A stretch of DNA of 64,000 bases from Caldicellulosiruptor saccharolyticus DSM 8903 (GTDB lineage: Bacteria > Bacillota > Thermoanaerobacteria > Caldicellulosiruptorales > Caldicellulosiruptoraceae), in assembly GCF_000016545.1 (NCBI RefSeq), contig NC_009437.1, forward strand, positions 411,501 to 475,500. The letters run 5' to 3'. This document shows, in pieces, positions 1 through 64,000 of this stretch. A program made the translations under genes and the position numbers. Position 1 is the first letter of the stretch; each line of letters opens with the position of its first letter. Under the pieces are notes generated by a model. It was not told the origin of the DNA. It saw nothing but the letters and a program-made list of their open reading frames with translations, and did not search any database.

Positions 1-416
1 GTGAACTTGAAAGGGCAGTTAGATACAGACTTCCTTTGGCAGTTATTTTCCTTGACATTGATGACTTTAAAGCGTACAACGACACCTTTGGTCATGTGGC
101 TGGCGATGTTATGGTACAAAAAAACAGCAGAGATAATAAAGAATTCTATAAGGACTGTAGATATTGCGGGGCGCTTTGGTGGTGAGGAGTTTGTGATTAT
201 TCTTCCTGGGACAGATGAAGAAGGTGCAATTGCAGTTGCAGAGAGAATTCGAAGGGCTATTTACAATATCCTTTTCCTCATAGGAAAGTGACTGCAAGTT
301 TGGGAATAACATTAGCAAAAAGTGGTGACTCAGTCGAGTCCTTATTGGAAAGGGCAGATCAAACACTATATCAGGCAAAAAAGAAAGGGAAAAACCGCTG
401 CTGTTTAGCTGTATAG
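1..416 (+). pseudogene. GGDEF (diguanylate cyclase) gene, 3' part, frameshifted
   Basis: C-terminal part of a diguanylate cyclase domain, the enzyme that makes c-di-GMP from two GTP; the 5' end lies outside the window. The domain can be read only by switching frame twice. Frame 3 encodes the [20 protein letters not shown] metal-binding region up to a run of seven A (118-124). Frame 1 then carries the active-site loop [14 protein letters not shown]. Near 268-272 the reading returns to frame 3 for the VTASLGIT...ADQTLYQAKKKGKN end and stops at 414-416. The GGEEF signature itself is intact. The two shifts compensate (+1 then -1), so this is either a recent pseudogene or two sequencing errors, the first in a homopolymer. 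The HD-GYP gene that follows would supply the opposite, degrading activity. Confidence 0.8.
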
Positions 417-521
417 AAAGCTGTTGTGTTACTTTAATTATTTTAAAACAAATAGTTTTTATCCAAAACTAAAAAACTCTTTCAATGATAAATTTATGAT
501 AACACTGGGTGAGAGGCTACA

Positions 522-2186
522 ATGTTTACATTTTTGAACGATACTCCGGTAAATTTAGGATTACTAAAAGCTCTTTCAGATTTCCAAACAAAATTTAATA
601 TAGATTATCTGAATATTGGTGTGATTGATGCTAATAAAAAAATATACGAAGCTTACAAATTTTGTAAAACTGGTGACTTTCAGCTTTCATATTTGCAGGA
701 GAACAATGTTATTCATGTTGCCTACAACAACTTAAAACCTGTATATCATGTTGTTGAAAGTGATGACCCTATTGTTCCAATAAATAAAAGTTTTGTGGAA
801 GAAATATGTATTCCAATAAAAGTAGAGAGTCCAAAAGATGTTATTGTTTATGTATACTTTGGGTTTGCAAATAAAACTGAAGAAGTTTCTAATATACTCT
901 CTTCATTTTTTACTACATTCAATCTATTTGAGGTATACTCTTATGCACTTCTAAAATATTGTCAATTAACAGATATTGAAAGAATTTCAAAACTTCTTAT
1001 GGTGCTTGAAGATAGTGTAAAATTTAATCAACCATCTATCAGGTTACACGGTTTCAATGTAGCGTTCTGGACTATTGAAATAGCCAAAAAACTGAATTTT
1101 CCACAAGATGAGTTTGAAAAACTTCATTATGCAGCCTTGTTGCATGATATTGGAAAGATAAGGGTAAGAAGTAGTATAGTAAATAAAAAAGGACCGTTGA
1201 CAGAAGATGAGTATAAAGAAATTAAAAAACACGCTGAGTATGGATATATAATTACAAAGGAACTATTTGGTGATGTTTACCCTGATATTCCTTTATGGGT
1301 GAAACATCATCATGAAATGTATGACGGAAGCGGTTACCCTTCTGGCTTGAAAGGTAATGATATTCCTTTTCCAAGTAGAATTATTAAAGTTGCAGACGTA
1401 ATAGATGTTTTGTATTCTCCAAGGAGCTATAAACAAAATGTTTCTGTTGACAAAATAATTGCAGAACTCAAAAGATGTAGCAGAAAAGACTTTGATCCAG
1501 AAGTTGTAGAAGCAGCACTGCAAGTAATTGACGAAAGGATTGTATTGCCTATGGACATATTAAAAGCAACTGGTGAAAAAATTTTGCCTGCAAATCTTTC
1601 ATTACGTACTTACGAAGATGTATTCAATTTTGATGGATATTTTTACTTTAAAGAAGATCAAAGTTATTTTAAATCTACTAATGCTGTCAAAGACACAAAG
1701 GATTTGTGGAACTTGCTTTCAGCTTCTTTAGTGGTGGAAGTACTAAATTCAATATATGAGTATGAAGTTGATGTATTTCCAGTGGATGAAAATACTTATC
1801 TTGTTTCCAATATTAGACTTCTTGAGAGAAAACGTTTTGTATCAATATTATGGGACTTAGAAGCACATTTAATTACACAGGATGAGAAAAGTATCACAGT
1901 TAAGGTCAAAAGACTTTCTGGTGATTATGTGTTATTTGTATGCGAAAATGCGTATGCTTTTGACGCGAAGAATTACTACAAATTAGTACTACAATTTGAA
2001 GATGGAGAAATACTGATTTTAAATGGAAGGATTACTTATAGTTACCCTGCTTCTCATGAATATTCGTACTATAGATATACATTTGCTAATATTGGAGAGA
2101 CAACAAGAGATAAGTTATTTAGACAAATTTTCAAAAAGCAGGTTGCTTTGAGAAGACAGTTGAAACAGGTACAAGACAAAAAATAG
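522..2186 (+). CDS. HD-GYP domain protein with C-terminal PilZ-like region
   Basis: Predicted c-di-GMP phosphodiesterase of the HD-GYP family, 554 aa, cytoplasmic (no membrane segment seen). Residues 1-140 form an unrecognised, possibly GAF- or PocR-like sensor region. The HD-GYP domain spans about 170-345: H176, the H208-D209 pair in LLHDIGKIR, H237, the HHHE group at 262-265 and DGSGYPSGLKGNDIPF from 268, followed by RIIKVADVIDVL. Metal ligands and the GYP loop look complete, so activity is plausible. Residues about 440-545 end in FANIGETTRDKLFRQIFKKQ, which resembles the end of a PilZ c-di-GMP receptor, but I do not see a clear RxxxR motif, so binding is uncertain. GGGTGAGAGG precedes the ATG. 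It sits just after a broken GGDEF gene. Confidence 0.85.
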   Translation: MFTFLNDTPVNLGLLKALSDFQTKFNIDYLNIGVIDANKKIYEAYKFCKTGDFQLSYLQENNVIHVAYNNLKPVYHVVESDDPIVPINKSFVEEICIPIKVESPKDVIVYVYFGFANKTEEVSNILSSFFTTFNLFEVYSYALLKYCQLTDIERISKLLMVLEDSVKFNQPSIRLHGFNVAFWTIEIAKKLNFPQDEFEKLHYAALLHDIGKIRVRSSIVNKKGPLTEDEYKEIKKHAEYGYIITKELFGDVYPDIPLWVKHHHEMYDGSGYPSGLKGNDIPFPSRIIKVADVIDVLYSPRSYKQNVSVDKIIAELKRCSRKDFDPEVVEAALQVIDERIVLPMDILKATGEKILPANLSLRTYEDVFNFDGYFYFKEDQSYFKSTNAVKDTKDLWNLLSASLVVEVLNSIYEYEVDVFPVDENTYLVSNIRLLERKRFVSILWDLEAHLITQDEKSITVKVKRLSGDYVLFVCENAYAFDAKNYYKLVLQFEDGEILILNGRITYSYPASHEYSYYRYTFANIGETTRDKLFRQIFKKQVALRRQLKQVQDKK

Positions 2187-2361
2187 TCAGTTCAAAACTA
2201 TTGCAGTGGTGTATAATAGAAATTATAGGGTCTCTAAAAATCTTAGACTTAAAAAGAGTGGGCGCAAGCAGGTTATTGCCAATAGTAAGGAATAAGTAGC
2301 AAAAGGCTTTAGAAAGGTAATCTAAAAAATGCAACGTTAATTTTTTAACAAAGGAGGAAAA

Positions 2362-2922
2362 ATGAAATTGAAAATTGGTGTTATAAGTGATACTCATGGC
2401 GATTATAAATCCTGGGAAAAGGCTTGGTGGTTTTTAAAAGATACCGAGGTTATATTTCATGCAGGTGATGTGTTGTACCACGGTCCGCGCAATCCAATTC
2501 CTGAAGGGTATAATCCAAAGGAGCTTTCTAATGCGTTGAATACTTGTCCTATTCCTTTAGTTATTGCACAGGGTAACTGCGATGCTTTTGTGGATCAAAT
2601 GATGCTTGATATACCTATACAAACTCCATATGTTTTTTCCGTAATCTATGGTAAGAAATTTATGGTCCAACATGGGCATGATATTTCGGATGAGGAGATA
2701 AGTAGGTTGGTTCAGAGATATAAGTTAGACTTTTTCATAATAGGACATACACACATTCCGCTGTTAAAAAAGGTTGGCAACTGTGTGCTTATTAATCCGG
2801 GTTCCACATCACTTAGCAAACGAGAGGACAAGACTAATTCAATAGGAATTATTGATGATGAGAAAGTTCAGATAATAAACTTAGAGACAGGAAAAGAGAT
2901 TTTGGTTCTTGAAATAGATTAA
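2362..2922 (+). CDS. yfcE: YfcE/MJ0936-family metallophosphoesterase
   Basis: Calcineurin-like phosphodiesterase of 186 aa, the usual length for the YfcE group, which hydrolyses phosphodiesters with two metal ions; the physiological substrate is generally not known. All five metal-binding blocks are visible in order: SDTHGD (9-14), GDV (about 36-38), GNCD (about 72-75), QHGHD, and GHTH followed by NPGSTS near the C-terminus. The start is fixed by AAAGGAGG eight bases before the ATG. A TATAAT at 2212-2217 may be its promoter, although no good -35 is visible. It is monocistronic as far as can be seen, between an HD-GYP protein and an acyl-CoA dehydratase-like gene, with no obvious functional link to either. 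Confidence 0.9.
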   Translation: MKLKIGVISDTHGDYKSWEKAWWFLKDTEVIFHAGDVLYHGPRNPIPEGYNPKELSNALNTCPIPLVIAQGNCDAFVDQMMLDIPIQTPYVFSVIYGKKFMVQHGHDISDEEISRLVQRYKLDFFIIGHTHIPLLKKVGNCVLINPGSTSLSKREDKTNSIGIIDDEKVQIINLETGKEILVLEID

Positions 2923-2924
2923 AT

Positions 2925-3091
2925 ACAGCCTTTTTTATGATCATCTTAAGCATCTTACAAGGCGAGGTAAACTTTCGAAGTATACTGTAATTGCTATTCC
3001 TGCTTTTGGCATCTTTCAAGAAGTAGTTTTATCACATAAACAAACCTTAGAGTTGACAAGAAGACAAATAAAAGTGATTTTTGAAGAATAG
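2925..3091 (+). pseudogene. possible gene remnant of about 50 codons
   Basis: One frame stays open from the end of the phosphodiesterase gene to a TAG at 3089-3091 and reads like a protein tail (FYDHLKHLTRRGKLSKYTVI, then AIPAFGIFQEVVLSHKQTLE, then LTRRQIKVIFEE). It contains no start codon and no ribosome binding site, so if it is coding at all it is the 3' remnant of a lost gene. I do not recognise the family. It could equally be a chance open frame. Confidence 0.2.
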
Positions 3092-3101
3092 GATGATCAA
3101 A

Positions 3102-4352
3102 ATGAACTATTTAAATATCTACAGCACCGTTATTAACAACTTTCTCAAGAAAAACAAAAATGCTTATTATCTTCTCAAACTTGGTATCTTCATTGGCAAA
3201 AACTATGTAAAGTTTTTTCCTGATAAAAGGTTGCCAAAATCGCTAAGATATTTACATCAAATTACATTTGACTGGACGTATAAAGGAATGACAAGTAAAA
3301 GGTGTGTTTGGGTTAACTTATTTGCACCAGCTGAAATTTTGCTTGCATTTAATCTGGATCCAATCTTTATTGAGGCAATATCTGCTTTTTTGTCTGGACT
3401 TGGACTTGAAGATGAGCTAATTTTGAGGGCAGAAAGTTTTGGTATAAGCGAGAGCTTTTGTAGCTTTCACAAGGTGTTTATTGGTGCTGTACTTTCAAAC
3501 CTTTTAAAAAAGCCAAAATTCTTGGTTGCAACCTCAAGTATTTGTGATGCAAATTTAAACACGTTTAGATTTATTTCGGAAAGCTTAAAAATTCCATTTT
3601 TCTTTTTAGACGTTCCGAGAGAATACTCTAAAGAGGCAAAAGATTATTTGAAACTGCAGCTAAAAGAGTTGGTTAGCTTTGTTGAAAAAGAAACAGGGTC
3701 CAAGCTTGATTTACATAAATTGTCGAGGATAATCCAAATAGAAAACCAAGTAAGAAGCCAAATGAAAGAGTGTTTAGAACTTCTTGGGAAAAAGCAGATA
3801 CCTACCACCCTAACATTTGAGATGTTCATGCTTTATACATCTCATACATTTATTGGCAAGGAAGAAACGCTGAAGTTTTACAAGATGCTTGTAGAGGACT
3901 TGAGAAATGCAAAAGTGAGAGATAAAAAGGGAGTGTTTTTTATACATACTCTTCCTATGTTTGAGGAGAATTTTAAAAATCTTTTTAATTTTAACAAGGA
4001 TTTGACTATCATTGGTATGGATTTGAATTATGATTTTTTAGAAGAGCTGCCGACAGATGACCCAATTGAAGCGCTTTCAATAAAGCTTTTGAAAAATCCG
4101 TACAATAACGATTTTGAGAAAAGAATTGAACACATAAAGAAGCTAATTTCTTTAACCTCACCCGATGCTGTGATTCAGGTCTGTCAGATGGGTTGCAAGC
4201 AGTCGATAGGATGCAGCATGCTGTTTAAAGAGGAGTTTAAAAAGCTTGATATTCCGTTTACCTTTATAGATGTTGATTGTGTTAATAAGAAAAATAACAA
4301 TCATGGTCAGATAAAAACTCGTCTTGAAGCATTTTTCGAAAGCATCAAGTAG
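3102..4352 (+). CDS. 2-hydroxyacyl-CoA dehydratase D-component (HgdB) family protein
   Basis: Member of the HgdB/FldB/BcrB-like superfamily, whose proteins hold [4Fe-4S] or double-cubane clusters and receive one electron at very low potential from an ATP-driven activase. Family marks are WVNLFAPAEILLAF near the N-terminus (with a Cys just before, RCVW), SSICDANL in the middle, QVCQMGCKQSIGC, and the C-terminal IDVDC...GQIKTRLEAFFE block. The start chosen is ATG 3102 because AGGATG lies eight bases upstream; TTG 3081 and ATG 3093 have no such spacing. The fused activase follows after 13 bases, so the pair is an operon. No CoA transferase, CoA ligase or second dehydratase subunit gene is next to it. 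Substrate unknown: a classical dehydratase, a benzoyl-CoA-type reductase or a double-cubane cluster protein are all possible. Confidence 0.8.
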   Translation: MNYLNIYSTVINNFLKKNKNAYYLLKLGIFIGKNYVKFFPDKRLPKSLRYLHQITFDWTYKGMTSKRCVWVNLFAPAEILLAFNLDPIFIEAISAFLSGLGLEDELILRAESFGISESFCSFHKVFIGAVLSNLLKKPKFLVATSSICDANLNTFRFISESLKIPFFFLDVPREYSKEAKDYLKLQLKELVSFVEKETGSKLDLHKLSRIIQIENQVRSQMKECLELLGKKQIPTTLTFEMFMLYTSHTFIGKEETLKFYKMLVEDLRNAKVRDKKGVFFIHTLPMFEENFKNLFNFNKDLTIIGMDLNYDFLEELPTDDPIEALSIKLLKNPYNNDFEKRIEHIKKLISLTSPDAVIQVCQMGCKQSIGCSMLFKEEFKKLDIPFTFIDVDCVNKKNNNHGQIKTRLEAFFESIK

Positions 4353-4365
4353 GGGGCTTACTTTT

Positions 4366-5979
4366 ATGATAGCGTATGTTTGCAAATATACACCAATTGA
4401 GATTATAAAAGCTTTCGGAGAAGATGTTTTTTGTATTGAGCCAGAGATATCTTCTTATGAAAATGCGGAAAAGCTTTTACACCCCAACATGTGCAGCTTT
4501 GCAAAGGCCATTGTGGAATATGTCTTGCAAAGTGGTATAAAGAATCTTGTCTTGACAAACTGCTGTGATAGCATAAAAAGGGTATATGATGTTTTGAAAG
4601 ATAGAGTGGAGTTTATAGAAATTATTGACCTTCCTCGTGAAAATACACCAAAGGCTTGTCAATTTTTTTATTATCAGTTGGAAACATTTAAAAGTAAGCT
4701 TTCAAAAAGACTTAATAAAGAATTTGATGAAGAAGTATTTAGAAGCCAGGTAAATAAGCTGATAGCTCAAAATAAACGTAGTAGTTTTGACATAGCGATT
4801 GTGGGGGCACGTGCGAAAGAGGAACTGGTTGAATTTATATCTTCAATTACAGGTGGTAGGGTTTTGAATCTTACTTGCTCTGGCGAGAGGTTCTGCCAGG
4901 ATGATGTCAAATTTGATGGAAGTTTGGAAAGCTACACTAAAATCCTTTTAAGTTTTCCACCTTGCATGAGAATGAACATAAAAAGAGAGTTTATAGAAGA
5001 GAACTCTTTTAAAGGAATTATCTACAATACAATAAAGTTTTGTGACTTTTATTCATTTGAGTATGCAAAGATAAAGAAAAAAAGCAACGTGTTGAAAATC
5101 GAAACAGATTTTAGCCAAAATGCAAATGAACAAGTCAGAACGCGAGTGGAAGCATTTGTTGAGAAGACATTGCAAAAAGCTACTACTTCAAAATCAATCT
5201 CTAATAAAAAATATTTTGCTGGGATTGATAGTGGTTCAACCTCCACCAATGCAGTTGTCATTGACAGTAGCAAGAACATTTTGGGTTACTGCACAGTAAA
5301 GACTGGGTTTGACGTGGTCTCAAGTGCAAAAGCGGCACTTTCAAAAGCTTGTAGCATGGCAGGCATTGAGGAGGATGATATAAGTTTTATTACCTCAACT
5401 GGATATGGTAGAATAAGTATTCCATTTTCAAACATGCAGGTCACAGAAATAACTTGCCATGCAAAGGGTGCCCATGCCCTTTTTTCAACTGCAAGAACTA
5501 TCATAGACATTGGTGGGCAGGATAGCAAAGTGATAAAAATAAATGAAGATGGCAATGTACTGGATTTTGTTATGAACGATAAATGTTCGGCAGGCACTGG
5601 TAGGTTTATTGAATACATGGCAAGAGTTTTGGAGTTGGAGCTTGAAGATTTTTCAAGGTGTTTAAATTTCACAGAGGATTTGACAATTTCGAGTATGTGT
5701 ACTGTCTTTGCCGAATCAGAAGTGATAAGCCTCATTGCGCAAGGTAAGAAAAGAGAGGATATAGTAAGAGCTATTAACAAGGTTGTGGCAATAAAAGCTA
5801 TTTCGTTAGTAAACAGAGTAAAAGGTGAAAAGGATTTTGTAATGACAGGCGGGGTTGCAAAAAACAAGGGTGTTGTTTTAGAGCTTGAAAGAAGGCTTGA
5901 CAGCAGGATTTTGATTCCTTTTGATCCGCAAATTGTTGGTGCTCTGGGCGCAGCAATAATTGGGCTTGAGAGTAGTTAG
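4366..5979 (+). CDS. fusion of HgdB-like domain and acyl-CoA dehydratase activase
   Basis: Two-domain protein of 537 aa. The first 260 or so residues resemble a shortened dehydratase D-component (Cys at MCSF, TNCCDS, LTCSGERFCQD, FPPCMR). From about 283 it is a BadF/HgdC-type ATPase of the ASKHA fold: phosphate-1 loop GIDSGSTSTN at 286-295, DIGGQDSKV from 381, MTGGVAKN and LGAAIIGL at the end. Two cysteines 38 residues apart, C407 (KCSAGTG) and C445 (SMCTVFAESE), match the pair by which the activase dimer holds its bridging [4Fe-4S] cluster. It should hydrolyse ATP to push electrons into the protein encoded just upstream. AGGGGG precedes ATG 4366. Activases are usually about 260 aa; the fusion to a D-like half is the odd feature here. 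Confidence 0.85.
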   Translation: MIAYVCKYTPIEIIKAFGEDVFCIEPEISSYENAEKLLHPNMCSFAKAIVEYVLQSGIKNLVLTNCCDSIKRVYDVLKDRVEFIEIIDLPRENTPKACQFFYYQLETFKSKLSKRLNKEFDEEVFRSQVNKLIAQNKRSSFDIAIVGARAKEELVEFISSITGGRVLNLTCSGERFCQDDVKFDGSLESYTKILLSFPPCMRMNIKREFIEENSFKGIIYNTIKFCDFYSFEYAKIKKKSNVLKIETDFSQNANEQVRTRVEAFVEKTLQKATTSKSISNKKYFAGIDSGSTSTNAVVIDSSKNILGYCTVKTGFDVVSSAKAALSKACSMAGIEEDDISFITSTGYGRISIPFSNMQVTEITCHAKGAHALFSTARTIIDIGGQDSKVIKINEDGNVLDFVMNDKCSAGTGRFIEYMARVLELELEDFSRCLNFTEDLTISSMCTVFAESEVISLIAQGKKREDIVRAINKVVAIKAISLVNRVKGEKDFVMTGGVAKNKGVVLELERRLDSRILIPFDPQIVGALGAAIIGLESS

Positions 5980-6000
5980 ATAGATTTTTCTTTTTTGCAA

Positions 6001-7011
6001 TTATATCACAAAAATTTTTGAAGGTGGTACAAATTCTCTAAGTTTTAAAAGTATTGTATTTGTCATTTCTTCTTTTAACTCTTTTGAGTAAGTGCAGATA
6101 TTTTGTGATTCTTCATAAGGAAAAGAGGTAATTTCGTTTGCAAATACTTTTTTCATTCTTTTAAGATAGTCTTTTGGAATTCTAAACAATCCAACTGAAA
6201 TATCTGCAATCTTATCAGGGTTCAACTTTTCGAAAACCTGCCTTAAGAACTTTTCATAAATTGGTTTCCAGTCTTCAATATATAAAATTGGGTCAAAACA
6301 AAGCCTCACTTTCCAGCTATTTTCTGTAGCTTTTTTAATTGCAGAAAGTCGAGAAGATAAAGAAGGTGTGCCATGTTCAAACTTTTCTATAATTTCTTGA
6401 GGAGACAGTGTCCACGCTAAAATTACATTATCTTGAGGTTTTAAGTTTTCTAAAGCTTGGAAGTTGGTACTTTTTGTTCTGATTTCAATTGTCAAGTTTT
6501 GCTTTGATGCTGCGTATTCAATCCATGCAGAAGAAAATGGCACAATTTTTTCAAGTGCTAAAAGGTCTGTTTCGTATGATACAGAAAGATACAGTGGTTT
6601 ATTTTTTAAAACAGCATCAATCTCTTTAAAGTAGTCTTCGATGTTTACAAATACTACTACATTTGCAGAGGAGTACATTCCTTTTAAAAAGCAATATTCA
6701 CAGCTGTAAATACAGTTTAAAATGTTGCTTGTATAAAAAAAGTTACTGTATCCAAAGTTGTGGCAAATTGAAGGGCCGGGATAGAGAAACTCTCCCCATT
6801 TTTTTGCAAGTATTAATTTTTTACTCTTTTCCTGAAAAAAATAATTTTGCCCTGCTCTGCAAAAAACCTCTTTGTAGTTCTCTATTTTAACTATTTGAGA
6901 GTTTTGCAAGTTTTCTAAAATCTTTATTGTAACAGGATGAGAAAGAACAGCTTTTTCAACATAAACATGAGAAAAATTCTTAGCTAAGAAGGATTTTTCT
7001 GAGCTTGTCAA
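6001..7011 (-). CDS. SplB-like radical SAM protein lacking the H-donor cysteine
   Basis: Radical SAM enzyme of the spore photoproduct lyase family, 336 aa (B. subtilis SplB is 342). The cluster motif is C100-x3-C104-x2-C107 in LNCIYSCEYCFLKG. Downstream blocks follow SplB closely, for example KFEHGTPSLSSRLSAIKKAT against the NFEPGTSPLDKRIEAAVKVA of SplB, then the IEDWKPIYEKF block. However, SplB's ASCTSD, whose Cys141 returns the hydrogen atom to thymine, is SYETD here, so that cysteine is a tyrosine. True spore-photoproduct repair is therefore doubtful. The start is TTG 7011, placed after AAGGAGG; the frame remains open to 7062 but that stretch contains the ribosome binding site. The gene overlaps the upstream nucleosidase gene by 32 bases, so the two are translationally coupled. 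Confidence 0.75.
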   Translation of the reverse strand: MTSSEKSFLAKNFSHVYVEKAVLSHPVTIKILENLQNSQIVKIENYKEVFCRAGQNYFFQEKSKKLILAKKWGEFLYPGPSICHNFGYSNFFYTSNILNCIYSCEYCFLKGMYSSANVVVFVNIEDYFKEIDAVLKNKPLYLSVSYETDLLALEKIVPFSSAWIEYAASKQNLTIEIRTKSTNFQALENLKPQDNVILAWTLSPQEIIEKFEHGTPSLSSRLSAIKKATENSWKVRLCFDPILYIEDWKPIYEKFLRQVFEKLNPDKIADISVGLFRIPKDYLKRMKKVFANEITSFPYEESQNICTYSKELKEEMTNTILLKLREFVPPSKIFVI

Positions 7012-7819
7012 AGTAATTTTTGCCCTCCTTTTTAGAGTTAATTTGAACTTCAAAAAATTCAAAAATACAGTCAGGTAGTTTTTTATGCCTTATTATATAG
7101 TCTTTTAACAAACTTTCAAGCTCATTGGTCATATATGTTGTAAGATGTAAACTGTTTTTTAGTTTATTCACAAGTAGATGTATATTATCAATTTCAGGCA
7201 TATTGTAACAAAATTCAAGATTTAGTTTTAAGAGGGAATTTATCAGATTTTCTATATGAGGAATACTTTGCTTTATCAGATTTTCAATCTCAACAGGATT
7301 TATTTTTTCAAAGTCCAAAAAGTCATGAACAATCTTGATGCAGTGAACATTGTGCAGGGGCAAAAAGATAGAAGCTGCCTCAAAAAATCCTGCACCCTCC
7401 ATGTCAACTATATCTCCCTCGATTTCAACTGGCAAGCTATCTTTTTTCACAGGGTGCATAAAACTTTCAAGTGTTGCCTCTTTCATGCTATGCTGAATTA
7501 AAATGTCTGGATAGAATGCCTTTTTTGAGTGGTGATTTATTATTTTGTTGCAAAGAATAACATCGCCTTTTGAAAAGGCATTTTCCACAGCTCCGCAAAT
7601 CCCAATGTTCAGGGCTATATCTTTGCTACCTGCTCCAAACTTTGTCAAGGCAAATGTTGTTGCAATACTGCTCTTTACAATTCCTTCCTTGCTTTCTATA
7701 AGAAGAGTATCATTGCCAGAAAAAATCTGAAATTTTGAAGGTTCATATAATTTTTTCAGCTCAAAATGTTCTATCAGAGGCTTTGCTTCTGCATGAAAAG
7801 CAGTGACAATGTATATCAT
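6980..7819 (-). CDS. MTAN-like nucleosidase / nucleoside phosphorylase with C-terminal extension
   Basis: Protein of 279 aa. Residues 1-195 belong to the PNP/UDP phosphorylase fold as in methylthioadenosine/S-adenosylhomocysteine nucleosidase: MIYIVTAFHAEAKPL at the start with a Glu near position 11, GICGA at 73-77, VDMEGAGFFEAA (139-149) that binds the ribose, and IVHDFLD where the family has the catalytic Asp (usually SD; here HD). The last 80 residues are helical, have no counterpart in MTAN and are unrecognised. AGAAGGAG lies ten bases before ATG 7819, which decides the start over the longer open frame to 7921. It is coupled to the radical SAM gene; MTANs cleave 5'-deoxyadenosine, the by-product of radical SAM chemistry, so a supporting role is reasonable but unproven. 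Confidence 0.7.
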   Translation of the reverse strand: MIYIVTAFHAEAKPLIEHFELKKLYEPSKFQIFSGNDTLLIESKEGIVKSSIATTFALTKFGAGSKDIALNIGICGAVENAFSKGDVILCNKIINHHSKKAFYPDILIQHSMKEATLESFMHPVKKDSLPVEIEGDIVDMEGAGFFEAASIFLPLHNVHCIKIVHDFLDFEKINPVEIENLIKQSIPHIENLINSLLKLNLEFCYNMPEIDNIHLLVNKLKNSLHLTTYMTNELESLLKDYIIRHKKLPDCIFEFFEVQINSKKEGKNYFDKLRKILLS

Positions 7820-7959
7820 CAAAAGCTCGCTCCTTCTGTTGCTATTTGCAGCTTTCAGATTCCAATTTCGATTATACCATATATCAAAATTCTCTGATAT
7901 TGTTTGAAGAAAACTGACCACAAGCTTTTGATTTCCTTGAAGTTAAAAATATAAAGTAG

Positions 7960-7987
7960 TTTTCAAAAACTTAAAAAATGCTATAAT
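7960..7987 (+). promoter_or_regulatory. putative promoter of the permease gene
   Basis: A perfect TATAAT lies at 7982-7987 with a weak TTTCAA at 7960-7965 (16 bp spacer). It would start transcription near 7994, just before a strongly folded leader. Assignment rests on the -10 alone. Confidence 0.45.
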
Positions 7988-7993
7988 AGAAAG

Positions 7994-8084
7994 TAGCCCT
8001 TGGCAGTAGCACTTTTTTTGTTTTGCCTCCTCTTGAAGTAGGGGAGGAAGTTTTTTGTTTGACTGCCGGGGCGTTTTCTTGCCA
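7994..8084 (+). promoter_or_regulatory. structured 5' leader of the amino acid permease mRNA
   Basis: About 215 nt separate the predicted start site from the permease ATG. The first 80 fold into nested stems: an outer helix GCCC-tt-GGCAGT pairing with ACTGCC-g-GGGC (left arm about 7996-8007, right arm about 8062-8073), U-rich single strands, and an inner seven-pair hairpin CCTCCTC / GGGGAGG with an eight-base loop TTGAAGTA (about 8027-8048). I do not recognise a known riboswitch class. It could be a new metabolite-sensing leader, an attenuator or a small RNA; function unproven. Confidence 0.4.
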
Positions 8085-8207
8085 GTGAATGTTTTCTATA
8101 TCTTTTATGCACTCTGTATTTAAATGTATACAATTTTATTATAAATGTGAATAAATTGTGAAAGATGAGATGAGAAGAGAACAGAAGAGTGGAGGGGAGA
8201 CGAGAAA

Positions 8208-9608
8208 ATGACAAAATTGCTCAGGCGCAAAGAACTTCAAACTCTTTTACAACAAGCTGAAGATGAAAAGTTTAAATTAAAAAGAGAACTGACGGCGGCA
8301 GATTTAACTTTGTTAGGTATTGGAGCAACAGTCGGTGTAGGGATTTTTGTACTGCCCGGTGTAATGGCTGCTAAGGTGGCTGGTCCCGCAATAGTAGTTT
8401 CGTTTTTGTTATCAGCAATAGCATGTATATTTGCAGGGCTATGCTATGCAGAATTTGCTTCTTTAGCACCTGTTTCAGGAAGTGCATACACTTATTCTTA
8501 CGTAGCCTTAGGTGAAATATTTGCATGGATAATAGGATGGGATTTATTACTTGAATTTGGTGTTTCAATGAGTGCGGTTGCTGTTGGTTGGTCAGGGTAT
8601 GTTACAAATCTACTTTCAGATTTGGGAATACATCTACCGAAGATATTGACTAACGATATTGCTCATGGAGGAATAATAAATCTTCCGGCAATATTCATAA
8701 TAGCTTTGTTAGGATGGATTTTGACAAGAGGAATTAGAGAAAGTAGTAACTTTAGTAACATAATGGTATTTATTAAGCTGGCAGTGATTATTCTTTTCAT
8801 TGTTTTAGCTGCACCACATATAAAACCTCAAAATTGGACTCCATTTGCACCTTATGGGTGGAAGAATGTAATTACTGCAGCAGGTCTTGTCTTTTTTGCA
8901 TATGGTGGTTTTGATGCTGTCTCTACTGCCTCGGAAGAAACCAAAAATCCGCAGAGGAACATTCCTATTGGTCTTGTAGCTTCTTTGACAATAGTTGCTA
9001 CTTTATATGCTATTGTATGTCTTGTACTTACTGGTGTTGTAAACTATAAAAAACTTGATAATTCAGCTCCAGTGGCATATGTTTTATCGCTCATAGGGGT
9101 TAAATGGGGTAGCGTACTTGTTGCAATTGGTGCAGTTGTAGGCATTACAACAGTTATGATGGTAATGCTTCTTGGCACAACAAGAATTCTATTTTCTCTT
9201 TCAAGAGATGGTTTACTGCCGCCAGTATTTTCAAAAGTGCACAAGACAAGAAGGACTCCATATGTAGCCACGATTGCTGTTACCATAATTGGTATTCTTC
9301 TTTCAGGCTTTCTTCCAATCATGACTTTGGCAGAGCTCTGCAATATAGGAGCTTTGTTTGCCTTCATGTTAACATCGATTTCGGTATTAGTATTGAGAAT
9401 CAAAAGACCTGATATTAAAAGGCCTTTTAAAGTACCAGCTGTATATGTAATAGCACCATTGGCTGCTTTGATTAGTTTTGGCCTTATTGTAAGCCTCCCC
9501 AAAATAGCTATAATTAGATTTATTGTTTGGTTAGCAATAGGATTGATAATATATTTTAGCTATGGAATTAAGCATTCTGTTGTTCAAAACAGTAGGAATA
9601 ACAGTTGA
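8208..9608 (+). CDS. APC-family amino acid permease
   Basis: Integral membrane amino acid / polyamine / cation transporter of 466 aa with about twelve hydrophobic segments. The first membrane segment holds the family's substrate loop, LLGIGATVGVGIFVLPG, followed by SFLLSAIACIFAGLCYAEFA and the GSAYTYSYVALGE segment typical of the YfnA/CAT (cationic amino acid transporter) branch. FFAYGGFDAVSTASEETKNP is the other conserved block. GGAGGGG lies about ten bases before the ATG. A folded leader precedes it. It is followed in the same direction by a transglutaminase-like gene and a dipeptide epimerase gene, so it may import amino acids or small peptides handled by that set; the substrate cannot be told from sequence. 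Confidence 0.88.
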   Translation: MTKLLRRKELQTLLQQAEDEKFKLKRELTAADLTLLGIGATVGVGIFVLPGVMAAKVAGPAIVVSFLLSAIACIFAGLCYAEFASLAPVSGSAYTYSYVALGEIFAWIIGWDLLLEFGVSMSAVAVGWSGYVTNLLSDLGIHLPKILTNDIAHGGIINLPAIFIIALLGWILTRGIRESSNFSNIMVFIKLAVIILFIVLAAPHIKPQNWTPFAPYGWKNVITAAGLVFFAYGGFDAVSTASEETKNPQRNIPIGLVASLTIVATLYAIVCLVLTGVVNYKKLDNSAPVAYVLSLIGVKWGSVLVAIGAVVGITTVMMVMLLGTTRILFSLSRDGLLPPVFSKVHKTRRTPYVATIAVTIIGILLSGFLPIMTLAELCNIGALFAFMLTSISVLVLRIKRPDIKRPFKVPAVYVIAPLAALISFGLIVSLPKIAIIRFIVWLAIGLIIYFSYGIKHSVVQNSRNNS

Positions 9609-9731
9609 GCTTAAAATGAGACTCATCTATTAAGTATGTGCTACACTAATTTTGTGCCAAGATGCCTGGGAAAATCGTACAGATATTTACGTTATCTCAA
9701 TTGGACACAGTTTTCATTGGAAGGTGAAATT

Positions 9732-11045
9732 ATGGATTTTCTTGTATGCAAGATACCAGAAGAGATCGAGAGAGAAGGAAAGCTTGGCAATTTTTGTTTG
9801 GCTTTGAGATTGATAGACAGGTGGCTGGCTGATGAAAGAATCACTGAGGTGCAAAGAAAACGTCTAATGTACGAGAAGAATAGAATAAACAGAATACTCG
9901 AAAGTTATCCTTTTGATGAAGAAACTGCTTTAAAGAAAGCAATGGAGCTGATTGATTCTTTTTCTCGAGAGGAATTTTATCACCTTTTGTCAGAAGGGTA
10001 TCTTGATTACATAGTAGTTGAAGGAAAAAGAAGATTCGAAGAACGCTTTGTTCACAATATAGCTTTTGCTCTTCCATTATATAGAGAAAGACTCAAGAAA
10101 GATCCTGTTGCACAGAAAGCAAGAGAACTGCTTGACAAGAGATTGGAAGAATTGACACAAGGAGGCCCTCCCAAAAGATACCGAGTACGCGCAAAGATAA
10201 CTGTTACTATCAAAGACGATGCAGATCATTTTCGTGTTTGGCTTCCATTTCCAAAAGAAGAGCTTCAGGTTTGTGATGTAAAACTTGTTTCAACAAACCA
10301 AAGAGACTATTTTCTTGCAGACAACCAGGTTTCACAGAGAACTATTTATTTTGAGGGAAAAGAAAAAGAATACTTTGTTGAGTTCGAGTACACTATAAAT
10401 GAGTGGATAAATAAGGTTGATCCAGAAAAGGTTGAAGAAAATGATTTGGACGAATTTCTTGATGAACAGCCACCTCATGTAGTGTTCACGCCATACCTGA
10501 AACTTTTAACCAACCAAGTAGTCGCCGGTGAGAACAATCCTTATTTAAAAGCGAAGAGAATCTTTGATTGGATTACAAAGCATGTTAAATATTCTTATGT
10601 TCGACCATACGCAACTTACGAGAACATATCACAATATGTTGCAGAAAACTTGAAAGGAGACTGTGGTTTTCAGGCTCTGCTTTTCATTACTATGTGCCGA
10701 ATTGCTGGAATACCTGCACGATGGCAGTCTGGCTGGTACATAAATCCCCTTATGGCTTCTCCACACGACTGGGCACTGTTCTACGTCAAGCCTTATGGTT
10801 GGCTTCCGGCAGACCTTTCATTTGGTGGGACAAGACGGGAGAATGAAAAACTTCGCAGTTTCTATTTTGGTAACTTAGATGGTTTTAGGATGGTTGCAAA
10901 CTCAGATTTTATGAAAGATTTTGTGCCGAAACCAAATTTCCTGCGATTTGATCCTACAGATAATCAGCTTGGTGAGGCTGAATCCTTATCTGGGAAAGTT
11001 AAAATTGAAAGCAAGATTGAGGTAATCTCTTTTGAAGAAATCTGA
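9732..11045 (+). CDS. transglutaminase-like (papain-fold) cysteine protein
   Basis: 437-aa protein with an N-terminal helical region (about 1-150), a beta-rich middle (RYRVRAKITVTIKDDADHFR...) and a transglutaminase-like core at about 270-370. The catalytic triad is complete: C311 in GDCGFQALLF, H345 in SPHDWALFYV and D361 in LPADLSF. Bacterial members mostly act as peptidases or amidases rather than crosslinkers. No signal peptide is visible, so it is probably cytoplasmic. GGAAGGTGA before ATG 9732 sets the start; the frame is open to 9636 but the extra residues look non-coding. The dipeptide epimerase begins 24 bases later, suggesting that both act on short peptides such as cell-wall or protein breakdown products. 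Confidence 0.8.
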   Translation: MDFLVCKIPEEIEREGKLGNFCLALRLIDRWLADERITEVQRKRLMYEKNRINRILESYPFDEETALKKAMELIDSFSREEFYHLLSEGYLDYIVVEGKRRFEERFVHNIAFALPLYRERLKKDPVAQKARELLDKRLEELTQGGPPKRYRVRAKITVTIKDDADHFRVWLPFPKEELQVCDVKLVSTNQRDYFLADNQVSQRTIYFEGKEKEYFVEFEYTINEWINKVDPEKVEENDLDEFLDEQPPHVVFTPYLKLLTNQVVAGENNPYLKAKRIFDWITKHVKYSYVRPYATYENISQYVAENLKGDCGFQALLFITMCRIAGIPARWQSGWYINPLMASPHDWALFYVKPYGWLPADLSFGGTRRENEKLRSFYFGNLDGFRMVANSDFMKDFVPKPNFLRFDPTDNQLGEAESLSGKVKIESKIEVISFEEI

Positions 11046-11068
11046 AAAGAGGGGGGCATAAATTACGA

Positions 11069-12100
11069 ATGAGCAAGATAGTGAATGTGAAGTTCGATGT
11101 CAAACAGTATAAATATGAAAAGCCTTTTCACATCACTGGAAGCATATCTTCTGAGACAAAAAACGTGGAAGTAGAAGTCATACTTGAAAGTGGTGCCAAA
11201 GGCTGTGGTGAAGCTGCACCTTCGTTTAGGGTCAATGGGGAAAAGATTGAAATGCTCACTGCACTTGAAGCTTATGTAAGGGATTTGCTGGTTGGACTTG
11301 ATGTGCGACAGTATCGAAAGATCTTTGAAATAACAGATAAGCTATTTGCAGTGCCAAGTTTGAAGGCTGCTATTCAATATGCTATTTTGGATGCTTTAGG
11401 TGAAGAGACGGATATTCATGTCTACCAACTTCTTGGAGGAGCATTGAAAGAGATTGAAACAGATAAAACAGTAGGAATTGATACAATTGAAAATAGAGTT
11501 AGAGAAGCAAAGAAGATCTTTGACTCGGGCTTTAGGGTCATAAAGATAAAGGTTGGAGAAAATTTGAAAGAGGATGTTGAAGCAATGCTCGAAATTTACA
11601 AAGTGACCAAAGGTGCAAAATACATTGTGGATGCAAACATGGGGTACACACCAAAACAAGCTGTGGAATTTGCACAGCAGGTTTACAAAGCTGGAATAGA
11701 CATAGCAGTGTATGAGCAACCTGTTGTTTGGAGTGATATCGAAGGGCTTAAATTTGTCAGATTTCACGTTCCTTTTCCTGTTGCTGCAGATGAGTCTGCT
11801 AAGACAAAGTTTGACGTTATGAGATTGATACGTGAAGAAGCTGTTGATTATGTGAACATAAAGCTAATGAAATCTGGAATAAGCGATGCTCTCTCCATTG
11901 TCGAGCTTGCAAGGAGTGCTAACCTCAGGTTAATGATAGGGTGTATGTCCGAATCAAGCGTGGGGATTAATCAGAGTGTTCACTTTGCCCTTGGAACTGG
12001 AGCGTTTGACTTCCATGACCTTGACAGTCATCTGATGCTACAAGAGCCAGGGTTCAGAGGTAAATTTATTCAAAGTGGAGCTAAGATGATTGGGTATTAG
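11069..12100 (+). CDS. dipeptide epimerase (enolase superfamily, L-Ala-D/L-Glu type)
   Basis: 343-aa enzyme of the muconate-lactonizing subgroup of the enolase superfamily. It should epimerise the C-terminal residue of a dipeptide through two lysine bases and one Mg ion. Visible key residues are K159 and K161 (VIKIKVG), metal ligands D188 (VDANMGY), E216 (YEQPV) and D241 (AADES), the opposite base K265 in VNIKLMKSG, and the D317-x-D319 pair in FHDLDSH that marks dipeptide epimerases by gripping the substrate's amino end. Spacing matches E. coli YcjG and B. subtilis YkfB. With a transglutaminase-like peptidase upstream, murein tripeptide recycling is the natural reading, but other dipeptide specificities exist in this family. 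Confidence 0.88.
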   Translation: MSKIVNVKFDVKQYKYEKPFHITGSISSETKNVEVEVILESGAKGCGEAAPSFRVNGEKIEMLTALEAYVRDLLVGLDVRQYRKIFEITDKLFAVPSLKAAIQYAILDALGEETDIHVYQLLGGALKEIETDKTVGIDTIENRVREAKKIFDSGFRVIKIKVGENLKEDVEAMLEIYKVTKGAKYIVDANMGYTPKQAVEFAQQVYKAGIDIAVYEQPVVWSDIEGLKFVRFHVPFPVAADESAKTKFDVMRLIREEAVDYVNIKLMKSGISDALSIVELARSANLRLMIGCMSESSVGINQSVHFALGTGAFDFHDLDSHLMLQEPGFRGKFIQSGAKMIGY

Positions 12101-12369
12101 CTTACACAGAAAAGGTGGTGTATTAAATATCGGGTGCAAAGTTCTCAAGATTTAAATATGAGTTCAGTTGGATAAACTTTTACGTAGCAAAGTTTTTAAG
12201 GATTATCTATGAAGTGGCAAAAAAAAATAACTTTAGCGGTCAACCAATTTAAGAGGTTTTTTTACAAAATCAAATTTTAGTGATATGAGTATAGGAGTTA
12301 TTTATACAGGAGTAAAAATAAAATTGTGGCCACCATATAATGAAAATTAAAAGGGGGGTCGGTTACAAT

Positions 12370-13540
12370 GTGAAAAGATATCATTTTTGAAACAGCTAAG
12401 AACATAGCCATCAAGCAACTACTAAAGATGTATTGTTCTCAAGATGATCCTAATTGCCCACACTTCTCAAACAACTATTAGAGCATTTGCTAAATTACTA
12501 TCTGTCTCTCAAAACGAAAAATTTACCTCGATAAAAACCAAGATGATAAAGGAAATGATTTTAAATACGCGCATGCTTAGTACTCCAAGTAGAGAACTTT
12601 GAACCATTATGCCACGTTACAAAACCAAGCAATTTTCGCCCATCGATGCTGAACAACCATACAAAAGAGTTGGCTCGTCTTCCACCATTTGCTTATGTCC
12701 TTGATTGCCAATGGTTACTTTTATCAGCTTGCTTCTACAGACCATAAAATGTCTTGATTTACATTACTCAGAGGAAGAAATAATCAAAATCAAAAATAAC
12801 CTCAAAGACGAACTTTAGGCTATTCCAACAATGTGAATTGCCCGAAAATGCTTTTGCACTCATAATTGATGGTTACTGCTGTGAAATCAAAGACAACTCT
12901 GAAGTCAAAGAGGCTACTTCCTATATTGTCCTTGGTATTGATTTTAGAAAACAAAAAGATATCTTCAGCATTTACACTTTCTTTGGCCAAGAAAACATAG
13001 CTGACTAGATGAAAGTCTTTGAAGATTTAATCAACAAGAGACTAAAAAAACTCTTAATAGTTGTACGCAATGATTTTCGTGGAATAGTAAGAACTGTCAA
13101 AATCGCTTACACTTATGCCAACCTTAGGCTTGTTTTTGTTCACCTACAACGTAAACTAAAGGCGACATATGACAAAAAAAGATAGTTCAAAATTTAATAA
13201 AGAATTCGACAAGATGAAGTTATCTTCTTATTAATGAATATTGGTGAAGCTATCTCTACATTCAGTCAACTTTGCAATGAATACATCTCTAAATATTCTT
13301 GCTTTTTAAAAAACACTTTTATAAAAAGCTGAGTATTACTTTGCTCATATAAGATATTCTGTGGAGATTAGAAAGTATATTTACACTTACTATTACGGTT
13401 GAGAGACTAAATAGCATAATCGAAAAGATAAGAATAAAATTCTGCAATATATTTCCAATCAACAGAGATTCTTGAGATTAATATTTATTTGCAAGGAGAA
13501 AACTTCAAGTGTGGTAAATGGAAAAAGGAGAACCTCTTAT
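12370..13540 (+). pseudogene. decayed mutator-type (IS256-like) transposase
   Basis: A transposase reading can be followed across about 1.1 kb on the plus strand only by skipping several stops and frame changes. The clearest part, about 12835-13190, reads ALIIDGYCCEIKDNS, then EVKEATSYIVLGIDF, then KDIFSIYTFFGQENIAD, stop, MKVFEDLINKRLKKLLIVV, RNDFRGIVRTVKIAY and LVFVHLQRKLKATYDKK. That is the DDE core order of IS256/mutator transposases, with their SDDFSGI region changed to RNDFRGI. The N-terminal third (12390-12800) is weaker. There is no open frame of useful length, so it is dead. Terminal inverted repeats were not found by eye. Confidence 0.7.
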
Positions 13541-13599
13541 TAAACACCATACATACGTAATGTTACAGTTATTCAAGTTGCGCTATGAATTAGATACAC

Positions 13600-14493
13600 A
13601 AAATTCTTGACAAGTCTTACTCTGCTTCGTTGTCTAATCTTATCTTTATATTTGGTTTCTCACATTATGTGTCCTCATCCACAGAACTATCAACGTTATA
13701 AAATAAAACCAAAAGCAGAAGAAATTTTATAATGAGTATAAGCTGTAAATCTCGTCCTTGCTGCAACATCTATAATAATGTACCACTCATAGCGTGGTAG
13801 ATTGTATTTTCTCATATGCTCATATACTTCTTTTGGGTGACTTTCTTTATCTAAAAGATACTTTGTATCAAGCTGGAATTCAGAAAATGGAATACGAGAT
13901 TCATAATCGCATAAACTTCTTTCTTCCTTTTTTGTTTTCCTTGTATTTTTAGGCACAGCATTTCCTTTGATAATTGATTTTGTTGGCTTTTCACTTTTTT
14001 AAGACTATATTTTCGTAACAAATATAGAGAAAGACGTCTATGCCTTGAGGCCTGTTCTTTTTGTTTCTTGAATAATAAGAATTTCTAAGTCAGTAAAAGT
14101 TTTACGTGGGCAAGTGAGTAGATTTTAGGTTTTCTTGATTTATCCTCAAGAGGACCATATATTGCTCTTCTTACAGTGTATCTTGATACACGTAATATTT
14201 TAGCAGTTTTTGATATGTTTTTATTGTTTGCTATCTGTCATTTTTCAAATTAATTCTCTGGCCTTTTCAGGAAATATTTTTCTGAGTTCATGATATGATA
14301 CAATATTCATAGTAGGCTGTTCTCCCATTCTGGCAGTTTTTGAATGTTTCTTTTGATAGGTTACACTTTTTAATTATATCAAGCAGGATGGAGGCAGCCT
14401 CAATTCTTTTTATAACCTTCTCCTTAGTATTTTCGCACATTCTTTCGTTGTGGTAAATATCTCTACACCTAATTGAGGTTCTAATAAAAAAAG
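13600..14493 (-). pseudogene. truncated, decayed copy of the adjacent rve-type insertion element
   Basis: Degenerate relative of the intact element immediately to the right, in the same orientation. It keeps the leader (the stretch 14311-14493 matches 15582-15765 closely), the N-terminal region with stops and frameshifts, and a readable 86-codon piece at 13696-13956 (SEFQLDTKYLLDKESHPKEV and the next residues) that parallels the intact copy's SEFQLDTKHLLDKESLPKEV. Homology ends near 13600-13620, soon after the second catalytic Asp region, so the C-terminal half is lost at the junction with the mutator-type remnant. Confidence 0.75.
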
Positions 14494-15603
14494 GTACGTG
14501 GTGAAGACATATTTACCACCAAATTTATTACAGAACAGAGAATAGAAGGTGCCTACTTTTTTCATAATATCCTCAAGAAGTAATGTAGGAAATTGAAATA
14601 TATGGGAGGAGACCAGAGATTTTGAAGCTATGAATTTTTCGAATGGTGTCCTCCCGTTCATTCCTTTACCATTATGAGGTCTGAAAAAGTTCCATGTATC
14701 TTGCCATTTCTGGGCTCTTTGAATAAATTCATCTTTTGTTTTACATCTTTCAGCATGAATCATTAAAAAATACTCATCATCAGCTCTATGTGAATTTTCA
14801 ATTATACCCATTAAATGCTTTGCTTTTGGTGGAATAGGATTTAGTTCTACACCCAAAAATGACAGCATCTCATTCCACTGCTTTAACTTTCTTTCGCTTC
14901 CTCCACAAAATTCTGCTCCATTGTCTAATCGGATCTTTATTATATTTCTTACATTATGAGTTCTTAACCATAATGCAACTAAGGATATGAACATAAATCC
15001 AAAAGCGGATGAAAGTTCGTAAGAATAGGCTGTAAATCTTGTTCTTGTTGCAACATCTATTATGTTCCACTCATAGCAAGGCAAATTGTATCTTTTCATA
15101 TGTTCATATACCTCCTTGGGAAGACTTTCTTTGTCTAAAAGATGTTTTGTATCAAGCTGAAATTCAGAAAATGGGATAAGAGTTTCATAATCGTATAGAC
15201 TTCTTTCACCTTTTTTTGTTCTTTTTGTTTTTCGAGCTACAGAGTTTCTTCTAAGAATTGACTTTATTGTGTTTTCACTTATTTTGATACCATATTTTCT
15301 GAGAAGATAAAAAGACAAACGTCTATATCTAAAACCAGTTTTTTTAGACTCTTCGACAATAAAATTTTCGAGTTCAGAAGAAAGCTTTTTGGGAGAAGAT
15401 TTAGGTTTTTTTGATTTATCTTCAAGAGGACCGTAGACAGCTCTTCTTACGGTATGTCTTGATACACCTAATATTTTAGCAGTTTTTGATACGTTTTTGT
15501 TATTTGATTCAAAGACTTTTCGAACTAATTCTCTAGCTTTTTGAGGGGATATTTTTCTTAGTTCGTGGTATGATATAATATTCATAGTAGGCTGTCCTCC
15601 CAT
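14410..15603 (-). CDS. DDE (rve integrase core) transposase
   Basis: 397-aa transposase with an N-terminal helix-turn-helix (NVSKTAKILGVSRHTVRRA, about 38-56), a second HTH-like segment (FIVEESKKTGFRYRRLSFYL) and an integrase core with the triad D in FQLDTKHLLD, D in IRLDNGAEFCGG and E in IENSHRADDEYF. An IS481-like affiliation seems most likely. The frame is uninterrupted, so the enzyme may be active. Its final 30 or so residues (LFLLEPQLGVEIFTTTKECA and on) are read from the leader of the older copy it abuts, so the native C-terminus has probably been altered. The ATG at 15585 (MNIISYHEL) may be the true start; GGGAGGAC lies just upstream of it. Confidence 0.85.
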   Translation of the reverse strand: MGGQPTMNIISYHELRKISPQKARELVRKVFESNNKNVSKTAKILGVSRHTVRRAVYGPLEDKSKKPKSSPKKLSSELENFIVEESKKTGFRYRRLSFYLLRKYGIKISENTIKSILRRNSVARKTKRTKKGERSLYDYETLIPFSEFQLDTKHLLDKESLPKEVYEHMKRYNLPCYEWNIIDVATRTRFTAYSYELSSAFGFMFISLVALWLRTHNVRNIIKIRLDNGAEFCGGSERKLKQWNEMLSFLGVELNPIPPKAKHLMGIIENSHRADDEYFLMIHAERCKTKDEFIQRAQKWQDTWNFFRPHNGKGMNGRTPFEKFIASKSLVSSHIFQFPTLLLEDIMKKVGTFYSLFCNKFGGKYVFTTYLFLLEPQLGVEIFTTTKECAKILRRRL

Positions 15604-15765
15604 CCTGGTAGTTTTTCTATTTTTCTTTTGAATATTAGATTACACTTTTTAATTATATCAAACAGGAGGGAGGCAGCCTCAACTCTTTTTATGAAATTTT
15701 CTTCTTCGTACATTCTTTCGCTGTGGTAAATATCTCTACACCTATTCGAGGTTCTAATAAAAAAA
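14494..15765 (-). mobile_element. apparently intact rve-type insertion element
   Basis: Right-hand unit of a head-to-tail pair. Its leader end is defined by comparison with the older copy: both share sequence up to a ggttctaataaaaaaa boundary (about 14493 and 15765) and then diverge. Within the leader an alternative frame (EENFIKRVEAASLLFDIIKK) is conserved in both copies (IKRIEAASILLDIIKK in the older one), so it may be a small upstream reading frame belonging to the element. No inverted repeats were recognised; the ends are inferred from homology. Confidence 0.6.
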
Positions 15766-16081
15766 TCACTTGACAATATCAAATATTGGTGATATATTTA
15801 AATCGAAGATTAAACTAAACGAAATTTATGAAAAGTAAGTTGCTATAACATATGCAAAGTAACAAAAGTGGATGGCAAAAATCTAATAAATGTAAGGGGA
15901 GAAGACATGTGTATTAACAAAAATGAAAGAAAAAAGTAGTGAAGAATGGAAAGAACAACTAATAGATAGGCAGACGAGTGTTTGGTTATAATTTGACAAA
16001 AAAAGATAAAATATTTTGTAAAAAAAGAGGAAGGATTTTAAGAAAGAAAAATAGAATAAATATTGTGTGAGTAAGCTAACT

Positions 16082-16097
16082 ACAATCGATTTCAAAA
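16082..16097. promoter_or_regulatory. LacI-type operator, distal copy
   Basis: ACAATCGATTTCAAAA with the palindromic core AATCGATT and a central CG, as in most LacI-family operators. The same 16 bases recur at 16336-16351. The flanking T makes the shared stretch 17 bases. Confidence 0.55.
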
Positions 16098-16335
16098 TTT
16101 TTAAAATTTCTTAAGTATAAGTGAACGCGCAGTGATAGCATTAACATCAGAGCGAAAATTTGAAAATATTGTAAATTTAGGTGGAGAATTTCTGTGATAA
16201 GAAGTAAATACGAAGTAGGAGAAAGAAAGAGAGAAGTTAGAAAGGTTAAAGAAGGTTGAGAAGGATGTGAGAATGATATAAAAGAAGATTTTTAAAAATG
16301 TAGAAAAAGAACAAATTTGTATTTGAGAACAAATT

Positions 16336-16351
16336 ACAATCGATTTCAAAA
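16336..16351. promoter_or_regulatory. LacI-type operator, proximal copy
   Basis: Second exact copy of ACAATCGATTTCAAAA, ending just before the ribosome binding site of the LacI gene. Its position 17 bases before the start codon argues for autoregulation, possibly with looping to the copy 254 bp upstream. Confidence 0.6.
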
Positions 16352-16367
16352 AAGTAGGAGTTGCAAC

Positions 16368-17402
16368 ATGAAAGGTTATACACGTAAATCACGTGAAACA
16401 GTAAAAATGAAAGATGTAGCGAGATTAGCAAATGTTTCGCCGTCTACTGTATCAAGGGTTTTATCAAATAGTTCTTTAGTTGCAGAAGAGACAAGAAGGA
16501 GAGTATTGGAAGCAGTAGAAATTCTTAAATATAGGCCAAATAGATTAGGAAGAAATTTGAGAAAGTTAACTTCTAAAATAGTAATGGTTGTATTCCCTGA
16601 CATTACTAATCCGTTCTTTTCACGAATTATCCAGGCTGTAGAAGAGGTGGCGAGAGAAAGAGGATATTATGTTCTTCTAGGAGACACAAGAAATGACATA
16701 AAGCTTGAACGGGAATTTGTAGAGTTAGGAAAGGAAAAATTAGTGGATGGAATATTGTTGGCAACTGCAAGAATTCCAAAAGAAGAAATCTTAAGCTTAA
16801 GTTTGCAACTTCCAATAGTATTGGCTTGTGAATATATTGAGAACTATAGTATTCCTACAGTTTCAATTGATAATACAAGAGCAGCATACGAAGCCACTGA
16901 ATACCTTATTAGATTGGGACATCGCTGTATAGCTTTTATCAATGGTCCCAAAGGAATAATTCTAAGTAGAGACCGATTAAAAGGATATAGAAAAGCATGT
17001 GAAGATAACAATATTCTGATTGAAGAGGTTTTAATTGAGGAAGGGGATTTTACAGTGGATTCTGGATATCAGATTATGAGAAAGTTTTTGTTAATGCAAA
17101 AAAGGCCAACAGCAGTATTTGCCGCTAATGACGAGATGGCTGTGGGAGCTATAAAAGCAATTAAAGAGTATGGGTGGCAGGTACCTCGAGATATTAGTGT
17201 AATTGGTTTCGATGATATACCGTTATGTAGACTAGTAGATCCAGAACTTACAACTATATCCCAGCCCACATATGAAATTGGAAAACAAGCAATGACAATG
17301 CTTTTAGATTTAATAGAAGGCAAGTCGATAATAAATGGGCAAGTCATTTTACCTCACAAACTGGTAGAACGAAAATCATGTATGGAGTTAGCTACAAAGT
17401 AG
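16368..17402 (+). CDS. LacI-family transcriptional regulator
   Basis: 344-aa repressor. Residues 10-32 (VKMKDVARLANVSPSTVSRVLSN) are the canonical LacI helix-turn-helix, followed by the hinge (YRPNRLGRNLRK) and a type-1 periplasmic-binding-like effector domain (VMVVFPDITNPFFSRIIQAV, RPTAVFAANDEMAVGAIKAI, VIGFDDIPL). GTAGGAG seven bases before ATG 16368 sets the start; in-frame codons back to 16317 lack a site. Two copies of an AATCGATT-centred operator lie in its leader and none was seen in front of the following genes, so the repressor probably controls a promoter upstream of itself that drives the whole sugar island. The effector should be the island's sugar or an early intermediate. Confidence 0.9.
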   Translation: MKGYTRKSRETVKMKDVARLANVSPSTVSRVLSNSSLVAEETRRRVLEAVEILKYRPNRLGRNLRKLTSKIVMVVFPDITNPFFSRIIQAVEEVARERGYYVLLGDTRNDIKLEREFVELGKEKLVDGILLATARIPKEEILSLSLQLPIVLACEYIENYSIPTVSIDNTRAAYEATEYLIRLGHRCIAFINGPKGIILSRDRLKGYRKACEDNNILIEEVLIEEGDFTVDSGYQIMRKFLLMQKRPTAVFAANDEMAVGAIKAIKEYGWQVPRDISVIGFDDIPLCRLVDPELTTISQPTYEIGKQAMTMLLDLIEGKSIINGQVILPHKLVERKSCMELATK

Positions 17403-17409
17403 AACACTG

Positions 17410-17497
17410 TTAACAAAAACAAAAACAAAAAAGAAAAAGAAAAAGAAAAAGAAAAAAGAAAAAGAAAAAGAAAAAAGAAAAAGAAAAAGAAAAAATA
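17410..17497 (+). repeat. A/G microsatellite, (AAAAAG)n
   Basis: Low-complexity tract of about 85 bases made of AAAAAC, AAAAAG and AAAAAAG units directly after the LacI stop codon. A length-variable homopurine tract between regulator and catabolic genes could influence read-through, but nothing shows that it does. Confidence 0.85.
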
Positions 17498-17716
17498 AGG
17501 CTTGTAATTAAGAATTTATTATACTTCTCTCCCACTACTCATTATAACATAGGAAATAAATTAAAGAAAGAGGTGATGCGACAAAAGGAAAATTTTTCGA
17601 AATTGTGTAAAAATATTTTGCTTTGCGAGGAAAAGGCAAAGTACAAGATTCATTTAAACAAGAAAAATACTCAAGTGGGAAGGAATATTATAAGGAAGTG
17701 AAGGAGGCAAGAAAAG

Positions 17717-18688
17717 TTGAAGATTGGTGTTTTTACGGTTCTTTTTCAAGATAAACCATTTGAAGAGATGTTGGAAATAGTAAAACATTACGGATTAGAT
17801 GCTATAGAACTTGGTACAGGGAATTATCCAGGTAATGCTCATTGCAATCCGGACGAGTTATTGGATAGTAACTCAAAGATAACTTCTTTTAAAAGAACTA
17901 TAGAAAGCAAAGGACTATTTATAAGTGCCTTGAGTTGTCATGGCAATCCTCTTCACCCTCAGAAGGAAGTTGCTAGAAAATTTCATGAGGTGTGGCGTAA
18001 GACAGTATTATTAGCAGAGAAATTAGGAGTTGAGTGTATTAATGTATTTTCAGGATGTCCTGGAGATTCAGAAAACTCATTATATCCCAACTGGGTTACA
18101 TGTGCGTGGCCCCCTGATTACTTAGAAATTTTAAGATGGCAATGGGAAACCAAGTTAATTCCTTATTGGAAAGAAGAAAGAGAGTTTGCTGTAAAACATG
18201 GTGTGCGAAAAATAGCTTTTGAGATGCATCCGGGTTTTATGGTTTACAATCCAGAGACTTTATTGAAACTTAGAAACATAGTAGGGGAAGAGATAGGAGC
18301 GAACTTCGATCCCAGTCATTTGATATGGCAAGGGATTGATCCAGTTGAGGCAATTAAAGTATTAGGTAGAGAGAAAGCTATTTTCCATGTCCATGCTAAA
18401 GACACTTATTTAGATATTAGCAATATAAAAGTAAATGGGGTATTGGACACTAAGCCATATGACCAAGTAATCAATCGTTCTTGGACTTTCAGGAGTGTAG
18501 GCTATGGGATAGATGAAAAAATGTGGAAGGATATCGTGAGTACATTAAGAGTAGTAGGTTATGATTATGTTCTCAGTATCGAGCATGAGGATTGTCTTGC
18601 ATCGGTGGAAGAGGGTTTCTCTAAAGCAGTGAATTTTCTAAAAAACTGTGTGTTTTATGAGCCTGCAGGTCAAATGTGGTGGGTGTAA
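17717..18688 (+). CDS. sugar phosphate isomerase/epimerase (xylose-isomerase-like TIM barrel)
   Basis: 323-aa TIM-barrel protein of the AP-endonuclease-2/xylose-isomerase-like group, which moves carbonyls or epimerises sugars with a bound divalent metal. Likely metal ligands sit at the ends of barrel strands: E169 (AFEMHPG), D198 (ANFDPSH), H226 (FHVHAKD) and E289 (SIEHED). No membrane or signal sequence. The start is TTG 17717, nine bases after AAGGAGG. It is longer than the second isomerase of this island (278 aa) and not closely similar to it, so the two probably act at different steps. The first gene after the repressor, it is followed by the binding-protein gene. Confidence 0.82.
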   Translation: MKIGVFTVLFQDKPFEEMLEIVKHYGLDAIELGTGNYPGNAHCNPDELLDSNSKITSFKRTIESKGLFISALSCHGNPLHPQKEVARKFHEVWRKTVLLAEKLGVECINVFSGCPGDSENSLYPNWVTCAWPPDYLEILRWQWETKLIPYWKEEREFAVKHGVRKIAFEMHPGFMVYNPETLLKLRNIVGEEIGANFDPSHLIWQGIDPVEAIKVLGREKAIFHVHAKDTYLDISNIKVNGVLDTKPYDQVINRSWTFRSVGYGIDEKMWKDIVSTLRVVGYDYVLSIEHEDCLASVEEGFSKAVNFLKNCVFYEPAGQMWWV

Positions 18689-18748
18689 CCTTGGGAGTTA
18701 AGTAAAATTTGGATGATAGTGATGTTTTTACAAAACATAATAAGCTAA

Positions 18749-18789
18749 AAGGCTTTTCTTCTGGCTGTAATGCCAAGAAGGGAAGCCTT
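18749..18789 (+). other. mRNA hairpin upstream of the binding-protein gene
   Basis: Long imperfect stem: AAGGCTT pairs with AAGCCTT, TTCTT with AAGAA and GGC with GCC around a six-base loop. No U-run follows, so it is unlikely to be a terminator; a 5' mRNA stabiliser or processing site fits, since binding proteins are normally made in excess of their transporter. Confidence 0.5.
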
Positions 18790-18826
18790 GAAAATAAAAA
18801 TAAATCTCAAAAAAGGAGGAGAAAAA

Positions 18827-20092
18827 ATGGCAAAAGGGAAGGGTATCTTTAAAATTATATGTGTTGTTTTGAGTGTAATTTTAGTGCTCAGTTTTATTGC
18901 TTACCTACCTCTCATAAAACAAGTAGATGCTGCTTCAGCTAAGAAAGGATTGAGAAAACTTACCCAGCAGGATGTATTAAGTATATTCAAACCAGGAGTA
19001 TATGGGATCTACAAGGACAAGACTATGAAAGTAGCAGTAAAAGCTGTAGGACCAGAGGCTGTCCAGTTGACTGAAGCAGAAAAACAAAAAATTAGAAAAA
19101 TGAGGCTAAAAATTGCGGTTGAAACCAATCATATGGATGACCCTTTCAAATGGCAGCTAGGAGGGCTTAAAGAAGTATGTAAAGATTTAAACATAACATT
19201 GAAAGACGTATGGATGGCTCCAAATACAACTAGTGCGGCTCAAGTGGCAGATTATGAAAGAATAGAGAGAATAGCTCAAAACTATGATGCAATTTTTACT
19301 CTTCCAATGGATGTTGCGGCGTCAAGTGAAATTCTGAAGAAGATAATGAAAAAGACCCATATGGTTTTCTTATGTAGTGCTCCGTTTGGAGTAGATTGGA
19401 AGAATAATCATAACTTCGTGGGTGTAGTAGATGCTGATGGTTATTTAGCAGGAGTATATTCTGCTGAAGCTGCGATCAGAATATTAAATGGTACAGGAAA
19501 ACTGGGAGTTGTGGGTTTTGTTGGTGGTAGAGAAGGAACATTCCATACAGTATACGAAAGATACAGAGGATGGAATGATGTGTTTAAAAAACACCCTGAA
19601 GTTAAAATAGTACAAAAGTGGTTTGATGATCCGGCAAAAGCAGGAGAGGTAGTTTCTAGTATGTTAGCAGCAAATCCAGATATAAAAGTGTTACTTATAG
19701 ATTGGGCGAATCCCCCGGCAAACCAAGCTGAAACAATATTCAGACAACGTGGACTGAAACCGTGGAAAGATATTGTAATGGTTACCATAGACCTTGATAA
19801 TACTGTTGTTGTTCCAATGGCGAAAAGTGGTCCAAATAATAACTATACTGCAGCGTTTGTTACTCAAACATGGTACAATGTCGGGAAATTGTGGGGGTTG
19901 ATATTTGCAAAGCATATGTTATATGGTAATAAAGCTCCTAAATATGTAGTAAGTCCTCCATTACCTATCACTGTATGGAATAACTTGAAAACTCACTATA
20001 TAAAAGCTGTTCCCGCAGATTACCCAATACCACCAGAAGTGAAAAGATTAACTAATCAGTGGCCTTTGGGTGTAAAGGACCAATGGAAATGA
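18827..20092 (+). CDS. sugar ABC transporter substrate-binding protein (RbsB-like)
   Basis: 421-aa secreted solute-binding protein of the type-1 (ribose/galactose) class. An N-terminal hydrophobic segment (IICVVLSVILVLSFIAYLPL) after a Lys-rich start is the export signal; no lipobox cysteine follows, which is unusual for a Firmicute binding protein, so it may remain anchored by the signal segment or be released after QVDAAS. The mature part has the two-lobed pattern (AVETNHMDDPFKWQLGGL, YDAIFTLPMDVAAS, GVVDADGYLAGVY, VMVTIDLDNTVV). It is about 100 residues longer than RbsB. AAAAGGAGG decides ATG 18827. Hairpins on both sides of the gene suggest raised transcript stability. The ligand is unknown. 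Confidence 0.88.
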   Translation: MAKGKGIFKIICVVLSVILVLSFIAYLPLIKQVDAASAKKGLRKLTQQDVLSIFKPGVYGIYKDKTMKVAVKAVGPEAVQLTEAEKQKIRKMRLKIAVETNHMDDPFKWQLGGLKEVCKDLNITLKDVWMAPNTTSAAQVADYERIERIAQNYDAIFTLPMDVAASSEILKKIMKKTHMVFLCSAPFGVDWKNNHNFVGVVDADGYLAGVYSAEAAIRILNGTGKLGVVGFVGGREGTFHTVYERYRGWNDVFKKHPEVKIVQKWFDDPAKAGEVVSSMLAANPDIKVLLIDWANPPANQAETIFRQRGLKPWKDIVMVTIDLDNTVVVPMAKSGPNNNYTAAFVTQTWYNVGKLWGLIFAKHMLYGNKAPKYVVSPPLPITVWNNLKTHYIKAVPADYPIPPEVKRLTNQWPLGVKDQWK

Positions 20093-20100
20093 GATTGGTT

Positions 20101-20142
20101 GGTAATTAGAGGGAAGGGAAGCAATCCCTCCCTCTAATTACC
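20101..20142 (+). other. strong intercistronic hairpin after the binding-protein gene
   Basis: GGTAATTAGAGGGA pairs perfectly over 14 bp with TCCCTCTAATTACC, with a short inner GGGA/TCCC stem. No U-run follows. This is the usual position of a 3' stabilising hairpin or partial terminator that keeps binding-protein mRNA above that of the ATPase and permeases. Confidence 0.6.
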
Positions 20143-20300
20143 ACTGATGGATTTGAAAACTTGTTTTTTAAAGAACTAGAAATGAATAAATTGAAAGATA
20201 AAAAAGGAAGAGCAAATGAGTTAACGAAATTAAAAGAGTAATTCATTATCTTGTAATACAGATGTTTATATAAAGATAATGGGAGGGTTACATTTTTGGG

Positions 20301-21809
20301 ATGAGTTTTCAAACAGGAGACATTTTAATTAAAGCAGAGGGAATTTGTAAACAATTTGGAGCTGTAAAGGCATTGGAAGATGTTTCATTTACTCTTCGTA
20401 GGGGAGAAATCATGGGGTTAGCAGGACATAATGGAGCAGGTAAAAGTGTTCTTATTAAAATAATGGGTGGTGTATATCAACCAGATAGAGGGAGAATTTG
20501 GTTTAACGGCGAAGAAGTAAAGCTACATTCTCCAAGAGATGCTCAGGAAAGAGGTTATTATATTGTTCCACAAGAGTTAACGGTAGCTAGACAGTTAAGT
20601 GTTGCAGATAATATTTTTATAGGCAGAGACGAGTTTGCGTCGAAGTATAGTGGAATAGTAAACAAAAAGTACATATATGAAAAAGCTGCTCAACTGCTTA
20701 GGGAATTTTTTAATATTGATGTAGATCCAACAGTTCCAGTTGGAGAATTAGATACAGTGACTCAGCGACTAATTCAAGTAGTAAGATGTCTTAGTGCAGG
20801 AGCTAAAGTTATAGTGTTTGACGAGACAACAGCAGGATTGTCACAGAGAGAAAGAGATAAGTTATTTCAACATATAAGAATATTAGCAGAGAAAGGGATT
20901 GGTATCATATTTATTTCCCATATATTGTCTGAAATAATGGAAATGTGTGACAGAGTTACTGTGCTTAGAGAAGGAAAGGTAATAGGGATAGAAGAAGTTC
21001 AAAATCTCACTATACCGAAACTTATAGAGATGATAGCGGGAAGAGAAGTAAGAACAAATACATGTGAAAAAGTATTTCCAGCAGAAGAAGTGATATTGTC
21101 GGTGGAGGGGTTATCTACTAAAAATAAAAGGTTATCTAACATTAGTTTTCAGATAAAAAAAGGAGAGATTGTGGGGATTTATGGATTGAGGGATCAAGGA
21201 CAAACTCTTCTGTTAGAAACTATATTTGGAGCTTATAAAAGGACAACAGGGGAGATAAAACTAGAGGGGAAAAAAGTCAAGATCAAATCACCTGTAGATG
21301 CATTGCGACAAGGAATTGTTTATGTGCCTAACAGAGGAATAAAAACAGTTTTTCCGTTTAAGTCAGTAGTTGAAAATCTTATTCTTCAGTTCTCAAATTT
21401 TAAGGAAAGTGGAATATTTATAAGAGAAAGAACTGAAAAGCTTTTTGTGGAAGAAATAGTAAGAAAATTCACTGTAAGGGGATATTTATCAATTGATGAA
21501 AAATTAAGTAGTCTTAGTGGTGGAAATATGCAGAAAGTATTAATTGCAAGAGCAATGATATTGAGACCAAAACTGCTCATGTTAATAGAACCTACAGAAG
21601 GTATAGATATTGGAGCTAAACAAGAAGTTAAAGAATTGATATTACAGGCTGCAAAGGAAGGCACAGCAGTAATAATTGTAACTAGTGAAATTGATGACAT
21701 TATTGAACTATGTAACAGAGTTATTGTTATAAGAGATGGGAAAATACGTAATATAATGGAAGCCAATGAGGAAAATAGAAGGGCTATAATCGAAGAAAGT
21801 ATAGCTTGA
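20301..21809 (+). CDS. sugar ABC transporter ATP-binding protein (RbsA/MglA type)
   Basis: 502-aa protein with two tandem ATPase domains that powers the RbsC-like permeases. Domain 1: Walker A GHNGAGKS, Walker B VIVFDETTAGLS with DETT instead of the usual DEPT, and a degenerate signature (TVTQRLIQVVRCL). Domain 2: Walker A is replaced by GLRDQGQT without lysine, but the signature LSGGNMQKVLIARA is perfect and Walker B is LLMLIEPTEGID. A weak second Walker A is normal for this family; here both sites are unusually altered, leaving one composite site from Walker A of domain 1 and signature of domain 2. GGGAGG precedes ATG 20301 at a slightly long distance. Confidence 0.9.
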   Translation: MSFQTGDILIKAEGICKQFGAVKALEDVSFTLRRGEIMGLAGHNGAGKSVLIKIMGGVYQPDRGRIWFNGEEVKLHSPRDAQERGYYIVPQELTVARQLSVADNIFIGRDEFASKYSGIVNKKYIYEKAAQLLREFFNIDVDPTVPVGELDTVTQRLIQVVRCLSAGAKVIVFDETTAGLSQRERDKLFQHIRILAEKGIGIIFISHILSEIMEMCDRVTVLREGKVIGIEEVQNLTIPKLIEMIAGREVRTNTCEKVFPAEEVILSVEGLSTKNKRLSNISFQIKKGEIVGIYGLRDQGQTLLLETIFGAYKRTTGEIKLEGKKVKIKSPVDALRQGIVYVPNRGIKTVFPFKSVVENLILQFSNFKESGIFIRERTEKLFVEEIVRKFTVRGYLSIDEKLSSLSGGNMQKVLIARAMILRPKLLMLIEPTEGIDIGAKQEVKELILQAAKEGTAVIIVTSEIDDIIELCNRVIVIRDGKIRNIMEANEENRRAIIEESIA

Positions 21810-21857
21810 ACCTAAAGAATGTTGAGCTATATTGCAAAAGGAGGTCGTCAGGAAATA

Positions 21858-22829
21858 ATGGAATCGATCTATGGTTATGTAAAATATATAGAAAAATTAA
21901 AAAATTTAGTAATTTACATTACAATGGTAATTATGATAATACTTTTTTCAATTTTTGTTCCAGGTTTTTTATCTTTAGATGGAATAATAACATTATTAAC
22001 GACAATGGCAATTGTTTGTATTTTGGGAATAGGTGTTACATTTGTATTAACAGTGGGTGAGATTGATATTTCGACAGGAGCTTTAATGTCAGTACCTAGT
22101 GTTGTGGTAGCAGTGCTTTTAAAAAATGGTGTTTCGTTATTTATAGCTTTGATGCTAGCACTTTTATCCGCTTTGTTGATAGGATACCTTAACGGTGTGG
22201 TTACTACAAAAATAGGAATACCTAGTTTTATTACTACTTTAGGAACTAGCGGAATAGCAATGGGTTTGTCAAGAATTATAAGTGGAAATACTCCTGTTTC
22301 AGTAGAAGATAAGTTCATTTTAAGTTTGTTTGGAAAAGACCTATTAGGATTACCTAAAATAATATTATGGATGATTTTGCTAACTATAATTGGATACTTT
22401 CTACTTCATAAGACTAGATTTGGTCGGAATTTGCATTGCGTAGGAGATAATCGAGAAGCGGCTTATTTGTATGGTATTAATGTGAAGAGGACAATTATTT
22501 TGGCATTTGTAGTTTGTTCAATCTACGTGTTTTTTGCAGGGATGTTAATGATAGGAAAAACTTCCTTTGCAACTCCAGGTGAAGGAGAATCATTAGTGTT
22601 AGATGCAATTGTTGCTCCTGTAATTGGAGGAACTTCTATTCGAGGTGGTAAGGGAAGCATAATTGGAACTTTTATAGGAGCTCTCTTTCTGGCGATTGTA
22701 TCAAGTGGTCTATTTTATCTTGCGTTTCCATCATGGACAACAAACATATTAATTGGCACTATCATCATAATTGTACTGACAATTAGTAGCTTAATTGACA
22801 AATGGCAAAAAGAAATGGAATGTAAATAA
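21858..22829 (+). CDS. sugar ABC transporter permease (RbsC-like), first
   Basis: 323-aa integral membrane protein of the BPD_transp_2 family with eight to ten hydrophobic segments. Family blocks include GIGVTFVLTVGEIDISTGALMS, the RbsC hallmark in which a ligand-facing loop reads GEIDIS, and GGTSIRGGKGSIIGTFIGAL near the end. ATG 21858 is preceded by AGGA and an upstream AAAGGAGG; the frame stays open to 21819 but those residues overlap the ribosome binding site. A second, similar permease follows after about 90 bases, so the channel is probably a heterodimer of the two with the ATPase just upstream. Confidence 0.9.
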   Translation: MESIYGYVKYIEKLKNLVIYITMVIMIILFSIFVPGFLSLDGIITLLTTMAIVCILGIGVTFVLTVGEIDISTGALMSVPSVVVAVLLKNGVSLFIALMLALLSALLIGYLNGVVTTKIGIPSFITTLGTSGIAMGLSRIISGNTPVSVEDKFILSLFGKDLLGLPKIILWMILLTIIGYFLLHKTRFGRNLHCVGDNREAAYLYGINVKRTIILAFVVCSIYVFFAGMLMIGKTSFATPGEGESLVLDAIVAPVIGGTSIRGGKGSIIGTFIGALFLAIVSSGLFYLAFPSWTTNILIGTIIIIVLTISSLIDKWQKEMECK

Positions 22830-22922
22830 TGTCAATATTGTAATTTTTAAGATGAACAAGAATATATTGTTTTACTTTGAAATATTTCAAAAGAAATGAT
22901 AAGCCGTTAAGGAGGGATCTTG

Positions 22923-23882
22923 GTGAATGCTAGTGAGCAAGTTAATAAACAAAGAAGAAATCTCTGGTTAGTATCACAAGAAAGCTTGTTAGTATATATT
23001 ACACTCATTTTCTTCCTTATATTCTCGGTTGTAGCAAAGGGTTTTTTTACATTAGAGAATATTTTAACCATATTACGATCTATGTCAATTATTACTGTAT
23101 TAGGAATAGGTATTTCTTTTGTTATTACTGCGGGAGAAATTGATTTGTCAATAAGTGCGGTACCTGCCTTAAGTGGGGCTGTCTTAGCTATCCTTCTGGA
23201 AAAAGGTTTTAATATAATTTTAGCCTTGCTGGCAGCAATAGTAATAGCAATTATATGCGGTTTAGTAAATGGGATAATAGTTGCTAATACTGGTTTGCCA
23301 AGTATAATAGTTACACTTGCAACAAGTATGATAGCAAGTGGTATTACATATATAGTAACCAAACAGGCACCAATAGTCATCACTAATCAAGGGTTTTTGA
23401 ATATATTTGGAGGAAATATATTTGGTTTCCCGGTTATGGTACTATGGATGCTGTTGGCTTCAATAATAGGATACATTCTTTTGCATAAAACCAAAATTGG
23501 GAGAAATATTGCTTTTATTGGAGAAAACAAAGTAGCATCGTACTATGCAGGAATTAAAGTAGATATTGTACTTGTTAGTGCATTTGTTGTATGTGCACTT
23601 TATTCGTGGCTGGGAGGTATGCTGGGAGTTGCTCAAGCTTCAAATGCAGCACCATGGATGCTTTCAAATGACATGATGACTGCAATTGCAGCAACAATAA
23701 TCGGAGGGACATCATTTACTGGTGGAAAAGGAAATATTGGCGGAACAATCATTGGGGCGTTCTTCCTTACAATGTTATCAAATGGATTCTTGATTTTTGG
23801 TATTGAACAATGGGTATTGTATTTAGTGAATGGAACTGTTATTCTTATAGCTTTGACAGCACAGTATTTACGTCGTAAATAA
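22923..23882 (+). CDS. sugar ABC transporter permease (RbsC-like), second
   Basis: 319-aa membrane protein homologous to the first permease across its length (GIGISFVITAGEIDLSISAVPA, IGGTSFTGGKGNIGGTIIGA). GTG 22923 is used because GGAGGG lies six bases upstream; TTG 22920 would be too close. Together with the binding protein, dual-domain ATPase and first permease it completes a CUT2-type sugar importer. Two distinct permeases next to one ATPase are the minority arrangement; most CUT2 systems use a homodimer. Confidence 0.9.
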   Translation: MNASEQVNKQRRNLWLVSQESLLVYITLIFFLIFSVVAKGFFTLENILTILRSMSIITVLGIGISFVITAGEIDLSISAVPALSGAVLAILLEKGFNIILALLAAIVIAIICGLVNGIIVANTGLPSIIVTLATSMIASGITYIVTKQAPIVITNQGFLNIFGGNIFGFPVMVLWMLLASIIGYILLHKTKIGRNIAFIGENKVASYYAGIKVDIVLVSAFVVCALYSWLGGMLGVAQASNAAPWMLSNDMMTAIAATIIGGTSFTGGKGNIGGTIIGAFFLTMLSNGFLIFGIEQWVLYLVNGTVILIALTAQYLRRK

Positions 23883-23984
23883 ATATGGTTGCTTGAATAG
23901 AGAGATGAATAACCAAATATCACAATTTTGTTATACCCGGGAAAGATTAGTTGAAAATAAAGATATAAATATTCAAAGATTGTG

Positions 23985-24022
23985 AAGCAGAGCTTTTGAT
24001 CTTAAATTATAAAGCTCTGCTT
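23985..24022 (+). other. hairpin between permease and dehydrogenase genes
   Basis: AAGCAGAGCTTT and AAAGCTCTGCTT form a perfect 12-bp stem with a 14-base loop. TTTAAC follows rather than a U-run, so a full terminator is doubtful; it may separate transport from catabolic gene expression. Confidence 0.55.
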
Positions 24023-24085
24023 TAACAAACATAAATTTGACTGGTCCAGAAATTTCTAAAAAACTAAACGGAGGTGTAATTTGAT

Positions 24086-25120
24086 ATGGATAAGATGTTT
24101 GGGGTTGTTTTCCCAGGTGACAAAAAGGTAGAGGTAAGGGAGTTTCCTATTCCAAAACCTAAAGATGGCGAAGTGCTTGTAAAAATTAAAGCTTCGGCAA
24201 TTTGTCGTAGTGATATGAGTCTTTACTATGGGAATCCAGTGGTAGGCGGAGAAATTGCTAAAAGTGGTTCGATAATACCAGGTCATGAACCAGCAGGTGA
24301 AATTGTTGAAGTAGGAAAAGGTGTAACTAATGTAAAGCCAGGCGATAGAGTAGCTATTTATTTAGCAGTAAGTTGTGGCGAATGTCTCTATTGCAAAAGT
24401 GGATACAAAATGATGTGTAAGCAATTTAAGTGTATTGGGTTTGATTTGCACGGAGGAGATGCCGAATATATGGTTGTTCCTGCCGAAAATTGTATGAAGA
24501 TTCCTGATGAAATGAGCTATATTACTGCCGCAGTTTCCACAGATGCAATCGGTACACTTTATCATGCACAAAAAAGAATGGGGATTAGTGGACGTGATAT
24601 AGTTGCTATATATGGAATAGGTCCCATGGGAGCTGCTGGGATACTGGTTGCGAAGGGGTTAGGGGCAACTGTAATCGCAGTTGATACAATTGATAAGCGA
24701 TTAGATTGGGCTAAAGAGTTAGGAGCTGATTATGTGATAAATAGTCAGTCAACTGACGCTGTACAAGAAATACTGAAAATTACTGGAGATGGAGCAGATG
24801 CTGCAATTGATTGCTCAGGTAATCCTAATGCAGAGAATAATGCTCTAAATTGTGTTAGACCTCATGGGAGAGTTGCATTTATAGGAGAGAACTCTAAAAC
24901 AACAATAGATCCGAGTAACCAATTTATACGAAAACAAATAAGTTTGATTGGATCTTGGTATTTTCCAATATGGGAATATGAAGAGATAGCTAACTTTATA
25001 ATTAGAAAAAAAATACCTGCAGAAAAATTAGTTACCCATACCTTCAAACTTAAGGATGCTGAAACTGCATTTGGATTGTTTGACAATAAAGAAACAGGTA
25101 AAGTGGTATTCGTGGAATAA
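24086..25120 (+). CDS. zinc-dependent medium-chain dehydrogenase (sorbitol/L-iditol DH-like)
   Basis: 344-aa NAD(P)-dependent alcohol dehydrogenase of the MDR superfamily. Catalytic zinc ligands are C40 (AICRSD), H67 and E68 (GHEPAGE). The structural zinc site is complete: C97, C100, C103 and C111 (SCGECLYCKSGYKMMC). The Rossmann motif is GIGPMGAAG, and VIAVDTIDKRLDWAKELGAD follows with an Asp at the end of the second strand, which usually favours NAD over NADP. GGAGGTG precedes the ATG. It likely oxidises a sugar alcohol or cyclitol imported by the upstream transporter; the position before a TIM-barrel isomerase and a Gfo/Idh/MocA enzyme supports an oxidation-isomerisation route. Confidence 0.88.
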   Translation: MDKMFGVVFPGDKKVEVREFPIPKPKDGEVLVKIKASAICRSDMSLYYGNPVVGGEIAKSGSIIPGHEPAGEIVEVGKGVTNVKPGDRVAIYLAVSCGECLYCKSGYKMMCKQFKCIGFDLHGGDAEYMVVPAENCMKIPDEMSYITAAVSTDAIGTLYHAQKRMGISGRDIVAIYGIGPMGAAGILVAKGLGATVIAVDTIDKRLDWAKELGADYVINSQSTDAVQEILKITGDGADAAIDCSGNPNAENNALNCVRPHGRVAFIGENSKTTIDPSNQFIRKQISLIGSWYFPIWEYEEIANFIIRKKIPAEKLVTHTFKLKDAETAFGLFDNKETGKVVFVE

Positions 25121-25186
25121 AAGGAATAATAGATATATAATTTGCGATTTCTGAAATTCCCAAAATAATAGAGGAGGTAGATAAAA

Positions 25187-26023
25187 ATGAAATATTCTTT
25201 TAATACATGGTGTTATAGTAGTTTCCCAACATGGGTTCCAGCATATCCTTTAGAAGAGGTTATAAAGAGGCTCAGCAGAATTGGTTATGATGGTATTGAA
25301 ATTGGGTGTGCTGCTCCCCACGCATGGCCGTATTATCTGAGTGAAGAAAAGCGAATGAAAATAAAGAAAATTTTGGAAGCAAATAATATTAAAGTTTCTT
25401 CTATGTTACCTGCACCTGGTGGTGGACCGGGTGCAAATCCTGCTTCACCAATAGAAGAAGAAAGAAAGTGGACTGTTCAACATTATAAAGATGTAATAGA
25501 CCTGGCTAGTGAATGGGGAGCTCCAACAATAATTTATGTTGCAGGATGGGTAATATATGGAACATCACGAAAAGACGCTTGGAAGTACAGTTTAGAAAGT
25601 TTAATAGAAATTGCGGAATATGCAAAATCAAAAAATATAACAGTATGTGTAGAACCTACTTCAGCAGATAGCAATTTGGTGGAAACTGCTGATGATGCTC
25701 TACTTATGATGGAGCAAACTGGTTTGCCAAATGTAAAAGTTATGTTTGATACTTTTCATGTTCTGTACCGCAATGAGGTTCCTTCAGATTATATCTATAA
25801 AATGGGTAAAAACCTTAAACATATTCATATTTCTGATCACAATAGACTTGCTCCAGGCCAAGGTGGAATGGACTTCCTGCCAGTATTACAAGCATTAAAA
25901 GATGTGGGGTATGATGGATATGTAACCATGGAAGTAGGCTTTAATTCAAGATCTGTTCATCCTGATTCCATTGCTCGATATTCGCTTGAATATCTTAAAA
26001 ATTTGGAAAAACAATTGAAATAG
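25187..26023 (+). CDS. sugar epimerase/isomerase (psicose-3-epimerase-like TIM barrel)
   Basis: 278-aa TIM-barrel enzyme resembling ketose 3-epimerases and inosose isomerases (IolE/IolI, fructoselysine 3-epimerase). Four predicted metal ligands fall at the expected places: E156 (CVEPTS), D188 (MFDTFH), H214 (HIHISD) and E249 (TMEVGF); the two glutamates would act as acid/base in 3-epimerisation. Length is typical. GGAGG lies nine bases before the ATG. A strong terminator-like hairpin ends the transcript seven bases after the stop codon, so this closes the transport-dehydrogenase-isomerase unit. Confidence 0.84.
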   Translation: MKYSFNTWCYSSFPTWVPAYPLEEVIKRLSRIGYDGIEIGCAAPHAWPYYLSEEKRMKIKKILEANNIKVSSMLPAPGGGPGANPASPIEEERKWTVQHYKDVIDLASEWGAPTIIYVAGWVIYGTSRKDAWKYSLESLIEIAEYAKSKNITVCVEPTSADSNLVETADDALLMMEQTGLPNVKVMFDTFHVLYRNEVPSDYIYKMGKNLKHIHISDHNRLAPGQGGMDFLPVLQALKDVGYDGYVTMEVGFNSRSVHPDSIARYSLEYLKNLEKQLK

Positions 26024-26029
26024 GTATTT

Positions 26030-26072
26030 GAACAAGTGGCAGTACTCTTTCTGAGAGTACTGTCACTTGTTC
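26030..26072 (+). terminator. hairpin terminator after the isomerase gene
   Basis: GAACAAGTG-CAGTACTC pairs with GAGTACTG-CACTTGTTC (one G/T mismatch inside, five-base loop), an 18-bp stem. The downstream T-run is short (AATTTTTG eleven or so bases later), so termination may be partial. Confidence 0.6.
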
Positions 26073-26131
26073 ATGCCAAATAATTAATTTTTGTTACTAT
26101 GACATCAGGAAGAGGGAGGGTAGCACAAAAA

Positions 26132-27292
26132 GTGAAAAAGATAAAAGCAGGTGTAATAGGAACTGGTTTTATAGGACCAGCACATATCGAAGGGTTGAGG
26201 AGACTTGGATTTGTTGATGTAGTTGCGCTTGCAGATATCAACGAAGAAGTAGCAAAACAAAAAGCTGAATTGTTGAGTATAGAAAAGTATTATGGCGATT
26301 ATAAAGACTTACTTAATGATAAAGACATACAAGTTGTGCATATATGCACTCCTAATTATCTTCATTACAAAATAGCAAAAGAGGCTTTGCTAGCAGGTAA
26401 ACATGTGATATGTGAAAAGCCTCTTGCTATGAGTTCCAGTGAAGGGGAAGAACTTGTTAGAATTGCAAAAGAGAAAGGCCTTGTGAATGCGGTACATTTT
26501 AATTTAAGATTTTATCCCCTGATGCATCATCTAAAGAAGATGATTGAAAAGGGAGAATTGGGTAAAATTTTTGCAATTAATGGTTCTTATCAGCAAGACT
26601 GGCTTTTATACGAGACTGACTTTAATTGGAGGCTGTTGCCTGAGTTTAGCGGAGAATCTAGAGCTGTTGCGGACATAGGATCGCATTGGTTGGATTTGAT
26701 AGAATTTGTAACAGAATTGAAAGTAGTTGAAGTATATGCAGATTTTGCAACATTTTATCCTGTTAGGAAGAAACCTCTAAACCCAATTGAAACGTATGCA
26801 GGTAAATTAATGAGTGCTGAAGATTATGAGGATGTAAAGATAACAACAGAAGATTATGCAACCGTGATATTAAAATTTAACAACGGAGCTCATGGCTCAA
26901 TGACAGTCAATCAAGTTGCAGCAGGTAGGAAGAATAGGCTTTACTTCGAAATATATGGTTCAAAAAAAGGAGTGAGTTGGAATTCTGAAAGACCAAACGA
27001 GCTTTGGATAGGGAGAAGAGATGGTAGTAATGAAATTTTAATGAAGGACCCTTCTTTGTTAGATGCGTATGCAAGGGAAATTACCAGTTATCCGGGGGGA
27101 CATAATGAAGGTTTTCCAGATACAATTAAGCAAATGTTTAAGAAAGTGTATACTTACATTTTAGAAGAAAAATACTTAAGAGGAGAAAAACCTGACTTTC
27201 CTACATTCGAAGATGGATATAGAGAGATGCTGATTTGTGAAGCAATTGTTAAGTCTGCAAAAAATGGATGTTGGGTCATGGTCAATGATTAA
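26132..27292 (+). CDS. Gfo/Idh/MocA-family oxidoreductase
   Basis: 386-aa NAD(P)-dependent dehydrogenase. The N-terminal Rossmann fold starts GVIGTGFIGPAHIEGL; the family's EKP motif is in HVICEKPLAMS, and the catalytic region is ADIGSHWLDLIEFV with Asp and His at the usual places. The C-terminal beta-sheet domain includes the glycine-rich HGSMTVNQVAAGRKNR. GTG 26132 is taken as the start because GGGAGGG lies 11 bases upstream; ATG 26099 has no ribosome binding site and the site itself falls inside that extension. Members oxidise inositols, glucose derivatives or keto-sugars. Acting with the zinc dehydrogenase and two isomerases, it is likely one of two redox steps on an unusual sugar. Confidence 0.87.
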   Translation: MKKIKAGVIGTGFIGPAHIEGLRRLGFVDVVALADINEEVAKQKAELLSIEKYYGDYKDLLNDKDIQVVHICTPNYLHYKIAKEALLAGKHVICEKPLAMSSSEGEELVRIAKEKGLVNAVHFNLRFYPLMHHLKKMIEKGELGKIFAINGSYQQDWLLYETDFNWRLLPEFSGESRAVADIGSHWLDLIEFVTELKVVEVYADFATFYPVRKKPLNPIETYAGKLMSAEDYEDVKITTEDYATVILKFNNGAHGSMTVNQVAAGRKNRLYFEIYGSKKGVSWNSERPNELWIGRRDGSNEILMKDPSLLDAYAREITSYPGGHNEGFPDTIKQMFKKVYTYILEEKYLRGEKPDFPTFEDGYREMLICEAIVKSAKNGCWVMVND

Positions 27293-27303
27293 AAATTAGT
27301 TTT

Positions 27304-27363
27304 AAACCTCCTTCTTGGTAAATACCGAAACACATAAAAAAGAGCCGGGAAGGAGGTTTTTTC
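27304..27363 (+). terminator. rho-independent terminator closing the sugar island operon
   Basis: AAACCTCCTTC (27304-27314) pairs with GAAGGAGGTTT (27349-27359), which runs into TTTTTT. The loop is long (34 bases). Confidence 0.75.
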
Positions 27364-27461
27364 TATATTGAAGTTATTTTGATGTGTTTCAATCAAAAAT
27401 GTGACTAAAATATTGCTGATACATAAAAGGATGATAATAAGCATAATCGGGGGAGGGAAAA

Positions 27462-29645
27462 ATGATAATGAAAAAACAAAGTTTGCAAGACATGAGAGAA
27501 AAAACCTCTAAAGTCAAGGAAAAAAAGAAAATATTTATACATGGTGGACTTGCGCGAAAAGTGATTGCTTTAATTTTGAGTATTCTTCTCATTCCTATTG
27601 TAATTATTAACATGTTCTCATTACGGATAGCAGTTAGTTCTGTGTTAAATGAGAGTCAAAAATCTTATATAACAGCAGTTAGCACAGCATCACAATATTT
27701 CCAAACAATTTTTAAAAGTGCTCGCGAACAAATTATGGAGATTATCTCTAATGAAATTATTCAACAATTATATTCATCTTCAAAACAAGCTGGTCTCTCG
27801 GATAATGAAAGGAGACAAATTAAATCGAATGCTTCGAAATTACTCCAAAATGTTTTGGCTACAAACCAAATGTTTTCTGGAGTGTATCTTATAGCAGATA
27901 AAGAAAGATCGTTATTTTTACCTTATTTTCCGATAGAATATCTTGATTTTTTTAAGATAAAATTAACCAAATGGTGGAAAAAAATAACAGAAAAAGAAAC
28001 GTCGTTTTTCATAGAGTCTTTGGAAACTTCTGAACCCATAATATTAGAGTCTCATAAAGAAGCTTTTGATGAAATGGCAGAAAAGCATTCTCAAAAACTT
28101 GCTCAATATGCTTTTTCAGTTGGAATTTATTTTAGAGATGTAACTTCTGACGAGAACACTGGAGTAGCCATACTTGACATTAGCGAAGCTTGGTTAAGAG
28201 AAACTTTGCAAAATAACAGGCTATCCAAAGATGGTGGCTATATGTTAATGGTCTCACCAGCAGGTAAAATTATAATACCTTCTTTGTGGGATGTTACAAT
28301 GAAATCTATTCCGACTTCCAACACACCTTTTATATTTAAAGTCATACATAACACAAAGAAGGGAATTATGGAAGGAGCTTTCCAGACTATGTTTGATGGC
28401 AGGTTCTTTCTTGTTACGTATGCTAAGATTCCAGAATATGAATGGATTATAGTTGGAATGGTACCTTTGAATTTAATAATTTCTTCAGCTAAAAAACTTG
28501 AGTTGATTATTGTTCTTCTTACTGTCGTGTTTGCAATCATAGCAGTTGTTATAGGTATATATTTTGTTTTGAAGATGACAAAGGATATAGAAAAAATAGC
28601 AGATATTTTTGCAGTTGCAGAGAAAGGGGATTTTACAGTGGAAGTTAACATAAGACGACGAGATGAAATAGGCATGTTGTCACAAAGTTTTAATAAAATG
28701 GTAAGAAACATGAAGACATTAGTAGAGAAAGGGATAAAGCTTTCTAACAAAATAGGTTACGCACTTAACATACTGAATGATATGACCACACGAACTGCCA
28801 TAGCATCAAATGAGGTTGGTGGAGCTATTCAAAATGTTGCTAAAGGTGCTGAAAGCCAAGCCAAAGAGGCAACACGTATAGTAGAGACAATAGCAAAGTT
28901 TACTGAAAAAATAGGAGAGATTGTTGGTGCAGCAAATAAGATGAAAGAATTATCACAAAATGTACTTGAACTTTCAAAAAAAGGAAGTGACACTGTGAGT
29001 GCTTTAGGAACTGTCAATACTCAAACGGTTAATGTGACAACCGAGTTAATAAAGAATATACAACAACTTTCTGAGAGTTCACTACTTATAGAAAAGATAA
29101 TTAAGTTTTTAAGTACAATTTCTGGAGAAACTAAATTATTAGCTTTAAATGCATCTATTGAAGCAGCAAGAGTAGGAAACACAGGAAGTGGTTTTAAAGT
29201 TGTGGCATCTGAGATAAGGAAACTTGCTGATCAATCTAAAGAATCCACGCGAGAAGTTGAGGTTATAGTAGAAAGAGTTATAGAACAAACGAAAGATGCT
29301 CAATATGTGGCGAATAAAATGGAGATGATCATTGAACAACAAAATGAGGCAGTTAGAAAAGTAGCCCATGCATTTGAAGAAATAAGGGGTGCGATAGACC
29401 AGTTATTTAAAGAGATAACAAAAGTGACTGATTCACTTGAAATGATAGATAAGGAGAAAGGTGTAATTCTCAGGAGTGTAGAAAATATTTCGGCAATTTC
29501 ACAAGAAACTGCTGCATCCACAGAAGAAGTTTTAGCTGCGACAGAAGAACAACTTGAAGCAATAGAAAGAATAAGAGAAATGGCAGAACAACTTAACACA
29601 TTATCAAAAGATTTGCTTGAAGCTATGAAAGTTTTTAAGATATAA
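27462..29645 (+). CDS. methyl-accepting chemotaxis protein
   Basis: 727-aa transmembrane chemoreceptor. Layout: a charged cytoplasmic start, TM1 at about 31-57 ([20 protein letters not shown]), an extracellular sensor of nearly 300 residues probably of the double-Cache type, TM2 at about 345-372 ([20 protein letters not shown]), HAMP, then a long signalling coiled coil. The kinase-contact tip is recognisable as [15 protein letters not shown], with [16 protein letters not shown] just after; the usual EAGE/EQGR there is VGNTGS. GGGGGAGGG precedes the ATG. It follows the sugar island after a terminator and a gap of about 100 bases, so it may steer cells toward that sugar, alone or through the binding protein; that link is inference. 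Confidence 0.9.
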
Positions 29646-30827
29646 AATGGAGTAATATATCTATCTTTTAGAAAGCGATTTTTTTAACTCTAAATTAAAA
29701 ATACTAATCGATTCTTGGCATTTCAAGAGAGTAAAATGAACGTACTGAGGTATGCCTTATCCTATAGTCAAGATTTGAATTAAAAAAGACCAAGGAATAT
29801 TACACTATGTAAAAAACACTTACAGTTTCTTTTTTATACTTTTATTTCCATTTACAAGTTAAGTTAAATTAATACCTCATGGATTTATCGATCTAATTTT
29901 TCAAAAATTAATTTTGGATATTTATCCGACTTAACACCTTACTTAAAACAATGTTCTTCAATTTTATAAAGCTTTTCAATTTTTGTTTGTTCTCTTTTTT
30001 TGCTGTGCTTTTTTGTGGTATTCATTGTTATTTGTTAAAGCCAAGAACGATATTACTTAGCATAACTTGTGTATCAAGGAAGAATGAAAGATAACACTTT
30101 CTACTTGTAAAGGCATAACAAGACGTTTTTTCAAAAGATAACTTTATAGAGCTTGATTTTTAAACGAGAGTATACTAATGAATTATATTATAACTAAGCT
30201 TATTTAATGCTCTGTCAAATTTAGGTAATATGTAAGTATGGGTTTCAAAGTTGATCCTAAACAATAAATTTAAATTTTAGCTATTTTGGGGAGCGAAATA
30301 TATATTTTTCTAAATGTATAGAGGGAGGTGGACCATAGTTTCAACCATATTATTCAGTTACATCAAAGTAAGCACTTAGTTTTTTTGGTCTGCGCTTATA
30401 GACGGGTCTTTTTTTCTAATTCAATGGCTTTTGGAACTTTTTTATTCCTATTTCTTTTGATTAATTTTATGGATTTGACAACTTAAATGATATTATAATT
30501 ATTGAAGTAATTTTGAAAAATATTTAAAAATTAGCAATATTATATTTAGTTGATTAGAAGAAACATGAGAAGTGGTTTTACCAGTATTTTGTAAATAACT
30601 GAATTTTCATCTTTTTTTGAATATTAGTTCGTTAGGTTCGAAGATGAGTTTAGGGATTGAATACAGAATTTTTGCTGCTATCTTTGCAAGTAATTTCCTC
30701 GTCCATAAACCTTTTAGTTTCTGCTAATTCTTTCAAAACTGTTCTCATTTATATTTAGTTTATAGTAAAATTATCTCATGATTTTCATAATTAAACAATA
30801 AAATACTTCATTAACACAATTCTGCCA
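29646..30827. other. gene-poor, AT-rich intergenic region
   Basis: About 1.2 kb with no open frame supported by a ribosome binding site. Seen in it: an AATCGATT at about 29707 that matches the core of the LacI operator but not its flanks, a GGGAGGTGG at about 30323 without a usable start codon, a T-rich run near 30405, and a short minus-strand protein remnant at the right end. Composition is lower in G+C than the CO dehydrogenase genes that follow. It may be the eroded edge of the sugar island. Confidence 0.6.
30600..30748 (-). pseudogene. minus-strand gene remnant, unrecognised
   Basis: From ATG at 30748 one reads MRTVLKELAETKRFMDEEIT and then, after a one-base shift, AKIAAKILYSIPKLIFEP and NELIFKKR. 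The composition is protein-like and the frameshift suggests a decayed gene. No family was recognised and no ribosome binding site is clear. Confidence 0.25.
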
Positions 30828-30882
30828 TTGACACTTCAAGAAGTGTGATGTAAAATAAAAATGTACTAAATCAGTATACTTT
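30828..30882 (+). promoter_or_regulatory. rrf2 promoter with overlapping Rrf2-type operator
   Basis: Near-consensus sigma-A promoter: TTGACA at 30828-30833, a 17-bp spacer and TAAAAT at 30851-30856. Immediately downstream, over the start site, lies an imperfect 25-bp palindrome (30858-30882) with arms AAAATGTACTA and CAGTATACTTT. It matches the perfect palindrome in front of cooS, so the regulator probably represses itself. Confidence 0.75.
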
Positions 30883-30902
30883 AATTTGGCAAGGGTGAAT
30901 AA

Positions 30903-31316
30903 ATGAGACTTACGCAAGCATCCGACTATGCACTCAGAATAGTGCTTCACCTTTCAAAGAAAAAGGGAGTAGTAGTTGAGGCAGACACTATCTCAGAAGA
31001 AGAAAAGATTCCCAAAAGGTTTTTGTTAAAAATATGTAGAGACTTGATAAAGGCAGGAATTATAGAATCTGCACGGGGCAAAAATGGGGGTTATGTCCTT
31101 GCTAAAAATCCTGAAGACATAACAATGAAAGATGTGATACTGGCAGTAGAAGGTACCTTGGCTTTGAACAGGTGCCAGATAGACCCTTCTGCTTGTAGTA
31201 AAAGAGCTACTGGGTATTGCGCTGTGCACAAAGCTTTTTCTTCAGTGATGGAGATTGTCGCGAAGGAGTTTGAAAAGTATAACTTTGCTGAGCTTGCAAA
31301 AATGGATGGAAACTAA
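30903..31316 (+). CDS. Rrf2-family (IscR-like) regulator of the CO dehydrogenase locus
   Basis: 137-aa winged-helix regulator. MRLTQASDYALRIVLHLS and the recognition-helix part IPKRFLLKICRDLIKAGIIES with the wing ARGKNGGYVLAK are typical Rrf2. Three cysteines C91, C98 and C106 plus H109 match the pattern that holds a [2Fe-2S] cluster in IscR (C92, C98, C104, H107), so it probably senses cluster availability, redox state or a gas. AAGGGTGA precedes the ATG. The gene has its own promoter and its own terminator, and matching palindromes stand before it and before cooS, making it the likely local repressor of the cooS operon. Confidence 0.9.
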   Translation: MRLTQASDYALRIVLHLSKKKGVVVEADTISEEEKIPKRFLLKICRDLIKAGIIESARGKNGGYVLAKNPEDITMKDVILAVEGTLALNRCQIDPSACSKRATGYCAVHKAFSSVMEIVAKEFEKYNFAELAKMDGN

Positions 31317-31338
31317 TTTCGGTTTCCATCTTTATTTT
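31305..31338 (+). terminator. terminator between rrf2 and cooS
   Basis: GATGGAAAC (31305-31313, overlapping the end of rrf2) pairs with GTTTCCATC (31322-31330) and TTTATTTT follows. It separates the regulator transcript from the cooS operon. Confidence 0.75.
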
Positions 31339-31345
31339 GTAGACA

Positions 31346-31370
31346 AAAGTATACTAAAATAGTATACTTT
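31346..31370 (+). promoter_or_regulatory. perfect 25-bp Rrf2-type operator in front of cooS
   Basis: Arms AAAGTATACTA and TAGTATACTTT flank AAA, a perfect inverted repeat. A TAAAAT that could be the -10 element (31355-31360) lies inside it, so binding would block the promoter. The rrf2 copy differs by only a few bases in the left arm. Confidence 0.8.
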
Positions 31371-31414
31371 CAAAACATAAAAAATCAATTAATATTGCGG
31401 GAGGTAATGGAGCT

Positions 31415-33298
31415 ATGGAGATTTGCACATTTTGTGAGACAGCTGATAAACGATTAGGGGAATTTATAAAAAGCAAAGAAGATTTGGAGACTTCTTTTAA
31501 CCGCAAACCACGACAAAGTGTAAAATGCGGGTTTGGTCTTCAGGGAATTTGTTGCAGGTTGTGTGCAAATGGACCGTGTAGGATTACGCCAACTCAAAAA
31601 AGAGGGGTTTGCGGAGCAGATGCAGATACAATTGTTGCGAGAAATTTTCTAAGAGCAGTTGCAGCAGGAGCTGGCTGTTATTTGCACGTGGTAGAAAATG
31701 TTGCCCATAATCTTAAAAAGATGGCACAAGATCAAATAGATGTACCATTTAAAGGTCAAAAGACGCTCCATGCACTTGCAGATAAACTTGGTATCCATGG
31801 ACAATATGATAGAGAAATAGCTTTGCAACTTGCTGAAAAGGTATTATCTGACCTTTACAAACCCAGATGGCAGAAAATGGAACTGGTAAAGTACATGGCA
31901 CCAGCCATGAGGTATAAAAAGTGGAGCGAACTGGGGATTTTGCCTGGCGGTGCAAAATCAGAGGTGTTCGATGCGGTAGTAAAAACAAGTACGAACCTTT
32001 CAAGTGATCCTGTCGATATGCTCATGCATGTTTTAAAACTGGGTATAGCCACAGGACTTTATGGGCTGGCACTTACAAACAAACTTAACGATATCATCAT
32101 GGGAGAGCCTGTGTTAAGGTCAGCGCCTGTAGGTTTCAGGGTAATAGACCCTGATTACATAAACATAATGCCTACAGGACATCAACAGTCACTTTTTTGG
32201 GCTTTGCTAAAGAGGTTAAATGATGAAGATGTAAAAAAGATGGCTCAAGACGTTGGTGCTAAGGGATTCAGAATAATAGGGTGTACATGCGTGGGTCAGG
32301 ATTTTCAGTTAAGAGGTGAGCATGCAAAGGATGTGTATGCAGGTCACGTAGGCAATAATTTCACAAGTGAAGCTGTACTGGCAACAGGTGCTATAGACCT
32401 TGTCGTATCTGAGTTCAATTGTACTATACCTGGTCTTGAAACAGTAGCTGACAGGTATATGGTAAGACAAATTTGCATTGACGATGTGGCTAAAAAAGCT
32501 AACGCAGATCTTGTGCAATATAGTCCTGAAGAAGCCATGAAGATTGCAGACAGGATTTTAAAAGAAGCTGTGGATAGCTACAAACTTAGAAGAGGTAAGG
32601 TAAATATAGACATACCTTATGACCACGGTTATGAGAGTGCACTCACAGGAATAAGTGAAGGATCTCTTAAAGAATTTTTAGGTGGAAGCTATAAACCTCT
32701 TATTGATCTTATAGCTTCGGGCAGAATCAAAGGCATAGCAGCTATTGTTGGTTGTTCCAATCTTACCTCTATAGGCCATGATATTTTTACTGTAGAACTG
32801 ACCAAAGAATTAATAAAACGAGATATACTGGTACTGTCTGCAGGGTGCACAAGTGGGGGACTTGAAAACTGTGGTCTTATGTCAAAAGGAGCTGAAGAGC
32901 TGGCAGGAGACAAATTAAAAGAGGTGTGCAGAGAGCTTAACATACCACCTGTGCTAAACTTTGGTCCATGCCTTGCCATAGGCAGGCTTGAGATAGTGGC
33001 AGCAGAACTTGCAGAGATTCTCAACGTGGATATTCCACAGCTGCCACTGGTACTTTCTGCACCTCAATGGTTAGAAGAGCAGGCTTTGGCTGATGGTGCG
33101 TTTGGGCTGGCGCTTGGATTGCCTTTACATCTTTCAATTCCTCCTTTTATAACAGGAAGCAAGCTGGTGACAGAGATTTTGACAGAAAAGTTGTCAGACA
33201 TAACTGGAGGAAGGCTGATTATAAATAATGATGTAAAGTCTTCTGCTGATGAGCTTGAAAGTATCATACTTCAGCGCAGAAAAGATATGGGTATCTAA
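31415..33298 (+). CDS. cooS: divergent Ni-Fe carbon monoxide dehydrogenase catalytic subunit (CooS-like)
   Basis: 627-aa CooS scaffold. D- and B-cluster cysteines are all present: C38, C46, C47, C50, C55 and C66. Every C-cluster ligand known from Carboxydothermus CODH-II has a counterpart: His in PTGHQQ (H261), Cys in GCTCVG (C295), EFNCTIP (C333), VGCSNL (C446), SAGCTS (C476) and FGPCLA (C526). The second-shell residues differ. The His ladder H93/H96/H99/H102 reads Y89/V92/N95/H98, the base K563 (HEKAVAIG) is Gln in EEQALADG, and D219 appears to be Gly. CO oxidation by the usual route is therefore uncertain; another C1 or redox reaction is possible. GGGAGG precedes ATG 31415. First gene of an operon with a CooF-like ferredoxin and an NAD oxidoreductase. 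Confidence 0.88.
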   Translation: MEICTFCETADKRLGEFIKSKEDLETSFNRKPRQSVKCGFGLQGICCRLCANGPCRITPTQKRGVCGADADTIVARNFLRAVAAGAGCYLHVVENVAHNLKKMAQDQIDVPFKGQKTLHALADKLGIHGQYDREIALQLAEKVLSDLYKPRWQKMELVKYMAPAMRYKKWSELGILPGGAKSEVFDAVVKTSTNLSSDPVDMLMHVLKLGIATGLYGLALTNKLNDIIMGEPVLRSAPVGFRVIDPDYINIMPTGHQQSLFWALLKRLNDEDVKKMAQDVGAKGFRIIGCTCVGQDFQLRGEHAKDVYAGHVGNNFTSEAVLATGAIDLVVSEFNCTIPGLETVADRYMVRQICIDDVAKKANADLVQYSPEEAMKIADRILKEAVDSYKLRRGKVNIDIPYDHGYESALTGISEGSLKEFLGGSYKPLIDLIASGRIKGIAAIVGCSNLTSIGHDIFTVELTKELIKRDILVLSAGCTSGGLENCGLMSKGAEELAGDKLKEVCRELNIPPVLNFGPCLAIGRLEIVAAELAEILNVDIPQLPLVLSAPQWLEEQALADGAFGLALGLPLHLSIPPFITGSKLVTEILTEKLSDITGGRLIINNDVKSSADELESIILQRRKDMGI

Positions 33299-33317
33299 TT
33301 AAAGAGGTGTCTTATCA

Positions 33318-33758
33318 ATGAAGAGGATATATATAGAACCAACAGCATGTACAGGATGTATGAATTGCATCCTGGCGTGTATAGCTCACCATAAAGGTGT
33401 GCAATCAGTACTTGAGATAGACTTCTCAGACAATGATTTAGAATTTGCAAATAATGTAGTCTTGAACAACGAAGGGAAGATTGTCCCTATTTTCTGCCGA
33501 CATTGTGACCAACCAGAATGTGTTGCAGCTTGTATGTCTGGTGCGCTGACAAAAGACGAGACAACAGGATACGTAATTTGCAACCAGAGCTGGTGTGCAG
33601 GATGTTTTATGTGCGTTATGTCATGCCCTTATGGCATGATAAAACCTAACAAAAGTGGTGATGTTGCTATAAAATGTGATATGTGCCTGGACAGAGAAAT
33701 ACCTGCGTGTGTCCAAAGCTGCCCTGTCCAGGCTATTTCCCTTATTGATGTTGATTAA
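33318..33758 (+). CDS. cooF: CooF-like polyferredoxin, four [4Fe-4S] clusters
   Basis: 146-aa electron carrier with four cysteine groups: CTGCMNCILAC at the N-terminus, CRHCDQPECVAAC, CAGCFMCVMSCP and CDMCLDREIPACVQSCP. This is the arrangement of CooF, HycB and DmsB-type subunits. It should carry electrons between CooS and the FAD/NAD oxidoreductase encoded next. AGAGGTG lies nine bases before the ATG, and the cooS stop codon is 19 bases upstream, so they are co-transcribed. No hydrogenase or corrinoid acetyl-CoA synthase genes are near, which argues against an energy-converting hydrogenase or Wood-Ljungdahl role at this locus. Confidence 0.9.
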   Translation: MKRIYIEPTACTGCMNCILACIAHHKGVQSVLEIDFSDNDLEFANNVVLNNEGKIVPIFCRHCDQPECVAACMSGALTKDETTGYVICNQSWCAGCFMCVMSCPYGMIKPNKSGDVAIKCDMCLDREIPACVQSCPVQAISLIDVD

Positions 33759-33775
33759 AGCGAGGGGAGAATCTG

Positions 33776-35059
33776 ATGAAATATTTGATTATAGGTGCCA
33801 GTGCTGCAGGACTAAGTTGCGCAAAGACACTCAGACGACTTGATAACAATGGAGAAATTGTTGTAATTTCAAAAGATGATATGGTATATTCCCGGTGTAT
33901 GCTTCATTATTTCATAAGTGACGACAGACCTTTGGACAAGATGAGGTTTGTGGAAGAGGATTTTTTCGATAAAAACAAAATAAAATGGATAAGGAATACC
34001 ACTGTGATGGAAATTAGACCTTTCAACAAAAGCGTTGTCACTTCTGATGGCGCTGAACATACATATGATAAACTACTTATAGCTACCGGCGCTACTCCTG
34101 TAATTCCTTCTATAGAAGGCTTAGCAGAGGGTATAGAAAAGAGAAAAGATATATTTACCTTACGAGATATAGGTGATGCTATAAAGATTAAAAAAGCGGC
34201 TAAAACAAGTAGGCAGGCTGTAGTCATTGGCGGTGGACTAATAGGACTGGATGTTGCGGTGAGCCTTAACAAGCAGGGAGTCAAGGTAACCGTAATAGAG
34301 GTGAAAGACCATATACTACCTCAGCAATTGGACAAGACAGCAGCGCAAAGGTACGAGAGGATGTTTAAAGACAATGGAATAGATATCATTACTGGACAGT
34401 CTGTTTCAAATGTAATCTACGGGTTATCAGGGAAGGTTAAAGGTGTGACTTTATCAGATGGAAGTTTTGTTTTTGCCGATATGATTGTAGTGGCAGTTGG
34501 GGTAAAACCTTCTTTTCCAAGAATAGATAAATGTCATCTGAAAATTGAAAATGGAATTATTGTAGATCAATACCAGAGGACTTCTATACAAGACATTTAT
34601 GCTGCTGGTGATGTATGTCAATCGTATGAGCTCTTGACACAAAGACATATATTAACACCTATATGGCCTTCGGCTGTAAAACAGGGGCAAACAGCAGCAT
34701 ATAATATGGCAGGAATTGATAGGCATTTAATAGACAATTTTGGTTTTAAAAATTCAATGAAGTTTTTTGGCTTGAGTACAATAAGTTATGGATATGTAGA
34801 GCCACCCGATGACAGCTATAATGTAGCAATTTGCAGTGGACCGAACTATTATTATAAAGTGGTCTATAAAGAAAATGTCTTGTACGGTGCTATAATACAA
34901 GGAGATATATCAGGAGCAGGTGTTATTGGTAAACTTATCCAAGACAAGTATAATCTTTCTAATAAGTTGGTGAGAAATGACTGGAATAATGTCTTTAGGT
35001 TGACGTATGGAGATTTTTTCAAGCAAAATCAGGATGGAACGTTTGAATTTGCTTGTTGA
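33776..35059 (+). CDS. FAD-dependent NAD(P)H oxidoreductase of the CODH operon
   Basis: 427-aa flavoprotein of the pyridine nucleotide-disulfide class (Pyr_redox_2). FAD-binding GASAAGLSCA at the N-terminus, ATGATP at about 105, NAD-binding GGGLIGLDVA at about 148-157 and the second FAD contact IYAAGDVCQ at about 282-290. A cysteine near position 42 (YSRCMLHYF) lies where CoA-disulfide reductases and NADH oxidases carry a redox cysteine. Sitting 17 bases after cooF, it most likely passes electrons from the ferredoxin to NAD(P)+ (the CODH/FNOR type of operon). GAGGGGAG precedes the ATG and a strong terminator follows the gene. Confidence 0.87.
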   Translation: MKYLIIGASAAGLSCAKTLRRLDNNGEIVVISKDDMVYSRCMLHYFISDDRPLDKMRFVEEDFFDKNKIKWIRNTTVMEIRPFNKSVVTSDGAEHTYDKLLIATGATPVIPSIEGLAEGIEKRKDIFTLRDIGDAIKIKKAAKTSRQAVVIGGGLIGLDVAVSLNKQGVKVTVIEVKDHILPQQLDKTAAQRYERMFKDNGIDIITGQSVSNVIYGLSGKVKGVTLSDGSFVFADMIVVAVGVKPSFPRIDKCHLKIENGIIVDQYQRTSIQDIYAAGDVCQSYELLTQRHILTPIWPSAVKQGQTAAYNMAGIDRHLIDNFGFKNSMKFFGLSTISYGYVEPPDDSYNVAICSGPNYYYKVVYKENVLYGAIIQGDISGAGVIGKLIQDKYNLSNKLVRNDWNNVFRLTYGDFFKQNQDGTFEFAC

Positions 35060-35106
35060 AAAGATAATAAAAGTTATGTGATGCAGGTGGAACAATTTCA
35101 ATTTAG

Positions 35107-35138
35107 AATCTTCCCTTTTTAAAAAGGGAAGATTTTTT
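35107..35138 (+). terminator. rho-independent terminator of the cooS operon
   Basis: AATCTTCCCTTTTT and AAAAAGGGAAGATT form a perfect palindrome followed by TTTTT. Confidence 0.85.
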
Positions 35139-35165
35139 TATTTATTCACTTCTTTTCATAGGTTA

Positions 35166-35230
35166 TTGACACAGAATTCTTTTAAGCGTAAAATATATAG
35201 CATGCAAAATATTCTTATACGAAATATTTT
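35166..35230 (+). promoter_or_regulatory. marR promoter with inverted repeat
   Basis: TTGACA (35166-35171), 17-bp spacer, TAAAAT (35189-35194). Just after the expected start lies AAAATATTC-N6-GAAATATTTT (35206-35230), a near-perfect inverted repeat of the size MarR dimers bind. Confidence 0.7.
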
Positions 35231-35258
35231 AAAACTAAATATTGAAAGGGGCGCAAAG

Positions 35259-35702
35259 ATGGATGATATAAGCAAAGGACTTAAGATAATTGAGCTTGTG
35301 AAGGAAATAATGAAAATAACAAAGAAAATAGCACGGCACCAGTTTGACCAATTTGACATCACAGCACCTCAGGGTATGCTTTTGGGGCAGCTGATTCGCC
35401 ATGGAAAGATGAAGGTGAGCGATTTGAGCAGAAAACTGGGGCTATCGAACAGCACTGTCTCAGGAATAATTGACAGGCTTGAAAAGCAGGGGATGGTTCA
35501 GAGAATAAGGAGTCAAGAAGACAGAAGAGTTGTGTATGTTGATGTCACACCAAAGTTCAAAGATGCTTTTGAGAAAAATTTTAAGGATATGGAGAAGAGG
35601 TTTGAAGAAATACTCAACAGGGCAGACGAAAAAGAGATAGATACAATATTAAATGGCCTTGAAACCTTAAAAAAGGTTTTAGATAGGTATGTGCACAAAT
35701 AG
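35259..35702 (+). CDS. MarR-family transcriptional regulator
   Basis: 147-aa winged-helix repressor. The DNA-binding core is MKVSDLSRKLGLSNSTVSGIIDRLEKQGMV with the wing RIRSQEDRRVVYVDVTPKF; both ends are helical for dimerisation. AAAGGGG before ATG 35259 sets the start (the frame is open further upstream through the promoter region). An inverted repeat overlaps its promoter, so it probably represses itself and the two ABC exporter genes that follow, with release by a toxic compound the exporter removes. Confidence 0.88.
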   Translation: MDDISKGLKIIELVKEIMKITKKIARHQFDQFDITAPQGMLLGQLIRHGKMKVSDLSRKLGLSNSTVSGIIDRLEKQGMVQRIRSQEDRRVVYVDVTPKFKDAFEKNFKDMEKRFEEILNRADEKEIDTILNGLETLKKVLDRYVHK

Positions 35703-35765
35703 AGATTTGTCTACAATACCTATTTTGGCTATAAAACCAAAAACCAACAAAGAAGGTGAGTCAGC

Positions 35766-37994
35766 TTGACAAAACTGGCAAAGTACTTGAAACCATATGT
35801 CCTCCTATTCTTTATGGCCATCTTTTTTGTAGTTGTTCAAGCTATGAGTGATTTAGCTTTGCCCGATTACATGTCAAACATAGTAAACAAAGGTATCCAG
35901 CAGGGTGGTATAGTGAATGCAGTACCCGAAGCTATAAGAAAGACGCAGATGGATAAACTTTTGCTCTTTGTGTCAGATAGAGACAAGGAAAAGATTTTAA
36001 ATGATTACAAACTAATTGATAGATCAAGTAGTGAGTATGAGAAGTATTTAAAGAAATACCCCCTTTTATCAAAAGAAGCTGTATATGTATTGAAAAAAGT
36101 TGACAATGAAGAGATAGATAAACTGAATATACCCATGGCAAAAGCACTTTTGGCAGTGGCAGGGATTGAAAAGGCAAAAGCAAATGCAAAAAATGGCGTA
36201 ATTGAATTCAGTGGCAAACAGATTCCAGCCAACATAGATATTTTCATGCTTTTGAGCCAGCTTCCAAAGGATCAGCTTCTTAAAATCAGAGAAGAGATAA
36301 ACAAAAAATTTTCTACTTTAGGCGACAGCATGGTTGTGCAGGCAGCAGCTGCTGTAATTAAAGATGAGTATAAAAGGATTGGGATTGATACAGGTGCCAT
36401 TCAAACAAACTATATATTGCGAATAGGACTTTTGATGCTTCTAATTACTCTTTTGAGCGCATTTTCTACTGTGATGGTTGCATTTTTTGGTTCAAAGGTT
36501 GCAGCTGGCGTTGCAAGAGATTTAAGGAAAGACATTTTTACAAAAGTAGAGAGCTTTTCAATAGCTGAATTTGACAAGTTTTCAACGGCTTCTTTGATAA
36601 CAAGAACAACAAACGACATTGCTCAGATACAGATGCTTCTTGTAATTATGATAAGATTGGTATTTTATGCGCCTGTGATGGGCGTTGGAGGAGTATTCAA
36701 AGCTCTTAGCAAGAGCCATTCAATGTCGTGGATTATAGCTTTGGCAGTCGCAATTCTTTTAGGGATTATAGCTGTGCTTTACAAAGTTGCAATGCCAAAG
36801 TTTTTGCTTATGCAAAAGTTGATTGACAGGCTAAATTTGGTTGCTCGCGAGAACTTATCTGGCATTATGGTGGTCAGAGCTTTTAATAGCGAAAAGTTTG
36901 AAGAGGAGAGATTTGACAGGGCAAATCAGGACCTTACCAAAGTAGGGCTTTTTGTAAATAGAAGCATGGCAGTTATGTTTCCAACCATGATGCTTGTTTT
37001 GAACGGAGTTACCCTTTTAATTGTATGGGTGGGAGCTCACCAGATTCAAAACTCAAGTATGCAAGTTGGAGACATGCTTGCGTTCATGCAGTACGCTATA
37101 CAGATTATATTTGCTTTTTTGATGCTATCTGCCCTGTTTATTATGATACCAAGAGCTTCTGTATCTGCACAGCGTATTGCTGAAGTACTTTCAACAGAGC
37201 CTTCTGTAAAAGACCCTAAAAATCCAAAAAGCTTTGATGAGAGCAAAAAAGGCATGGTTGAGTTTAGAAATGTCTCTTTCAAGTACCCCGGTGCAGAGGA
37301 ATATGTTCTAAAGAACATAAGCTTTACAATTTTACCCGGCCAGACAGTTGGCATTATTGGAAGGACAGGCTCAGGGAAGAGCACGCTTGTAAATTTAATT
37401 TTGAGATTTTATGATGCAACAGAAGGTCAAGTTTTAGTTGATGGGGTGGATGTGAAAGAAGTTAAGCAAGAAGACTTGAGAAAGAGAATAGGGTATGTCC
37501 CACAGAAGAGCTGGCTTTTTAGTGGAACTATAAAATCTAATCTCAAATACGGCAGGGATGACGCAACAGACCAAGAGATTGTAGAGGCAGCAGAGATTGC
37601 CCAGGCGCTTGAGTTTATCAATGAAAAGCCCAACAAGTTTGATACCGAGATTGCTCAAGGTGGCACAAATGTGTCAGGTGGACAAAAACAAAGACTTTCT
37701 ATTGCAAGAGCTCTTGTTAAAAAACCTGAGATTTACATCTTTGATGAGAGCTTTTCAGCTCTTGACTTTAGAACAGAACTTGCTCTGAGAAGGAAACTCA
37801 GAGAAAAGCTGAAAGACAGCACAGTTATTATGGTTTCGCAAAGGGTTGCAACTATGATGCATGCTGACCAGATAATAGTATTAGATGATGGTGAGCTTGT
37901 TGGGATAGGAAAACACGAAGAACTTTTAAAAACTTGTCCAACTTATAGAGAAATAGCACTATCACAGCTACCAGAGGAGGAGTTGCTGGTATGA
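35766..37994 (+). CDS. heterodimeric ABC exporter half-transporter (permease-ATPase), first
   Basis: 742-aa half-transporter: six membrane helices and a C-terminal ATPase. The first two helices are separated by an unusually long extracytoplasmic loop (about residues 40-205, Lys/Glu-rich and helical). ATPase motifs: Walker A GRTGSGKST, signature VSGGQKQRLSIARAL, Walker B IYIFDESFSALD. The H-loop has Gln in place of His (MVSQRVATM), so its own Walker site is weakened, as in the degenerate site of heterodimeric exporters. TTG start after AAGGTGAG. The stop overlaps the next start by four bases, tight coupling to the partner. A MarR gene precedes it, pointing to drug or lipid-like compound efflux. 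Confidence 0.88.
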   Translation: MTKLAKYLKPYVLLFFMAIFFVVVQAMSDLALPDYMSNIVNKGIQQGGIVNAVPEAIRKTQMDKLLLFVSDRDKEKILNDYKLIDRSSSEYEKYLKKYPLLSKEAVYVLKKVDNEEIDKLNIPMAKALLAVAGIEKAKANAKNGVIEFSGKQIPANIDIFMLLSQLPKDQLLKIREEINKKFSTLGDSMVVQAAAAVIKDEYKRIGIDTGAIQTNYILRIGLLMLLITLLSAFSTVMVAFFGSKVAAGVARDLRKDIFTKVESFSIAEFDKFSTASLITRTTNDIAQIQMLLVIMIRLVFYAPVMGVGGVFKALSKSHSMSWIIALAVAILLGIIAVLYKVAMPKFLLMQKLIDRLNLVARENLSGIMVVRAFNSEKFEEERFDRANQDLTKVGLFVNRSMAVMFPTMMLVLNGVTLLIVWVGAHQIQNSSMQVGDMLAFMQYAIQIIFAFLMLSALFIMIPRASVSAQRIAEVLSTEPSVKDPKNPKSFDESKKGMVEFRNVSFKYPGAEEYVLKNISFTILPGQTVGIIGRTGSGKSTLVNLILRFYDATEGQVLVDGVDVKEVKQEDLRKRIGYVPQKSWLFSGTIKSNLKYGRDDATDQEIVEAAEIAQALEFINEKPNKFDTEIAQGGTNVSGGQKQRLSIARALVKKPEIYIFDESFSALDFRTELALRRKLREKLKDSTVIMVSQRVATMMHADQIIVLDDGELVGIGKHEELLKTCPTYREIALSQLPEEELLV

Positions 37995-39871
37995 ATGAAG
38001 ACAAGGGAACACAACAAAGAAGTGTGCATGGGATAAGACCTCGAAGGGGTATGGGCCATGGACCGCGTGGTTTTGTCCCCGGTGAGAAAGCAAAAGATTT
38101 TAAAGGTACTATGAAAAAACTTATAAGGTATTTGTCTACCTATAAGATTTCTCTCATAACTGTGCTGGTTTTGGCAATTTTGAGTACCTCATTTTCGATT
38201 GCAGGACCCAAGATTTTGTCAAAGGCAATTACAAAGATCTTTGAAGGTATAATGAACAGAATAACCGGGCAGGGCAGCGGCATAGATTTTGAATATATTG
38301 GAAAGATTTTAATTATCCTACTTGTACTGTACGGGCTCAGCAGCATTTTTGGGTATTTACAAGGATGGATAATGTCTGGTGTGTCGATGAAAATCACATA
38401 TAGATTTAGAAAAGAAATTTCAGAGAAGATAAATAGACTCCCTTTGAAGTATTTCGAAAGCACCAACCAAGGCGAGATTTTATCGAGGATTACAAATGAC
38501 GTTGATACAATTACACAAACACTTAATCAGAGCATGACACAGATAATTACCTCTGTGACAATGGTCCTTGGTGTGCTTGTGATGATGATCAGTATTAACT
38601 GGCTAATGACCTTGGTTGCACTTTTGATCATACCTGCATCTTCAATTATCATTGCCTTTATTATCAAATACTCTCAGAAATATTTTAGACAGCAGCAAGA
38701 TTATTTAGGACATTTAAATGGGCATATAGAGGAAATGTATGGTGGGCATCATATTGTCAAGGCGTTTAATGGCGAGAAAAAGAGTATTGAAAAGTTTGAT
38801 AGCCTTAACAATACATTGTACAATGCTGCTTGGAAGTCGCAGTTTTTGACAGGTGTAATGATGCCGCTTATGAACGTCATAGGCAATTTAGGATATGTAG
38901 TGGTAACCATTTTGGGCAGCTGGCTTGTTATAAAAAATGCAATTGAGATTGGAGATATTCAGGCATTTATACAGTACATCAGGTCATTTACACAGCCGAT
39001 TGCCCAGATTGCAAATATCTCGAACATTTTGCAGCAGACTGCTGCGTGTGCTGAGAGAGTGTTTGAGTTTTTAGAAGAAGAGGAAGAAGTGCCAGATACG
39101 CCAAAACAGATTGATCTTGAGGATATAAAAGGTGAAATTGAGTTTAGGAACGTCAGGTTTGGCTACAGACCAGACAAGATTGTTATAAACAATTTCTCTG
39201 CAAAGATAAAAGCAGGGCAAAAGGTGGCAATTGTTGGACCAACTGGTGCTGGCAAGACTACCATTGTAAAGCTTCTTATGCGGTTTTACGATGTAAATGA
39301 TGGTGCAATTTTGATTGACGGACATGATATAAGAGAATTTTCGCGAAAAGACCTGCGATCTTTATTTGGTATGGTTTTGCAAGACACATGGCTTTACAAT
39401 GGAACTATTAAAGAGAATATAAAATACGGAAAGCCAGATAGCACAGACGAAGAAGTGATAAGAGCAGCAAAGCTTGCCCACATTGACCACTTTATAAGGA
39501 CACTCCCACAAGGGTATGACACAGTGTTAAATGAGGAGACTACGAATATATCTCAAGGTCAAAAACAGCTTTTGACAATTGCACGTGCTATCTTGAAAAA
39601 TCCAAAAATTCTTATACTTGACGAAGCAACAAGCTCTGTTGACACACTCACAGAAATACAAATACAAAAGGCTATGGACAATTTAATGAAAGGAAGAACA
39701 TCCTTTATAATAGCCCACAGGCTTTCTACAATAAGAGATGCTGATTTGATACTAGTCATGGACCATGGGGACATAGTAGAACAGGGTACACACCAAGAAC
39801 TTCTCAAAAAAGGCGGATTTTACGCGAAGCTTTACTATAGCCAGTTTGAAAAAGAAGAGCTGGCAAGTTAA
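37991..39871 (+). CDS. heterodimeric ABC exporter half-transporter (permease-ATPase), second
   Basis: 626-aa partner of the preceding half-transporter. After a basic N-terminus (RSVHGIRPRRGMGHGPRG) come six membrane helices and an ATPase with Walker A GPTGAGKTT, Walker B ILILDEATSSVD and an intact H-loop FIIAHRLSTI. The signature is SQGQ instead of SGGQ (ISQGQKQLLTIARAIL). Combined with the Gln H-loop of the first protein, this makes one catalytic and one degenerate ATP site, the asymmetric design of TM287/288 and BmrCD. GAGGAGG precedes the ATG. A hairpin with U-run ends the operon. Confidence 0.89.
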   Translation: MNEDKGTQQRSVHGIRPRRGMGHGPRGFVPGEKAKDFKGTMKKLIRYLSTYKISLITVLVLAILSTSFSIAGPKILSKAITKIFEGIMNRITGQGSGIDFEYIGKILIILLVLYGLSSIFGYLQGWIMSGVSMKITYRFRKEISEKINRLPLKYFESTNQGEILSRITNDVDTITQTLNQSMTQIITSVTMVLGVLVMMISINWLMTLVALLIIPASSIIIAFIIKYSQKYFRQQQDYLGHLNGHIEEMYGGHHIVKAFNGEKKSIEKFDSLNNTLYNAAWKSQFLTGVMMPLMNVIGNLGYVVVTILGSWLVIKNAIEIGDIQAFIQYIRSFTQPIAQIANISNILQQTAACAERVFEFLEEEEEVPDTPKQIDLEDIKGEIEFRNVRFGYRPDKIVINNFSAKIKAGQKVAIVGPTGAGKTTIVKLLMRFYDVNDGAILIDGHDIREFSRKDLRSLFGMVLQDTWLYNGTIKENIKYGKPDSTDEEVIRAAKLAHIDHFIRTLPQGYDTVLNEETTNISQGQKQLLTIARAILKNPKILILDEATSSVDTLTEIQIQKAMDNLMKGRTSFIIAHRLSTIRDADLILVMDHGDIVEQGTHQELLKKGGFYAKLYYSQFEKEELAS

Positions 39872-39889
39872 TAAGGAAAGCTACCTAAG

Positions 39890-39920
39890 AAAAGTCCTGG
39901 GATTTACCCAGGACTTTTTT
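39890..39920 (+). terminator. rho-independent terminator of the ABC exporter operon
   Basis: AAAAGTCCTGGG pairs with CCCAGGACTTTT around a short loop, followed by TT. Confidence 0.85.
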
Positions 39921-39963
39921 CATAATGAGTTTTCCTGATCATGAAAAATCTACACTTTTACTA

Positions 39964-40791
39964 TTAACTGTTTAGAGTTTTTTTGTATAAATTTGGTGTA
40001 ACTCCAAACTTGTTTTTAAATTCTTTAATAAAATAAGAAATATTTTCATATCCTATGTCATAACACACATTGGTAACATTTTCGAATTTTAATAACTCTT
40101 TTGCTTTATTAAGTTTTAAGTCTTTAATATATTCCTTTGGTGATTTCCCTGTGAACTTTTTAAAGTACTTGGTAAATTCATATTCTTTCATGCTAAATTC
40201 TTTGGCAATATCTGAAATTTTTAATTTGCGCAAATAATTGGTGTTTATATAATCCAAGATATGATATATTTCTGAATTTTTATCGTTTATTATCTTCTCA
40301 GCACCTCTGTATTTGAAGATATCATATACAAACTCTTGAGTATATAAATCAAGGAGAAACTCTCTGTTAACTTTTCTACTTAAGAATGTATCAACAATCT
40401 TTTTGTATGTCTGTGTCAAATCTGGACTGTACTTTCCTACAAAAAATATATTATTGACATTGCCAAGTTCATAAGGTTCAAACTCCATTTTTAGCTTGCT
40501 CAAAACGTGGTTTATTAAATAGCTGTCTATTTCTATAACCAATGCTTTGGTTTTTTCCTTAATTTCTAATTTAACTCTTGAATAAGGCGGCAATATTACA
40601 AAATTATTACTATCATACTTAAATTTTTCAGTCTCATTTATTTCCACATATTTATCTCCTTGGAGAATACTGCAAAATCTCAGATAGTTTTTTGATGAAT
40701 AACTTGCTCTTATATAATTATCGAAATCATAGTAAAATAGTCTAACATGTTCTGCCTCTAAAACGGATGTTGGTGTTAGGTCACTTACCAT
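39964..40791 (-). CDS. AraC-family transcriptional regulator
   Basis: 275-aa regulator. The C-terminal 100 residues contain two helix-turn-helix motifs: KISDIAKEFSMKEYEFTKYF and NVCYDIGYENISYFIKEFKN with FGVTPNLYKK, the AraC signature. The N-terminal 160 residues are cupin-like and would bind the effector. GGGGG lies about eight bases before the ATG. It is divergent from the iron alcohol dehydrogenase gene with about 110 bases between them, so it probably activates that gene; the effector is unknown. Confidence 0.87.
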   Translation of the reverse strand: MVSDLTPTSVLEAEHVRLFYYDFDNYIRASYSSKNYLRFCSILQGDKYVEINETEKFKYDSNNFVILPPYSRVKLEIKEKTKALVIEIDSYLINHVLSKLKMEFEPYELGNVNNIFFVGKYSPDLTQTYKKIVDTFLSRKVNREFLLDLYTQEFVYDIFKYRGAEKIINDKNSEIYHILDYINTNYLRKLKISDIAKEFSMKEYEFTKYFKKFTGKSPKEYIKDLKLNKAKELLKFENVTNVCYDIGYENISYFIKEFKNKFGVTPNLYKKTLNS

Positions 40792-40902
40792 CTCTATACC
40801 CCCGGCAAAAATGAAATATTATTTGCAAAAAAGAATTAGAAGAAGAGAAAAAGTGCATGTTAAAATTATAACAACATTTGCAGCAGATGTGGAGGGGTAA
40901 AT

Positions 40903-42054
40903 GTGAAAACATATAGATTTTACATGCCACCTATTAGTTTGATGGGAAGAGGATGTTTGAAAGATGTTGGGCAAGAAATCAAAGCTTTAGGTTATAAAAA
41001 AGCACTGATTGTAACAGATAAATCATTAGTGAAAATTGGTTTGGTTAAAAAAGTTACTGATATGTTAGATGAAGCAAATATAAATTATGTAATATTTGAT
41101 GAAACAAAACCCAATCCAACAGTAAAGAACGTTGAAGATGGTTTGAAAATGTTAAAAGATAACAATTGCGACTTTTTAATATCAATTGGAGGTGGCTCAC
41201 CACATGATTGTGCCAAAGGTATAGGACTTGTTGCAACTAACGGAGGTTCAATAAAGGACTATGAAGGAGTAAACAAATCACAAAAACCAATACTTCCTCT
41301 TGTTGCTATCAATACAACTGCAGGAACAGGCAGTGAAGTGACAAGGTTTGCAATTATCACTGATGAGGATAGACATGTAAAGATGGCAATAGTTGACTGG
41401 CATGTAACACCACTTATTGCTGTAAATGACCCAGAACTTATGATTGAAATGCCAAAGTCACTAACTGCTGCAACTGGAATGGATGCGTTAACGCATGCTA
41501 TTGAAGCGTATCTATCTACTGATGCAACACCAGTTACAGATGCTTCAGCTTTGATGGCAATTGAACTGATTTTCAAATATCTGAAGAAAGCTGTTGAAAA
41601 TGGCAATGATATTGAAGCAAGAGAAAAAATGGCCTATGCAGAGTATTTGGCAGGGGTTGCATTTAACAATGCAGGTTTGGGCTATGTTCATGCAATGGCA
41701 CATCAATTAGGAGGATTTTATGATTTGCCACATGGGGTGTGCAATGCAGTGTTATTACCACATGTTTTGGCATACAATTTTAAAGCGGTTCCTCACAGAT
41801 TCATTGACATTGCAAAAGCATTGGGAATTGATGTGCAAGGAGCTTCCCAAGAAAAAGTCGGTGAAATGGTAATTGAGGGCATTAAGGATTTGTCAACAGG
41901 AATAGGAATACCAGCTGGTTTGAAAGAATTGGGTGCAAAAGATGAAGACATAAGGACTTTAGCTGAAAATGCTTTAAAAGATGCTTGTGGTTTGACAAAT
42001 CCAAGACAAGCTACTGTAGAAGAAATAATGGAGATTTATAAAGCAGCATTTTAA
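40903..42054 (+). CDS. iron-containing alcohol dehydrogenase
   Basis: 383-aa group III (Fe) alcohol dehydrogenase, close in pattern to 1,3-propanediol dehydrogenase and the clostridial butanol/ethanol enzymes. The NAD-binding loop is [14 protein letters not shown] (94-107). Metal ligands are D194 and H198 ([12 protein letters not shown]), H263 (HAMAHQLGG) and H277 (DLPHGVCNA); H267 is the usual active-site base. GTG start, seven bases after GGAGGGG. A divergent AraC gene likely controls it. Role: reduction of an aldehyde such as acetaldehyde, lactaldehyde or 3-hydroxypropanal to dispose of NADH in fermentation. Lactaldehyde from rhamnose or fucose would fit the class II aldolase elsewhere in the window, but the genes are far apart. 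Confidence 0.92.
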
Positions 42055-42074
42055 AAAAATTTTTGAAAAAACTT

Positions 42075-42116
42075 AAAGGCGGGCGATTCTGAGGAAGTTG
42101 CCCGCCTTTTAATCTT
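42075..42116 (+). terminator. rho-independent terminator of the alcohol dehydrogenase gene
   Basis: AAAGGCGGGC pairs with GCCCGCCTTT and TAATCTTTT follows. Confidence 0.85.
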
Positions 42117-42153
42117 TTAATGTTGCCTTAAATGAAATTTTATGCTCTGACTG

Positions 42154-43698
42154 TTAATTTAAAATGACAAAAGAATAAGGTTTTATTGAAAAAGCAAGCT
42201 TTCCATTTTTTAAAGACAAGATTTTCCCAGATCCTTTAACTATTTTGCCGGCAAGCTTTATATTAGATGGCAGGGTTATAGTCTTTGATAATTCCTTGCC
42301 TGTGAAATTAAAAATTACAACCATTTTTTGGTTTTTATAAACTCTTGCGAAACTAAGTATATCAAAAGAAGTTTTAATTAGCTGAAAGTCACCTTTTAAT
42401 AACGGTAGGTTCTTTTTTCGGAAACCAATCATATCTCTGTAGAAATTGAGCAGAGAATTTTTGTCTTTTTCTTGTTTTTCAACTGAAGCAACATCAGGGC
42501 CGCTATTGTAAAGGCTCATCTCCCAGTTTGTCTGTCCTTTTTTCCATGTCTCATACCATTTGAATGGCTCTCTAATATATTCATCTGGTTTTTGCCCTTT
42601 CATACCAATTTCTTCACCATAGTAAATGAAAGGATTGCCAGGCAGTGTTAATAATAATGCTGCAGCTAATTTCATTTTGCTATTTGACCCAATTTCAGAA
42701 TAAGCTCTGTTCATATCATGGTTTGTCAAAAATGGTGCATCAACAAATTGGGGATTGACATTTTTGTAGAGATTGTATATTGAAGAGAGGTTATTTTGCA
42801 AAGTTTGAGTATTTTCATATATTACTCCTTCAATGATGTTTTGAGCCACAGTAAAATTAAAACAAGAATCAAATATCTTTGCATATTGCGCTATTCTTTG
42901 AGGGCTGTCCCACACTTCTGCTACAAGGTACACATCTTTTTTAATGCTTCGGCAGAACTTTGCATATTCTTCCCACCACGCAAGAGTATCTTTTTCTCTG
43001 CTCAAAGGATAAATATGCTTTGCGGCATCAAGCCTAAAACCATCTACTCCTTTTTCTAACCAAAACTTGGCGATTTTCTTCATCTCTTCTCTCACAGCTT
43101 TATTGTCAAAATTGAGGTCTGGCATTTCAGACCAAAATATAGCATTGTAGTAACTATCACCCTTTTTATACCATTGTCTTGTGCCAAGGTCTGATGGTTC
43201 ATCAAGGTTTGTGTTTGGTGTTGCCCAGATATAATAGTTTCTGTACTTGCTATTTTTATTACTTGATGCTTCGATAAACCAAGGATGTTTGCTGCTTGTG
43301 TGATTTATCATCATATCTATGATGACTTTGATACCCATCTTGTGAGCCTTTTTTATGAAGTTGACAAAATCCTCATTTGTACCATAGTCGGGATTGACTT
43401 TGTAATAGTCTGTTACATCATATCCGTGATAGCTTGGAGATTCAAATATTGGCATGAGCCAGATGGCATTTACACCTAAGGATTTGATATATGGAAGTTT
43501 TTCAGCCAAACCATTTATGTCACCTATACCATCACCATTACTATCATAAAATGACCTGACAAAAACTTCGTAGAAAATCAGGCCGTCTTTTTTAGTTTGA
43601 GTTGAACTTTGAGAATTAGAAAAACCTGCCAAAAATGAACTGAGCCCAATTATGAAAACGATAGCAAATACAAGTATGTACCTTAAGATTCTCTTCAT
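42154..43698 (-). CDS. secreted GH13 alpha-amylase family enzyme
   Basis: 514-aa alpha-glucan hydrolase. A signal peptide (MKRILRYILVFAIVFIIGLS SFLAG) sends it outside; no lipobox or S-layer domain is present. The (beta/alpha)8 domain carries the four GH13 regions: MMINHT, GFRLDAAKHI (nucleophile Asp), LVAEVW (acid Glu) and FLTNHDMNR (Asp), plus QPIFE-like LMPIFESPSYHGYDVTDYY. The GYDVTDYY and DSNGDGIGDINGL blocks resemble oligo-1,6-glucosidase and neopullulanase-type enzymes. A C-terminal beta domain ends SIKPYSFVILN. AAAGGGG nine bases before ATG 43698 sets the start; TTG 43719 would swallow it. A palindrome with half-site ATGCAAAC lies right at the promoter and recurs before the other GH13 gene at 62.5 kb. 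Confidence 0.9.
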   Translation of the reverse strand: MKRILRYILVFAIVFIIGLSSFLAGFSNSQSSTQTKKDGLIFYEVFVRSFYDSNGDGIGDINGLAEKLPYIKSLGVNAIWLMPIFESPSYHGYDVTDYYKVNPDYGTNEDFVNFIKKAHKMGIKVIIDMMINHTSSKHPWFIEASSNKNSKYRNYYIWATPNTNLDEPSDLGTRQWYKKGDSYYNAIFWSEMPDLNFDNKAVREEMKKIAKFWLEKGVDGFRLDAAKHIYPLSREKDTLAWWEEYAKFCRSIKKDVYLVAEVWDSPQRIAQYAKIFDSCFNFTVAQNIIEGVIYENTQTLQNNLSSIYNLYKNVNPQFVDAPFLTNHDMNRAYSEIGSNSKMKLAAALLLTLPGNPFIYYGEEIGMKGQKPDEYIREPFKWYETWKKGQTNWEMSLYNSGPDVASVEKQEKDKNSLLNFYRDMIGFRKKNLPLLKGDFQLIKTSFDILSFARVYKNQKMVVIFNFTGKELSKTITLPSNIKLAGKIVKGSGKILSLKNGKLAFSIKPYSFVILN

Positions 43699-43718
43699 CG
43701 AAATATTCCCCTTTCTCA

Positions 43719-43742
43719 AATGATATCGTTTGCATTATTATA
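43719..43742 (-). promoter_or_regulatory. -10 box and operator of the amylase gene
   Basis: On the minus strand TATAAT (43742-43737) is followed directly by an 18-bp imperfect palindrome with central CG, AATGCAAACGATATCATT (43736-43719). This is the position of a repressor site over the start point. Its better half, ATGCAAAC, is shared with the GH13 promoter at 62387. Confidence 0.6.
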
Positions 43743-43792
43743 TACCATATGAACTTTTTTGTCTATATTGTCCAATTTGATGCAATAAATCA

Positions 43793-43818
43793 CAAAAAAA
43801 AGAGGGATAAATCCCTCT
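43793..43818 (-). terminator. terminator of the CcdA/His-rich operon
   Basis: AGAGGGA-N4-TCCCTCT with a run of eight U on the minus strand; the stem overlaps the stop codon of the last gene. Confidence 0.8.
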
Positions 43819-44038
43819 ACTTGTTCTCTTCACTTTTAGGTTTATCCAGTGCAACTGATTCTTCACTGTGGTGATGTTGGTGAAACTGATGATCTTTGAG
43901 GTCAGGTGCTTTTTGGGTTTCATTGCTGTGATGGTGGTCATGGCCGTGGCAACCTCTTCCCATCATTGCTTTGTGCATAAAAATATGTGCAAGCAAACAT
44001 CCACTCATTGCAAGAAGTATAAGCAGTGCCTCTTTCAT
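43817..44038 (-). CDS. small histidine-rich membrane peptide (DUF2933-like)
   Basis: 73-aa protein: one hydrophobic helix (ALLILLAMSGCLLAHIFMHK) followed by a tail with a dozen histidines in two clusters (CHGHDHHH and HQFHQHHH) and an acidic end. The helix-CxxxHxxMH-His tail layout resembles DUF2933 proteins that often travel with copper or redox-protein genes, but that is recognition by eye. It probably binds a transition metal at the outer membrane face. AAGGGGG before ATG 44038 sets the start, and the gene follows the membrane spermidine-synthase-like gene by 24 bases, last in a four-gene operon with a CcdA-type thiol transporter. Confidence 0.75.
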   Translation of the reverse strand: MKEALLILLAMSGCLLAHIFMHKAMMGRGCHGHDHHHSNETQKAPDLKDHQFHQHHHSEESVALDKPKSEENK

Positions 44039-44062
44039 CCCTAAATTCCCCCTTCCCATTTC

Positions 44063-46321
44063 TTATTTAGCAATTACTAAATTTCTATTTTGTAAGCTTA
44101 TAAGCCCATATAAAATAGCTCCTGCAAGCATGGCAATGGTAAATCCAAACTCCATTGAAAGCATAATTGATAAAACTGAGCCTATAACTGACATTACACC
44201 GTTGAGTCCCCACATCACAGGAATTGTTTTGCTTTTCTTTTTATTTTCGCTTAATATCTTTATACCTCTTGGGAACGGCATTCCCATGAAAAAGCCTTGA
44301 ATCATAACCAGTATGACTGCGATTAGTATTTTGCTGACTAAACTAAAATTGGAGGTCACTTTGAATATTGAGTTCAAAGAAAGTATTAGACCAATATTTA
44401 TTACCATGACCAAAAGAGCAGGTAAATATATTCTATTTGACAGATTGTTAAACACCTTTGCGTTGCTAAAATATGCACCTATACCGCTGCCAATCAAGAG
44501 CCCAGCAAGTACATAATTGAAGGCAATTACTGGATGACCCAAGTATAGAATAAACTTTTGAATAAGTGGAATCTCAATTAGCATGTATCCTATTCCTAAG
44601 CTTGAAAAATACAAAGAAGGTTTGAACGCTTTTTCTTGAGAGATAATTGGTGTAAATAAAATTATGCTTCCAATAAGTATGAAAAAGAAGATAAATACCA
44701 GCACAGGTGAAACACCTTTGCTAAAGTCATAAAAGTATGGTTTGTCATCTGTTGCAGGTGTTGCGCTGAATGAAAATCCGTTTTCGAACTCTACTAAAGT
44801 CAAATGTCCTTGCTTTATGTGATAAAGTGGTCCCTTGTCATTAACATATGGAATATAAAGCGGGGCAATCTTTCCTTTGTCTGCAGTTTCTTTTAATTTC
44901 TTGCTTTCAAGTTGTGAAAAAGGCTTGTTTTTTACAATGATCATTGGATAATGAATGTGTTCATTGCCGTTCATTAGTTGAATTTCTTTAGTAAAGATAG
45001 CCATATACTTTGGAGCCTCTTTGATTGATATACCTCTTTTGTTCAGTACACGCAAAATAGTTGCTATCAGTTTGCTCATATCCTCTTTGTCATGAGCTAA
45101 AAAGGCGAGTTTTCCATTATCTGTTAAGTGATTCATATAGTCCTCAAGAGCTTCAACTGTAAACAGGTAGTTTTCTGAAAGAGCATAACCTATGTTTTGG
45201 GATGCATTTGTCATGACCAGTGATAAGAATATCACATCATATTTTTCCTTAGATTTTCTCACAAAATTTCTGCCATCTTCACCATAGATTTTCACTTCTG
45301 GCCTATTGTAGATATCTCCATTGAACTCTTTAAAGTGCCTTACAGCGTCAATACTTGATGTATTTATTTCAACACCAGTTATTTGTTTACTGTTTCCAGC
45401 TAAAGCATACAGAATATCTCTTCCACCGCCAGGCCCAATTATCAATGTTTTATGATTGTTTCCAAAAGAAAAAGGCAGATATTCAATGTCATCTTTATAT
45501 TTGCTCAAGCTACTTTTTTTACCGTCAAATCTATACATAGGTGCATTTGCTGTTCCATCAATTGTTACTATCATTTCATCGTTATCACCTTCTACTTTAA
45601 TGACATCTGTTCGTGAAAATGCATTCCATTTAGTGTAGACAATCTTAGCTTTTTGGTTTGATTTTGTAATAGTGCCAAGTGTCTTTGTTTTGTTTGTAAT
45701 AAATCCAATAAAGTTTTGTTCAATTGAATTTACATACTTGTTTGGGATAAAAAGTGCTAACATGAAAAGAATCAATACACCAATGCCGCCAAGCAAAGTC
45801 TTCTTTTTTAGCTGTAAAGTAAAAAGCAACCAAGCTATTACTGAAATAATACAAATCAAAATTACAGACCGATATATTCCAAGATTGTTTAATGAAAGCA
45901 ACACAATTATGCTGCCAAATCCTGAGCCTATGAGATCTGCAAAATATAGCTTGTTGCTTATTTTTCCAAACTGCTCAAATGCAATAGAGAAAAAGTAACC
46001 ACCTGCTACAAAAGGTAATGTGGCCAGAATTAAATAAATCAATACGTTGTTTTGAAACGGCAATACATATATGATCCCCAATGAAAATATGTACGAGATA
46101 GATAGAAGAAATAAGGCCTTAACCAATGAATCAGTTTTTAAATTTTCACTTTTTTGACGCTGATTGTAAGCTATTATTCCACCTATACCAAGACCAAATA
46201 TAGCAAACGATGTAATTAAAAAGGTATAATGATACCAAAATAAGGCAGAATATATTCGATTTAAAATGACCTGGTATATAAACAATGAAATTGATGCTAA
46301 GCTTATAACAACTAAAATCAC
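44063..46321 (-). CDS. membrane-embedded spermidine synthase-like protein
   Basis: 752-aa polytopic protein. About six hydrophobic segments precede and seven follow a soluble Rossmann domain of the spermine/spermidine synthase type (TLIIGPGGGRDILYALAG, GVEINTSSIDAVRHF, YGEDGRNFVRKSKEKYDVIF). The GxGGGxD and acidic ExN features fit binding of decarboxylated SAM or SAM. Fusions of this domain to transporter-like membrane parts are common but poorly understood. GTG 46321 is preferred, eight bases after GGAGG; the ATG at 46336 has no ribosome binding site and precedes that GGAGG. Flanked by the ccdA-like gene upstream and the His-rich peptide downstream, so it may work in membrane redox or metal handling rather than bulk polyamine synthesis. 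Confidence 0.8.
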   Translation of the reverse strand: MILVVISLASISLFIYQVILNRIYSALFWYHYTFLITSFAIFGLGIGGIIAYNQRQKSENLKTDSLVKALFLLSISYIFSLGIIYVLPFQNNVLIYLILATLPFVAGGYFFSIAFEQFGKISNKLYFADLIGSGFGSIIVLLSLNNLGIYRSVILICIISVIAWLLFTLQLKKKTLLGGIGVLILFMLALFIPNKYVNSIEQNFIGFITNKTKTLGTITKSNQKAKIVYTKWNAFSRTDVIKVEGDNDEMIVTIDGTANAPMYRFDGKKSSLSKYKDDIEYLPFSFGNNHKTLIIGPGGGRDILYALAGNSKQITGVEINTSSIDAVRHFKEFNGDIYNRPEVKIYGEDGRNFVRKSKEKYDVIFLSLVMTNASQNIGYALSENYLFTVEALEDYMNHLTDNGKLAFLAHDKEDMSKLIATILRVLNKRGISIKEAPKYMAIFTKEIQLMNGNEHIHYPMIIVKNKPFSQLESKKLKETADKGKIAPLYIPYVNDKGPLYHIKQGHLTLVEFENGFSFSATPATDDKPYFYDFSKGVSPVLVFIFFFILIGSIILFTPIISQEKAFKPSLYFSSLGIGYMLIEIPLIQKFILYLGHPVIAFNYVLAGLLIGSGIGAYFSNAKVFNNLSNRIYLPALLVMVINIGLILSLNSIFKVTSNFSLVSKILIAVILVMIQGFFMGMPFPRGIKILSENKKKSKTIPVMWGLNGVMSVIGSVLSIMLSMEFGFTIAMLAGAILYGLISLQNRNLVIAK

Positions 46322-46357
46322 TTTTATTTCCTCCATTATTACAATTTTTTATATCTA

Positions 46358-47089
46358 TTACATTCCAAACGGCAATTTATAAGGTAGCAGTCTGCTAAAA
46401 ATTGCTGTCAAATCCTGGAGTTTGTTTAAAAACATCACAATACCAAGGAAAATGAGTGTAGCTCCTGCAACTGCACAGATAGCATTTTGGAATTTCTTTG
46501 CCTTTTTTATGGCATTAATCGCGTGAGGTAGATAATAACCAACAAGCAAATACGGTATTGCAAGGCCTAAGGAAAATAATAACATGATTGTCATTCCTAC
46601 AAAGGCACTTTTTGTGGTTGTGGTATATATCAATATGGAATATAAAATTGGCCCGATGCAATGGGAACATACTATAGCGAAAAACAAACCTATTAGGAAA
46701 GTAGTGAAATATCTTGATGATGTCTTGATGTTATCTGCACTATATTTATTCAAAAAAGAAAGATTTAGATTTAGCAGACCAATCAAATTCAATCCCATTA
46801 TTATAGTTATTGCCCCACCAATTTTATTCATTATCGTAGTATAACCACTTAACCATCTGCCAATACTTCCTCCTAAAGCTCCTGCGATTGTAAAAACAAG
46901 TGTAAAGGCAGATACAAATATAAAGGTATTTATAAGTATAAAATTTCTCATTCTTTTGTGAACTTCTATATCCTTCAAATCTCTAATCGAAACACCTGTG
47001 ATAAGTGAAAAATATACACTTATCATAGGTACTATGCAGGGGGAAAAGAAAGATGCTAAGCCTGCTGCAAAAGGTAACAAATAAGCCAC
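46358..47089 (-). CDS. ccdA: CcdA-like thiol-disulfide transport membrane protein
   Basis: 243-aa protein with six membrane helices, the CcdA/DsbD-beta fold that carries reducing power from cytoplasmic thioredoxin across the membrane by a cysteine pair. The cysteines are in FFSPCIVPM (first helix) and IVCSHCIGPIL (fourth helix), each followed by a proline as in CcdA. GTG start nine bases after AGGAGG. No thioredoxin-like partner or cytochrome c genes are adjacent; the anchored protein encoded just upstream and the membrane spermidine-synthase-like protein downstream are its likely partners. Cytochrome c biogenesis is improbable in a fermenter; keeping extracellular cysteines or metal sites reduced is more plausible. 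Confidence 0.85.
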   Translation of the reverse strand: MAYLLPFAAGLASFFSPCIVPMISVYFSLITGVSIRDLKDIEVHKRMRNFILINTFIFVSAFTLVFTIAGALGGSIGRWLSGYTTIMNKIGGAITIIMGLNLIGLLNLNLSFLNKYSADNIKTSSRYFTTFLIGLFFAIVCSHCIGPILYSILIYTTTTKSAFVGMTIMLLFSLGLAIPYLLVGYYLPHAINAIKKAKKFQNAICAVAGATLIFLGIVMFLNKLQDLTAIFSRLLPYKLPFGM

Positions 47090-47102
47090 TTTATAGATCC
47101 TC

Positions 47103-47639
47103 CTAATTTAAAAACTTCTTATCCCACCTATAAATTCTCGATTTGACACCTCCAATATTTTGTAGCTCCAATTGGATATATTTGGTTTTAGGAGTAATAA
47201 GGTTTTTACCATTTATCTTTTTCGGTATTTTAATATATGCCATGACATGATGTCCTGAACCCTCAATTCGCCATGTTGCTTTTTTAACTTTTATACCTTC
47301 ACTTGTGGTAAACAATATCTTTCCACTAAGATTGAGTGTGGACAAATCAACTTGATGATTGTCAAAAAACACCTCAAATACAAGGTTATCTTTGTCATCT
47401 TTTATAGGATTTAGATATCTTACCCCGACTGTTATGAATCCTTCACTGTTTATTATCAGAGGATCTGCTGAGTTATTTTTAGAACTTGTACTTTGTTTCA
47501 AACCCTGCTGATAAGTAGTTTTAGTCTGTATATCACTTTGCTTTTTTTGTTGTGAGATTATAACTTGAGCGTACAGTGAAGATAGTATGAATGCAAAAAG
47601 GATGGCAATCACAATTATTCTCTTTGCTTTTTTGCTCAC
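47103..47639 (-). CDS. membrane-anchored extracellular beta-rich protein, unknown
   Basis: 178-aa protein that I do not recognise. The N-terminus (SKKAKRIIVIAILFAFILSS) is a signal anchor, followed by a Gln/Ser/Lys linker and a beta-rich domain of about 115 residues (FITVGVRYLNPIKDDKDNLV through YIQLELQNIGGVKSRIYRWD), including GSGHHVMAYIKIP with a His pair that could bind metal. There are no cysteines, so it is not itself a thioredoxin partner. GTG 47639 is preceded by AAAGGAGG at eight bases; codons up to 47684 include that site. First gene of the ccdA operon with 13 bases to the next start. Confidence 0.7.
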   Translation of the reverse strand: MSKKAKRIIVIAILFAFILSSLYAQVIISQQKKQSDIQTKTTYQQGLKQSTSSKNNSADPLIINSEGFITVGVRYLNPIKDDKDNLVFEVFFDNHQVDLSTLNLSGKILFTTSEGIKVKKATWRIEGSGHHVMAYIKIPKKINGKNLITPKTKYIQLELQNIGGVKSRIYRWDKKFLN

Positions 47640-47859
47640 CAAAACTTCCTCCTTTGCATTTTGACTTGTGTTCTTTTTTGCCAAATTTAAATTAAACCTA
47701 TTTATTTACTCGGGATTTTTATATAATCATTTTATCAAAGACCATTTTGACAAGTCAATTGACTTAACAAATTCTTTACAAATTCTTTGCAATTTATTAA
47801 AAAATTAAGCAAGAAGACTCCATCTTCTACAAGATGGAGATGAATTGCTAAAAATATGA

Positions 47860-47865
47860 TATAAT
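47860..47865 (+). promoter_or_regulatory. -10 element of tnpB
   Basis: TATAAT 18 bases before the tnpB start codon, inside the element's left end. No clear -35. The transcript leader would be very short. Confidence 0.4.
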
Positions 47866-47883
47866 ATTCCTCAGGTGATTAAA

Positions 47884-49101
47884 ATGTACAAAACACAGAA
47901 AAATCATATAAGATGTGATAAACAAACATACAGACTGCTACGTCAGCTTTGCCACTTCTCAAAAAATCTGTACAACTATGCTCTGTACCATATAAGGCAA
48001 CACTACTTTAAAACTCAGGAATATTTGCGATATGAAAGTGTATATCATCTTGTGAAAGAAAGCGAAGACTACAGGCTTTTGCCATCGCAGGTTGCCCAGC
48101 AAACACTTATTTCAGTGATTGAGGCTTTTAAGTCTTTTCTGGGTCTTTTGAGAGCCGAAAAAGAAGGGAAGGTAGAAGAAAGAGTTTCAATGCCCAAATA
48201 CCTGCCGAAGGATGGGATGTATCAGATAGTTTTTCCGAAGGACCAGTTCAAGACAGAGGGGAAAAAAGTACGATTGAGTCTTGGCAGGGGTTTTGCGAAA
48301 GAGTTTGGAGTAAAATACCTGTATTTTGACCTGCCAGCTACGGTTCTGGGTAAGGAAATTAGGGAAGTCAGGATAATACCAAGATTTAATGGTAGATGGT
48401 TTGAGATTGAGTATGTGTATGAAGATAAGCAGCAGCTGGGAATTTTTGATTTGAGCAGGTATTTAGGGGTAGACTTAGGGCTTGACAATTTTGCGGCGGT
48501 GGTTGATACCATCGGGACTGCCTTTTTGATAGAAGGCAGGTTTTTAAAATCAGTCAACCGATGGTACAACAAAGAAAGGGCAAGACTGCAGTCGATTTAC
48601 AGCAGGCAAGGAATAAAATGTGGCAGAAAACTTGCTTTAGTTTCTCGCAAAAGACAGCATATAATTGACAACTTTTTGAATCAGGCTGTGAGTTTGATAA
48701 TCAAGCACTGTTTGAACAATCAAATTTCTGCAGTAGTTGTTGGGGAAATGAAAGATATAAAGCAGGGGATAGAGCTTGGGGTTGTAAACAATCAAAATTT
48801 TGTGGGGATACCATATGATAAGTTCAAGAGGAAGCTAAAATCAAAGTGCATGTATTATGGTATAAGGTATGTGGAAGTGGATGAGAGTTATACATCACAA
48901 AGATGTAGCAGATGTGGGCATGTTAGCAAAAGTAGCAGGAGATACAGGGGATTGTACGTATGCAAAAAGTGTGGGTATGTAGTAAATGCGGATATAAATG
49001 GGGCGATAAACATAGTTGCAAAAGTAGCTGGTGAGTCTGTGGTGAAGCAGATAACCAGTAGTGGGTGTGTGAACCACCCTGTGAGAATAAGGGTAGCTTG
49101 A
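47884..49101 (+). CDS. tnpB: TnpB RNA-guided nuclease
   Basis: 405-aa TnpB with an N-terminal helical/beta recognition region (1-185) and a RuvC nuclease. The catalytic acids are present: D197 (LGVDLGLDNF), E288 (VVVGEMKDI) and D370 (VVNADINGAINI). The zinc finger is C341, C344, C360 and C363 (CSRCGH...VCKKCG). TnpB cuts DNA next to a short target-adjacent motif using an omega-RNA made from the element's right end. AGGTGA lies five bases before ATG 47884. All catalytic residues are intact, so it may be active. It lies between the ccdA operon and a methyltransferase gene and interrupts no recognisable gene. Confidence 0.92.
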   Translation: MYKTQKNHIRCDKQTYRLLRQLCHFSKNLYNYALYHIRQHYFKTQEYLRYESVYHLVKESEDYRLLPSQVAQQTLISVIEAFKSFLGLLRAEKEGKVEERVSMPKYLPKDGMYQIVFPKDQFKTEGKKVRLSLGRGFAKEFGVKYLYFDLPATVLGKEIREVRIIPRFNGRWFEIEYVYEDKQQLGIFDLSRYLGVDLGLDNFAAVVDTIGTAFLIEGRFLKSVNRWYNKERARLQSIYSRQGIKCGRKLALVSRKRQHIIDNFLNQAVSLIIKHCLNNQISAVVVGEMKDIKQGIELGVVNNQNFVGIPYDKFKRKLKSKCMYYGIRYVEVDESYTSQRCSRCGHVSKSSRRYRGLYVCKKCGYVVNADINGAINIVAKVAGESVVKQITSSGCVNHPVRIRVA

Positions 49102-49155
49102 GATGCTGCCAAACTTCTCGCGAAGCCACCACCTCTTTAGGTGGATGGTAGTTCA
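48990..49155 (+). ncRNA. predicted omega-RNA (reRNA) of the TnpB element
   Basis: By analogy with characterised IS605-family elements, the guide scaffold overlaps the 3' end of tnpB and runs through the right-end hairpin (49126-49148). Sequence immediately after the end (from about 49156) would then be the guide. Position and length are inferred, not seen directly. Confidence 0.35.
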
Positions 49156-49296
49156 CTTACACATTCAAATAAAAAGATGTTAAGCTCAAACTTTTGTAAA
49201 GTGGTAGAATAATTTAAAAAGAATAATTTCGATAGAGTGAGCTGCAACAACTCTAAAAACGAATAATAAACATATTGAAATGAAAGGAGAAAATAT

Positions 49297-49920
49297 ATGA
49301 AAAACAAAACAGAGATAATCAGGAAAAGATATGATAGAGCTGCTAAATACTATGATGCTATTGAAAATATGATGGAGAAAAAGTGGTTTTCTCAGTGGAG
49401 AAAGTTATTATTTAGCTATGTAAAAGGCCCTAAGGTTTTAGAAGTAGGTGTTGGCACGGGTAAAAATATGCCTTATTATAATCAAGATTGGGAAATAGTT
49501 GCAATAGATTTTAGCCCCAAGATGCTTGAAAAAGCAAAAGAAAGATCCGCAAAATTAAACTTGCAAGTAGACTTAAAACTTATGGACGTTCAGAATTTGG
49601 AATTTGCTGATAACTCTTTTGATACAGTTGTGACAGCCTGTGTATTTTGTTCAGTGCCAGATCCCATTTTAGGTTTGAAAGAAATCCGCAGAGTCTTAAA
49701 AGGCGATGGACTTTTAGTAATGCTTGAACATGTTCGAAGCAAAAAAGAGCCAATAGGCAAAATAATGGATATATTAAATCCCTTGGTTGTTGGGCTTTAT
49801 GGAGCTAATATAAATCGAAATACAGTAGAAAATGTTAAAAAAGCCGGGTTTGAGATAGTTGAGGAAAAGAACTTGTTATCTGACATTGTGAAATTGATTG
49901 TTGCAAAGCCTATAAAATAA
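49297..49920 (+). CDS. class I SAM-dependent methyltransferase (UbiE/PMT-like)
   Basis: 207-aa methyltransferase. Motif I is VLEVGVGTGKNMPYY (about 48-62), the acidic end of strand 2 is VAIDFSPKMLEKAKER, followed by LKLMDVQNLEFADNSFDTVV (motif II), a Cys-containing TACVFCSVPDP and HVRSKKEPIGKIMD. The pattern is that of UbiE-like enzymes and of bacterial phosphatidylethanolamine N-methyltransferases; arsenite methyltransferase is less likely as its extra cysteines are missing. AAAGGAG precedes the ATG. It stands alone between the TnpB element and a terminator shared with the convergent chemoreceptor gene. Confidence 0.85.
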   Translation: MKNKTEIIRKRYDRAAKYYDAIENMMEKKWFSQWRKLLFSYVKGPKVLEVGVGTGKNMPYYNQDWEIVAIDFSPKMLEKAKERSAKLNLQVDLKLMDVQNLEFADNSFDTVVTACVFCSVPDPILGLKEIRRVLKGDGLLVMLEHVRSKKEPIGKIMDILNPLVVGLYGANINRNTVENVKKAGFEIVEEKNLLSDIVKLIVAKPIK

Positions 49921-49960
49921 TAAGGGATTGGGCTTATCTTCCCAACCCCTTTTATCTTTT
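49921..49960. terminator. bidirectional terminator between methyltransferase and chemoreceptor
   Basis: AAGGG-TTGGG pairs with CCCAA-CCCCTT (one bulged A), with T-rich runs to the right on the plus strand. Confidence 0.6.
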
Positions 49961-49961
49961 T

Positions 49962-51239
49962 TTATCTTATTTTGTACTTCTTCAGCTTCTTATCAAGCTC
50001 ATCAACAAGCTTTTGCAAGGATTGTGCTGAGTATTTCATCTCGTTTATAGAATTTAACTGGTTTTCAACAGTTGCAGCAACTTCCTGTGATGCAGCAGCT
50101 GTTTCTTGTGAGACTGAGGATATACTTTCAATTGCTCTTATTACAGCATTTCTTGCCTCTTCCATTCTGTTTAGAGCTTCCTTTACAATTTGCGTCTTTT
50201 CAACAATTGCAGTGATTTCATCAGAGATCTTTCCGAAAGAATGCTGGGACTCGATAACAGCATCTCGTTGACCAAGTGCTGCTGCTTTGATTTCGTCAAT
50301 AATCTTGATTGTATTTTCTGTTTCACTTAAAATAACATCCACTATTGAATTTATCTCATCTGCTGCTTTTTTGCTCTGATCAGCAAGTTTTCTTACCTCG
50401 TCAGCAACAACAGCAAAACCTTTGCCTGCCTCGCCTGCTCTTGCCGCCTCAATTGCAGCATTTAAAGCCAACAGGTTTGTCTGCTCTGCAATTGTATTTA
50501 TTACCTCAACAAAGTTAGATATAGTCTTAATTCTCTCGACGAATGTCATAATTGTTTCAATTACCTTTTCAGCGGTTGTAAGAGCAACTTCGCTCTTTTC
50601 ACGAAGATCATTCATTTTTTCAATTCCGTCTTTGTTAAGAGTCTCGATTTTATTTGTTTCTTCAATTACAGCATTATAACTTTCTGAAACTGCATTGAGC
50701 TGTTCAGAAAGGTTATTTACTAAAAGAACACCATGCTGCGCTTCTTCTGCCTGCTGTGAAGCACCTTTTGCAATTTCTTCAACTGTCTTTGCAATTTCTT
50801 CAATTGCAGCTGCTGCATCTTCAGATGTTTTTGTGACCTTCTTTGATGCCCCAACTATTGCATTTGATAGGTTAAAAAACTCTTCAATCAGAAGTTTTAT
50901 GTCAGAAAGTACAATGTTTACACTTGATGCAACTCTTTGGATATTCCCAAATTCCTTTGATAAGATGAGCTTACTATAGTCTCCGTTCTTGATAACTTCC
51001 AGAGTATTTTCAAGCTTTGTAATCATCTTATTCATTTCATAGCGGATCATAAAAGCTGTTATTGCAAGTGTTAGAATAAACGTGATTGTTGCAACTACGA
51101 TGCTGTAAAGTTTTAGATTGCCTGTTGGCATGATAATTCCAAGAAGAATGTCGAGGATGATTATAAACGCGAGGGCCACGTATGTAAGACTAATAACTCC
51201 TTTTTTTACAGATTCATTTCCATTACTTTTTGGTGGCAT
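49962..51239 (-). CDS. methyl-accepting chemotaxis protein with minimal sensor
   Basis: 425-aa chemoreceptor. Two membrane helices (about 20-68: [19 protein letters not shown] and [18 protein letters not shown]) are joined by only about eight residues, so there is no real extracellular domain; sensing must occur in the membrane or cytoplasm. The signalling tip is canonical: [20 protein letters not shown] followed by [23 protein letters not shown] 51239 is chosen because AAGGAG lies eight bases upstream; GTG 51248 would touch it. No chemotaxis kinase or motor genes are nearby. A possible energy- or temperature-sensing receptor. Confidence 0.9.
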
Positions 51240-51412
51240 TGACTTCACTCCTTATCCCATAAATTTCTTCCTTATACCATCTATTATAATACAAGATGTT
51301 AACTTTTTGCTAATATTTCTTTCAAAAAAGTTGTTTTTAATGTTTAAATGACATCTAAGAATTGAATACTACTATAATAAAAGCTCAAAAAAGTTCAAAG
51401 GAGCACAAAATA

Positions 51413-52660
51413 ATGGAGAAATTTATAATAAGTGGAGGGAAAAAACTTTTTGGAAGTGTTAAAGTTCACTCTTCAAAGAATGCAATTCTGCCGATCTTGG
51501 CAGCTTCTATTATAACAGAAGATAATATTTATCTACATGATATTCCTATGTTAGAAGATATAAAAATCATGATAGAGATACTTCGCCACTGCGGATGTGA
51601 GGTAAGAAATACTGATGAAACATTGGTTATAAGCCCAAATGTTGTAAATAATGATATCAATATTGACATAGTAAACAAACTCAGAGCTTCTATACTTTTG
51701 CTGGGAAGTATGCTTGCACGCTGCAACAAAGTTATATTAGGTATGCCAGGGGGTTGTAACATTGGCACAAGGCCGATAGACCTTCATATAAAAGGGCTTT
51801 CAAAACTTGGGGCGGAGATAAAGTTAAATCAAGGATACATTGAAGCAAAAGTGAAAAAGCTGAAAGGAGAAAAGATATATCTTGACTTTCCGTCAGTTGG
51901 GGCAACAGAGAATATTATGATTGCAGCCGTTTTAGCAGAAGGCGAGACCATTATAGAAAACGCAGCAACAGAGCCAGAGGTTGTTTGTCTTGCAAATTTC
52001 TTAAGCTCAATGGGTGCAAAGATATATGGTGCTGGGACTGACACAATAAGGATTTTGGGAGTGAACAAGCTTAAAAGTGCTTCTTTTACTCCAATTCCAG
52101 ACAGAATCGAAGCCGGCACATACATGGTAATGGCAGCTGTGTGTGGCGGTGAGATAGAAATTACAAATGTGGTTATTGAACATATAAGACCTATAATTGC
52201 TAAGTTCAAAGAGTGCAATATCAAGGTTGTTGAAGGTGAAAATACTATTAAGGTTTTTTCGACGGACAAGATAAAACCAACAGATATAAAAACATTGCCA
52301 TACCCGGGTTTTCCAACAGATATGCAAGCACCAATGATGAGTTTACTTACAGTTGCAAAAGGTACAAGTATGGTGATAGAAACAATATTTGAGAACAGGT
52401 TTTTACATGTAGGAGAGCTTTTAAAAATGGGTGCTAATATCAAATTAGAAGGAAGAGTTGCAATTGTGGAAGGCGTGAAAAGATTAACTTCTGCAAAACT
52501 TGAAGCAAAGGATTTGCGAGGAGGTGCGGCACTTGTAATAGCAGCTTTGATGGCAGATGGTACAACCGAGATAGAGGGGATTGAACACATTAGCAGAGGG
52601 TATTTTGAGTTTGAAAAAAATATATTAAGCCTTGGAGGAGATATAAAAAGAATAGTTTAA
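51413..52660 (+). CDS. murA: UDP-N-acetylglucosamine 1-carboxyvinyltransferase
   Basis: 415-aa EPSP-synthase-fold enzyme that transfers enolpyruvate from PEP to UDP-GlcNAc, the first committed step of peptidoglycan synthesis. Key residues are in place: K22 in SSKNAILP, R91-A92-S93, and the PEP- and fosfomycin-reactive C115 in MPGGCNIGTRPIDLH; GFPTDMQAP is the conserved loop. AAAGGAGC before ATG 51413 sets the start. It stands alone and convergent with a secreted-protein gene. Firmicutes often have two MurA enzymes; whether this is the main or the accessory one cannot be told here. Confidence 0.93.
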   Translation: MEKFIISGGKKLFGSVKVHSSKNAILPILAASIITEDNIYLHDIPMLEDIKIMIEILRHCGCEVRNTDETLVISPNVVNNDINIDIVNKLRASILLLGSMLARCNKVILGMPGGCNIGTRPIDLHIKGLSKLGAEIKLNQGYIEAKVKKLKGEKIYLDFPSVGATENIMIAAVLAEGETIIENAATEPEVVCLANFLSSMGAKIYGAGTDTIRILGVNKLKSASFTPIPDRIEAGTYMVMAAVCGGEIEITNVVIEHIRPIIAKFKECNIKVVEGENTIKVFSTDKIKPTDIKTLPYPGFPTDMQAPMMSLLTVAKGTSMVIETIFENRFLHVGELLKMGANIKLEGRVAIVEGVKRLTSAKLEAKDLRGGAALVIAALMADGTTEIEGIEHISRGYFEFEKNILSLGGDIKRIV

Positions 52661-52677
52661 ACCAAGAAAAAATTAAA

Positions 52678-52721
52678 AAAAGCCTGTCTGCTTTGTTTTT
52701 TGCAGACAGGCTTTAACTTTT
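52678..52721. terminator. bidirectional terminator after murA
   Basis: AAAGCCTGTCTGC pairs perfectly with GCAGACAGGCTTT; A-rich on the left and TTTTTT on the right. Confidence 0.85.
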
Positions 52722-52740
52722 TTGCTGTAGCATTGTTCAA

Positions 52741-53274
52741 TTAATATCCCATCATGCTTCCAAAGCCAGAACCCATCATTCCGCCACCATGTCCAAATCC
52801 CATCATTCCTGCATGATCAGTGCCATTGTTTGACCAATCTAACATGTGGTCAATGCAAAACTGAAGGTTTGATTGAAAGTGTTTCTTTAAAGAATCAGCT
52901 TGCTGTTGTGTTATTTTTCCATCTTTTAAAAGTTTGTCAATTTCAGCAACCCTCAGGTCGTACAACTTCTTTTTAAACTGGTCAACTGTTAATTTCTTTT
53001 CTTTAAGAATATCATTTATAGTTTTACCACTCTGTAATTTTTTAACAAGTTCATCAACTGAAATGCCCAAGGCTTTTGCAGCAAGTTCTTGCATATTCAC
53101 ATGCATTCCTACACTATATCCACCACAGCCTGTATTTTGTTGCTGTGCAGCTGCTGTAGTTTTAAGTGTTTTTTGAGCGGAGCTTGTTTGCACTCCTCTA
53201 GCAAGAACAAGTGTGAATGTGAGAGCAAGCGCTAATACTAAACTAATACCTAATATTGATTTTAAGAATTTCAT
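52741..53274 (-). CDS. secreted DUF2680-like protein with Met/Gly/His tail
   Basis: 177-aa exported protein. Signal peptide MKFLKSILGISLVLALALTF, a low-complexity Thr/Ala/Gln linker, then two helical hairpin repeats (AAKALGISVDELVKKLQSGK and IDKLLKDGKITQQQADSLKK) as in DUF2680/YckD-type proteins. The tail MMGFGHGGGMMGSGFGSMMG is made almost only of Met, Gly and His, a composition often linked with copper or silver binding. Function unknown. GGGAGG precedes the ATG. It is divergent from a two-component system, with tandem response-regulator-like boxes between them, so it is probably controlled by that system. Confidence 0.75.
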   Translation of the reverse strand: MKFLKSILGISLVLALALTFTLVLARGVQTSSAQKTLKTTAAAQQQNTGCGGYSVGMHVNMQELAAKALGISVDELVKKLQSGKTINDILKEKKLTVDQFKKKLYDLRVAEIDKLLKDGKITQQQADSLKKHFQSNLQFCIDHMLDWSNNGTDHAGMMGFGHGGGMMGSGFGSMMGY

Positions 53275-53332
53275 CTTTAATCAACCTCCCAAAAATTTAA
53301 TTTGTTTTACGTTTTATATGTTAAACTCTATT

Positions 53333-53374
53333 TGTAAGATGGGTATAAGCAAAGTGTAAAGAAATTGTAAAGAA
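53333..53374. promoter_or_regulatory. tandem TGTAAAGAA boxes, OmpR-type regulator site
   Basis: TGTAAAGAA occurs at 53355-53363 and 53366-53374, exactly one 11-bp step apart, and a weaker TGTAAGAT starts at 53333, 22 bp before the first. Direct repeats on one face of the helix with this period are typical for OmpR/PhoB-class regulators. They lie between the secreted-protein gene and the response-regulator gene. Confidence 0.6.
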
Positions 53375-53440
53375 TAATTTTGAGCCTAACAAAAAATCTA
53401 TTTAGAAAAGATATATAATATAAAATAGGGTGGGTGAAAG

Positions 53441-54106
53441 ATGGCAAATATCTTAGTTGTTGAGGACCAGCAAGATTTAAATCAAATAATTACAAGGTTT
53501 TTGAAAAATGAAGGATTTGAAGTTATAAATTCATACACTGCAAAAGGTGCACTGAGTAAGTTAAATGAGGCTGACTTGATAATTCTTGATATTATGCTAC
53601 CTGATATGGAAGGGTATGAAGTATTGAAAGAAGCCAGCAAAAAAGGTATTCCCACAATAATATTAACCTCCAAATCAGAAGAATTTGACAAGTTAAAAGG
53701 CTTTGAACTCGGGGCAGAGGACTATATCACAAAACCATTTTCTATGCTTGAGCTGATTGCACGCGTAAAGGTTGTTTTGAGGAGAAGCAAGAATTTTGAA
53801 GAAAGCATAAAACTTTTAGATGGCAAGGTAGAGATTTTCCCCAAGAGGTTTAAGGTAATAGTGGATGGTGAGGATGTGAACCTCACTCATAAAGAGTTTG
53901 AGCTTTTGCTTTTCTTGGCTAAAAACAAAGATTTGGTAAAGTCAAGAGATGAGATACTTGAAAAGGTTTGGGGGTTTGATTTTATTGGTGAGACTCGAAC
54001 TGTGGACGTTCATATAAAGCAGTTAAGAGAAAAACTAAAAGACTATAAGTTTTTAATAAAGACAGTTTGGGGTGTGGGCTATAAACTTTCGGAGGATAAA
54101 GAATGA
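53441..54106 (+). CDS. OmpR/PhoB-family response regulator
   Basis: 221-aa two-component regulator. Receiver domain: acidic pair E8/D9, phospho-acceptor D50 in LIILDIMLPD, T76 and K98 in DYITKPF. The winged-helix output domain ends KTVWGVGYKLSEDKE, with the DVHIKQLREKL recognition region. GGGTGGGTG precedes the ATG. It is followed after about 20 bases by a histidine kinase gene and preceded by tandem TGTAAAGAA boxes, so autoregulation and control of the divergent secreted Met-rich protein are likely. Signal unknown; envelope or metal stress would fit the target. Confidence 0.92.
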   Translation: MANILVVEDQQDLNQIITRFLKNEGFEVINSYTAKGALSKLNEADLIILDIMLPDMEGYEVLKEASKKGIPTIILTSKSEEFDKLKGFELGAEDYITKPFSMLELIARVKVVLRRSKNFEESIKLLDGKVEIFPKRFKVIVDGEDVNLTHKEFELLLFLAKNKDLVKSRDEILEKVWGFDFIGETRTVDVHIKQLREKLKDYKFLIKTVWGVGYKLSEDKE

Positions 54107-54127
54107 TTGAAAGGATGTTAAAACAAG

Positions 54128-55381
54128 ATGAAACTTTTTACTAAAATAGCTCTAAACTTTATAGGGATAATAGTTTTTCTAATTTTGAGTATATATATTT
54201 CTAATATGCTCTACCTGAAGTACTTTTTAGAGGATATGATAATAGATGACTTGAAAAAACTTTCCCAAGATGCGCTTGAAGACAACTTGGAAGGCGATTT
54301 GTCCGCAGTGAAAATACTTGTTTTACAAGGAAATGCGATTGTCCTTGAAAAAGGTGGATTGGATATCCCCTATCACATGATTATGCCTGTATTCAATTCA
54401 AGTGGAGTTTATGTGTTTTCTCATCCACACTTTAAAATGGAGTATATTGCATACGTGCTAAAAAAAGGGGGGTTAACTTCTGTTGTAATAACTATAAAAC
54501 CATATTATGGATATGCTTTGAACATAATATCAAAGAATTTGATTAAAATTAGCATCGTATTTATTTTCATTGGACTATTAGTGTCACTCTTGATTTCACG
54601 ACATATTTCAAGACGCATAATAAAGATTTCAGTAGCTACGCAAAAGATTGCTAAAGGGGAAGACTTTGAACTTAAAGACAACTCAACAGATGAAGTTGGA
54701 GACCTTGCAAGGTCCATCAATAGCCTTAAAAATTCACTGAGGCTCCTTGAGAAGGTGAGACGAGAGTTTGTTGCTAATTTTGTACATGATTTGAAAACAC
54801 CCATTGCTGTTATAAAGGGCTATTGTGAGAGCACGAAATATTTGGATATTGATGATAAAGAAAAGATTAAACAGAATATGGATGGAATTGAAAAACAATG
54901 TGATTATATGCAAAATCTAATTTCTAATATGGTTGAGCTTTCAAAAATTTCAGCAGGGATGATTGAGAAAAAGATAGAAGAAGTTGATGTTAATTTAGTA
55001 ATCAAGCAATCATGTGAACAACTCAAGAAGCTTGCCGAGATTGAAGATGTTGAGATTATTATCAAAAGCTTAAATTCCCCAAAGATAAAAACTGACTTAA
55101 ATTCATTTAGAAGAATAATAAACAACCTTCTGCAAAATGCAATTGAAAATACAAAGGATAAAAAAGTGTATATTGAGGCTCAGAAGGAATATGTAGATAT
55201 CTACAATAAGACAGACCTCAGAGAAGAGGAACTCATTTTTCTATTTGAAAGATACAAATCAAGCAGAAAAGGTTTTGGGCTGGGGCTGTCTATTGTGAAA
55301 GAACTCTGCAAGATTTTGGATATAAAACTTGAGACGTTTATAGAGGATGGGTATATTCATTTTAGAATTTATATAAAATAA
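54128..55381 (+). CDS. sensor histidine kinase
   Basis: 417-aa membrane sensor. TM1 at about 8-30, an extracellular domain of about 100 residues, TM2 at about 138-158 (IVFIFIGLLVSLLISRHISR), HAMP, and a DHp helix with phospho-accepting H220 in FVHDLKTPIAVIKGY. The ATP-binding domain has N-box NNLLQNAIENT and GFGLGLSIVKELCKI. The D-x-G (G1) box typical of HATPases is not evident: the region reads VDIYNKTDLREEELIFLFER, which is short. The catalytic domain therefore looks trimmed compared with EnvZ/PhoR relatives, although DIYNKTD may replace it. Paired with the upstream regulator. Confidence 0.88.
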   Translation: MKLFTKIALNFIGIIVFLILSIYISNMLYLKYFLEDMIIDDLKKLSQDALEDNLEGDLSAVKILVLQGNAIVLEKGGLDIPYHMIMPVFNSSGVYVFSHPHFKMEYIAYVLKKGGLTSVVITIKPYYGYALNIISKNLIKISIVFIFIGLLVSLLISRHISRRIIKISVATQKIAKGEDFELKDNSTDEVGDLARSINSLKNSLRLLEKVRREFVANFVHDLKTPIAVIKGYCESTKYLDIDDKEKIKQNMDGIEKQCDYMQNLISNMVELSKISAGMIEKKIEEVDVNLVIKQSCEQLKKLAEIEDVEIIIKSLNSPKIKTDLNSFRRIINNLLQNAIENTKDKKVYIEAQKEYVDIYNKTDLREEELIFLFERYKSSRKGFGLGLSIVKELCKILDIKLETFIEDGYIHFRIYIK

Positions 55382-55529
55382 AGAAAACCAAAGACGTTTG
55401 AATTTTGATAAAATTTACAGCTGTGCAAATTTTCTTTATCCTGGGGGCTAATGAATTTTTACAATTAAGGAAGTTGATTTATGTTATAATGAATCAAGTA
55501 AATTTTTAAAGGTAGAAGGAGATGAAAAG

Positions 55530-56636
55530 ATGGAGAAAATAAGAGTTGCAGTGCTTGGCTGTGGCAACATTGCGCCAGTTTATCTTAAAAATCTCAAAAG
55601 GTTTGGGATATTTGACATTGTTGCGTGCACAGATATAGACTTGGAAAGAGCAAAGAGCATAGCCTCAGAGTTTTCTGTGCCACGGGTGTTAGAGCCTGAT
55701 AAAGTCTATGACCTTGATGTGGATATAATTGTGAACCTCACCCCGCCTCAGCACCACTATGAAATAAACAAAAAGGTTTTGGAAAGTGGAAAGCATCTTT
55801 ACACCGAAAAACCTCTTTGCTCTACATTAAGTGAAGCAAGGGAAATTTTGGACTTGGCTGAAAAGAAAAACCTTAAAGTTGGATGTGCACCTGATACATT
55901 TCTTAGTGCGAACATTCAGACGGCAAAAAAGCTTATCCAAGATGGATGGATAGGGAAACCATTTGCAGCAAACTGCTTTATAATGTATGGTGGGCCAGAA
56001 AAGTGGCATCCAAATCCACATTTTATATTCAAGAAGTTTATGGGACCTTTGTTTGATGTAGGACCGTACTGCTTTACTGCACTTGTGTTCTTACTTGGTT
56101 CTGTCAAAAAGGTATCTGCAATGGGCAAGATTACTTACAAAGAAAGGCTTATAATATCTGAGCCACATAAGGGCGAAAAGATTGTAGTTGAAATGCCAAC
56201 ATATGTAACAGCAAAAGTTTTGTTTGAAGATGACATAATCGGAAGTGTAACTGTCTCTTACGATGTGCCGGCAACAAACCTACGCGGGATTGAAATATAT
56301 GGTGAAGAAGGCACATTAATTGTTCCAGACCCAAACTTCTTTGACTATGGCAGAGTGCTTTTGAAAAGACATGATGATAATGGGTTTAAAGAAGTGCCTG
56401 TGATAAACCCATTCAATTACGACAATTTAAGGGGTTTAGGAATCCTTGACATGGCGCTTGCAATCAAGTTGCAGACACCACTTAGGGCATCCGGAAGTTT
56501 AGCCTTCCATGTTTTAGAAACTCTTTATGCAGTATATACTTCTTTGCAGGAAGAAAGGTTTGTGGATGTAAAAAGCAAAGCACCTGATGTGCCTCTTTTG
56601 GATATGAAGCTTTTGAGAGAGGTTTTGTATATATAA
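55530..56636 (+). CDS. Gfo/Idh/MocA-family oxidoreductase
   Basis: 368-aa NAD(P)-dependent dehydrogenase. Rossmann start VAVLGCGNIAPVYLKNLKRF, EKP motif in YTEKPLCSTL, and the catalytic-domain segment GPLFDVGPYCFTALVFLLG. The central part (FIMYGGPEKWHPNPHF) is characteristic of a sugar-dehydrogenase branch with GGPExWHP. It is not closely similar to the one in the sugar island. AAGGAG precedes the ATG; TATAAT at 55485-55490 may be its -10. It stands alone and is terminated by its own hairpin. The substrate is probably a sugar or its derivative, cofactor uncertain. Confidence 0.88.
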   Translation: MEKIRVAVLGCGNIAPVYLKNLKRFGIFDIVACTDIDLERAKSIASEFSVPRVLEPDKVYDLDVDIIVNLTPPQHHYEINKKVLESGKHLYTEKPLCSTLSEAREILDLAEKKNLKVGCAPDTFLSANIQTAKKLIQDGWIGKPFAANCFIMYGGPEKWHPNPHFIFKKFMGPLFDVGPYCFTALVFLLGSVKKVSAMGKITYKERLIISEPHKGEKIVVEMPTYVTAKVLFEDDIIGSVTVSYDVPATNLRGIEIYGEEGTLIVPDPNFFDYGRVLLKRHDDNGFKEVPVINPFNYDNLRGLGILDMALAIKLQTPLRASGSLAFHVLETLYAVYTSLQEERFVDVKSKAPDVPLLDMKLLREVLYI

Positions 56637-56651
56637 ATAATTGATAATAAA

Positions 56652-56715
56652 AAAAAAGCGCCTTGCATGTAGAAAAAACTCAAAACATTTTGAAACGGCA
56701 GGGTGCTTTTTTATT
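56652..56715 (+). terminator. rho-independent terminator after the Gfo/Idh/MocA gene
   Basis: AAAAAAGCGCCTTGC pairs with GCAGGGTGCTTTTTT (G-U pairs inside) across a long loop, ending in a U-run. Confidence 0.75.
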
Positions 56716-56782
56716 TTATAAAAATATAACCAGCGAATATACTTTATAATGAAGCTTTTTTAAAGAAAGAAGAGAAAGACTT

Positions 56783-57352
56783 TTGAATGCCTTTTGGCTT
56801 TTTATGATTTTATTTTCAATCTTAGTTCAGGTAATTAACGGTGATATTAACAAAATAACCACCATCTTGTTTTCTGCGCCTAAAACTGCTTTGCAGATAT
56901 TTGTAACAATAGCATGTTCTATAATACTCTGGTCAGGTTTTTTGAGACTTGTTCAAGACTCAGGCTTAATTAAAATATTAGAAAGATTTTTAAAGCCGAT
57001 TTTGACTCTTCTTTTTAAAACAAAAAATGAAGAGGCATTTAAGTGGATGTCAACAAATATTATTGCAAACCTTCTTGGACTTGGAAATGCTGCAACACCA
57101 GCAGGAATTAAAGCAATGGAAGAGCTTTCAAAAGAAAATAGCAAAGACCTTGCATCAAGCGACATGATTTTGTTTGTGATATTAAACACATGCTCAATCC
57201 AGCTTATCCCAACAACAGTGATTATACTAAGGCATGAGTATGGGTCTGAAAATCCAACAGTTGTAGTTTTTCCAATACTGTTTGTGTCACTGGTTGGACT
57301 TTTCTTTGGAGTAATTTTCTGCAAAGTAATCTCAAGGGTGCTGAGAAGATGA
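56783..57352 (+). CDS. spmA: spore maturation protein A
   Basis: 189-aa membrane protein of the nucleoside-transporter-gate (Gate) fold; in Bacillus SpmA and SpmB are needed for full dehydration of the spore core. Hydrophobic segments alternate with conserved IILWSGFLRLVQDSGL, IIANLLGLGNAATPAGIKAM and the NTCSIQLIPTTVIILR block, all typical of SpmA. TTG 56783 is the likely start; the nearby ATG is in another frame and stops at once. Its last codons overlap the spmB start by four bases. The pair occurs in many non-sporulating clostridia too, so it does not prove spore formation. Confidence 0.9.
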   Translation: MNAFWLFMILFSILVQVINGDINKITTILFSAPKTALQIFVTIACSIILWSGFLRLVQDSGLIKILERFLKPILTLLFKTKNEEAFKWMSTNIIANLLGLGNAATPAGIKAMEELSKENSKDLASSDMILFVILNTCSIQLIPTTVIILRHEYGSENPTVVVFPILFVSLVGLFFGVIFCKVISRVLRR

Positions 57353-57873
57353 CAAAAATAATTTCTGATATTATAATAACCTCATTTATTGTATTTGTAC
57401 TAATTTTTTCTCTTTTTAGATCCAATGACAGTTTTAGTAGCTTTGTTGAAGGTGTGAAGGATGGTATTAAAATTTCAATAAAAATATTTCCAAATGTCTT
57501 TGCACTAATTTTAGCTGTTGAACTTTTCATAAAGACAGGTGCTGTAGACATATTCAAAACTTTTTTAGGCCCTATTTTAAACAAACTTGGGATATTTCAA
57601 GAGTCGCTTGGGCTTATCATGATAAAGCCGTTTTCAGGAAGTGCATCTTATGTAGTTTTGAAAGACATATTTGAAAAATTTGGACCAGATTCACAGATAG
57701 GAATATATTCTTCAATTATCTGTGCATCAACCGAAACCCTTTTTTATGTAATAACAACTTACCTTGCATGTACTCAGGTAAAAAAAACAAGATATTTAAT
57801 TCCGGTGGCAATTGCTGTAGACTTTATAGTCTTACTTGTGGCAGCGTTTTTGGTTAAAAACGGCTTAAAATAA
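57349..57873 (+). CDS. spmB: spore maturation protein B
   Basis: 174-aa partner of SpmA, also of the Gate fold. Typical blocks are FVEGVKDGIKISIKIFPNVF, GLIMIKPFSGSASYVVLKDI with the conserved RPLSGSG-like KPFSGSAS, and SIICASTETLFYVITTYLAC. ATG overlaps the spmA stop (ATGA), so the two are translationally coupled. The exact molecule moved by the pair is unknown. A bidirectional hairpin follows immediately. Confidence 0.9.
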   Translation: MTKIISDIIITSFIVFVLIFSLFRSNDSFSSFVEGVKDGIKISIKIFPNVFALILAVELFIKTGAVDIFKTFLGPILNKLGIFQESLGLIMIKPFSGSASYVVLKDIFEKFGPDSQIGIYSSIICASTETLFYVITTYLACTQVKKTRYLIPVAIAVDFIVLLVAAFLVKNGLK

Positions 57874-57904
57874 AAAGGCTGAAGTAGGAAAAACTTCAGC
57901 CTTT
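57874..57904. terminator. bidirectional terminator between spmB and the corrinoid protein gene
   Basis: AAAGGCTGAAGT pairs with ACTTCAGCCTTT around an eight-base loop; it starts at the spmB stop codon and serves the convergent corrinoid protein operon too. Confidence 0.8.
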
Positions 57905-57912
57905 CATTTATT

Positions 57913-58554
57913 TTACGCAGCACCCTGGACAATTTTTTTCGCAAGCTCGGCAGCAGATGCCGCGTCAGGTGCATATCCATCAGCACCAATGCTTTTTGCA
58001 AAGCTCTCTGTCACAGGCGCACCACCAATTATTACCTTTACTTTGTCGCGCAGACCCTGTTCTTGCAGTTTTTCAATTGTTGCTTTCATATTTGGCATGG
58101 TTGTTGTAAGCAAGGCTGACATTGCAACAATCTGTGGATTGTAGCTTTTTACAGCCTCACAGAATTTTTCAGGTGCAACATCCACTCCAAGGTCGATTAC
58201 CTCAAGCCCTGCACCTGTCATCATCATAGCAACCAAGTTTTTGCCAATATCATGCAAATCGCCTTTTACAGTTCCAATTACAACCTTGCCGATTGGTTTT
58301 ACACCTGTTTCTGTTAGGATTGGTTTTAATACTTCCAGCGCAGCTTTCATTGCACGTGCTGCAATCAGCACCTCTGGCACGTAAATCTCATTGTTTTTGA
58401 ACTTCTCACCAACAACCGACATTGCCTGAATGAGTGCATCATTCAAGATTGTCTCAGCAGAAATTCCGGAAGATAGAGCTTCTTTTACCTTTTCGGGTGC
58501 AAGCTTTGCATTTCCTTTTTGGATAAGCTGTGATATTTCGTTTAAAATTTCCAT
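57913..58554 (-). CDS. corrinoid (cobalamin-binding) protein, MtaC/MtbC-like
   Basis: 213-aa methyl carrier. Residues 1-85 are the four-helix cap (VKEALSSGISAETILNDALI, VGEKFKNNEIYVPEVLIAARAMK). The Rossmann domain has the base-off ligand motif DLHDIG (KGDLHDIGKNLV), then SALLTTTMPNM and IIGGAPV, all needed to bind B12. Such proteins shuttle a methyl group between a substrate methyltransferase and a second one making methyl-THF. Neither partner gene is in the window. It is the last gene in an operon after a GH106-like glycosidase and a class II aldolase, which is unusual and hints at O-demethylation of a methylated sugar. AAGGGGG precedes the ATG. Confidence 0.88.
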   Translation of the reverse strand: MEILNEISQLIQKGNAKLAPEKVKEALSSGISAETILNDALIQAMSVVGEKFKNNEIYVPEVLIAARAMKAALEVLKPILTETGVKPIGKVVIGTVKGDLHDIGKNLVAMMMTGAGLEVIDLGVDVAPEKFCEAVKSYNPQIVAMSALLTTTMPNMKATIEKLQEQGLRDKVKVIIGGAPVTESFAKSIGADGYAPDAASAAELAKKIVQGAA

Positions 58555-58572
58555 TTTTGACCGGCCCCCTTT

Positions 58573-61566
58573 TTAAACATTGGATGTTAATATACTATAA
58601 CTTCCAAGGCCAAATGGCAAGAGCATATAGCGTGAGGTGAAATTTTCAAAGTCAATAAAACTCTGCGGACGTCTGTACAGTTCATCAAACACGTCTGCTT
58701 TGTGGTTTGCTTCTATGAGGTTAAAAAGTGTGTTTGTCAGGACTATCTCAAGCTCATTTTTGCCCTCAATTACATACTCTGTTATGTCAGCTAAAAACGG
58801 CTGGGAAAAGAGAGTGCATGCTTTCTTGCCGTTTACAAACACTTTGGCAATTGATGCGCTGACGTTATTTAGCTTTATATAAACTCTTTTTGAACTTTCT
58901 TTTGTAATCTCAAAAGAGCTTTTCAAGCTCATAGAGCCAACATAAAAAGGATACCCGTCTTTTGTTATATCAAAATGACAAGGTTTTTTAGGCTCAGTTA
59001 TAATAAACCTCGTCTCATCAACACAGATAAGAGAAAAGCTTCCAACAAGATAAATAGCTTCTACCTCAGTTGGTCTGTGGTTTTTTGGGTTTTTTACCCT
59101 CTCATGGCAGCCTGGGGCTGTAATATTGTTTGACTTTCTGCCACTTATCACAATCTCGTTTTTCCCTTGTTTGACAAAAGATGTAATATCAATCTTGCCA
59201 ATATTAACATCCAAAAAGTTCTGGTCGGGCGAAAAGCTTTCACTTTTTTTTTCAAATTTGACAGGCTGACCGTTCACAAGGATTCTGTCAAGATTCTCTG
59301 CACACTCGATTGCCACAAAAAGTTTTGACGGCACTTTTTCAACCTCAAAATAGTATGTGGCTTTGAAAGGTGTTCCTTCCGGGAGATTATAAAAATGATT
59401 GTGCCAAACTTGGGCACAATAACAATCTTCAAACACTACCTTTTGGTCAACCTCATATTTTATTCTGTCAAGCAAAAGTACATTGTAGTTTTTAAGCTCT
59501 ATGTCAAACTCACAGCTGCCTGTTTTGTATTCAAAACTATTGTCAAATACAACGCCCGAGGCGACATTTTTTGTGTTCTGTGAAAGCTCCTTGTTAGATA
59601 CCAAAAGACACAAACTTGATGCAGGATACATTGTTGCATCAATCAATACATAACCATTTTCTCTTCTCAATGTTGGAATCTTGAACACACCAAAGTCTAT
59701 AAGGTCTGCGACAAAAACATTTTTGTCAGTAGGAATTTTTATTGTAATTTCTGCTTCTCTTTGAAGGTCTGTGTTTGCCAAAAATATTATTCTGTTTCCA
59801 TCATCAAGTTTTCTGCTCTGAAGTATGATTTTTTTGGCGTTCTGACCTGTCTTTTTATCAATCACTTCAATATAGTTTGAAACCTCTTCTTTTAAGATGT
59901 TAACAAGTTCATTCAAATCGGCAGCACTTATAAATTTCTCTTTTAAAGGGATTTCACACTTTCTGCCGTCTATCATGCAAAGTTCAAATCTTGAAAACAT
60001 GAAATCTTTAAGTGCAACTACCTTGCCACCGGCATTTATAAAGTCTTGCAAAAGCTTGAGTGTTGTGTTCCTCAAGTTTGTAAGAGGTGGCAGCACAACC
60101 ACTTTGTAGCTATAATTACCAACCTTAATTTTGCCATTTTCAACCTGTGCGTACTTTGATAGGATTATCTCATCGCCAAAGTGAAAGTCAATCTTGTTTG
60201 CTATAAGCTCTTTTACCGTCTTATCAAGCAGAATATCCAGCTTGTCCACGCTATCATCAAACTTAGAATACTCTGCCAAGGCAGATGATATCGGGTGGAG
60301 AACAAGCACATCAACATCTCTTTTTCCAAGCCCTGCTATGTACGAAATCCTTGCAAGATAGTCTGCAAAGAACTTTTCGTCCTCCCACCATGGCTGCTGG
60401 TAAAAAAGGTTTGGTGGATAGTCTCTTTTTCTCTCGCCTCTCATGGAATACAGGCTAAGATGTGGGTTTATGTATGTTATGCCAAGCACTGCCTGCCAGT
60501 CTGATATCCATTTTCTATGAAGAAAACTCACATGTTGACCTGTTGTTCCAAATGTTTCACACAGCACACCTTTTTTGCCAAGCTGCTCTGCAACCGATGA
60601 TACCTGTTTCATTGTAACTGTTTGTTCTAAATGTCTTGCAAGCTTATCAACTCCAGGAAGCTGCATGTACTCATAATGTGGCATTGCAGCGCCTATCCAT
60701 TCAATCTGGCCGCGCATTGTATCTTCTGCCATGTAATGCCCTGTCATCATAACACCATTTTCTTCGCACCACTTTGCGTAAGGAATGGTAAAGTTTTCTA
60801 TGAACATCTCAAGCGCAACATCAAAAAAGTCAAATCTGACTTTGTGGTAATTGCCCACATTGAAGAAGAGCTCCTCAAAATGCTCTTTTATATCATATCC
60901 TTTTTTCTGCAAAAACCTTTCTGGAAACTTTTCTGTCCATGGCAATGTAGGGATATCTTTGTAGTGGACTCTTAAATATGTTGGCTCATCAGTAAATATT
61001 CCCGGCATTGCATCATCGCCAAAATACTCTTGGCAATATTTTTTGTATCTTTCATGCGTGAGATTTATAAACTCCTGAGTTACTTCTTTTGAAAGAAGGT
61101 CGACATAGCAGCTTCGGTTGAACCACTTGTCACCAAGCTTCATTGTGCGCTTTGCAACAATGTACTTTTCGCCTCCATGAACAAACCCAGATAAAACCTC
61201 ATCATCTTGTTCTATCTGGTCCTCTTTCAAAAGTACTAAAAACTTGTGTCTATATGAGGGATTTTTAAGAGCCACAGCACCCCCTGCAAACCCAGACGGC
61301 CATTTGTCCTCATCATAAAACCATGCAAGCATGTTTAGCTTTTTTGCATGCTCTATACATTTTTTGACAAGACTTAGCCACTCTTCAGACAGATACTCTG
61401 TTACAAGCCCAACCCTTGAGTGCATGAAAAAACCACCATAACCTTTTTGGTGCATCTCAGTTATCTCGCGCAAAAGCTCCTCCTCTTTTAAATTGTCGTT
61501 CCAGCTCCAGAAAGGTGCGCACCTGTAAAAATTATCAGGGTTTTTGAGCTTTTCTAAATCAAGCAT
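58573..61566 (-). CDS. GH106-like glycoside hydrolase (possible alpha-L-rhamnosidase)
   Basis: 997-aa protein without signal peptide, hence intracellular. The N-terminal catalytic part reads APFWSWNDNLKEEELLREIT, GYGGFFMHSRVGLVTEYLS, then AWFYDEDKWPSGFAGG, the block that defines the GH106-like family whose characterised members are alpha-L-rhamnosidases. The Asp/Glu of FYDEDKWPSG and the Glu of GIFTDEPT are candidate active-site acids. The C-terminal 350 residues form galactose-binding-like beta sandwiches (FEVEKVPSKLFVAIECAEN; VFVNGKKACTLFSQPFLADI). AAAGGGAG precedes the ATG. It is co-transcribed with an aldolase upstream that could split the phosphorylated sugar. No isomerase or kinase for rhamnose is adjacent. 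Confidence 0.78.
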   Translation of the reverse strand: MLDLEKLKNPDNFYRCAPFWSWNDNLKEEELLREITEMHQKGYGGFFMHSRVGLVTEYLSEEWLSLVKKCIEHAKKLNMLAWFYDEDKWPSGFAGGAVALKNPSYRHKFLVLLKEDQIEQDDEVLSGFVHGGEKYIVAKRTMKLGDKWFNRSCYVDLLSKEVTQEFINLTHERYKKYCQEYFGDDAMPGIFTDEPTYLRVHYKDIPTLPWTEKFPERFLQKKGYDIKEHFEELFFNVGNYHKVRFDFFDVALEMFIENFTIPYAKWCEENGVMMTGHYMAEDTMRGQIEWIGAAMPHYEYMQLPGVDKLARHLEQTVTMKQVSSVAEQLGKKGVLCETFGTTGQHVSFLHRKWISDWQAVLGITYINPHLSLYSMRGERKRDYPPNLFYQQPWWEDEKFFADYLARISYIAGLGKRDVDVLVLHPISSALAEYSKFDDSVDKLDILLDKTVKELIANKIDFHFGDEIILSKYAQVENGKIKVGNYSYKVVVLPPLTNLRNTTLKLLQDFINAGGKVVALKDFMFSRFELCMIDGRKCEIPLKEKFISAADLNELVNILKEEVSNYIEVIDKKTGQNAKKIILQSRKLDDGNRIIFLANTDLQREAEITIKIPTDKNVFVADLIDFGVFKIPTLRRENGYVLIDATMYPASSLCLLVSNKELSQNTKNVASGVVFDNSFEYKTGSCEFDIELKNYNVLLLDRIKYEVDQKVVFEDCYCAQVWHNHFYNLPEGTPFKATYYFEVEKVPSKLFVAIECAENLDRILVNGQPVKFEKKSESFSPDQNFLDVNIGKIDITSFVKQGKNEIVISGRKSNNITAPGCHERVKNPKNHRPTEVEAIYLVGSFSLICVDETRFIITEPKKPCHFDITKDGYPFYVGSMSLKSSFEITKESSKRVYIKLNNVSASIAKVFVNGKKACTLFSQPFLADITEYVIEGKNELEIVLTNTLFNLIEANHKADVFDELYRRPQSFIDFENFTSRYMLLPFGLGSYSILTSNV

Positions 61567-61596
61567 TTCTAATCTCCCTTTCTATTTGTTTTGTAT

Positions 61597-62238
61597 TCAC
61601 TTGCTCTTTCTCAAGCTCAAGACCTTTTGAATCTCCTCAGGGCTCAGAACCTGCGGTGTACCTATCTGGCTTGATAGAAATAAAATCTTAGCCCAGAACT
61701 CAACAATCTCAAGCTTGTAAAATGCCATTTCCAAGTCCTTGTCGTATGTCAAAACACCATGGTTTGAAAGAAGCACAGCATCGTATTCTTTTATAAAAGG
61801 TGCTATTGACTCTGGCACCTCAACTGTTGAAGGTGTTGCAAACGGCGCAACAGGGATATACCCGCCAAAGATAAAAACTGACTCTGCTAAAATTGGTTTG
61901 TCAAGAGGCTTTCTTAAAACTGCAAATGTTGTTGCATAAGGTGAGTGTGCATGAACACAGGCACCTATGTCCTCTCTTTCTTGATAAACTTTGAGGTGCA
62001 TCTTTATCTCAGACGACGGCTTGTAATCGGTCTTTTCAAGAATTTTGCCTTCCATATCAATTAGAACAAGCATGTCTTCACTCAAAAAACCTTTTGATAC
62101 CCCAGAGGGTGTTGTAATAATTTTATCCTTGTCAATTCTCACAGAGATGTTTCCGTCAGGTCCGCTAATATATCCTCTTTCGTACATAATTCTGCCAATT
62201 CTGCATATCTGCGACTTGACGCTTCTTATATCCTGCAT
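61597..62238 (-). CDS. class II aldolase (fuculose/rhamnulose-phosphate aldolase family)
   Basis: 213-aa zinc aldolase of the AraD/FucA family. Residues seen: SGPDGNISVRID (substrate phosphate loop), TTPSGVSKG, the catalytic Glu in SSEIKMHLKVY, zinc ligands in CVHAHSPYAT and the third His in LSNHGVL. The length matches FucA (215 aa). It would cleave a deoxyketose phosphate to dihydroxyacetone phosphate plus lactaldehyde, or act as ribulose-phosphate epimerase; the subclass cannot be fixed from sequence. AAAGGTGG precedes the ATG. First gene of the operon with the GH106-like glycosidase 30 bases downstream, which supports a deoxysugar (rhamnose or fucose) substrate. Confidence 0.85.
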   Translation of the reverse strand: MQDIRSVKSQICRIGRIMYERGYISGPDGNISVRIDKDKIITTPSGVSKGFLSEDMLVLIDMEGKILEKTDYKPSSEIKMHLKVYQEREDIGACVHAHSPYATTFAVLRKPLDKPILAESVFIFGGYIPVAPFATPSTVEVPESIAPFIKEYDAVLLSNHGVLTYDKDLEMAFYKLEIVEFWAKILFLSSQIGTPQVLSPEEIQKVLSLRKSK

Positions 62239-62385
62239 TTTTTTCCACCTTTCTTTTAAAATGTATTATCGTAATATTGTGGTGTTTTGATTTTTTGTTA
62301 TATTTTATTTTACAATTATTTGATTGATTTGAAAATATCCAAATTTGACATTTTAAAAACTTTATAAGTACCTACAAAACAAATT

Positions 62386-62425
62386 TATGCAAACATTTGC
62401 ATTATAGATAGAAAAGTGATAAAAT
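62386..62425 (+). promoter_or_regulatory. promoter and palindromic operator of the GH13 gene
   Basis: TTGCAT (62397-62402), 17-bp spacer and TAAAAT (62420-62425). The -35 box forms one arm of a perfect palindrome ATGCAAA-CA-TTTGCAT (62387-62402). The half-site ATGCAAAC is also at the promoter of the secreted amylase gene, and resembles MalR-type (LacI family) sites GCAAACGTTTGC. Confidence 0.65.
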
Positions 62426-62477
62426 AAATTTCAATGTTGTATTTCAAAAAAAATATTTCAGAAGGAGAGTGCAAAGT

Positions 62478-64000
62478 TTGCAGGTTATTCACAATCAAGT
62501 TCATGACATTTTTGCTCTGAGCAAAAACAGGTTCTATGTAAAACTGTGGGTACAAAGAGGTTTTGCAAAAAACGTCACTTTGATATTCTCAGATAGGTAT
62601 GATTTGGATGTACAGAAAGTGAAGATGGACTTTTACATGAATGTGGGAAACTTTGAGGTGTATACGGCGCAGGTGCAAAACAAAACGCCAAGGTTTGCAT
62701 ACAAGTTTTTGATTGAGCTTTTAGATGGAAGTTTTAAAGTATTTAACCAGTTTGGACTTTTAGATACCGAGGAAAACCTATATTTTGATGCTTTCCAGTT
62801 TCCTTATGCAAATGAGGCAGATATGTTTGAAAAACCTTCTTTTACAGAGGGTTTGGTTGTCTATGAGATATTTCCTGACAGGTTCAAAAGAGGCAAAAAG
62901 GAAGTGCACAGCAAGAAACTATTTGATTGGGATTACTGCAGTTGGGATGTACCAGGCTCTGAAGTTTTTCTTGGTGGTGATTTTGCAGGCATAAAAGAAA
63001 AAATAGAGTATTTTAAAGCTCTTGGGATAAATGCCATTTATCTTACACCAATTTTTAAATCACTATCGAGCCACCGCTACAACGTGGACGACTACTTTGA
63101 TGTTGACCCGCTTTTGGGTACAAAAGAGGAGTTCAAAGAACTTGTTGACAGTCTTCACGAAAATGGCATTCGAATAATACTTGACATGGTTTTTAACCAC
63201 ACAGGCGTCGGATTTTTTGCTTTTCAGGATGTTATAAAAAATGGAGAAAATTCAAAGTATTACAGCTGGTATAATATAAAGTCTTTACCTGTAGATATCC
63301 AAAAAGGAAACTATGAGACTTTTGCAACAAATGTAAAAAGCATGCCAAGAATAAATACTTCAAACAAAGAGGTTCAGGACTTCTTTTTGGAGGTTTTAAA
63401 GTACTGGCTTTTGGAGTTTGATGTTGACGGCTTTAGGTTTGACGTTGCAAACGAGCTTGACAAAAACTTTATAAGAAGGATAAGAAATGAGCTCAAATCA
63501 ATAAAAAAAGACATTCTTTTAATTGGCGAGGTTATGCACAGAAGCGAGAATTTCCTTATGGGAGACATGTTTGACGGTGTTATGAACTACTTTTCGTGGG
63601 AGGTTTTTGCAAGGTATTTGATGGGTAAATATGATGCAGAAGATGCCTCAAGGATTTTGGCAGACTACAGACTGAAATTTAATCCTGTACTTTTTTCATG
63701 CCAGCTAAACCTAATTGGCAGCCACGACACAGAAAGGGTTTTGACAAGACTTGGAAACAGAAAACTTGCAATGCTTGCTGCAGTGTACAACCTCACTTAT
63801 CAGGGAATTCCTATGATTTACTATGGTGATGAGATTGGAATGGAAGGCGGTCATGACCCTGACTGCAGAAGGGGGATGATATGGGAAGAAGAAAAGCAGG
63901 ACAAGGAAATTTTTGACCTGTACAGAAGATTGATTGATCTCAAGAAAACCTCTTCAGCTCTGAATAGCGACAATATAAGAGAGTTTTCAATTGGTGATGT
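62478..64000 (+). CDS. cyclomaltodextrinase / neopullulanase-type GH13 enzyme (3' end cut off)
   Basis: Partial gene, open to the window edge (507 codons visible). The N-terminal 110 or so residues form a CBM34-like beta domain (FYVKLWVQRGFAKNVTLIFS), the feature that separates cyclomaltodextrinases, maltogenic amylases and neopullulanases from other GH13 enzymes. The catalytic barrel begins EGLVVYEIFPDRFKRG and holds region I DMVFNHTG, region II GFRFDVANELD (nucleophile), region III LLIGEVMHRSE (acid) and region IV IGSHDTERVL. No signal peptide: cytoplasmic breakdown of imported maltodextrins or cyclodextrins. TTG 62478 is the likely start after AAGGAGAG. A repressor-like palindrome overlaps its -35 box and matches one at the secreted amylase gene. 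Confidence 0.88.
   Translation, partial: MQVIHNQVHDIFALSKNRFYVKLWVQRGFAKNVTLIFSDRYDLDVQKVKMDFYMNVGNFEVYTAQVQNKTPRFAYKFLIELLDGSFKVFNQFGLLDTEENLYFDAFQFPYANEADMFEKPSFTEGLVVYEIFPDRFKRGKKEVHSKKLFDWDYCSWDVPGSEVFLGGDFAGIKEKIEYFKALGINAIYLTPIFKSLSSHRYNVDDYFDVDPLLGTKEEFKELVDSLHENGIRIILDMVFNHTGVGFFAFQDVIKNGENSKYYSWYNIKSLPVDIQKGNYETFATNVKSMPRINTSNKEVQDFFLEVLKYWLLEFDVDGFRFDVANELDKNFIRRIRNELKSIKKDILLIGEVMHRSENFLMGDMFDGVMNYFSWEVFARYLMGKYDAEDASRILADYRLKFNPVLFSCQLNLIGSHDTERVLTRLGNRKLAMLAAVYNLTYQGIPMIYYGDEIGMEGGHDPDCRRGMIWEEEKQDKEIFDLYRRLIDLKKTSSALNSDNIREFSIGD

Follow-up and report, generated by a model that had tools for sequence, protein, structure and literature searches.

What does a CO dehydrogenase (CODH) catalyse when its metal ligands are all in place and the residues credited with proton transfer and CO2 polarisation are replaced? 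The sole CODH gene of the Caldicellulosiruptor saccharolyticus DSM 8903 genome, a single contig of 2,970,275 bases, raises this question. It lies in the 64,000-nucleotide stretch analysed here (the window). The reading frame is full-length, has no internal stop and scores 802.6 bits against the TIGR01702 profile (cut-off 478). Together with the genes of a CooF-like electron carrier and an FAD/NAD(P) oxidoreductase (FNOR), it forms one tight cluster after an Rrf2-family regulator gene (Table 1). CooF and FNOR genes are found downstream of CODH in 58 and 55, respectively, of 85 loci of clade C, to which the window CODH is assigned below.

Table 1 Features of the CODH locus (window positions; CODH-II residues in brackets)
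Feature	Position	Strand	Evidence or remark
Promoter-like TTGACA-17-TAAAAT ahead of Rrf2 gene	30828..30856	+	11/12 consensus positions; consensus match only
Candidate operator copy 1, ATGTACTAAATCAGTATAC	30861..30879	.	Just downstream of Rrf2 promoter -10
Rrf2-family regulator, 137 aa	30903..31316	+	PF02082 116 bits, TIGR00738 112 bits
Terminator-like hairpin between Rrf2 and CODH	31304..31331	+	11 pairs, T-rich tail; pattern match only
Promoter-like TAGACA-17-TATACT ahead of CODH	31340..31368	+	10/12 positions; consensus match only
Candidate operator copy 2, 19-bp perfect dyad GTATACTAAAATAGTATAC	31349..31367	.	Over -10 of CODH promoter
Clade C (group C-1) CODH catalytic subunit, 627 aa	31415..33298	+	TIGR01702, tree, alignments
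N-terminal C4-x-x-C7 motif, group C-1 feature	31424..31435	+	Sequence; Table 2 of Inoue et al. 2019
Type II D-cluster cysteines C38 and C46, then B-cluster C47	31526..31552	+	Alignment
Tyr89 at H93 position	31679..31681	+	Alignment
Thr213 at D219 position	32051..32053	+	Alignment
C-cluster ligand His256 (H261)	32180..32182	+	Alignment
C-cluster ligand Cys292 (C295; Glu in CooS-V)	32288..32290	+	Alignment
C-cluster ligand Cys519 (C526)	32969..32971	+	Alignment; C336, C447, C478 kept too
E554 (H561), Q556 (K563), D560 (I567), clade C face of substrate pocket	33074..33094	+	Alignment
CooF-like 4Fe-4S electron carrier, 146 aa, 17 Cys	33318..33758	+	PF13247 and related Fer4 domains
FNOR (FAD/NAD(P) oxidoreductase), 427 aa	33776..35059	+	PF07992 211 bits, plus Rubredoxin_C

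Active site and clade of the window CODH

The protein was aligned with MAFFT to CODH-II (1su6 numbering), CODH-IV, DvCODH, 6t7j, CooS-V, Thermoanaerobacter kivui AcsA and 87 relatives, the first five sequences being taken from PDB searches. All B-, C- and D-cluster ligands are kept, as a preliminary description of this DNA had claimed. The D-cluster cysteines C39 and C47 of CODH-II correspond to C38 and C46, the B-cluster cysteines C48, C51, C56 and C70 to C47, C50, C55 and C66, and the C-cluster ligands H261, C295, C333, C446, C476 and C526 to H256, C292, C336, C447, C478 and C519. The D-cluster is of type II, C-(X)7-13-CC, in the form C38-X7-C46-C47. The ladder H93/H96/H99/H102 reads Y89/V92/N95/H98 and K563 is Q556, both in agreement with the preliminary description, and no conserved His or Lys is aligned with the altered positions. 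However, D219, which had been read as Gly, aligns with T213. Immediately behind D219 the CODH-II sequence is one residue shorter, and an ungapped reading from the right therefore wrongly places G214 at this position. This position is Asp in the other active references and Thr in all clade C proteins. Five changes had been missed: H561 to E554, I567 to D560, C294 to T291, H522 to N515 and N447 to S448. Ladder positions 99 and 102 carry little weight, since active enzymes vary there too, CODH-IV, DvCODH and 6t7j having D99/E102. PDB titles include H93, K563 and I567 variants of CODH-II.

The replaced residues characterise a whole clade. In a second alignment, Y93, T219, E561 and Q563 occur in 88/88 clade C sequences and D567 in 87/88, while the C295 equivalent is kept in all 88. 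E/F enzymes have H93, D219, K563 and I567 in 15/15 cases. The 24 clade D proteins all have Tyr at 93 and Glu at the C295 position, with mostly T at 219, then E, K and D at 561, 563 and 567. The clade C signature is invariant across phyla, and its constancy in 88 sequences rules out misalignment or sequencing error as the source of the odd residues. On a maximum-likelihood tree, the window CODH, T. kivui CooS and 25 further clade C sequences form one branch (SH-aLRT 100), which includes the C. ljungdahlii CooS1-type protein and is separate from the E/F and clade D references, including CooS-V. At least 208 relatives were found in one scan, Clostridioides difficile among them. Clade C CODHs with 63-65% identity also occur in MAG contigs labelled Methanosarcinales, Gastranaerophilales and Deltaproteobacteria, by transfer or binning error.

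In Inoue et al. 2019 (PMC6344411), all clade C enzymes are described as having complete C-cluster residues, with Tyr/Gln replacing the acid-base His/Lys. Group C-1 adds a motif with two to four cysteines at the N-terminus, and the C-1/C-2 context comprises FNOR, CooF (COG0437) and an NsrR/IscR-like regulator. The window CODH matches this account of C-1 in its ligands, Tyr/Gln pair, type II D-cluster and N-terminal Cys motif, and its locus in the FNOR, CooF and IscR/NsrR-like regulator context. With C4xxC7, Rrf2, CooF, FNOR and the clade C residues all present, it is thus an ordinary representative of a group already described: as judged from sequence, an enzyme of the Ni-CODH family, clade C, group C-1, in the operon typical for it. 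The preliminary description was right that the site is unlike those of CODH-II and CooS-V, but the variant is not peculiar to this protein, being the clade C signature published in 2019 (PMC6344411). A variant special to the source organism is ruled out likewise, the signature being common to clade C. The passages of that survey consulted here do not describe the operator reported below, E561, D567 and T219, or the genome-wide absence of CooC.

CODH-II (clade F; 33.3% identity) has its scaffold and all metal ligands in common with the window CODH, whereas its H93, D219, K563 and I567 are all replaced there (Y, T, Q, D). These four canonical E/F residues and a genomic CooC are missing from the window CODH and its genome. 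CooS-V of Carboxydothermus (clade D-1; 34.7% identity) resembles it in having Tyr at H93, Glu at H561 and Asp at I567. In contrast, and in line with the earlier claim that the two variants differ, CooS-V has Glu in place of C295, a type III D-cluster and a retained Lys563. A CooS-V type is therefore ruled out by C292, Q556 and the type II D-cluster. CooS-V has no CO activity, and the Cys-to-Glu exchange has been described as the main change behind its hybrid cluster. Its Glu556, a ligand of Fe3, is the counterpart of Glu494 in the hybrid cluster protein (HCP). E554 of the window CODH aligns with this residue, so that clade C has, besides all CODH ligands, an HCP-type Glu whose contact with the cluster is putative. 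The placement of E554 at the position of the cluster-ligating Glu of CooS-V and HCP is added here. The Glu494 equivalent is the only one shared with HCP, K496 being Gln, and the TIGR01703 (HCP) score is 22.9 bits against a cut-off of 360.8. The AlphaFold2 model (pLDDT 93.5, pTM 0.93) has CooS-V as its nearest solved fold (TM 0.95, rmsd 1.9), followed by 6t7j and DvCODH; for CODH-II the TM is 0.92.

Predicted regulation and distribution of the operon

The Rrf2 protein contains Cx6Cx7C cluster-type cysteines, a motif kept in nearly all Rrf2 neighbours of clade C CODHs. Operator copy 2 is the only zero-mismatch site in the 2.97-Mb genome, and the expected number of matches in the window is 0.04 if one mismatch is permitted. 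Copy 1 has one mismatch to GTRTACYNNNNNRGTAYAC and reads GTGTACTAAATCAGTATAC in sister genomes. Of the genomes searched, five of Caldicellulosiruptor and two related ones carry the operon or a remnant of it; each has at most two GTRTACYNNNNNRGTAYAC sites, all at the Rrf2-CODH locus. No site is present in an operon-less sister genome. Using a consensus built from the Caldicellulosiruptor sites and a threshold of at least 12/16 matching positions near the CODH start, a match was found in 40/50 clade C loci with an adjacent Rrf2 gene, most of them far outside the genus, versus 6/37 without (Fisher p 4e-9). From these patterns, we infer that Rrf2 would be a dedicated Fe-S-sensing repressor acting on the predicted operators of this operon. 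What is added here is the palindromic operator, confined in Caldicellulosiruptor to this operon and recurring with Rrf2 across clade C.

A full CODH gene is present in 4/12 Caldicellulosiruptor genomes, and the window CODH is 97-98% identical to the proteins of two sister species. In one sister (G003:C1:412000-431000, around 8560-9250), most of Rrf2, the operator and the last 74 CODH codons are kept and CooF and FNOR are gone. In another (G004, 8706-8961), CooF and FNOR are missing and a MarR gene directly follows the intact CODH gene. Rrf2-CODH pairs without CooF and FNOR are found in many Clostridium loci too. The CODH gene of Clostridium sp. OS1-26 (G451:C1:3898975-3900836; complete chromosome) is split over two frames, by frameshift or sequencing error. 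Upstream of the Rrf2 gene, 1.26 kb of AT-rich DNA (29646-30902) contains no ORF of at least 80 aa and no Rfam match; in some sister species a dipeptide-epimerase-like gene is found directly upstream instead. Rfam and tRNA scans of the whole 64-kb window gave no matches. The FNOR has an R-C-M-L-H stretch (33896-33907, Cys41 region), also present in C. ljungdahlii, near what we take to be the redox-cysteine position of NADH oxidase/CoA-disulfide reductase.

Maturation and CO activity in clade C

No CooC was found in the C. saccharolyticus genome, where the best match (29 bits) covers the P-loop only. Nickel handling is represented by HypB and a permease of the CbiM/NikM type. Among 58 clade C genomes searched, 25 have no CooC. 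These are the 16 genomes with no CODH other than clade C and nine that have only clade D or B CODHs besides; one further genome (G433), with a CooC fragment only, was left out of the count. CooC is present in 32/58. In 31 of these a canonical His/Lys/Ile CODH exists and the best CooC match lies beside it. In the remaining one, Heliophilum fasciatum, the CooC-like gene (40% identity) neighbours a clade B-like CODH with Asp at C333 (G458:C11:32690-35543). Five sole-clade-C genomes, CooC-less too and one of them a complete chromosome (G448), have no HypB or UreG over cut-off. CbiM, which serves cobalt too, has matches in most sole-clade-C genomes checked, not in two. Hence, either nickel enters clade C enzymes without CooC or some members are nickel-free. 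CooC is not an absolute criterion, as CODH-II and CODH-IV mature in E. coli at high Ni without it. CooC accompanies clades A, E and F in operon-level surveys, and C. acetobutylicum is named in a review as a CODH genome without cooC; the genome-wide count given here extends these data for clade C.

The nearest measured relative is T. kivui CooS (TkCODH-I; 53% identity), identified from a published primer matching the gene start. It has the same Tyr/Thr/Glu/Gln/Asp set, all ligands and an adjacent CooF gene. It differs in forming a deep sister branch with no Rrf2 or FNOR gene beside it, in lacking the N-terminal Cys motif, in having His at the H96 position and in its host, which possesses CooC and CODH/ACS. 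Purified His-CooSF1 (CooS with CooF1) shows 13.9 U/mg CO:MV (methyl viologen) and 0.5 U/mg CO:Fd, as compared with 213.9 and 111.5 U/mg for AcsAB (PMC8683389). CooS is thus active, about 15-fold slower than AcsAB of the same organism. Contamination by AcsAB is ruled out by the MV/Fd ratio: the 0.5 U/mg Fd activity limits AcsAB to at most 0.45%, which accounts for about 1 U/mg of the MV activity. In extracts of CO-grown cells, deletion of cooS brings the activity down from 178.6 to 14.9 U/mg (~92% lost), and growth on CO needs CooS (PMC8683389). An eLife survey cautions that this CooS may stem from a CO-adapted strain. Since an enzyme with the same five residues oxidises CO, the clade C signature does not, on available evidence, abolish CO chemistry. 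A slow or non-canonical activity of the window CODH is possible.

Closer in gene order is the CooS1 operon of C. ljungdahlii and C. autoethanogenum (64.5% identity), in which CODH, CooF and FNOR follow each other as in the window; the C. autoethanogenum cooS1 locus has the same order as that of C. ljungdahlii. These hosts, unlike C. saccharolyticus, are acetogens with CODH/ACS and CooC, and no adjacent Rrf2 gene was found. Inactivation of cooS1 in C. autoethanogenum altered growth on CO and on H2/CO2, the latter becoming faster. An acsA mutant with intact cooS1 did not oxidise CO and produced 2.03 mmol CO. For C. acetobutylicum CA_C0116, a review gives a preliminary report of a functional CODH without CooC (PMC6006190); Inoue et al. 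2019 (PMC6344411) place the CODH of this species in C-1. In the literature we found neither a clade C enzyme of the Rrf2/CooF/FNOR type that had been purified nor a report of the Ni content of any clade C enzyme.

Possible roles of the enzyme

The reading that we favour, with a probability of about 0.6, is an inducible, CooC-independent CODH that would pass electrons via CooF to FNOR and NAD(P). Damage to or loss of the Rrf2 cluster under oxidative, nitrosative or Fe-S stress would lift repression. The enzyme would then interconvert CO and CO2 at a C-cluster whose assembly would need no CooC, and electrons would travel from the C- through the B- and D-clusters to CooF and FNOR, where NAD(P)+ would be reduced. 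Tyr89 and the carboxylates of E554 and D560 may stand in for H93, D219 and K563 in proton transfer and hydrogen bonding, a second-shell replacement that probably costs rate. An auxiliary redox or detoxification module is the likely role, rather than autotrophic CO metabolism. In favour of this reading are the tree and the signature, the CO activity of T. kivui CooS and the preliminary report on CA_C0116, the growth effects of cooS1 inactivation, the operator confined to this operon, and the absence of CooC from a genome that has nickel-handling genes. Weighing against it are the deep position of T. kivui CooS and its possible origin from a CO-adapted strain, the acsA mutant that kept cooS1 yet did not oxidise CO, the five sole-clade-C genomes with neither CooC nor HypB/UreG over cut-off, and a predicted fold nearest to CooS-V.

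The same genes could also encode a nickel-free hybrid-cluster enzyme, in which the pocket with HCP-type E554, Tyr89 and Asp560 would hold an Fe/S(/O) cluster and hydroxylamine, NO or peroxide would be reduced by NAD(P)H via FNOR and CooF, as in the NsrR-Hcp-Hcr stress operon. We consider this unlikely, although several observations fit it: the alignment of E554 with Glu556 of CooS-V (Glu494 of HCP), the residues Y93, E561 and D567 common to clades C and D, the 25/58 clade C genomes without CooC (five sole-clade-C ones also without HypB/UreG over cut-off), a predicted model closer to CooS-V than to CODH-II (TM 0.95 vs 0.92), and the resemblance of Fe-S Rrf2 control and a reductase partner to hcp operons. 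Against it, C295, whose exchange for Glu underlies the CooS-V hybrid cluster, is kept in 88/88 sequences, HCP K496 is Gln, and the identities to CooS-V and CODH-II (34.7 and 33.3%) are equally low. Moreover, T. kivui CooS oxidises CO with the same residues (PMC8683389), and CA_C0116 is preliminarily reported to function as a CODH without CooC (PMC6006190).

In another reading, which we judge improbable, the CO/CO2 chemistry would serve as an electron sink, forming CO at the expense of NAD(P)H or ferredoxin. NAD(P)H-driven CO2 reduction is thermodynamically very unfavourable. The CO made by the C. autoethanogenum acsA mutant (2.03 mmol) and the faster growth of the cooS1 mutant on H2/CO2 would agree with a CO2 reductase, but this CO release was not traced to cooS1, and T. 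kivui CooS is required for growth on CO (PMC8683389). Even less probable is a decaying or sensory relic without catalytic function. The patchiness in the genus, with the full gene in 4/12 genomes, one 74-residue tail and one CODH without CooF and FNOR, points that way, whereas the open frame, the complete ligands, the kept operators, the 97-98% identity with two sister species and a signature invariant across phyla argue for a maintained protein.

Clade C is widespread, and the one purified member that we found is atypical of it. Two questions become testable through the comparison: whether CO chemistry can proceed without the His/Lys/Asp set credited with proton transfer and CO2 polarisation, and how a C-cluster forms in organisms without CooC. 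A more speculative and rather doubtful proposal is that clade C enzymes of the Rrf2/CooF/FNOR type hold a third kind of cluster, with the full CODH ligands plus E554, made without CooC and possibly without nickel, with CO activity retained in T. kivui CooS. If this were true, these enzymes would act as stress reductases linked to NAD(P)H or would be switchable by redox state.
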